Shown here one piece after another: positions 1 through 32,828 of a stretch of DNA of 32,828 bases. The stretch is from Woeseiaceae bacterium. GTDB lineage: Bacteria > Pseudomonadota > Gammaproteobacteria > Steroidobacterales > Woeseiaceae. The position numbers and the translations under genes were made by a program. The DNA lies in NCBI GenBank assembly GCA_021773155.1, contig JAJFKQ010000098.1, positions 1 to 32,828 on the forward strand, written 5' to 3'. Within the stretch, counting starts at the first letter, position 1; each line of letters opens with the position of its first letter. A model generated the notes under the pieces. The model was not told where the DNA came from. It saw only the letters and a list, made by a program, of their open reading frames with translations, and did not search any database.

Positions 1-225
1 CTTAAAGGCTTGCAGTTGCGCCAAAATATAGGGTGCATTCTGACCGGCAAGATTTGGCCACACCGGGCTTGCGCTGTTGCCGTCGGCACCGTGGCACGCG
101 CCACAGGTTAGCGCTCGTGCCTTGCCGGCTTCTGCCGACCCGTCGACGAGACTTTCTGCATGAATTTGGGTGCTTGCCAGTGCGAGGCCGGCGAGAGTGA
201 ACAGCGTTGAGAGCTTCATTTTCAT
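1..225 (-). CDS. cytochrome c family protein (partial, runs off the left edge)
   Basis: Reverse-strand reading gives [18 protein letters not shown]..., a signal peptide followed by [12 protein letters not shown] with a CxxCH haem motif; divergent from engB. Confidence 0.85.
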
Positions 226-297
226 ATCGTGTAACCGTTACTTCCCTGCGTTGGGTATTATCTTAAAATTATACACGTTATCCGGAAGGCGTACCCC

Positions 298-894
298 ATG
301 TCGCAATACCCAGAAGCCCACTTCATAAAGAGCGCAAACGCGCTGAGCCAGTTCGTTCCGGATACGGGTGCGGAGGTTGCTGTTGCCGGGCGCTCGAATG
401 CCGGCAAGTCGAGCGCGATCAACGTTATTGTCAACCGACGGCAGTTTGCACGTACGAGCAAAACGCCGGGCCGTACGCAGCTCGTGAACTTCTTCAGCCT
501 GCGGGACGAGCAGCGCCTCATTGACCTGCCTGGCTATGGATTCGCAAAGGTGTCGGTCAAGAAGCGTGCGCACTGGCGCGATCTCATGGCCGACTATTTC
601 GAAGCCCGACAGAGCTTGCGGGGGCTGTTTCTGATCGTCGATATCCGGAGACAACTCACAGCGTTCGATGAGCAGATGCTGGCATTTGCGGAGCAAGTAT
701 CGCTGCCAACACACGTGCTGCTGACCAAGACTGACAAGCTGAAGCGCGGACAAGCCGCAAAAGCATTACTTGAAGTGCGCCGCGACCTTGGGGACGTTGC
801 CACCGCACAGCATTTTTCAGCGTTGACGCGTCTGGGAGAAGACGAAGCCCGCGCGAAACTCAACGAGTTTCTGGCCTTGCCGGGGGCGGAATAA
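298..894 (+). CDS. engB: ribosome biogenesis GTPase EngB/YsxC (YihA)
   Basis: G1 GRSNAGKSS, G3 DLPGYGFA, G4 TKTDK motifs; 198 aa. Confidence 0.96.
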   Translation: MSQYPEAHFIKSANALSQFVPDTGAEVAVAGRSNAGKSSAINVIVNRRQFARTSKTPGRTQLVNFFSLRDEQRLIDLPGYGFAKVSVKKRAHWRDLMADYFEARQSLRGLFLIVDIRRQLTAFDEQMLAFAEQVSLPTHVLLTKTDKLKRGQAAKALLEVRRDLGDVATAQHFSALTRLGEDEARAKLNEFLALPGAE

Positions 895-897
895 AAT

Positions 898-1012
898 AAC
901 CCCGAAGTAGCGGTTGTAGCCGCTAGCCCGGGGCCAGAAAAAGCAAGCGACTTGGGGTTGCCGCATTGCACGCCTGTCTAGGGAGGTAAACAGGCGAGTG
1001 ACTTATGCACTC
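898..1012. ncRNA. candidate structured RNA at the engB-polA (Spot 42/ErsA-type) locus; strand unresolved
   Basis: Nested hairpins: CCCCG 900-904/CGGGG 929-933 enclosing TAGCGG 908-913/CCGCTA 920-925; CGCCTGT 971-977/ACAGGCG 990-996; GAGTG 996-1000/CACTC 1008-1012; alternative pairing AACCCC 898-903/GGGGTT 954-959. Confidence 0.35.
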
Positions 1013-1155
1013 AAGGGATTAGAGGGTAGAAACCGTCATGAGTTCACGAAAAATCACAAGGCGTTGATAATTATAGATAAATAATCTGAAACAGATCTGG
1101 GAAGCCAGAGTCGTGTTGGTGTGACAATGTTAGTTAGCGGCGAAGTTTCTAATCC

Positions 1156-1229
1156 GGTGTCGGTCCGGGATAGTCGACGCCGGCTCCACGACCCACAGTC
1201 ACCGGCACCGACTATCCCGGACCAACACC
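1156..1229. repeat. long inverted repeat (28-nt arms, 18-nt loop)
   Basis: GGTGTCGGTCCGGGATAGTCGACGCCGG (1156-1183) vs CCGGCACCGACTATCCCGGACCAACACC (1202-1229); 25/28 complementary, and the 3 mismatches become G-U pairs in a minus-strand RNA. Confidence 0.9.
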
Positions 1230-1274
1230 TGCTCAATGCTCAACGGTTAGACGAGTTACGTGACCGACTGACGA

Positions 1275-1342
1275 GATGCGGCTGATGCGCCAATGAATTC
1301 GACTGTGTGTCGTGGAGAAGTCATTGGCGTATCAGCCGCATC
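1275..1342. repeat. long inverted repeat (22-nt arms, 24-nt loop) downstream of polA
   Basis: GATGCGGCTGATGCGCCAATGA (1275-1296) vs TCATTGGCGTATCAGCCGCATC (1321-1342); 21/22 complementary, the remaining pair is G-U in a plus-strand RNA. Confidence 0.92.
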
Positions 1343-1381
1343 CTTGCGCCGAGCATTCGCCATTCTCCTCTGACATTAGGC

Positions 1382-4072
1382 CTAGTGCGCCTCGTCCCAG
1401 TTTGCTCCGACACCAGCGTCCACCCTTAGTGGGACAGAAAGTGTAGCGGCGCCGTTCATCAACTCGATGACGCGCTCACGGACAGGCTCGACTTCGTCTT
1501 TATCGACTTCGAAGACGAGTTCATCGTGCACCTGCATGATCATGCGGGCACCTGGGTGTTCATCGTGCAGCCACTGATGGACCGCAATCATTGCTTTCTT
1601 GATGATGTCGGCGGCCGTTCCCTGCATTGGTGCGTTGATAGCAGTGCGTTCGGCGTATTGGCGACGATTCGCATTGCGAGCGTTGATTTCCGGTAAATAC
1701 AGGCGACGCCCAAATACTGTTTCGACAAATCCGTTTGCGCTGGCCTTCTCGCGAATATCATCCATGTATGTTTTGACGCCGGGATAGCGGTCGAAATACA
1801 GATCGACATATTCCTGGGCTTCACCGCGCGCGATGCTGAGTTGCTTGGCGAGACCGAATGCGGACATGCCGTACATCAAGCCGAAGTTGATCGCTTTGGC
1901 CGAACGCCGTTGATCGTCTGTGACCTCATCCAGTGCCATGCCGAAGACCTCGGCAGCGGTCGCACGATGTACATCCTGCTCGTCGGCAAAAGCTTTCATG
2001 AGCCCCGGATCGGCGGACAAGTGCGCCATGATGCGCAATTCAATCTGCGAGTAGTCGGCGGCAAGCAGTACCTGACCCTCTGGCGCTACAAAAGCCTGGC
2101 GGATGCGGCGGCCTTCCGGTGTCCGTATCGGGATGTTCTGAAGATTCGGATCTGTTGACGATAAGCGTCCGGTTGCCGTAACGGCCTGATGATAGGACGT
2201 GTGAATACGCCCGGTGCTCTCCGCAATCTGCAGGGGCAGCTTGTCCGTGTAAGTGCTTTTCAGTTTACTAACACTGCGGTAATCGATGATCACGGCCGGC
2301 AGTTCGTAGTCGCCCGCGAGCTCAACCAGGACATCCTCGGCGGTTGAAGGTTGTCCTTTTGGGGTCTTGCGGATAACTGGCAGGCCGAGTTGTTCGAACA
2401 AGATCTGTTGTAGTTGTTTTGGGGAGCTGAGATTGAACGGGCCACCGGCCAGCTTATGCGCTTTGGCTTCCAGCTCGATCATTTTCCTGGCGAGCTCGCC
2501 ACTTTGGGTGTTGAGCATCTTTCGATCGACAAGCACGCCGGTCTCTTCCATCTCAAGCAATATTGGAACCAGTGGTTGTTCAATATCCTCGTAGACGCTC
2601 TTGAGCGTGGCAAGCTCGCTTAACTGCTGCCAAAGTGTTTGATGTAATTGCAATGTTATGTCGGCATCTTCGGCTGCATACGGTGCAGCGGTCTCAAGAT
2701 CAACCTGGTTGAATGTCAGTTGTTTGACGCCTTTACCGGCTACATCTTCGTAATGAATGGTTTCGCGACCCAGGTAGTGGCGAGCCACTGAATCCATATC
2801 GTGTCTTGTGGCGACACTGTTCAAAACATAGGACTCGAGCATCGAATCGAACTGCATGCCGGCCAGCGCGATATCGTAACGGGCCAGTATGTGGGCGTCA
2901 TATTTGAGGTGATGACCGACTTTTTTCTTGTTGTCATCTTCCATCCAGCCACGGAGTTTTTGCAGCACTTCATCGCGCGGCAGTTGATCCGGCGCGCCCG
3001 GATAATCATGTGCGAGCGGAATGTAGGCGGCCTCATTAGCCGTAACAGAAAGGGAGAAGCCGACGATCTCGGCTTTCATGTAATTGATGCTGGTCGTCTC
3101 GGTATCGAAGGCCGTAAGCTTGGCCTGCTCGATTTTCTCAAACCACTGATTAAACGCGTCCCAGGTCAGGACGGTTTCGTAGTTCGACTCCTCAGGTTCT
3201 TCAGCTGGCGCTGCGGGTTGCTCGGATTCCTCATCGAGTTGACCGAGTAGCGAGCGCAATTCGAAGTGTCCATAGAGATCTCGCAAGCGCTTCGTGTCGG
3301 CAGCGACGGGTGATAGGTCGGCGATGCCAGTATCGAGCTCGAGATCTTCACGGATGGTAGCAAGTTCCTGCGATAGTCGTAATTGCTCGACATTCTCACG
3401 CAGGCTATCGCCCACCTTGCCCTTGATCTCGTCCACACTTGCAACGATACCGTCGGCAGTGTCATACAGATTTAACCATTTTGCCGCCGTTTTGGCTCCG
3501 ACTTTGGGCACACCCGGAATGTTGTCGGACGTATCCCCAACGAGGGCCAGATAGTCAATGATCTGTTCCGGGAACACGTCGAATTTTTCTTTAACACCGT
3601 CGCGATCCATTCTCGAGTTGTTCATCGTATTGATCAGCGTGACATTGTCATTTACAAGTTGCGCAAGGTCTTTGTCGCCCGTCGACACGAGTACACTGAG
3701 CCCGGCTGCTGAGGCCTGCTTACATAAAGTCCCAATAACGTCATCTGCTTCGACGCCTGCGACACGCAGTAGCGGCAAGCCCATGGCCGCTACGGCATCC
3801 AGAATAGGCTGCACCTGCGAGCGTAGCTCGTCGGGCATGGGCGGGCGGTGGGCTTTGTATTCAGTAAAGAGTTCATCGCGAAAGGTCTTGCCCGGCGCGT
3901 CGAACACAACGGCGACGTGTTGTGGCTGCTCTTCACGGATTAGTTTCTGGATCATCGTCAGGACGCCGTGCAACGCGCCGGTTGGCTCACCTTGTGCGTT
4001 GGTGAGTGGCGGCAGCGCGTGAAAAGCGCGATACAAATACGATGACCCGTCGATCAGGACGAGGTCGGTCAT
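1382..4072 (-). CDS. polA: DNA polymerase I with 5'-nuclease, 3'-5' exonuclease and polymerase domains
   Basis: 896 aa; exonuclease motif FDTETTS, polymerase motifs LLAADYSQIELRIMAHLS and MQVHDELVFEV. Confidence 0.98.
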   Translation of the reverse strand: MTDLVLIDGSSYLYRAFHALPPLTNAQGEPTGALHGVLTMIQKLIREEQPQHVAVVFDAPGKTFRDELFTEYKAHRPPMPDELRSQVQPILDAVAAMGLPLLRVAGVEADDVIGTLCKQASAAGLSVLVSTGDKDLAQLVNDNVTLINTMNNSRMDRDGVKEKFDVFPEQIIDYLALVGDTSDNIPGVPKVGAKTAAKWLNLYDTADGIVASVDEIKGKVGDSLRENVEQLRLSQELATIREDLELDTGIADLSPVAADTKRLRDLYGHFELRSLLGQLDEESEQPAAPAEEPEESNYETVLTWDAFNQWFEKIEQAKLTAFDTETTSINYMKAEIVGFSLSVTANEAAYIPLAHDYPGAPDQLPRDEVLQKLRGWMEDDNKKKVGHHLKYDAHILARYDIALAGMQFDSMLESYVLNSVATRHDMDSVARHYLGRETIHYEDVAGKGVKQLTFNQVDLETAAPYAAEDADITLQLHQTLWQQLSELATLKSVYEDIEQPLVPILLEMEETGVLVDRKMLNTQSGELARKMIELEAKAHKLAGGPFNLSSPKQLQQILFEQLGLPVIRKTPKGQPSTAEDVLVELAGDYELPAVIIDYRSVSKLKSTYTDKLPLQIAESTGRIHTSYHQAVTATGRLSSTDPNLQNIPIRTPEGRRIRQAFVAPEGQVLLAADYSQIELRIMAHLSADPGLMKAFADEQDVHRATAAEVFGMALDEVTDDQRRSAKAINFGLMYGMSAFGLAKQLSIARGEAQEYVDLYFDRYPGVKTYMDDIREKASANGFVETVFGRRLYLPEINARNANRRQYAERTAINAPMQGTAADIIKKAMIAVHQWLHDEHPGARMIMQVHDELVFEVDKDEVEPVRERVIELMNGAATLSVPLRVDAGVGANWDEAH

Positions 4073-4074
4073 CT

Positions 4075-4257
4075 TCAGTCGATCTCAGATGGTTCGCTGC
4101 TGTCTTCCTCCAGCTCTTCTTCGCCAGCGGTTTCCTGCGACGGCGGGATGGCTATCTTGCTGGGATTGCCGGGAATGTACAGTGGGCCACTTTGGCCGCA
4201 GCCTGAAAAAAGTAACATAAATGCGAGTACGGCGATCGAAAACGTCAGGCGTTTCAT
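4075..4257 (-). CDS. small LptM/YifL-like lipoprotein
   Basis: MKRLTFSIAVLAFMLLFSGCGQSGPLYIPG: lipobox LFSGC followed by the G-x-x-GPLYxP motif. Confidence 0.8.
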   Translation of the reverse strand: MKRLTFSIAVLAFMLLFSGCGQSGPLYIPGNPSKIAIPPSQETAGEEELEEDSSEPSEID

Positions 4258-4326
4258 GTCAGCAACCCTTTAGAAGTGTCAATAAGCGAGCCACCGATTA
4301 TAGAGGTACAGCGGCTAAAAGGGGCA

Positions 4327-5511
4327 TCATTTCGCGTAGCGTTTTGCGACCTGTCGGTAAGCATCGCGAAACGGAATGCCATCTTCGCGAACCAGGCGAT
4401 AGGCCTCGGCTGTTGCAAAGATTCCGTCGTCGAGGGTGATGTTGTCGGGCTGAAAAGTGAGGCCCTCGAGGACATAGGCCATGATGTCGACGCTGTCGAT
4501 TGCGAGGTCGATAGAGCGAAATAACGGTGATTTCAAACGCTGTAGATCACGGTGGTATCCGGATGGTAGTTTGGCGGTGATCATTAACGATTCGTCGAGG
4601 CAGGCCTGGGCTGTTGCGGATGATGCGCGAAGCAATTCGAGTACATCCGGATTACGCTTTTGCGTCATGATCGAAGAGCCCGTGGTGACCTCTGCAGCCA
4701 GCGATATGTAGGCAAACTCCTGTGTGTAAAACATCAGGAGGTCACTGGCCATACGGCTCAGGTCCTGCAGCAGCAGGGTGATCTCGAACAACAAAGCGCT
4801 TTCTGCCTTGCCACGTGACAGTTGTGCTGCTGTTACCGGGCTCTGGGTCGAATCGAAATCAAGTTTGGCGGTGGTCGCGTCCCGATCCAGTGGCAAGCCG
4901 GGTGTACCGTAGCCGGCCGCACTGCCCAGAGGGTTCTTGTTAATGCGCTTCTTTACCAGCCGCAGGCCATCACAGGCGTCAGCAAAGCCTTCGTCGAATC
5001 CGCCGCACCACAGTGCAACCGATGACGGCATCGCATGCTGCATATGGGTATAACCCGGGAGTTCAATTTCACCCTGGCGTTCACTCAAGGCGCTGATCGA
5101 GCCACGCAATTCAGTAACTCGCAACGCCAGGTCGCTGGCCGCATCGCGAAGATACATTCTGAGTGCAGTAAGAACCTGATCGTTTCTTGAGCGACCAAGG
5201 TGCAGGCGCCCACCGGCTGGGCCGATTGCATCCGTCAACCGGGTTTCGAGCGCGGTGTGAGCATCTTCGTCTGCGAGGCTGATGTGCCAGTCGCCTGCGG
5301 CGAAGCTGTTGTTCAGGGCCTTCAGACCGTCGCGGATTGCGGCGCAGTCCTCCGTGCTGATCAAGTCCTGATCCGCGAGCATTTCGGCGTGCGCGATCGA
5401 GCCGCGTACATCATAGGGGATGAGACGGGCATCGAGTAAATGATCTTCTCCAGCCGTGTAACGCAGTATGCGCTCGTCGAGTGGCAAACCCCTTTCCCAG
5501 AGCCGGCTCAC
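4327..5511 (-). CDS. argH: argininosuccinate lyase
   Basis: Signature GSSIMTQKRNPDVLELLR; LGRSRNDQV. Confidence 0.96.
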   Translation of the reverse strand: MSRLWERGLPLDERILRYTAGEDHLLDARLIPYDVRGSIAHAEMLADQDLISTEDCAAIRDGLKALNNSFAAGDWHISLADEDAHTALETRLTDAIGPAGGRLHLGRSRNDQVLTALRMYLRDAASDLALRVTELRGSISALSERQGEIELPGYTHMQHAMPSSVALWCGGFDEGFADACDGLRLVKKRINKNPLGSAAGYGTPGLPLDRDATTAKLDFDSTQSPVTAAQLSRGKAESALLFEITLLLQDLSRMASDLLMFYTQEFAYISLAAEVTTGSSIMTQKRNPDVLELLRASSATAQACLDESLMITAKLPSGYHRDLQRLKSPLFRSIDLAIDSVDIMAYVLEGLTFQPDNITLDDGIFATAEAYRLVREDGIPFRDAYRQVAKRYAK

Positions 5512-6437
5512 GATGCGGTACTTTGCTCGGCCGGCGTCAGGCCGCTAATATCATCGACGACCAGCGTGCCGGTGCCTTCATTCGTGAAGACTTCCAAAAG
5601 AATACTGTCGGGTAACTTGCTGGAAATGACGTGTACTCGTTGTACTCCGTTGGCAATTGCTGAGTCGATAGCGTCCGCCTTTGGCAACATGCCATCCGCG
5701 AGACTGCCGGATTTCCGTAGTTTCCTGAGTGCCGCACGATCGATATAACTGATCAGCGAGGTCGGATCGTTGACGTCCTCGAGGATGCCCGCAGCACCGG
5801 TCGCCATCAGCAGTTTCTCGGCATTAAGCTCGGCGGCAATCGCAGCGGCAACCGTATCAGCGTTAATATTCAGTATCGTGCCGGACTCATCACAGGACAA
5901 CGGGCTGACAACGGGCATCAGTCCGTTGTCGAGTTGCTTCTTGAGAATGTCCGCGTCGACAGAGTCGATATCACCAACAAAACCGTAGTCGACTGGTGAC
6001 TCTCCGTCACGTTCGACCAGCGGTCTCTTGTGCGCACGAATCAGGCCCGCGTCAACGCCGCTAATCCCGACGGCCGGAATCTGCAGATCGCGACAAGTTG
6101 CGAGAATGCGGGTGTTGATCTGACCGTTCAAGACCATCGTCGCGACGTTTAAAGATTCACCGTCTGTCACGCGGCGGCCATCGACAAAGGTCGTCTCCAG
6201 CCCGAGCGCGGATGCAAGTTCAGTCGACTGTGGTCCACCGCCATGAATCAGAACCACGCGGATACCGACCTGATACAAAATCCCGACCTGCTCCATCAGG
6301 GCCCTGGTTTTCTCCCGGTCCACGAAAACCTCACCGCCCGCTTTGATAACAAAAACCTTGCCCTTGAAGAGCCGAATGTACGGCGCAGCATGTTTGAGTG
6401 CCGAGACGACAATCGCACGATCTTTCTGGGTGCTCAT
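5508..6437 (-). CDS. argB: N-acetylglutamate (N-acylglutamate) kinase
   Basis: Amino acid kinase motifs VIKAGGEVF, VLIHGGGPQ, LNINADTVAAAIA; about 309 aa with no C-terminal GNAT domain. Confidence 0.93.
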   Translation of the reverse strand: MSTQKDRAIVVSALKHAAPYIRLFKGKVFVIKAGGEVFVDREKTRALMEQVGILYQVGIRVVLIHGGGPQSTELASALGLETTFVDGRRVTDGESLNVATMVLNGQINTRILATCRDLQIPAVGISGVDAGLIRAHKRPLVERDGESPVDYGFVGDIDSVDADILKKQLDNGLMPVVSPLSCDESGTILNINADTVAAAIAAELNAEKLLMATGAAGILEDVNDPTSLISYIDRAALRKLRKSGSLADGMLPKADAIDSAIANGVQRVHVISSKLPDSILLEVFTNEGTGTLVVDDISGLTPAEQSTAS

Positions 6438-7441
6438 GATCGTCCTCCAAGCATTTGGTGCAGTACCGCCATCTGCGCAAGCATGCGATTGCGCGCCTCC
6501 GGAATCACTATGCTCCGTGGTCCATCGAGGATGTCATCAGCAACAACGACGCCGCGCCGAACAGGCAAACAGTGCATGAAACGACAGTTGTCTTTTGCGT
6601 TGGCGAACCAGGGCTCATCCACGCACCAGTCCAGATATTTTTCACGCAGTTTTTGGTCATTGAGTTTGTCGCCATAATGCCGCGTGGATGACCATGACTT
6701 CGCGTAAATGATATGAGCGCCTTCCATCGCTTCACTGCGTTGATCGGTTTCGCTGATTGAGCCGCCAGCCGCAACAGCCGCTGATGCAGCCTTCTGCATC
6801 AATGCTTCAGGCAGTTCGAATCCTTCGGGACGCAATACCGTTACATCCATGCCTCGCTTCGCAGCCATATGCAGCGTCGACGCCGGTACGGCCAATGGTA
6901 GTGCGCGAGGGTGATAGGCCCAGCTCAACACAAACTTGCCACCGTTGGCGGGCACCTTGAGGTCGTCCATGGTCTTCCAGTCTGCGAGGTTCTGGCAGGG
7001 GTGGTTCATCGCTGACTCCATATTGATGTAGGGCGTATCGATGAGATCTATGAGCGACGTAAACTCGTTCTCCTGCATATCGGTCTCAATACTCTTTCGC
7101 TCTGCGAAAGCACGTATGCCAATCGCGTCACCATAGGACGCAATTACCGGAACAGCTTCACGTATATGCTCCGCTGCAGCGCCGTCCATGACGATGCCGG
7201 GTCGGGTTTCGAGTCCATGAATAGACATGTCGGGTGAGATGACGAACGAGCCACCGCCAAGGCGCACCATCGCCGCCTGAAACGAGGCAAGCGTTCTCAA
7301 AGACGGACTTAGAAACAATAGCGAAAGCACCTTTCCTTTGAGAGCTTCCGGTTCCGGGTTCGAGTCAAGGCGGCCTGCGAGCTCTACGAGTGCCTGTATC
7401 TCTTCGTTCGAAAAATCGGCCAAATCATTAAAAGCTTCCAT
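6434..7441 (-). CDS. argF': N-acylornithine transcarbamylase (AOTCase/SOTCase family, ArgF')
   Basis: FLSPSLRT carbamoyl phosphate motif, YINMESAMNHPCQNLADW, AYHPRALPLAVPAS, FMHCLPVRRG; start set at ATG 7441 (MEAFNDL) after an AAAGGA Shine-Dalgarno. Confidence 0.9.
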   Translation of the reverse strand: MEAFNDLADFSNEEIQALVELAGRLDSNPEPEALKGKVLSLLFLSPSLRTLASFQAAMVRLGGGSFVISPDMSIHGLETRPGIVMDGAAAEHIREAVPVIASYGDAIGIRAFAERKSIETDMQENEFTSLIDLIDTPYINMESAMNHPCQNLADWKTMDDLKVPANGGKFVLSWAYHPRALPLAVPASTLHMAAKRGMDVTVLRPEGFELPEALMQKAASAAVAAGGSISETDQRSEAMEGAHIIYAKSWSSTRHYGDKLNDQKLREKYLDWCVDEPWFANAKDNCRFMHCLPVRRGVVVADDILDGPRSIVIPEARNRMLAQMAVLHQMLGGRS

Positions 7442-7454
7442 CAAAAAAAATCCT

Positions 7455-8645
7455 TTAGTCAATTGCAGGCGCAATATCTTTTAACGCCCCTGCAAGGTGG
7501 TCAATGTGTCCGGGTTCGAGAACGAGCGGTGCGAGGATTCGGAGAACTTCGGGATCGTTGCTGGTGCCTGTAAGGATGTCGTGATCGAGCAAAGCATCGC
7601 GAACCTCGATAGCAGGGCGGTCGCAAACGAGTCCAAGTAGCAGGCCCATACCCTGAATCCTCTTGATCGGTCCAACGACGCATTGCTCGCGAATCGCGAT
7701 CTCTGAGCGCCGTACATTCATCAGCAAATCTTCGTTCTCAATGGCGTCGATAGTGGCGGAAATCGCGGCTGCAGCGATGGGACCGCCACCAAATGTTGAG
7801 CCGAGGTCACCCGCACCAAATTTTGCTGCAATCGTGTGGCTGCACATTACGGCACCACATGGAATGCCACCGCCCAGCGCTTTGGCGCTGGTCAGGATGT
7901 CGGGTTGAATTTGATGTGCCTGCACCGCGAAGAAATGACCGCAACGACCGATACCTGACTGCACTTCGTCGGCAATCAATAGTGCACCGTGCTTTTGAGT
8001 TGCGGCGCGTAACGCGTGAATAAATTCTGCCGAAAGATCGTAGGCACCGGCAATACCCTGAACGGGTTCGAAAATAACGGCCGCTATATCAGTACCGATC
8101 ATTTCCTCGGCCGCCGCGATGTCATCACGTGGAATGAAATCAACTTCGAATGGCTTCGTCGGAAAGCCGTACCAGCGGTCCGAGTTCCAGGTCACAGCTG
8201 CGGCCGCTGCAGTGCGTCCGTGAAAGCCCTCGGTAATAGCGAGCACTTTCTTGCGACCCGTTGCCATACAAGCCATGCGCAATGCATTTTCGTTCGCTTC
8301 CGCGCCTGAGTTAACGAAAAACACCCGGTCCAGCCCGTCCGGCGCAACGCCGACAAGTTTCTCTGCAGCTTCAGCACGAATATCCAGAGCCACGGCATTA
8401 CTCTGGAATAACAGTTTGTTACTTTGTTCGGTTATGGCCTTGACCAATTGCGGGTGACCATAGCCGAGTGCGACGACTGCGTGGCCGCCGTAAAGATCGA
8501 GTATGCGCCGGCCATCCTTCGTAAATATATCGCAGCCACTGGCTCGTTCCGGTACGAACGGTAGTTGCCCGTACACAGGGATAGTGACACTGGCTTCGCG
8601 AATTCGCGGATCGAGCATGAGCAGCTGTTCATTAATCGTCGACAT
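7455..8645 (-). CDS. argD: acetylornithine aminotransferase family (class III PLP aminotransferase)
   Basis: FVNSGAEANENALRMA, FHGRTAAAAAVT, LLIADEVQSGIGR, TSAKALGGGIP; start at ATG 8645 overlaps the argC stop codon. Confidence 0.93.
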   Translation of the reverse strand: MSTINEQLLMLDPRIREASVTIPVYGQLPFVPERASGCDIFTKDGRRILDLYGGHAVVALGYGHPQLVKAITEQSNKLLFQSNAVALDIRAEAAEKLVGVAPDGLDRVFFVNSGAEANENALRMACMATGRKKVLAITEGFHGRTAAAAAVTWNSDRWYGFPTKPFEVDFIPRDDIAAAEEMIGTDIAAVIFEPVQGIAGAYDLSAEFIHALRAATQKHGALLIADEVQSGIGRCGHFFAVQAHQIQPDILTSAKALGGGIPCGAVMCSHTIAAKFGAGDLGSTFGGGPIAAAAISATIDAIENEDLLMNVRRSEIAIREQCVVGPIKRIQGMGLLLGLVCDRPAIEVRDALLDHDILTGTSNDPEVLRILAPLVLEPGHIDHLAGALKDIAPAID

Positions 8646-9706
8646 CAGGTCCACCCCGGCGCAGCAGCTGTTAAACCGGATGATTCCGGAAGGTTCCAGA
8701 GACGGTTCATCCACTGGATAGCGCCGCCCGCAGCGCCCTTGACAAGATTGTCTATCGCGCTCATCACGACCACTGATTCGCCGTCTGTTGCAACGCCAAT
8801 GTGGCACATATTGCTCGCGACAACGTTCTTGAGCCTGGGAGTGGCGCTGACTATTTCAACGAATGGCGAATTCGCATAGGCCGAGGTATAGACCTCCCGT
8901 AGCTGTTGTTCGCTGACCGTTGCCTTGGCTCTGGCCTGTAACGTGACATGGATACCTCTCGAAAACGGTCCTGAGTGAGGCACAAAATGTACGGTAGTGT
9001 CGCGGCCACTGGCAGCAGTCGCAAGTCTGGCAATTTCCGGTGAATGACGGTGCGCGAGTGGCTTGTAGGCATACAGATTACTGTTGCGTTCCGGATGGTG
9101 CGTTCCTGCTTGCGGACTGCGCCCGGAACCAGTGCTGCCGGTTACACCGGAGACAAATACTTCACTCATCGTCAGGCCTGAGCGCATCAGAGGCACTGTC
9201 GCCAGCAACGTCGCCGTCGCGAAGCAGCCCGGATGGCCAATGTGAGGTGTAGTAACCGCGTCGAGGTGTTCGGGGACAGCGCAGGAGAAATCGTGCAGCA
9301 ATTCCGGTGCGCCATGTTGGCCGCCGTAGACAGACTCCCAGGCGGCCTGTTCGGAGTAGCGAAAATCGGCCGACGAGTCCACAACATGCATGTTCACGTT
9401 TTTGTTTTTCGCGGCGTTTAACGCTGCTTTGATAATCCCGGCTGACGCTCCATGTGGCGCGGCAGAAAACAATGCGACATCGCTGCCATCCTCTACGGCA
9501 TTCAGCCATTCATCGCTGGCAACAAAAGAAACTCCAGCCAGCGCCTGAGACAGGTGAGCAAACGTGTCTGCAATCGCCTGATTAGCCCGACTGTCAGAGA
9601 CGGCAGCAGCCAATTCGAAATTAGCATGCCCGGTGATAAGTCGCAGTAATTCACCACCCACATAGCCACCGGCTCCCAGCACGACGGCCTGAATTGGCGA
9701 GCTCAT
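8645..9706 (-). CDS. argC: N-acetyl-gamma-glutamyl-phosphate reductase
   Basis: GAGGYVGGELLRL and the active-site motif GHPGCFATA. Confidence 0.95.
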   Translation of the reverse strand: MSSPIQAVVLGAGGYVGGELLRLITGHANFELAAAVSDSRANQAIADTFAHLSQALAGVSFVASDEWLNAVEDGSDVALFSAAPHGASAGIIKAALNAAKNKNVNMHVVDSSADFRYSEQAAWESVYGGQHGAPELLHDFSCAVPEHLDAVTTPHIGHPGCFATATLLATVPLMRSGLTMSEVFVSGVTGSTGSGRSPQAGTHHPERNSNLYAYKPLAHRHSPEIARLATAASGRDTTVHFVPHSGPFSRGIHVTLQARAKATVSEQQLREVYTSAYANSPFVEIVSATPRLKNVVASNMCHIGVATDGESVVVMSAIDNLVKGAAGGAIQWMNRLWNLPESSGLTAAAPGWT

Positions 9707-10758
9707 GCAGCCTCCCTGCCGAGCAGAGCGGCAATCTTGTCACCCAGCGCTACGCCATTGGAAAGCGCGTTGATTGCCGGTAACGATATACGTTCCGCAA
9801 TTTGCTGTACCCCAACATCATTGTCCGTAGCAGGCCCCGTGACAACGGCGGGTTCGATGTTGTATTCATCGCGTAAGATTTTCGCGCCACCCCAGGCGGA
9901 AACAGGGTCATTGGCACACAACACGACGGCGGTCAGGGCATCGCGAATTTGCTCGTCGGCGAGTATGGCGGCGACACCGTACGCTCCGAGCAATCCATCG
10001 CCGAGTTCCAGAACGATTATATCCGGCGCTTTGGCGCCGAGATCCGTCAACAGCGAGCGCGTCAACGCCGGACCGTTTTCGGCCGTAGTCGTGACAATCC
10101 CAAGATCGGAGAAGATCATCGTGTCTGTGGCGCCAGCGTCTTCCATGGCGAGTATATCGCGCCGCAATGAAACACCCGTCGCCTTGCAAGCGGCGACATT
10201 CAGTCCCAGGTGCCGTAAGCGCCCGACAATGGCACAGGCTGCTGCGGTCTTGCCGGAATCCATGCAGGTTCCGGCGAGAGCTACAACCGGCACACCATTC
10301 ATTTTCAATTGCGCATCCTTATCGAGTGTTGCGGAACCAACACGGGCCGGGACGCCGATGCGCTCGCCAAGATAGGGAAACTCGAGAACAGTACCGAGTA
10401 CTTCGCAGTCGAACGGTGCGCCGACATCCGGATTCGCCGAATCACATATTCCGATGACGCCACCGATATTCAGGATTTGCAAATGATCACCTTTCGCCAG
10501 CTCGGTCGGCAGGTGTCCCGAATAGCCACGCAGCGCATTGCGATGGCCGAGTGCGCCGACGACGATGTCGCCCATCGTGACCGTAGCCATGCGACCTGAT
10601 GTCAGCTCCAGCTGGTTGTAACGTGATTTGTTATTCAGCACACGAACGGCGATGAGCACGCCTTCCTCACACGGAATGTCCGCAGACAATCGAAGCTCGG
10701 AAGCCAGATCATTGTGCTGCGCGACCGAGGCCACTTTATCGACAACGATGCTCTTCAT
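9703..10758 (-). CDS. uncharacterised P-loop protein embedded in the arginine operon
   Basis: About 160-aa N-terminal domain, then ALAGTCMDSGKTAAACAIV (Walker A) and PDIIVLELGDGLLGAYG; true start ATG 10758 with an AGGAGA SD rather than the longer track ORF; overlaps argC by 4 bp. Confidence 0.85.
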   Translation of the reverse strand: MKSIVVDKVASVAQHNDLASELRLSADIPCEEGVLIAVRVLNNKSRYNQLELTSGRMATVTMGDIVVGALGHRNALRGYSGHLPTELAKGDHLQILNIGGVIGICDSANPDVGAPFDCEVLGTVLEFPYLGERIGVPARVGSATLDKDAQLKMNGVPVVALAGTCMDSGKTAAACAIVGRLRHLGLNVAACKATGVSLRRDILAMEDAGATDTMIFSDLGIVTTTAENGPALTRSLLTDLGAKAPDIIVLELGDGLLGAYGVAAILADEQIRDALTAVVLCANDPVSAWGGAKILRDEYNIEPAVVTGPATDNDVGVQQIAERISLPAINALSNGVALGDKIAALLGREAA

Positions 10759-10759
10759 T

Positions 10760-11968
10760 TCAATCTCCTGCCGCTCTTGTTTGTAGCGATCCTGGTAGCG
10801 AAAGGATACGTGCGTAGCCGAGGGCATCGCCGGCCGTCCACTCGCCTGCCGATTCGCCGTAGACGCCTTTGGTGGCAGCCAACAATGAGTGCGGTGATGT
10901 CGTGCCCTCAATGAACAACTGCCCCGGTCGCAGTGCGAACGTAACCGTGCCGGTAACACGCTTCTGAGATGACATGAGAAAGGCTTCGATATCGTCGCAG
11001 GCCAGATCGAGTTGTTTGCCTTCGTGCACGAGGTCGCCGTATACAGCGGATACGCTGTCTTTTATTCGGCTCTGCTGTCCGCTGAGAACCAGTTTCTCAA
11101 GTTCGCGGTGAGCCGTGATTAGTGTAATCGCAGCGGGTGCCTCGAACGCAACGCGACCCTTGGTGCCGAGTACGGTATCGCCGAGATGTATACCGCGTCC
11201 GATGCCATAGCTGCCCGCGAGTACTTCGAGTTTTTCGATCAACTCGACAGGTTCGAGCGCCTCTCCATCCAACGCAACAGGCACGCCTGCGTTGAACTCC
11301 AGCGTATGGCTGGAAGCTTGCAATGGCTCGGAGAACGCGTTGGCTGACAGCACCCAGGCAGATTCGGGGATCGAATTCTCAGACGTCAAAGTTTCCTGAC
11401 CACCAATTGTAATACCCCAAAGGCCACGATTAATTGAGTACGCCGAGCCTTGTGCCGGCAATGGCAGGTCATGCTTCTCAAGATAGGCGAGCTGTTCGTC
11501 GCGTGCCCAGTTGTTATCACGCACCGGCGCAAGGACTTCGAGCCCGGGGTTGAGTGTCCGCAGAGCGACTTCGAAACGAACCTGGTCATTGCCGGCTGCG
11601 GTACAGCCGTGAGCAACGGTCGTTGCGCCACGATCGGTTGCGATCCTGGCCAATCGTTCCGCCTGCAGTCCACGCTCTGCGCCGACGCATAATGGATATG
11701 CCTGGCCGCGAAGTACATTGCCGGCGATCAAGTGTTTGATGACGGTGTCGAAGAAATCCAGCTTCGCATCGATTAATACATGTTCAATCGCACCCAGTGC
11801 CATGGCGCGTTCTTGCAGGGCGATGGCCGCTGCCGCGTCGATACCACCGGTATCAACACAGGCTGTGATTACGTCGCGGCCGTAGTTTTCCTTCAGCCAC
11901 GGAACGCAAAACGATGTATCAAGGCCTCCCGAAAACGCGAGAATAATGGGTGATGTGTCCTTGCTCAC
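10760..11968 (-). CDS. argG: argininosuccinate synthase
   Basis: LAFSGGLDTSFCVPWL PP-loop; HGCTAAGNDQVRFE. Confidence 0.95.
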   Translation of the reverse strand: MSKDTSPIILAFSGGLDTSFCVPWLKENYGRDVITACVDTGGIDAAAAIALQERAMALGAIEHVLIDAKLDFFDTVIKHLIAGNVLRGQAYPLCVGAERGLQAERLARIATDRGATTVAHGCTAAGNDQVRFEVALRTLNPGLEVLAPVRDNNWARDEQLAYLEKHDLPLPAQGSAYSINRGLWGITIGGQETLTSENSIPESAWVLSANAFSEPLQASSHTLEFNAGVPVALDGEALEPVELIEKLEVLAGSYGIGRGIHLGDTVLGTKGRVAFEAPAAITLITAHRELEKLVLSGQQSRIKDSVSAVYGDLVHEGKQLDLACDDIEAFLMSSQKRVTGTVTFALRPGQLFIEGTTSPHSLLAATKGVYGESAGEWTAGDALGYARILSLPGSLQTRAAGD

Positions 11969-11986
11969 TGGGGTCTCCGATATTAT

Positions 11987-12433
11987 CTAGGAACGAGCTG
12001 CGTGCTCGATCCGGGTAATGAGGTTTTTCTGTGCGATACCGGACTCGGTCGCAACGAATACGGTGTCATCGCCGCCAATATTGCCGATTACTTCGGGCCA
12101 GTCGCAGCGGTCGAACGCGAGCGCAACACGCTGTGCGGCGCCAATCGCAGTTTTAACGACCAGCAGATTGGGGCCCGCTGGCTGGATGGTTCGAAGTAAC
12201 TCGGCGACAGCAGCAAACTGGTCGTCATCGGCCTGGCGGCTAGTGGGCAGCTCGTAACCTGCAGCGGTCTTGATCGCGCCGAGTTCCTTGAGGTCACGAC
12301 TGACGCTGGATTGCGTTGCGACATAGCCCGCGGATTGCAACGCGGCCACGAGCGAGCCCTGCGTTTCCGCAGGTCGCTTAAGCAGCAATCGCCGTATCGC
12401 GTCGCGTCTGGGTTCGTGATTTCCGTTGGGCAC
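11987..12433 (-). CDS. argR: arginine repressor ArgR (GTG start)
   Basis: N-terminal wHTH ATQSSVSRDLKELGAIK; C-terminal GNIGGDDTVFVAT. Confidence 0.94.
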   Translation of the reverse strand: MPNGNHEPRRDAIRRLLLKRPAETQGSLVAALQSAGYVATQSSVSRDLKELGAIKTAAGYELPTSRQADDDQFAAVAELLRTIQPAGPNLLVVKTAIGAAQRVALAFDRCDWPEVIGNIGGDDTVFVATESGIAQKNLITRIEHAARS

Positions 12434-12446
12434 GGGCTGTCTCGCA

Positions 12447-12489
12447 TAAATATGCGCATAAGTTGAACACCATGCGCATATTTAGTCAA
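12447..12489 (-). promoter_or_regulatory. putative argR-operon promoter with paired palindromic operator sites
   Basis: Minus strand TTGACT (12484-12489) - 17 nt - TCAACT (12461-12466); palindromes ATGCGCAT (12472-12479, between the boxes) and TATGCGCATA (12451-12460, just after -10), centres 20 bp apart. Confidence 0.6.
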
Positions 12490-12510
12490 GCGCTCTGGAG
12501 CGCGTTTTTT
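12490..12510 (+). terminator. possible intrinsic terminator on the plus strand
   Basis: GCGCT-ctgg-AGCGC stem followed by gTTTTTT; short stem. Confidence 0.35.
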
Positions 12511-12560
12511 GCCTTTTTCTGCGCTACACTGCGCCGCTTTGCTGAGTCCGGAGCATCATT

Positions 12561-13220
12561 GTGCAGACACCTGAGACCGTCGAGGTCACCACTGGCGAAA
12601 ATCCCCAGGGCAGCGTTATCTGGCTGCACGGTCTGGGCGCCGACGGCCACGATTTTGAGCCCATCGTTCCGGAGTTACGTTTACCAACGAATTTGTCTCT
12701 GCGATTCATTTTTCCGCATGCGCCCGTGCAGCCCGTGACGATCAACGGCGGTATGGCGATGCGATCCTGGTACGACATCGTGAGCTTTGATTCCGAGGGC
12801 CGGGCAGACAGGGCTGGAGTACTTGCAAGCAGCGACTTGCTGGACGGACTGATTGCCAGAGAAATCGAACGTGGCGTGGCGCCCCAAAAAATTGTAGTTG
12901 CCGGATTTTCACAAGGTGGTGCGGTAGCGATCCACACAGCACTGCAAACCGAACACCCGATCGCAGGTCTCATGGCATTGTCTACTTATATGGCCTTGCC
13001 CGAGGATGCGGAGAGCGCCGTAAGTCGCAAGGATTTGCCGATCTTTATGGCACACGGCAGCTTTGATCCGGTATTGCGTATGGAGTGGGGTCGATCGTCC
13101 GCGGACAGGCTTATCGAAGCCGGGTATGCAGTCGACTGGCATGAGTACCCGATGGCGCATGCGGTTTGTCCACAGGAGATCGCAGACATTAGCAATTGGT
13201 TATCCGCGATCTACAACTGA
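12561..13220 (+). CDS. alpha/beta hydrolase, carboxylesterase/phospholipase family (GTG start)
   Basis: VIWLHGLGADGHDF, nucleophile elbow AGFSQGGA, late catalytic His in HEYPMAHAV. Confidence 0.9.
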   Translation: MQTPETVEVTTGENPQGSVIWLHGLGADGHDFEPIVPELRLPTNLSLRFIFPHAPVQPVTINGGMAMRSWYDIVSFDSEGRADRAGVLASSDLLDGLIAREIERGVAPQKIVVAGFSQGGAVAIHTALQTEHPIAGLMALSTYMALPEDAESAVSRKDLPIFMAHGSFDPVLRMEWGRSSADRLIEAGYAVDWHEYPMAHAVCPQEIADISNWLSAIYN

Positions 13221-13988
13221 TCAGGCCGGATTCTTTGGGGCGGTCGTAAATGTGGAATCGCCTGCTCTCTTGCCGTCGGCATCAAACCGTCGTTCGTGAA
13301 ATCGCCACGAACCGGCAGCATCGAGTAAAGCAACACTCGAGCTTCGCGTGCCGTAATCAGGCAGGACGATAAACGCTGCGCTGATCGCGTGAGCCATTTC
13401 GAACGGTAGATGTTCATTGTCTATCTCATCGACGGAAGCTTTTTGTCGGTCGTCGAGCAGCCGGAACAACTCAGTTTCATTCACCTTGTCGTTTCGGATC
13501 AGCGCTTCAAGTGCAGCCTTGCTACGAACCACTTTATGCCAGGGCGAATCCAGTAGCGCATTGCTGAGCCCATAAACGCCCGGCGTCAAAGTTCGCACGC
13601 CGTCGGTGCGGTTCGAAAGACACGCCAGCGTCGCACCATCGCTGACGAGCAGATTGAATCCCGCGTATTTAGCACCATCAATATCGTTCAGGTAGTCGAC
13701 TGGAGAATCCGTGCTGTTAAGGAATTCGGTAACGAGATGACCACGTGAGCGGTACTTTGGGGACGGCAGCTGTGCATCCCGAAAATTCGTAACCGTCGCA
13801 AACCGCCCGCCACGATGCAACGCAAGCCAGGTGCCGCCGGCCTGTAAATCTCGACCACCGGCAATGTCCGGAATGTCAGACCACCAGTGCGCGTGTTCCG
13901 TGGGGCGACCGTGAAACTCATCGCGATTGCCCGCAACAATCAACGGAAACTCAGAATGCTGCTGCCAGGCAAGAACAACCAGGCACAT
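13221..13988 (-). CDS. TANGO2/NRDE family protein
   Basis: N-terminus MCLVVLAWQ...LIVAGNRDEFHGRPT is the family signature. Confidence 0.88.
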   Translation of the reverse strand: MCLVVLAWQQHSEFPLIVAGNRDEFHGRPTEHAHWWSDIPDIAGGRDLQAGGTWLALHRGGRFATVTNFRDAQLPSPKYRSRGHLVTEFLNSTDSPVDYLNDIDGAKYAGFNLLVSDGATLACLSNRTDGVRTLTPGVYGLSNALLDSPWHKVVRSKAALEALIRNDKVNETELFRLLDDRQKASVDEIDNEHLPFEMAHAISAAFIVLPDYGTRSSSVALLDAAGSWRFHERRFDADGKRAGDSTFTTAPKNPA

Positions 13989-13990
13989 GA

Positions 13991-14893
13991 CTACTCTTTC
14001 GTTTCCGTGCCAAGCCAGCCTTCGACCAGGCGGCGCGCGATCGAAATACTAAATGGCAACTTCGGAAACCCCGAGCGCAGTTCTTTGTGCGTGAACCATC
14101 GTGCGTCTTCAAGTTCGCCGTCGTTAAGACGGATTTCCTGAGCCACCGCCGTATCGGCTTCAGCAACGAAACCGAGCATCAGCGAGGATGGGAATGGCCA
14201 GGGCTGCGAGCTGTGATAGCTAACTGCGGCTACGCGAACGTTGGTTTCTTCATAAACCTCCCGGCGAACTGCGTCCTCAAGACTTTCGCCAGGTTCGACA
14301 AAGCCAGCGATTGTGGAGTACAGCCCCTCGGGCCAGCCTGTTTGTCGACCGAGCAAACAACGGTCTCCATCCGCAACCAGGACAATGATGGCCGGGTCTA
14401 CACGCGGGAAAATCTCGCGGCCACACTCCGAATTTACGCAGCGCCGTGAATTGCCACCAGCATCCGGCCGAGCCGAGGAACCGCATCGGCCACAAAAAAG
14501 TTGCGAGGAGTGCCAAAGAACCAGCCCACGTGCATGCGCCGCAAGATTAGCCTCGTCCGCAGGCAGTACTGTGCCGAGATAGCGCAGATCTTGAAACTCG
14601 CCGAGTTCCGGGTAGGGCGGCTTGCCGTCGGCGGCAATAGATACGGCAAAAGCCGGTTTGCCACGGAACAACCCAAGAAATATCTGATTGTGCTCATCGA
14701 GAAAGTTCTCGATCTGGTGTCGCTCAAGCAACATGAGCTGCAAAGGGTCGCCACCAACCAGACAGTGATCACCCCAGACGGGAACAAAGCGCGTCGCCGA
14801 ATTGGCTAGCGCTTCGTTCAGCCAATCTGCGTCCTTGCGCATCTCGCCACTTCGATCGACGAACGCGCCCGCGAACACATTGTGATTTTCCAT
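13991..14893 (-). CDS. nudC: NAD+/NADH diphosphatase (Nudix)
   Basis: Zn ribbon CGRCG...CVNSECG; Nudix box GFVEPGESLEDAVRREVYEETNV; SQPWPFPSSLM; start set at ATG 14893. Confidence 0.93.
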   Translation of the reverse strand: MENHNVFAGAFVDRSGEMRKDADWLNEALANSATRFVPVWGDHCLVGGDPLQLMLLERHQIENFLDEHNQIFLGLFRGKPAFAVSIAADGKPPYPELGEFQDLRYLGTVLPADEANLAAHARGLVLWHSSQLFCGRCGSSARPDAGGNSRRCVNSECGREIFPRVDPAIIVLVADGDRCLLGRQTGWPEGLYSTIAGFVEPGESLEDAVRREVYEETNVRVAAVSYHSSQPWPFPSSLMLGFVAEADTAVAQEIRLNDGELEDARWFTHKELRSGFPKLPFSISIARRLVEGWLGTETKE

Positions 14894-14910
14894 CCGGCCA
14901 GTGTAACCCA

Positions 14911-15471
14911 CTAGTGAGCATTGCTGATGATCTCGCATGCAGGGCAAGTGCCGCTATCCAGTGCGTATGCGTCCTGCACGTAATACGCTTCGCAGTGATT
15001 GCAGCTCGCGAGATAGAGCTCGTCGTTATAGGAAATACACTGCAACAGATTCCATGCCCATTCAAAGCTTAACTGTGGTTCCTTGTGCAATAGCAAATAG
15101 GTTTCATAGGCACGACAGAGTCGGTGTCCGAATTCCACGTCGGGACGTGGCCAGCATGGATGCACGAAATCATCCTGGTCGATACGCACGAGAAGCCCGA
15201 CCGAGAAAAGGGCAACGAGTGTCGTTGCCTGTATCTGATTCTTTGAGTTCTTGACGAAGCGATTTATCTGGCGGGGCGATTTGCCACGCCGACGTTTAAC
15301 ATCGGATGTGCCGCTGTTGCGGAAGTAGGTGGTGTACAGTTTCCGTATTCGGTCGTCGGAGAGCCCCGTACACTCGCGGATGGTACGAGTTCGCGCTTCG
15401 TGACGAATCATTCGGAGCGCGAGCTCGAACTGACTGCGTTCCCCTGAATAGCGGTCATCGGTGAATCTCAT
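14911..15471 (-). CDS. flhC: FlhC-like transcriptional activator
   Basis: C-terminal four-Cys zinc site LASCNHCEAYYVQDAYALDSGTCPACEI and N-terminal RTIRECTGLSDDRIRKLY helix pattern. Confidence 0.75.
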   Translation of the reverse strand: MRFTDDRYSGERSQFELALRMIRHEARTRTIRECTGLSDDRIRKLYTTYFRNSGTSDVKRRRGKSPRQINRFVKNSKNQIQATTLVALFSVGLLVRIDQDDFVHPCWPRPDVEFGHRLCRAYETYLLLHKEPQLSFEWAWNLLQCISYNDELYLASCNHCEAYYVQDAYALDSGTCPACEIISNAH

Positions 15472-15655
15472 TGTTTACTCTCCAGTATTTTCCGAGCCTC
15501 GTCATTTCTTACCATTTATGATAGAAAACGACCATATATAGTATTACCATAGCCTATATTATCCATACATGGTCGAATAATCCGACATATAGTAATTCGA
15601 GAAACGGGCTAGAAAAGCCTGCAAGGGGGACAAAAGAGCCCCGAAGGGAGACAAT

Positions 15656-16267
15656 ATGGAGCACAACAGCGAATTTCCAGGGCCGAGTCCGGATGACTAC
15701 GCCAACGTCCTGGCTTTGAATACAGCCTTCATCAAAGCAACATCCGAACTAAAAGGTCCGCAACGAGGACGCCTTGCCGCAGCGCCGTTCTTGCTGTTTT
15801 CATTGCGCGAAGACGACGTCGGATGGTGGGCGAGTGTCCTGGCCGATCAACGTCAGGGCGACCTGATGGCAGTCGCCGAGCACGAGAGTCCGGAATTGCG
15901 CCGTATACAGACTGCAGCGATGAGTTTTCTCTGGCAACTCGCCCGTCGTAATCCCTACGCGGCACGAATTATCAGCGGCGCAACGATAGAGTGGTGCGAA
16001 AAGATTTCGAGTCTGCCTCTGGTGACATTGCTCAACCGGATCGGTGGGCGCGATGACTTGATGGTCTCTCGGCTGGATCAGCCGGTTGCACTGGGCGAGC
16101 GCTTACTGGGCAGTGGCACAAGTTCGCGGCGTCAGATTCGCAGGTCTTCACAACTGACAGTGCTGCAAACGCTGCTGACAAATTCAGGATTCGATAACTA
16201 CACGCGGCTCCCCGCCGCAGCCTGCAGGATGTCAGGTCCATTGCGCGTCCTGGACAAGAAGTCGTGA
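15656..16267 (+). CDS. uncharacterised protein, possible FlhD-like domain
   Basis: Intact 203-aa ORF with SD GAAGGGAG; residues ~88-145 resemble FlhD by eye; divergent from flhC. Confidence 0.7.
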   Translation: MEHNSEFPGPSPDDYANVLALNTAFIKATSELKGPQRGRLAAAPFLLFSLREDDVGWWASVLADQRQGDLMAVAEHESPELRRIQTAAMSFLWQLARRNPYAARIISGATIEWCEKISSLPLVTLLNRIGGRDDLMVSRLDQPVALGERLLGSGTSSRRQIRRSSQLTVLQTLLTNSGFDNYTRLPAAACRMSGPLRVLDKKS

Positions 16268-16303
16268 CGATTCGAGGGCGGCGCGGGTACAATACGCGAC
16301 CTG

Positions 16304-17236
16304 ATGAATGCCCTGACAATAAAAAACCTCAGAAAGACCTACGACAACGGTAACCAGGCCCTCAAAGGTATCAACCTTAACGTTGCGGCTGGTGATTTCT
16401 ACGCGTTGCTTGGGCCGAATGGAGCTGGCAAAACCACAGCGATCGGGATTGTCAGTTCGCTCGTTAACAAGACCAGCGGCGAAGTCGAGATTTTCGGTCA
16501 CAGCATCGATACGGATTTCGAAGCGGCGAAGTCCTGTCTCGGTCTGGTGCCACAGGAAATCAATCTCAATCTCTGGGACACGGTCGGCAATATCGTCAAG
16601 AATCAAGCCGGCTATTACGGCATCGGCGGCAAGGTCGCCCGTGAACGCGTGGAGAAATACTTGCGTGCGCTACGTCTTTGGGACCGACGCGATGATATCG
16701 CCCGCAGTCTGTCAGGTGGCATGAAGCGCAGACTCATGATCGCCCGCGCACTCGTGCATGAACCGCGATTGCTGATTCTTGATGAGCCTACTGCCGGCGT
16801 GGATATTGAGATTCGGCGATCAATGTGGGAGTACTTGCGGGAGATCAATGCCGCCGGGACGACGATTATTCTGACGACGCATTATCTGGAGGAAGCGGAA
16901 TCGCTGTGCCGTCACATCGGTATTATCGATGGTGGAAGGATCATCGAAGACGCGAAGATGAGTACGGTGCTGCGCAAGCTACAGCGCGAAGTGCTGATTC
17001 TCAGTCTGGCCGGCGACATAACTGAAGCACCGAAACTTGAAGGATTCAAAACCCAACTCCGGGATGATTGTGAACTCGAAGTCGAAAAAGGACCGGACCG
17101 CGACATCAATGACCTGTTTGAGCAACTGAACAAACACGGCATCCGGGTAGTGAGTATGCGCAACAAGGCGAACCGCCTCGAAGAATTGTTTATGCGTTTG
17201 GTCGACAGCAAGCAGGCGCCGGAGGTGGCTGCATGA
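16304..17236 (+). CDS. ABC transporter ATP-binding protein (YadG-like)
   Basis: Walker A GPNGAGKTT, signature LSGGMKRRLMIARAL, Walker B LLILDEPTAGVD. Confidence 0.95.
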   Translation: MNALTIKNLRKTYDNGNQALKGINLNVAAGDFYALLGPNGAGKTTAIGIVSSLVNKTSGEVEIFGHSIDTDFEAAKSCLGLVPQEINLNLWDTVGNIVKNQAGYYGIGGKVARERVEKYLRALRLWDRRDDIARSLSGGMKRRLMIARALVHEPRLLILDEPTAGVDIEIRRSMWEYLREINAAGTTIILTTHYLEEAESLCRHIGIIDGGRIIEDAKMSTVLRKLQREVLILSLAGDITEAPKLEGFKTQLRDDCELEVEKGPDRDINDLFEQLNKHGIRVVSMRNKANRLEELFMRLVDSKQAPEVAA

Positions 17237-18006
17237 ATATTGCCCTGAATCTCGTTGCCGTTCGCACCATTATTCACAAGGAAATGAGCAGGGTGCTGCG
17301 AATCTGGATACAAACCATCGTGCCTCCGGCAATTACGATGACACTGTACTTCATCATTTTTGGCAACCTCATCGGACGGCGCATCGGTAGCATGGGTGGT
17401 TTTGACTACATGCAATACATCGCACCGGGTCTGATCATGATGTCGGTAATTACGAACTCCTATGGCAACGTCGTGTCCTCGTTTTTCGGTGCGAAGTTCA
17501 GCCGCCATATTGAAGAAATGCTGGTATCGCCAATGTCGAATGCGACGATCATCATCGGTCATGTTGCTGGTGGCGTGTTACGTGGAATGCTCGTCGGCGC
17601 GCTTGTAACCATCATTGCGCTGTTCTTTACGCGCCTCGAAGTTGCTCACCCGTTTATCATGGTGTCGGTCGTGTTGCTGTCTTCAATCGTCTTTTCACTG
17701 GCAGGATTCATCAACGCCGTATTCGCGAAGAAGTTCGACGACATTTCAATTGTGCCAACGTTCGTTCTGACGCCGCTTACCTATCTGGGTGGTGTGTTCT
17801 ATTCAATATCGATGTTGCCGGAGTTCTGGCAGAACGTGTCGAAAGCGAACCCGATTTTGTACATGGTCAACGCGTTTCGTTATGGAATTCTGGGGACGTC
17901 AGACATCAGTATTGCGCACGCATACACAATCCTTCTTGGCTTCGTTGTGCTGCTGTTTTCCGCCAGCTTTTACCTCATGAAAAAAGGCGTTGGGATTCGC
18001 GAGTAA
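17233..18006 (+). CDS. ABC-2 type transporter permease (YadH-like)
   Basis: Hydrophobic ABC-2 permease; 4-bp overlap with the ATPase; PTFVLTPLTYLGGVFYSI. Confidence 0.92.
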   Translation: MNIALNLVAVRTIIHKEMSRVLRIWIQTIVPPAITMTLYFIIFGNLIGRRIGSMGGFDYMQYIAPGLIMMSVITNSYGNVVSSFFGAKFSRHIEEMLVSPMSNATIIIGHVAGGVLRGMLVGALVTIIALFFTRLEVAHPFIMVSVVLLSSIVFSLAGFINAVFAKKFDDISIVPTFVLTPLTYLGGVFYSISMLPEFWQNVSKANPILYMVNAFRYGILGTSDISIAHAYTILLGFVVLLFSASFYLMKKGVGIRE

Positions 18007-18007
18007 G

Positions 18008-18676
18008 ATGTGTGGCCGCTTCGCCTTTTACTCGCCCAGTGAAGCGACAGCAGCGCTGTTTGGCGTAGACGGAGCGCTAGCGGTTGAACCGCGCTACAAC
18101 ATCGCGCCGACCCAATTCGTCGCAGCCATCAGAAACAAAAACGAACATAATCGTGAGTTCGTTATGTTGCGCTGGGGGCTTGTTCCGCCTTGGGCCAAAG
18201 ATCCGGCGATCGGTAATCGTATGATTAATGCTCGTGCGGAAACTGTTGCCGAGAAACCGTCTTATCGAGCGGCATTCAAGCATCGCAGATGCATCGTACT
18301 TGCAGACGGATTCTACGAATGGCATCGAGAGGGTGACGTTAAGACGCCATATTTCATCTCATTGGCGAATGGCGAGCCATTTGCGCTGGCCGGGCTCTGG
18401 GAAAACTGGAAAGACCGGGAAAGTGGCGAGTCTTTGCAGACAACGACGTTAATAACGACTGCCGCGAACGACTTCATGCAGTCGTTGCATCACCGTATGC
18501 CCGTAATACTTCAACCAGAAACGGCCGATGTTTGGCTGGCGGGGCCGAACGATTTTCTGCAGAAGTCTGCTGTAAGCACGCCTGCTCTACGAGCATGGCC
18601 CGTGAATCGACGCGTCAACAATGCGCGCAACCAGGGTGAAGAGTTAATTGACGTCGACGGGGAAGTCATTAGCTGA
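18008..18676 (+). CDS. SOS response-associated peptidase (SRAP/YedK/HMCES family)
   Basis: MCGRF N-terminus with catalytic Cys2; YNIAPTQ; MINARAETVAEKPSYR; CIVLADGFYEW. Confidence 0.95.
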   Translation: MCGRFAFYSPSEATAALFGVDGALAVEPRYNIAPTQFVAAIRNKNEHNREFVMLRWGLVPPWAKDPAIGNRMINARAETVAEKPSYRAAFKHRRCIVLADGFYEWHREGDVKTPYFISLANGEPFALAGLWENWKDRESGESLQTTTLITTAANDFMQSLHHRMPVILQPETADVWLAGPNDFLQKSAVSTPALRAWPVNRRVNNARNQGEELIDVDGEVIS

Positions 18677-20485
18677 GACTGCCGGTCGCGTGGAAACGAG
18701 CAACGTCCCGGGTCCGCCATGCACACCAATGCCTGTGCCTAACTCGCAAATTTTGAGTGTGTCTATTGTCGTTACGTTTTGGCGTAGCTCGGCTGCCAGC
18801 GTTGAGGCATCGTCCGCGCAGATTGCGTGCCCGATGCCGATTTCGATCGATTCGCCGCTCTTGATTCTTGCCGCGACGAATCGCGCGAATCTTGTGACTC
18901 GATTGCGCCGCCCAAGCAAGAAACCGCAGAGGCTGATTTTGCCACCCGGATTGACGCAGACCAGTGGGGTTACTCGTAGAAGATCCGCTATCAACTTGAC
19001 CCAATCCGGTAGCCGTCCACCGCGAACCGCATAACGCAAATCCTTGAGCAACGCGAATGTCCGCGTCTTTGCGACTTGTTCTTCGACTATACGAATCGTC
19101 TCATCAATGCCGATACCCGCTGCAGCACACTCGGCGGCAAGGACAGCAAGCTGTCCCTGGCCCATCGACGCATTGAGCGAGTCGATAACATGTATACGGC
19201 CGGGCGCATTGCTGCGTTCCGCAGCCAACCGCGCACCCTCGTAGGTTCCGCTTGCCCTGGACGTTAGTGCGATGGCCAGTACGTCGTTGAAGTGGCTGGC
19301 GAGGAACTGAAACTGACGACGGAAATCGCCCGGTGCAGGCCGTGAAGTTGTTGGGTGCTGCGGGTTACTTTCAAGCTCACGGTAAAACTCTTCGGTCGTA
19401 ATGCTGACCTTGTCGAGATAACCACGATTACCGAATTGAATGCGACAGGGCACCATATGGATGTCGAGTCTTTCCATGTCATCGTCACAAATGTCGGCTC
19501 CCGAATCCGTGATGACGGCGAAAGTCCTCGCAGTTCCATGCGTCGCATGCTGTTGTCGATGCATGTCATCGGCTTTTTCTCCACTTAGGTCACCAAAGCG
19601 TCTCGCAATTCCGAATACTGCATCAGGATCGTCCACGTGAACATGGACTTTTGCTTTGCGCTTGTTGCCCGCAAGTACCAACGAGTCACCGATTTCCGCG
19701 AGTGCCTCGCGCAGTTTACGGCGATCAATCTCGGTCGCTATCACCAGGCACTCCGTGCAGTATCGAAATTTCGAGGTGTTGTCCGCGGCTGAAAATTTAA
19801 CGGGCGGTTCTATGTCATCGAGTAGTGCCGTCTCCGGCATCGGCGTCATATGGCCATCACGGAGATACTCCGACATGCCACTGACGAGTTCTGCAAACCC
19901 CTTCGCGCCAGCGTCGACGACACCCGCTTTTCGCAGTACATCGAGCTGTTTTGGTGTGTTGGCGAGTGCTTCGTCAACTTTGACTCTCGCCTGATCTATG
20001 ACTGCCGAAAATTCGGCGTCAGAGTCAGCGGAAACCTGATGCGTGATGCTCTCGGCGAATGCGGTGATGACAGAAAGTACGGTCCCCTCGCACGGCTTCG
20101 ACAGAGCATCATGGGCATATTCGGAACCGAGTTTCACCGCCTTGCCGAAGGTGTATGTCGTGAATCGTGTAATCTCGCCAGCCGAGTCACTCACGCCCTG
20201 AAAAAACTGCGCGATGATGGCGCCGGAGTTTCCTCGGGCGCCATCGAGCAACGCGTCGGCCGTCGCTGCGAGCATTGTTCCAAGGTGTTTACCCGGCTCT
20301 TCCTGTAGAACGCCCAGCACCGAACTCAGGGAAAGGCTAAGGTTGGTTCCCGTGTCACTGTCCGCGACCGGAAAAACGTTAATGCGATTGAGAAGTTCCT
20401 GCTGACCGATGACACGATGAATTCCCGATATCAACGCGCTTGCGAGAACATCGCCGTCGATGTGTTTTCCGTCGCTGCTAGTCAC
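18644..20485 (-). CDS. DAK2 (DhaL-like)-DegV fusion protein, FakA-FakB-like
   Basis: N-terminal INVFPVADSDTGTNLSLS and ARGNSGAI; middle FRYCTECLVIATE; C-terminal DegV FAVITDSGADI, LTSRASGTYEGA, GIGVHGGPGTL. Confidence 0.9.
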   Translation of the reverse strand: MTSSDGKHIDGDVLASALISGIHRVIGQQELLNRINVFPVADSDTGTNLSLSLSSVLGVLQEEPGKHLGTMLAATADALLDGARGNSGAIIAQFFQGVSDSAGEITRFTTYTFGKAVKLGSEYAHDALSKPCEGTVLSVITAFAESITHQVSADSDAEFSAVIDQARVKVDEALANTPKQLDVLRKAGVVDAGAKGFAELVSGMSEYLRDGHMTPMPETALLDDIEPPVKFSAADNTSKFRYCTECLVIATEIDRRKLREALAEIGDSLVLAGNKRKAKVHVHVDDPDAVFGIARRFGDLSGEKADDMHRQQHATHGTARTFAVITDSGADICDDDMERLDIHMVPCRIQFGNRGYLDKVSITTEEFYRELESNPQHPTTSRPAPGDFRRQFQFLASHFNDVLAIALTSRASGTYEGARLAAERSNAPGRIHVIDSLNASMGQGQLAVLAAECAAAGIGIDETIRIVEEQVAKTRTFALLKDLRYAVRGGRLPDWVKLIADLLRVTPLVCVNPGGKISLCGFLLGRRNRVTRFARFVAARIKSGESIEIGIGHAICADDASTLAAELRQNVTTIDTLKICELGTGIGVHGGPGTLLVSTRPAVSANDFPVDVN

Positions 20486-21122
20486 GCGGTAACAGGAACA
20501 ACTGTCCCTGATTCTCCAGTATAACGCCGTCCGGCGTTATCTCAGCAACTTGAGGCCCTTCCTTGAGCTGTGACCCTTCGCGTAGTTTCACCATATTGAT
20601 GAAGACAAATCGGTCTTCGGGTTTGGCGCTGTAGACGTGGATATCGAGGTGTAGCTCCGGCAGATTGCTCGATCCGCTGGCACGCACTTCATAAATTGTC
20701 GGATACAGGTCGGCCGCGGGAATTGCGGACGGGTCTTGCGAAATCAACACAGGTTTCACAAAAGCGGATGTCGCCGTGTCCGGATCCGGTTCGACGCCGG
20801 AATCCCTCGTCTGCTGCTCCGGAGGGTTGAGTCGGGCGGCGGCGACTTGTTCGTCAAAGCTGGGCGTAGAATCGGCTTCCATGACGGGTGGGTTGCTTGT
20901 ATCTGCTCGAGCAGGCGCTGCAGTCGGTGTCGCAACCTTATCCGGTTTCAGCAACAAACCGATCAATAAAGCGAGATTGATCGCGAGCAAGATTCCAACC
21001 ACCCAAAGCCAGCGCGGAACGGATGGTGCCCCAGGACTCGTCGGCACACCGGTAAACTCGGCGCTGCCTTGTTGCTGCCTGTCGGTCTCCGATTTCTTAA
21101 GAGCGTCGAGTATGAATGACAT
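20478..21122 (-). CDS. gspB: general secretion pathway protein B (GspB-like)
   Basis: MSFILDALKKSETDRQ N-terminus, one TM segment, C-terminal GspB domain (VAEITPDGVILENQGQLFLLPRD). Confidence 0.88.
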   Translation of the reverse strand: MSFILDALKKSETDRQQQGSAEFTGVPTSPGAPSVPRWLWVVGILLAINLALLIGLLLKPDKVATPTAAPARADTSNPPVMEADSTPSFDEQVAAARLNPPEQQTRDSGVEPDPDTATSAFVKPVLISQDPSAIPAADLYPTIYEVRASGSSNLPELHLDIHVYSAKPEDRFVFINMVKLREGSQLKEGPQVAEITPDGVILENQGQLFLLPRD

Positions 21123-21125
21123 GCA

Positions 21126-22805
21126 CTAACCCTCTGCAGATCCTGGAGATGTCAGCCGCGGCGAGCCGTCAGATTCGAGCAAAGAATTTATAATGATCAA
21201 CGTTTGCTGTCCTACCAGGCCATCAACCGCAAGGCGATAATCGCGCTGGAACTCACGCACGACAACTTGCAGATCAGTGTCATATTCGTCGCTGTCGATA
21301 TTGTTACTAATATAGTGTTCGTCGATTTCGGCCAGGCTTTGTCGCAGCCACAAAACCTCGGGCCCTCGCGACCCGGGTGACAGCGATACAGGTACGCCGC
21401 CCGGAGGTCGCCAGAGCAACAGGAATTCGCCGAACCAAAGTTCTGTTATCTCACTAACCGGGTGAGTAACCGCAACGCCACCGATCGAAAGCTCTGCGCT
21501 GTCGTCGTGAATAGCTGTCAGGACAAGCTCATGCGAGTCACCATCGTCATCGACGATAGTAAGGATCGCGGGGCGATCCAGTTGTCGCAAACCGTTCCAG
21601 GAGCTACGCTGATTGAGGCAAGCTAAACCGGCAGCGGCGGCCTGCGAACAGCCAGTCTGCGAGCCGCGCCTGTATTCCAGTCCCCAAAGTTCGAAGAGCG
21701 ATGCGAAAGCAAAGTTTCGCGTCGTTAACTCGCCAGCGAGGGCGAGCTCCTCGGATAGTGACGCCTGCGGTGTTTCGGACGCCGCGTCAGAATTACTGCT
21801 GTTCTCTTCGAGCGGCAGTTCAGGCGGCGCGGTAACCGGGGTCTCAATGACTGGCGTCTGCAAAGCGACAGAATCCTCTATCGTGCCGAGGGACCCTGAA
21901 TCCCGGCTTACGGACCAGATGCTCGCGATGACAACCGCGAGACCCACCAGCCCCAACGCCATTGCCGTGCGGCTCATGGTCGGTGATCTATCGAGTTCTC
22001 CTGCCACTTCGGCGGCCGCACGTCTGACCAGGCGCTTTGTAATGATGCGGGATTCCTGACTGTAAGCGCCAAGTAACGCCCGGTCGCAAATGACATTGAT
22101 CAGCCTTGGCACGCCTTGCGAGAGACGAAACACCTCCTTCTTGGCGGCGTTGTCGATTACCTCTCCGAGCGCTCCAGCAACACGCAGCCGGTGCTCAACG
22201 TATTGTGCGGACTCTTCGCGTGTTAGCGGCTCGAGGTGGTAACGGCCGGTAATACGTTGTGCCAATTGCCGCAGATCGTTGCGGCCGAGGAGCTCGCGCA
22301 ACTCGGGTTGTCCTATCAGGATTATTTGCAGCAACTTCTGCTTGGCAGTTTCGAGATTGGTCAGCATACGAACCTGTTCGAGTACTGCTGGCGCAAGATT
22401 CTGTGCTTCGTCGACGACGAGGATGGTTCGTCTTCCGGCGGCATGTGCGCTCAGAAGATGCTGGTTGAGTGCATCCGTTAGCGCTTTGATGCTGTGTCCA
22501 TTCTCGGGTACGGCGATGCCCAGTTCTTCGCAGATCGTCAACAGGAATTCATTCACTGTAATTTGTGGATTTAGTACGACCGCCACATCGGCGTTGTCGG
22601 GCATCTGATTCAGCAGCAAGGTTCGAACCAGCGTGGTTTTTCCGGTACCAACCTCGCCGGTTAACTGCACGAAGCCACCACTCTCGGTAACGCCATAGAC
22701 AAGATGAGCAAGCGCCTCGCCATGCTGCTCGCTCATGAACAGGTAACGAGGATCCGGCGTTATCGAAAACGGTTTTTCATTGAGGCCGAAAAAGTTGGTG
22801 TACAT
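21126..22805 (-). CDS. gspA: GspA/ExeA-like AAA ATPase with C-terminal peptidoglycan-binding domain
   Basis: MYTNFFGLNEKPFSITPDPRYLFMS; Walker A GEVGTGKTT; Walker B ILVVDEAQNL; C-terminal PG-binding VREFQRDYRLAVDGLVGQQT. Confidence 0.92.
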   Translation of the reverse strand: MYTNFFGLNEKPFSITPDPRYLFMSEQHGEALAHLVYGVTESGGFVQLTGEVGTGKTTLVRTLLLNQMPDNADVAVVLNPQITVNEFLLTICEELGIAVPENGHSIKALTDALNQHLLSAHAAGRRTILVVDEAQNLAPAVLEQVRMLTNLETAKQKLLQIILIGQPELRELLGRNDLRQLAQRITGRYHLEPLTREESAQYVEHRLRVAGALGEVIDNAAKKEVFRLSQGVPRLINVICDRALLGAYSQESRIITKRLVRRAAAEVAGELDRSPTMSRTAMALGLVGLAVVIASIWSVSRDSGSLGTIEDSVALQTPVIETPVTAPPELPLEENSSNSDAASETPQASLSEELALAGELTTRNFAFASLFELWGLEYRRGSQTGCSQAAAAGLACLNQRSSWNGLRQLDRPAILTIVDDDGDSHELVLTAIHDDSAELSIGGVAVTHPVSEITELWFGEFLLLWRPPGGVPVSLSPGSRGPEVLWLRQSLAEIDEHYISNNIDSDEYDTDLQVVVREFQRDYRLAVDGLVGQQTLIIINSLLESDGSPRLTSPGSAEG

Positions 22806-22831
22806 CGTGCCGATTCTACCCTATTGGTTTA

Positions 22832-22860
22832 GGGAAGCCCTGATCGATTCAGAGCTTCCC
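22832..22860 (-). repeat. short inverted repeat spanning the dinB stop codon
   Basis: GGGAAGC (22832-22838) and GCTTCCC (22854-22860) with inner TGA/TCA pairing; no T-tract. Confidence 0.6.
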
Positions 22861-24021
22861 CAGGGTCTTCGCTCGACCAACGGACAGCGAACCGAATTTC
22901 TCGCGAATTTCGTCGACTGTTTCATCGATGACAGATGTGTCTTCAGAAACATCGTTGGCGAAAAGGTCGGGCTGCTCGGCGGGAGCAAGTTTGCCGCCAG
23001 CAACGCCGAGCAGCCGAATTCTGGCGCCCGGATTACTGGCGAGCCATGTAATCAACAGTTCACGCGCAACGGCATAGATCTGGTCTGTGCCGCTTGCCGG
23101 AGGCTTGATACTGCGTTGTCGCGTATATGTGGTGAAGTCTGCGCGACGAATTTTGATTTGCAACGTGCCGGCGGCGAGTGACGACTTGCGCAGGCGCGCA
23201 GCCGTGCGATCAGCCAGCCGCAACAGCTCGCGATTCATCTCGTCTGGTTTTGACAGGTCCTGGTCATAGGTTTCCTCAGCGCTGATCGATTTTTCCTCGC
23301 GACTGTGCACGACGGGGCGGTTGTCGATACCCGCAGCTCGATCCCTTGTTACTCTCGTGAATCGACCGAAGATGGGTTCGAGATAACGGTCAGTTGCACA
23401 GCGCAGGTCGCGCACGGTCGATACGTGAATCCCGTCCAGGCGTTTCAGCGTTTCCCGCCCGATGCCAGGAATGACGCGCACGGGCAACGGGTCGAGTTTT
23501 TCTTCGTAGAGATCGGGTGTGACTATCGTCAGGCCATCCGGCTTATCGAGGTCGGATGCAATCTTCGCGACCAGCTTGTTCTGTGCCACGCCCACTGACG
23601 CGGTCAATCCTGTGTCATCCAGTATGCGTTGCTTGATGTTGCCGGCAATTATCTCGGGTGCACCGAACAGCTTGACGCTCGCTGTCACATCAAGAAATGC
23701 CTCGTCAAGGGAGAGTCCTTCCACCAGCGGTGTGAACTCATGGAAGATTGCAAAGATCTTCCTGGAGGCTTCTTTATAGTGAGACATTCTCGGCTGCACG
23801 CGCATAAGATGATCGCAGCGTCGGATCGCTTCAGCCATGGGCATGGCAGAACGAATTCCGAACTTGCGTGCCTCGTAGCTGGCAGCTGCCACAACGCCAC
23901 GGTTTGTGCCGCCGCCGACAACTACCGGCAGTCCTTTCAGGTCGGGGTTGTCTCGCTGCTCGACGGACGCATAAAAGGCATCCATATCAACATGCAGAAT
24001 GCTGCGTGTTGACGGTTGCAT
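22849..24021 (-). CDS. dinB: DNA polymerase IV
   Basis: ILHVDMDAFYASVEQRDNP, GLSLDEAFLDVT, SVGVAQNKLVAKIASDLDKPDG; start set at ATG 24021. Confidence 0.95.
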   Translation of the reverse strand: MQPSTRSILHVDMDAFYASVEQRDNPDLKGLPVVVGGGTNRGVVAAASYEARKFGIRSAMPMAEAIRRCDHLMRVQPRMSHYKEASRKIFAIFHEFTPLVEGLSLDEAFLDVTASVKLFGAPEIIAGNIKQRILDDTGLTASVGVAQNKLVAKIASDLDKPDGLTIVTPDLYEEKLDPLPVRVIPGIGRETLKRLDGIHVSTVRDLRCATDRYLEPIFGRFTRVTRDRAAGIDNRPVVHSREEKSISAEETYDQDLSKPDEMNRELLRLADRTAARLRKSSLAAGTLQIKIRRADFTTYTRQRSIKPPASGTDQIYAVARELLITWLASNPGARIRLLGVAGGKLAPAEQPDLFANDVSEDTSVIDETVDEIREKFGSLSVGRAKTLGKL

Positions 24022-24025
24022 GAGA

Positions 24026-24916
24026 TTATTGGCCGCGCTCGACGATATAGCGTGCGAGCCACTCCAGCGGTGCTGCGGATGCGCCGATTTGTGATAAGTC
24101 ATCCAGTGCCTCTGCGAGTAGTTCATCGCAGCGAGCTCGCGAGGCGGCAACACCGAACAAAGCCGGGTAAGTGGCCTTGTTCAAAGACGCATCAGAACCT
24201 GCGGGCTTGCCGATGACCTCTGTTTCCCCTTCCACGTCGAGGATGTCATCCTTGATCTGAAATGCAATGCCGATGCTTCGCCCAAAACGGTCCAGTGCGG
24301 CGGCATTCCCGGCGGGCAGGTTGTTGCTCAAGAAACAGGCTGAGACGATGGATGCGTGAATCAATGCGCCGGTCTTCAGAGCATACATGTGCTCAAGTTC
24401 ATCTGTGGAAAGTGCTGTGCCTTCGGCTGCAAGGTCGATCGATTGACCACCAGTCATTCCAATCGAACCACAGGCAGCGGTAATCAAGCGGACGAGTTCT
24501 ATTGCGGCGCCATCGGGTGCTCCGTCGACGTTCGCCAGCACCAGGAATGCGAGTGGTTGCAGCGCATCTGCCGCGAGGATCGCAGTTGCTTCGTCGTACT
24601 GCTTGTGAACAGTGGGTTTGCCGCGTCGCAGGTCGTCATCGTCCATGGCCGGCAGGTCGTCATGAACCAGAGAAAACGCATGGATCAGCTCAATTGCGAC
24701 AGCCGGCGTATCGAGCAGCTCAGGTTCGACGGAAAGACATTCACCCGCCGCATAGACCAGCAGTGGCCGTACTCGCTTGCCGCCATTCAGTACCGCGTAG
24801 CGCATCGCATCGTGCAGGCGCTGCGGGTTTCTGGTCGCCAGGGGCAATGCCGCATCCAGCCCTGCATTGACACGGGCTGTGTAAGCGGCGATGCGATCTT
24901 TGAAAGCGTGAGGCAA
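24026..24916 (-). CDS. ispA: (2E,6E)-farnesyl diphosphate synthase
   Basis: GGKRVRPLLVYAAGE, first Asp-rich motif VHDDLPAMDDDDLRRGKPT, second FQIKDDILD. Confidence 0.95.
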   Translation of the reverse strand: MPHAFKDRIAAYTARVNAGLDAALPLATRNPQRLHDAMRYAVLNGGKRVRPLLVYAAGECLSVEPELLDTPAVAIELIHAFSLVHDDLPAMDDDDLRRGKPTVHKQYDEATAILAADALQPLAFLVLANVDGAPDGAAIELVRLITAACGSIGMTGGQSIDLAAEGTALSTDELEHMYALKTGALIHASIVSACFLSNNLPAGNAAALDRFGRSIGIAFQIKDDILDVEGETEVIGKPAGSDASLNKATYPALFGVAASRARCDELLAEALDDLSQIGASAAPLEWLARYIVERGQ

Positions 24917-24984
24917 GGTAAAACCTGGAATCGGGCCGTGTAGCGTACACGGAATTCAGCCGATGTGCGCGGCTCCTACTGGGC

Positions 24985-24990
24985 TATAAT
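24985..24990 (+). promoter_or_regulatory. candidate -10 element for the mevalonate operon
   Basis: Consensus TATAAT about 40 bp before the mvaD start; no convincing -35. Confidence 0.4.
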
Positions 24991-25030
24991 TCGCGTCCTT
25001 TACTGGCTCGAAAGATCAGGAACCAAGCAC

Positions 25031-25993
25031 ATGCAGGCGACGGCAATTGCACAGCCGAACATTGCGCTCATCAAGTACTGGGGCAAGCGTGACGTCGAAC
25101 GGAATCTGCCGGCGGTCGGCTCGATTTCGGTCACATTGCGCGAGCTGCATACCGAAGTCAGTGTTGCATTGAGCTCCGATCTGCGAAGCGACGAATTGTT
25201 CGTGAATGGTGAGGAGAGCCAGCCGTTGCTGCCGCGGATCAGCCGCTGCCTGGATAATGTCATCGGCACGCAGCGTTTACGCGCGAGAATCACAAGTCGA
25301 AGCAACTTCCCGATAGCCGCAGGACTGGCTTCCTCCGCATCCGCATTCGCTGCGACAACGGTGGCTGCCGCCAGCGCTGCGGACCTGTCATTTAGCACCG
25401 AAGAACTGGCGCGACTCGCCGGGCAGGCATCCGGATCAGCGGCGAGATCGTTATATGGCGGATTCGTCGAGCTAAGAAACTCAGGCGACACCATAAAGCT
25501 GGCGGCACTACGCGAGGTTGATTCCTGGCCGCTGCAGGTTGTTGTGGCAATAACCGAAACCGGACCGAAGCCAACCGGCTCGACGGAGGCGATGGAAATA
25601 TCTCGCGAGACTTCACCTTTTTACACCAGCTGGATTGAGCAGCAGGACCAGGATCTGGAAATTGCGCGGACGGCCATCCTGCAGCGGGACTTCGCACAGC
25701 TCGCGACTGTTGCCGAACACAATTGCCTGAAGATGCATTCGGTCATGTGGGCATCTCGCCCACCGATGGTCTATTGGAATTCGGCAACGATGCGTTGCAT
25801 GCAAACAGTGCGGCAACTGCAAACAGAAGGGTGCCAGGTATTTTTTACGATCGATGCGGGTCCGCAAGTTAAAGCGGTGTGTTTGCCGGAGGATGCCGAG
25901 GCAGTGAGCAAGGCACTCGCTGAGACGCCCGGTGTGCAGGAAATAATGATGAGTGGCCTGGGTTCCGCGGCTCGACTGGTCGACAAAACGTGA
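25031..25993 (+). CDS. mvaD: diphosphomevalonate decarboxylase
   Basis: ALIKYWGKRDVERNLPAVGSISVTL, GLASSASAFAA, GSAARSLYGGFVEL, FTIDAGPQVKAV; start ATG 25031. Confidence 0.93.
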   Translation: MQATAIAQPNIALIKYWGKRDVERNLPAVGSISVTLRELHTEVSVALSSDLRSDELFVNGEESQPLLPRISRCLDNVIGTQRLRARITSRSNFPIAAGLASSASAFAATTVAAASAADLSFSTEELARLAGQASGSAARSLYGGFVELRNSGDTIKLAALREVDSWPLQVVVAITETGPKPTGSTEAMEISRETSPFYTSWIEQQDQDLEIARTAILQRDFAQLATVAEHNCLKMHSVMWASRPPMVYWNSATMRCMQTVRQLQTEGCQVFFTIDAGPQVKAVCLPEDAEAVSKALAETPGVQEIMMSGLGSAARLVDKT

Positions 25994-26973
25994 CAAACAA
26001 AATATCAGCCAGCGCGCCGGGCAAGGTCGTGCTGAGTGGCGAGTACGCCGTACTCGACGGCGCTCCAGCGATTTGCATGGCGGTTAACCGACGCGCGCGT
26101 GCAGAGATTTCGGATATCGATTCCGACTACAGTGAAGTCAGGGCTCCCGGTTTCACCGACATCGTTGGCCGATTCAAATCGAACGATGGCGGCATCCAGT
26201 GGCAGGACGGGCAAGCGTCTTTTGGGGTCGTGGATGCGGTCTTAGGTGCAGCGGGTCTTGAACAGACAGCTGCGAAGCGCATTATTCTGAATACGAGCGA
26301 ATTTGTCGACGCTGCAACGCAGCGGAAAATAGGCATTGGTTCAAGCGCTGCTATCACCGTTGCGTTTTGTGCGGCTGCAGTCAATTCGGCTGACGTTGCC
26401 GCGCTGGCAACGCTCGCACAAGGCGCGCATGCGAACCTGCAGGGCGGGACCGGTAGCGGAGTGGATGTCGCATGTAGCCTGTCAGGTGGACTGATCGAGT
26501 ACCGCATGCAGGGTGCGTTGGTTACGGCACTGAAATGGCCTGAAGGTTTGTCATATCGCCTGCTTTGGACCGGCGTTGCGGCCAGTACACGCGAGAAACT
26601 GTCAAAACTGGCGGCGAGTATTAGTAAGCCGTCTCGGACAGCTCTGTTCGGCGCAGCCGAAGGTCTGGCACTGGCCTGGCGGAGTAACGACGCCCAACAA
26701 GTTATTGCAGAGTATCGGGACTACTGCCGGCAGCTGTACAAGTTCAGTGTCGATCACGACCTGGGAATTTTCGACGCCGGTCACGCAGCGCTTTGGCATG
26801 CGGCGAGCGCTGCTGGCCTCACCTACAAACCCTGCGGTGCCGGCGGTGGTGATATCGGTATCCTGATGGGGACGGATATCGCAGAATTGAATGCATTTAC
26901 CGGCAAGTACTCGACGAATTGCTCGGTGCTCGATTGTGAGATGAGCCCGACGGGCGTTAGGATTGACGCATGA
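25990..26973 (+). CDS. phosphomevalonate kinase (GHMP family)
   Basis: SAPGKVVLSGEYAVLDG, KIGIGSSAAITVAF, CGAGGGDIGIL; 4-bp overlaps with both neighbours in the mevalonate cluster. Confidence 0.82.
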   Translation: MTNKISASAPGKVVLSGEYAVLDGAPAICMAVNRRARAEISDIDSDYSEVRAPGFTDIVGRFKSNDGGIQWQDGQASFGVVDAVLGAAGLEQTAAKRIILNTSEFVDAATQRKIGIGSSAAITVAFCAAAVNSADVAALATLAQGAHANLQGGTGSGVDVACSLSGGLIEYRMQGALVTALKWPEGLSYRLLWTGVAASTREKLSKLAASISKPSRTALFGAAEGLALAWRSNDAQQVIAEYRDYCRQLYKFSVDHDLGIFDAGHAALWHAASAAGLTYKPCGAGGGDIGILMGTDIAELNAFTGKYSTNCSVLDCEMSPTGVRIDA

Positions 26974-29201
26974 GCAATTCGCGACTCTCGGGGCTGTACA
27001 AGCTCAGCGTTTCTGAACGTATAGACCAACTCGAAAATCTGGGTTGGCTGGCATCTGATGCTGCTCGCGACTTGCGCGCAGGACGCCAGGTGATCTCTGC
27101 CATTGCGGCAGACAAGATAATTGAGAATGTCATTGGCGTATTCGGACTGCCATTGGCGATCGCGCCAAACTTTATCGTCAACGAACGTGAGTGCGTTGTG
27201 CCGCTGGTTGTCGAGGAGCCATCTATCGTTGCTGCGCTGAGTAGTGCCGCCGCCTTGGCGCGGTCCACTGGCGGATTCTCGGCAACACTCAGTGAGTCCT
27301 TGCTGGCGGGGCAAATTCACATTGTCGGCGTTGCAGATGTCGATGCGGCGATATCGCTGTTACGTGATGCTGCCGGTGAGCTTGTCAGCACTGCCAACGG
27401 TGTCCATCCACGCTTGCTGGCACGCGGTGGCGGTGTCCGTGATGTCGAGTTTCGGGCGTTGCAACTTGAGGATGGATCGCCACTGATCGCTACCCATGTG
27501 CTGGTTGATACTTGCGATGCCATGGGCGCGAACCTTACGAATACGATCTGCGAATCGATCGCGCCCAGAGTCGCGGAAATTTGTGGCGGCGACATTGCTC
27601 TCAGAATCCTCTCGAACCTGGCTGATAGATCAGTATGTAATGCGACGGTTCGCTATGCAGTCGATGATCTTGCCAACGACTCGATGAGCGGCGAAACGGT
27701 CCGGGACCGAATCGTGCTAGCCAGTGATATCGCGATTGTTGATCCTCATCGAGCTGCGACACACAACAAGGGTGTTATGAATGGTATTGACGCACTTGCA
27801 ATTGCGACGGGTAACGACTGGCGGGCGATCGAGGCAGGCGCACATGCGTTTGCTGTTCGTAATGGTGAATACTCTTCGCTGACCCGGTGGTCGGTCGCTG
27901 ACAATGGCGATCTGGTGGGTGAAATCGCGGTGCCGCTGAAACCGGGCATCGTCGGCGGAACGTTGTCATCAAATCCCGCCGCGGCATTGGGACTCGTGAT
28001 TGCCGGTGTGCAATCAGCGGCACAGTTGGCCGAGTTGATGGCCGCAGTGGGACTGGCGCAGAACTTCGCCGCGTTGCGGGCGTTGGTGACCAAGGGCATT
28101 CAGGAAGGACACATGCGATTGCATGCGCGCAGTATTGCAACGGCAGCCGGCACACCAGCTGACCGACTCGATGAGATTGTTGACAGAATGGTTGCCAGCG
28201 GCGATGTAAAAGACTGGAAAGCAGCGGAAATACTTGGCAAGCCGGATGGTTCCGATACCGATGATCAGGCTGCCGTAGCGACGGCAGCGGGTAAGGTTAT
28301 TTTGTTCGGTGAGCATGCGGTCGTCTATGGACGGTATGCACTTGCTGTTCCGGTCGCGGATGCCGTACGAGCAGCCGTAACACCATGCGATGAAAGTACG
28401 ACACTTGTGGTGAAAGACTGGGGCCTGCATAGCACGGTGGACCGTGAAAGCACCGATGGTATCGATGCTGCTGTAAATTTGATTCTTGAAGAGCTCAGTG
28501 TCGGCGATAAGAATTTCAGTATCAGCGTTACGTCCAGCCTGCCGCGCGGTATGGGTTTGGGATCATCGGCGGCACTTGCCGTGGCGATTACTCGTGCTGT
28601 GGCGCGGTGTGTCGGCACAGAAGTTACTGACGAGCGAGTTAACGCGATCGCCTTCGCTTGCGAAAAACTTGCTCACGGTACGCCGTCTGGAATCGACAAC
28701 ACTCTGTCCTGCTATAGCGAGCCCATGTTATTTCGGAATTCAGGTTCGCTCGAGATTCAGACCCTGCAACTTGAGGAATTTCCGCCGCTCGTCATCGGCC
28801 TTAGCCACGCAGCGGGGCCGACGCACGAACAGGTGGCAGGAGTCAGGTCACGGTTCGATCAGGACGCACGACGTTATGAATTGCTGTTCGACCAGATCGA
28901 CGAGATCAGCCAGTCAGGCGCAAAAGCGCTACTGGCGCGGCAATACGACAAGCTGGGTCGGTTGATGAATGTCTGCCATGGCCTGTTGAACGCAATCGAG
29001 GTATCAACACCCGACCTTGAGAATATGGTTGCAATCGCCCGCCAGAATGGCGCGCTTGGTGCCAAGCTGACCGGGGCAGGTGGCGGCGGCTCAATAGTGG
29101 CTCTCTGCCCGGGGGCAGAAGACCAGGTGCGAGCCGCGCTGCATCAGGCGGGCTACAGTACATTGCGGTCCAGTACGCCCAAAGGAGACTCCGTTGAGTG
29201 A
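26970..29201 (+). CDS. HMG-CoA reductase (class II)::mevalonate kinase fusion
   Basis: Residues 1-~424 HMGR: VVEEPSIVAA (E83), DAMGAN, ATHNKGVMNG (K267), ATGNDW (D283), GHMRLHARSIA (H381). Residues ~434-743 mevalonate kinase: GKVILFGEHAVVYG, PRGMGLGSSAALAVA, GTPSGIDNT, LTGAGGGGSIVAL. Confidence 0.95.
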   Translation: MSNSRLSGLYKLSVSERIDQLENLGWLASDAARDLRAGRQVISAIAADKIIENVIGVFGLPLAIAPNFIVNERECVVPLVVEEPSIVAALSSAAALARSTGGFSATLSESLLAGQIHIVGVADVDAAISLLRDAAGELVSTANGVHPRLLARGGGVRDVEFRALQLEDGSPLIATHVLVDTCDAMGANLTNTICESIAPRVAEICGGDIALRILSNLADRSVCNATVRYAVDDLANDSMSGETVRDRIVLASDIAIVDPHRAATHNKGVMNGIDALAIATGNDWRAIEAGAHAFAVRNGEYSSLTRWSVADNGDLVGEIAVPLKPGIVGGTLSSNPAAALGLVIAGVQSAAQLAELMAAVGLAQNFAALRALVTKGIQEGHMRLHARSIATAAGTPADRLDEIVDRMVASGDVKDWKAAEILGKPDGSDTDDQAAVATAAGKVILFGEHAVVYGRYALAVPVADAVRAAVTPCDESTTLVVKDWGLHSTVDRESTDGIDAAVNLILEELSVGDKNFSISVTSSLPRGMGLGSSAALAVAITRAVARCVGTEVTDERVNAIAFACEKLAHGTPSGIDNTLSCYSEPMLFRNSGSLEIQTLQLEEFPPLVIGLSHAAGPTHEQVAGVRSRFDQDARRYELLFDQIDEISQSGAKALLARQYDKLGRLMNVCHGLLNAIEVSTPDLENMVAIARQNGALGAKLTGAGGGGSIVALCPGAEDQVRAALHQAGYSTLRSSTPKGDSVE

Positions 29202-29763
29202 TTTTCACCGAACCGTTTCGTCGGAGAGCGAGGAGCTCATACTGGTTGATTCGGGCGATAATGAAATCGGCTACCGATCGAAGGCGGATTGCCATGACGG
29301 GGGCGGTATCTTGCACCGAGCTTTTTCGCTGTTTCTGTTCAATGCAGACGGCGAATTGTTGCTGCAGCAACGAGCTGTAGCGAAGCGACTGTGGCCCGGG
29401 TTCTGGTCAAATAGTTGTTGTAGCCATCCGCGGCGCGGTGAATCTTTACAGACAGCGACAATGCGACGCCTGGACGATGAACTCAATATCGCGGCGGAAC
29501 TCGAATTCGTTTATCACTTTTGCTATCAGGCCGAATTCGATAATGCCGGCTCGGAGAACGAGCTGTGTCATGTGTTTCTCGGCAAGGTAGACGGCGAACC
29601 GCGCCCGAACGACAGTGAAATCGCGAGTATCCGATTTATTTCAGCGGATGATCTCAGCGCCGAACTTGCCGCACACCCACAGCGGTTCACTCCCTGGTTC
29701 ATTAAGGAGTGGCGAGCATTGAGAGAGGTTTACGCGGGGCAGTTGGCCCGTTACGCAATATAG
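29194..29763 (+). CDS. idi: isopentenyl-diphosphate delta-isomerase type 1 (Nudix)
   Basis: FWSNSCCSHPRRGES, MRRLDDELNI, ENELCHVFLG. Confidence 0.93.
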   Translation: MSDFHRTVSSESEELILVDSGDNEIGYRSKADCHDGGGILHRAFSLFLFNADGELLLQQRAVAKRLWPGFWSNSCCSHPRRGESLQTATMRRLDDELNIAAELEFVYHFCYQAEFDNAGSENELCHVFLGKVDGEPRPNDSEIASIRFISADDLSAELAAHPQRFTPWFIKEWRALREVYAGQLARYAI

Positions 29764-31235
29764 CGATAGTACTCGATGCCCAGATCGGCGAAGTGACGGT
29801 CGTCACTAACTCCGACGTGGTCGATGACGAATTCGTTTCGGGCGACGTAATCCAGACCATCAACGCGTCGCCCGTCGTGCAGTGCTTCGTACTGTTGACG
29901 GTCGAGATCCAGCGTCAATTTCATGGCGTCCGCGAAGTGAATTTTCGCAGCGGCTTCGCGCCAGTTTTCTGCCATGAAAAACGGAATTACCTCGGCAGCA
30001 TCACCGCTGCCGTAGCCCAGTGTCAGCACTTCTTCGCCCGCTGACAGCGAGTTTTCTTCGAGAGCCTGTTCAAATCCTGCCGCCATCCAGGCAGGCAGCG
30101 CTGCGGTATACAGATTGCCAAGGTCGAGCATCGTGTCGCTGCCCAGTCGCAGCTTGTCGAGGATTTCACAACGATAATGACGTGAAGCCCGGAACGTTCT
30201 GAGAACGGCCATCGACAAAGGGTAAGCCTCGAATTGCAGACGTTCGGGCTCCGCCAGATTGGAAACGTCAGGTTTGCTGATCATCTCAGCGAGCACGGCA
30301 TCGACATCGACGCCCGCTTCGTAACAGTAGGACGCGAGTTCAGCGCGATCTTCGGCATTGCCTTGTGCGAGCGCGAATAAATAGGAGACCGCCCAACCGG
30401 TTTCCGGCATGCGGCGGTAAGGTCGATGCAGAAACAGGGTGCGTAGTGAGCGCAGGTGCTCTATAGAATTGAGGGCGCGTTTCTCATACATGTCATTCAG
30501 AGCATGCAGAGTTTCGTCGATGTAACAGGTGGTCGAATACTTGCCGTTAAAAATCGGAAAGTCCTGGACCTGATGTGATTCGGTGCGATCCTGGCCGCAG
30601 AAACGCAGCATCGGCTTGCGAAAATCCATGATGCGATAGTCAGACGCTGAGCCGGAGGCAACCAGATCAACGACGGCGAGTTGCGGATCTTCTTCGAGCA
30701 GCATTGCGACTGCGCCAGCACCCTGCGTGGGCTCGCCAGAGCTGCCGCGCGCGTATTCGGCGATGTCGGCGCAAACGACAATTGCCTGACTACCGGCGCC
30801 GTCGAGAGCAAGGTGGCGGATAGCCCCTTTCATGCCGTAGACGCCGCCAAGGCAAGCGTGTTTGAACTCCGGAACCTCACAACTGCGGGAGATCGGTGCT
30901 TTGCCACGCGCCACAAGCGCCTGGTCGACCATGCCTTTTACGATGATCGCGCCAGCAGAGTTGTCAGTGCTCGATTCGGTGCCGAGACCAAGGAATTTCA
31001 CACGGCTGGGGTCGATGTCATATTGGTCGATCAGCCGGATAACGGCGTTTGCCGCCATCGTGTAAACACTGTGATTCGGCCCGCGAACGCGGAAGCTGCG
31101 CCCCACAATCTCACGAATTTTCGGCCATTGACTGCCTGTCCAGTCGCACCAGTCTTCCAGCCACACGCGATACGGCGGTATGTAGGCCGCCAGGCCGCTG
31201 ATTCCGATGAGTTTCTTGTGTTTGGATTGATTCAT
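29751..31235 (-). CDS. mvaS: hydroxymethylglutaryl-CoA synthase
   Basis: LGTESSTDNSAG, HACLGGVYGMKGA (catalytic Cys), GEPTQGAGAVAMLL, FLHRPYRRMP (catalytic His); 494 aa. Confidence 0.9.
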   Translation of the reverse strand: MNQSKHKKLIGISGLAAYIPPYRVWLEDWCDWTGSQWPKIREIVGRSFRVRGPNHSVYTMAANAVIRLIDQYDIDPSRVKFLGLGTESSTDNSAGAIIVKGMVDQALVARGKAPISRSCEVPEFKHACLGGVYGMKGAIRHLALDGAGSQAIVVCADIAEYARGSSGEPTQGAGAVAMLLEEDPQLAVVDLVASGSASDYRIMDFRKPMLRFCGQDRTESHQVQDFPIFNGKYSTTCYIDETLHALNDMYEKRALNSIEHLRSLRTLFLHRPYRRMPETGWAVSYLFALAQGNAEDRAELASYCYEAGVDVDAVLAEMISKPDVSNLAEPERLQFEAYPLSMAVLRTFRASRHYRCEILDKLRLGSDTMLDLGNLYTAALPAWMAAGFEQALEENSLSAGEEVLTLGYGSGDAAEVIPFFMAENWREAAAKIHFADAMKLTLDLDRQQYEALHDGRRVDGLDYVARNEFVIDHVGVSDDRHFADLGIEYYRYIA

Positions 31236-31292
31236 GAGTGATGTCTGCTTAGCCCGGCGATTCTAGTGTCCCCGAGCGTTTCGCTCAACTGT

Positions 31293-31799
31293 TTATTCTA
31301 CCGTTATCGTGATGGGTTCCGATACCAGTGGCGGGGTATGCGGAATATGCAGGTGATCGCCGAGCAGCATCTGCAGAGTATGTTCTCCCGGCGGCAGCGT
31401 AATTTCTGTCATGGTACTGCCATCACCGAAGTGTACGTGGTGTTCGTCAGCCGGGATTGGTGACCCAAGGTCCGGCAAACCGGTGTCGATCAGCAGGTGG
31501 TGATGCCCGGAATTGGGCTGGTCATCGCCAGCTTTGACGACGTCCATTCCCGCGATGCCGAATTCAACTTTGATCGGATTCGTAACGCTGGTGCCATCGG
31601 CTGGCATTATGAAAAAGACCCTGGCGCCATCGGCCGATGCCGTGCGTGGCATGGCGGCCGGTTCAGCGGCTGCCTCGCTAGCCCTTGTAGTTTCTGCGCT
31701 CGTGCCAGGCTCTGTAGTCACGGATTCTTCTGCGGACTTCTGGCCACATGCGGTCAGTACCAGGATTGTAGCGCTCAAGACCAGTATTCGTGTTGTCAT
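31293..31799 (-). CDS. DUF4399-like lipoprotein
   Basis: Lipobox LVLTACG; ARVFFIMPADGTSVTNPIKVEFGIAGM, GHHHLLID, HVHFGDG, GEHTLQMLLGDHLHIPH. Confidence 0.82.
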   Translation of the reverse strand: MTTRILVLSATILVLTACGQKSAEESVTTEPGTSAETTRASEAAAEPAAMPRTASADGARVFFIMPADGTSVTNPIKVEFGIAGMDVVKAGDDQPNSGHHHLLIDTGLPDLGSPIPADEHHVHFGDGSTMTEITLPPGEHTLQMLLGDHLHIPHTPPLVSEPITITVE

Positions 31800-31816
31800 T
31801 ATTCGTTCCTTTCTTG

Positions 31817-32828
31817 TCAGGCGGATAGCAGGGCAAATAGAAACGCGCCGACCATCGTGAACGTGGCGCCGGTCAAATAGGCGATCGATAGCATCAGGTA
31901 TTTTAATAGTGTAACAAGATGTCCCTGCCCGTAGACGTGGCGCATTGCTTTGTATAGGTACACCGGTATGTAGAGCGAGGCTACCACCAATATCAACGTA
32001 CTGATCGAATCAACGGCACCATCCTCGGGTCCCAGCAAACCCGCAATACGCGCAAACAGAATCTGCATTATCAGCATCAGGAAGAAAAATGCGTGGAAAT
32101 GCACGAAGAATAGCAAGTGCTCGACGAAATAACGTCGCGACAGTGGATACAAAATCTTCAGCACCAACGCAATGATCGGCAGTAGTACGATTAGGGCGAC
32201 GGGAATGTTGTCCAGGATCGCGTCAGCAAAGTTTTCGTTGCCCCGTGCGTTGTTACGTTCGCAGATTATCTTAATGCGTTCATCCGAGAAGCGCTTCCTG
32301 ACCCACTCCGGCAATTCCTCTTCGTCGGAAATTGAGGCATTCTCACAGTCGCCGAAAAGATCATTATCATTGCCGCCGGACCCAAAGTTGATGTCCAAAT
32401 CGTCGTCGTCATCAATGATTTCCGCGATAAGGTCATCGGACACTTTTCCTTCGGCACCGAGTTTCTTCAGCTTTTCGATGGCCGCCTGGCGATGTTCTTC
32501 TTGCTCCACGGCTGCGGCCTTTGCGTCCGCGTCTGCTACCGCGATTTCCTCAGCCGTCGGCTCCGGCTGCGGCTCGAAGAATAAACTGAGATCTTTGTGC
32601 GGATCGAAGAATGCCACCACGAAAAAAATAATACTGAGAACCAGGTAGGTTCGAAACGGCGGCATGTAGCGTGCGCGCCGACCCTCAAGATAATCCTTCG
32701 TCAATTGGCCCGGCCTGGTGAGAAGAGGCACCAGAGTGCGCCACAGTCGCGAATCGAGCTCCAGTAGATCGCCAAAAGCCTCTTGCAGCAGCTGCCAGAT
32801 GCTGATTAACCTGTTTCGTGAACGCTGG
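31817..32828 (-). CDS. DUF3667-like membrane protein (partial, runs off the right edge)
   Basis: DSRLWRTLVPLLTRPGQLTKDYLEGRRARYMPPFRTYLVLSIIFF and C-terminal TM segments; frame stays open to the window end, so the track start at 32731 is an internal GTG (Val). Confidence 0.78.
   Translation of the reverse strand, partial: QRSRNRLISIWQLLQEAFGDLLELDSRLWRTLVPLLTRPGQLTKDYLEGRRARYMPPFRTYLVLSIIFFVVAFFDPHKDLSLFFEPQPEPTAEEIAVADADAKAAAVEQEEHRQAAIEKLKKLGAEGKVSDDLIAEIIDDDDDLDINFGSGGNDNDLFGDCENASISDEEELPEWVRKRFSDERIKIICERNNARGNENFADAILDNIPVALIVLLPIIALVLKILYPLSRRYFVEHLLFFVHFHAFFFLMLIMQILFARIAGLLGPEDGAVDSISTLILVVASLYIPVYLYKAMRHVYGQGHLVTLLKYLMLSIAYLTGATFTMVGAFLFALLSA

Follow-up and report, generated by a model that had tools for sequence, protein, structure and literature searches.

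Arginine synthesis is committed, and regulated, at the formation of N-acylglutamate, and gaps at this step make many bacteria appear auxotrophic in genome-based models. The arginine operon of the marine Woeseiaceae bacterium studied here raises the question of which protein takes this step, and whether an uncharacterized P-loop protein encoded between argG and argC, referred to as X, is that protein. Our analysis makes it likely that X performs the first committed step by acylating the α-amine of L-glutamate, succinyl being the most likely group, with the product passing through a SOTCase-type ArgF' and being deacylated by an M20 enzyme. The assignment of X as the synthase draws on its fixed position in the operon, its mutual exclusion with the bifunctional NAGS/K, the absence of other synthases, the SOTCase-type residues of the accompanying ArgF' and an intact Walker A motif.

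Gene X within the arginine operon

The window, i.e., the whole stretch of 32,828 nucleotides that was analyzed, is a contig of a 2.7-Mb assembly that is 77% complete. Gene X (9703..10758, minus strand; start codon at 10758, stop at 9703-9705) encodes a protein of 351 residues, the candidate synthase of N-acyl-L-glutamate and most likely of its N-succinyl form, and is the second gene of an operon ordered argG-X-argC-argD-argF'-argB-argH, with argR (11987..12433; Pfam Arg_repressor N and C) upstream, all on the minus strand. Four of the neighbors exceed the cut-offs of their family models, namely argG (10760..11968; TIGR00032, 304.5 bits over), argC (8645..9706; TIGR01850, 305.2 bits over), argB (5508..6437; TIGR00761) and argH (4327..5511; TIGR00838). 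The argD-type transaminase (7455..8645) has PRK03244/TIGR00707 as its best matches, under their cut-offs, and argF' (6434..7441) encodes a knotted transcarbamylase. The layout read by the initial annotation is borne out: X shares a 4-bp ATGA overlap with argC (start at 9706) and lies 1 bp from argG (end at 10760), the sequence motifs quoted for it are present, no argA, argJ or argE is found among the scanned arg-operon proteins of the window, and ArgB (309 residues) consists of a single AA_kinase domain with no fused GNAT or NAT domain. No curated family in Pfam or NCBIfam claims X, the best matches being sub-threshold MobB matches at the P-loop, and no paper on the gene was found in the literature searched; the closest named records sharing its operon are Woeseiaceae metagenome assemblies. 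Elsewhere in the window, at 25025-31235, this gammaproteobacterium carries a mevalonate-pathway cluster. It encodes a diphosphomevalonate decarboxylase, an HMG-CoA synthase-like protein, a GHMP kinase, an IPP isomerase-like NUDIX protein and a 743-residue protein that joins HMG-CoA reductase to a mevalonate-type GHMP kinase, a fusion that seems unusual.

The locus was compared across 119 related genomes and on contigs of further GTDB genomes, and homologues of X were counted as distinct sequences of at least 40% identity. A match to X is present in 96 of the 119 relatives, the weaker ones (about 30% identity) being paralogues outside the operon. Every orthologous locus inspected, comprising the first 50 examined and 80 more on contigs of GTDB genomes, is an arg operon. 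The order argG-X-argC is found around 110 of the 111 distinct X sequences, and the remaining one is arranged as argR-X-argC followed by argB; all 111 are thus located in arg operons, rather than mostly outside them, which the initial annotation had named as a finding that would count against its proposal. Four distant X proteins (43-49% identity), found in other families of the class, lie in the same argG-X-argC order, and in three of them, for which whole operons are available, the operon is rearranged to argD-argF'-argB-argH-argG-X-argC. In a genome of another class (G732), a compact arg cluster (L241, 7089-10739) is reduced to argR-X-argC-argB, combining X with just the enzymes of step 2 (the kinase) and step 3 (the reductase), with no argG, argF' or argH nearby; this arrangement points to a role of X in the first steps of the pathway. 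With 111 distinct homologues and many residues invariant down to 43% identity, the operon position of X is far beyond chance, and its recurrent linkage to arg genes across different gene orders has no easy explanation other than a role of X in the pathway.

X and the known acylglutamate synthases

Across the 119 genomes, X orthologues are confined to eight families (f1, f2, f3, f6, f10, f11, f12 and f15) and the NAT domain PF04768, always fused to ArgB as NAGS/K, is confined to six others (f4, f5, f7, f8, f14 and f16), so that X and the acetylglutamate-synthase domain of NAGS/K exclude each other. In families f9 and f13 both X and the NAT domain are missing and ArgB has no match, which fits arginine auxotrophy. 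Taking the 14 ArgB-bearing families as independent, a split this clean would arise by chance with a probability of 1 in 3003, an optimistic value given their shared ancestry; the families are not phylogenetically independent, and a small number of events may account for the division within the order. X and NAGS/K, the bifunctional ArgB of Xanthomonas-type bacteria, fill one and the same place in the pathway in sister families of a single order, yet NAGS/K systems differ in having a GNAT-fold NAT domain on the kinase, an AOTCase-type ArgF' and an M20 gene beside argB.

The initial annotation further suggested checking whether homologs of X co-occur with argF' and with loss of argA and argJ, and stated that a canonical ArgA or ArgJ elsewhere in the genome would speak against it. 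Co-occurrence with argF' and with loss of argA, argJ and the NAGS/K fusion is what we observe in the 119 genomes and in the distant X genomes. ArgJ is found in none of the 119 genomes (0/119), nor is full-length ArgA, with nothing over the cut-off of the ArgA model, whose matches are the kinase half of ArgB plus scattered weak GNAT fragments; the four genomes with distant X likewise yield neither enzyme. X fills the gap left by the absent ArgA, ArgJ and NAGS/K. In one X genome of 1.6 Mb that is 98% complete (G077), the sole PF00583 GNAT is RimI and no DUF1611 match is found. In several near-complete genomes, then, no protein other than X came into view as a candidate for the acylation. A stray GNAT gene adjoining argH in a complete X genome (G099, L040:1475-1993) was considered as a general synthase and rejected, because the other listed X flanks, two of them (L038 and L042) from its own family, have no such GNAT adjoining argH.

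The probable acyl group and its removal

AOTCase carries Glu92/Asn185/Lys302, and SOTCase carries A/S/P/V/Q - P - V/I/E at these positions (PMC4581275), the first of which is used by GapMind in Bacteroidetes (PMC7311316). ArgF' of the window has Ala90/Pro182/Val299, an N-succinylornithine-type triplet that fits the SOTCase pattern. Among distinct ArgF' sequences readable at all positions, those linked to X carry A-P-V, A-P-A, P-P-E or V-P-E in 84 of 84 cases and those linked to NAGS/K carry E-N-K or E-N-Q in 11 of 11; the third position is Ala in 15 of the 84, a residue that the published SOTCase list lacks. Operons of distant X, with P-P-E and V-P-E, fit that list exactly despite their diverged sequences. 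The additional succinate-binding arginine of the B. fragilis SOTCase, R178, was tried as a fourth marker and dropped, since the position varies. These SOTCase-type triplets beside X argue that the intermediates of X operons are most likely succinylated and that N-succinyl-L-glutamate is the most likely product of X. The choice between acetyl and succinyl, which the initial annotation left undecided, is thereby tilted toward succinyl, as judged from the ArgF' residues. Similarly, the Bacteroides pathway (synthase BT3761, SOTCase BT3717) has a SOTCase-type ArgF' and predicted N-succinyl intermediates (PMC7311316), and its synthase shares more than 50% identity with Cabys_1732, which is known to be an N-acetylglutamate synthase (PMC7311316).

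The deacylases present in X genomes are in line with succinylated intermediates. In an X genome that is 100% complete (G106), the only M20 protein is DapE (TIGR01246, 552 bits) and no ArgE is found. DapE is confirmed by its model in all four X genomes tested, a DapE-like M20 protein is present in every X genome examined, and in the NAGS/K genomes an M20 gene adjoins argB (3 of 3 checked). DapE is the succinyl-diaminopimelate desuccinylase, and in X genomes it may double as the N-succinylcitrulline desuccinylase.

The same observations bear on the other roles that X could have. X might make N-acetyl-L-glutamate from acetyl-CoA, with the ArgF' pattern reflecting lineage drift, as the models for ArgB and ArgC do not tell acyl groups apart and DgcN, a P-loop acyltransferase for which N-acetylation of D-glutamate with acetyl-CoA is reported, offers a loose precedent; the uniform division of the ArgF' specificity positions between X-linked and NAGS/K-linked operons, together with a complete X genome that has DapE alone and no ArgE, makes this unlikely. 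Also unlikely is that X serves another step or the control of a succinylated pathway, e.g., deacylation or regulation, and that the synthase is an unrecognized protein elsewhere. P-loop proteins do have varied roles, and acylation and deacylation both have no operon gene except X, which could serve either. However, deacylation would be provided for by DapE or DapE-like M20 proteins in the X genomes and acylation is otherwise uncovered, X replaces NAGS/K exactly, and the shortest cluster pairs X with argC and argB rather than with late genes. A part in carbamoylation, or as a supplier of carbamoyl phosphate, was rejected because NAGS/K genomes carry out that step without X.

Fold, relatives and possible chemistry of X

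What holds of the initial annotation, in all tests that could be run, is its core idea of a non-orthologous acylglutamate synthase; what is not supported is placement in the DUF1611/DgcN family (PF07755 + PF17396), for which X has no Pfam or NCBIfam assignment, a different N-terminal domain and a non-significant profile-profile match. The likeness comprises two domains with the P-loop domain C-terminal in both, 'ATG' and 'LCxxDP'-like motifs at similar places, and a weak sub-threshold Pfam match near the P-loop in some X proteins and paralogues. However, the Walker A of DUF1611/DgcN is GTDCxVGKK, as against the canonical GxxxxGKT of X, and its N-terminal domain is the Rossmann-like DUF1611_N, as against an all-beta domain in X. 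Window X has no match to PF07755 (cut-off 25 bits), and neither the best of the orthologues scanned (17.3 bits) nor one more orthologue (20.8 bits) exceeds the cut-off; DUF1611_N (PF17396) scores 72 bits in the true DgcN of the window's genome and is not found in X; and hhalign of X against DUF1611 gives a probability of 2% and an E value of 0.022, the aligned part being residues 150-337 and the DUF1611 alignment being shallow (9 rows). DgcN is a key gene of the pathway described in PMC12363236. The true DUF1611/DgcN gene of the window's own genome lies beside an MR_MLE epimerase gene on contig C126 (L001, 107-2115), apart from X. That N-acylglutamate arises through DgcN-DgcA (D-Glu to N-acetyl-D-Glu to N-acetyl-L-Glu) with X as an accessory, a reading to which this gene pair lends itself, is very improbable, since DUF1611 exceeds its cut-off in 58 of the 119 genomes, some of these matches being X paralogues, and in none of the near-complete X genomes G077, G099 and G116, which rules out a universal source of this kind, and since acetylated intermediates would be expected, contrary to the SOTCase signature.

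Closer relatives of X are two paralogue groups, G1 and G2, joined to it by profile comparisons (E values of 4e-37 and 5e-27); in the tree, X, G1 and G2 each fall on one side of a fully supported branch, with the four distant X proteins in between. In several genomes the G1 paralogues (L052-L067, about 28% identical to X) are encoded together with a flavin-reductase-like protein and an M20 hydrolase; this trio may be a further system acting on N-acyl amino acids. The G2 paralogues (L068-L071, about 26% identical) lie outside arg operons, and L070 has an over-threshold CbiA/MobB-like P-loop. As clues to the chemistry of X both groups were set aside, the G1 context being this trio and the G2 context uninformative.

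The AlphaFold model of full-length X (pLDDT 79) comprises an all-beta N-terminal domain (residues about 20-126; 10381..10701, minus strand), in which residues 22 to 126 form strands only and for which no match was found, and a C-terminal SIMIBI-class P-loop domain (residues 152-351; 9706..10305, minus strand; domain model pLDDT 92.8). The best PDB matches of the latter in Foldseek are dethiobiotin synthetase (DTBS), HypB, SRP GTPases, CTP synthetase and MinD, and its SIMIBI-class fold is evident from the Walker A together with Foldseek probabilities of 1.00 to DTBS, HypB, FtsY and MinD; the whole protein is matched over the P-loop domain alone. Other searches were less informative: BFVD returned nothing useful beyond CTP synthase, phmmer found no match in the PDB, a profile search of the PDB lists dethiobiotin synthetase alone and non-significantly (E 1.5), and none of PF03205 (MobB; 16.8 versus 26.6 bits), TIGR00176 (19.1 versus 76.2 bits) and PF01656 exceeds its cut-off in X. 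In the canonical Walker A GTCMDSGKT (residues 163-171; 10246..10272, minus strand), G163, M166, G169, K170 and T171 do not vary in X, in distant X or in either paralogue group. Further residues are invariant across X and distant X, namely K192, T194, G195, R200 and D201 of a KATGVSLRRD motif (residues 192-201; 10156..10185, minus strand) and E251, G253, D254 and G255 of a Walker B-like DIIVLELGDG stretch (residues 246-255; 9994..10023, minus strand), whereas K44, Y47 and N48 are specific to X.

We infer the reaction of X, its succinyl donor and the role of DapE from these data as follows. The beta domain and the P-loop domain would jointly bind glutamate and the acyl donor, and X would acylate the α-amine of L-glutamate, most likely with succinyl. 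The acylated glutamate would then pass through ArgB, ArgC and ArgD to the SOTCase-type ArgF', and the acyl group would finally be taken off by an M20 desuccinylase, with DapE as the best candidate. No acyl-CoA site or acyltransferase signature was recognized in X. In dethiobiotin synthetase and CTP synthetase, ATP phosphorylates an oxygen that is then displaced by an amine or ammonia. BioD and the CTP synthetase amidoligase domain, which with HypB and SRP GTPases are the best Foldseek matches, share with X a GT(D/C)xxxGKT P-loop followed by a lysine motif, yet they are only about 13-18% identical (TM 0.57-0.67), act in a different pathway and have no counterpart of the extra N-terminal domain carried by X. 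This resemblance of the P-loop domain raises the tentative option that X is an ATP-dependent, dethiobiotin-synthetase-like succinate-glutamate ligase that needs no acyl-CoA, in which ATP would phosphorylate the carboxylate of succinate and the glutamate amine would attack, giving N-succinylglutamate, ADP and phosphate. Use of succinyl-CoA instead of succinate plus ATP is about equally possible.

The Bacteroides synthase BT3761 is a GNAT, whereas a P-loop protein would take that step here. If X is the synthase, the enzymes making acylglutamate would gain a fold related to neither GNAT nor ArgJ, and, should the ligase option prove true, X would represent a new enzyme family and bring new chemistry to the committed step. 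The succinylated arginine pathway, known from Bacteroidetes, would extend to Proteobacteria. Reports often describe Woeseiaceae as abundant in marine sediment, and X would close the arginine gap in this family and in its Steroidobacteraceae-type relatives.
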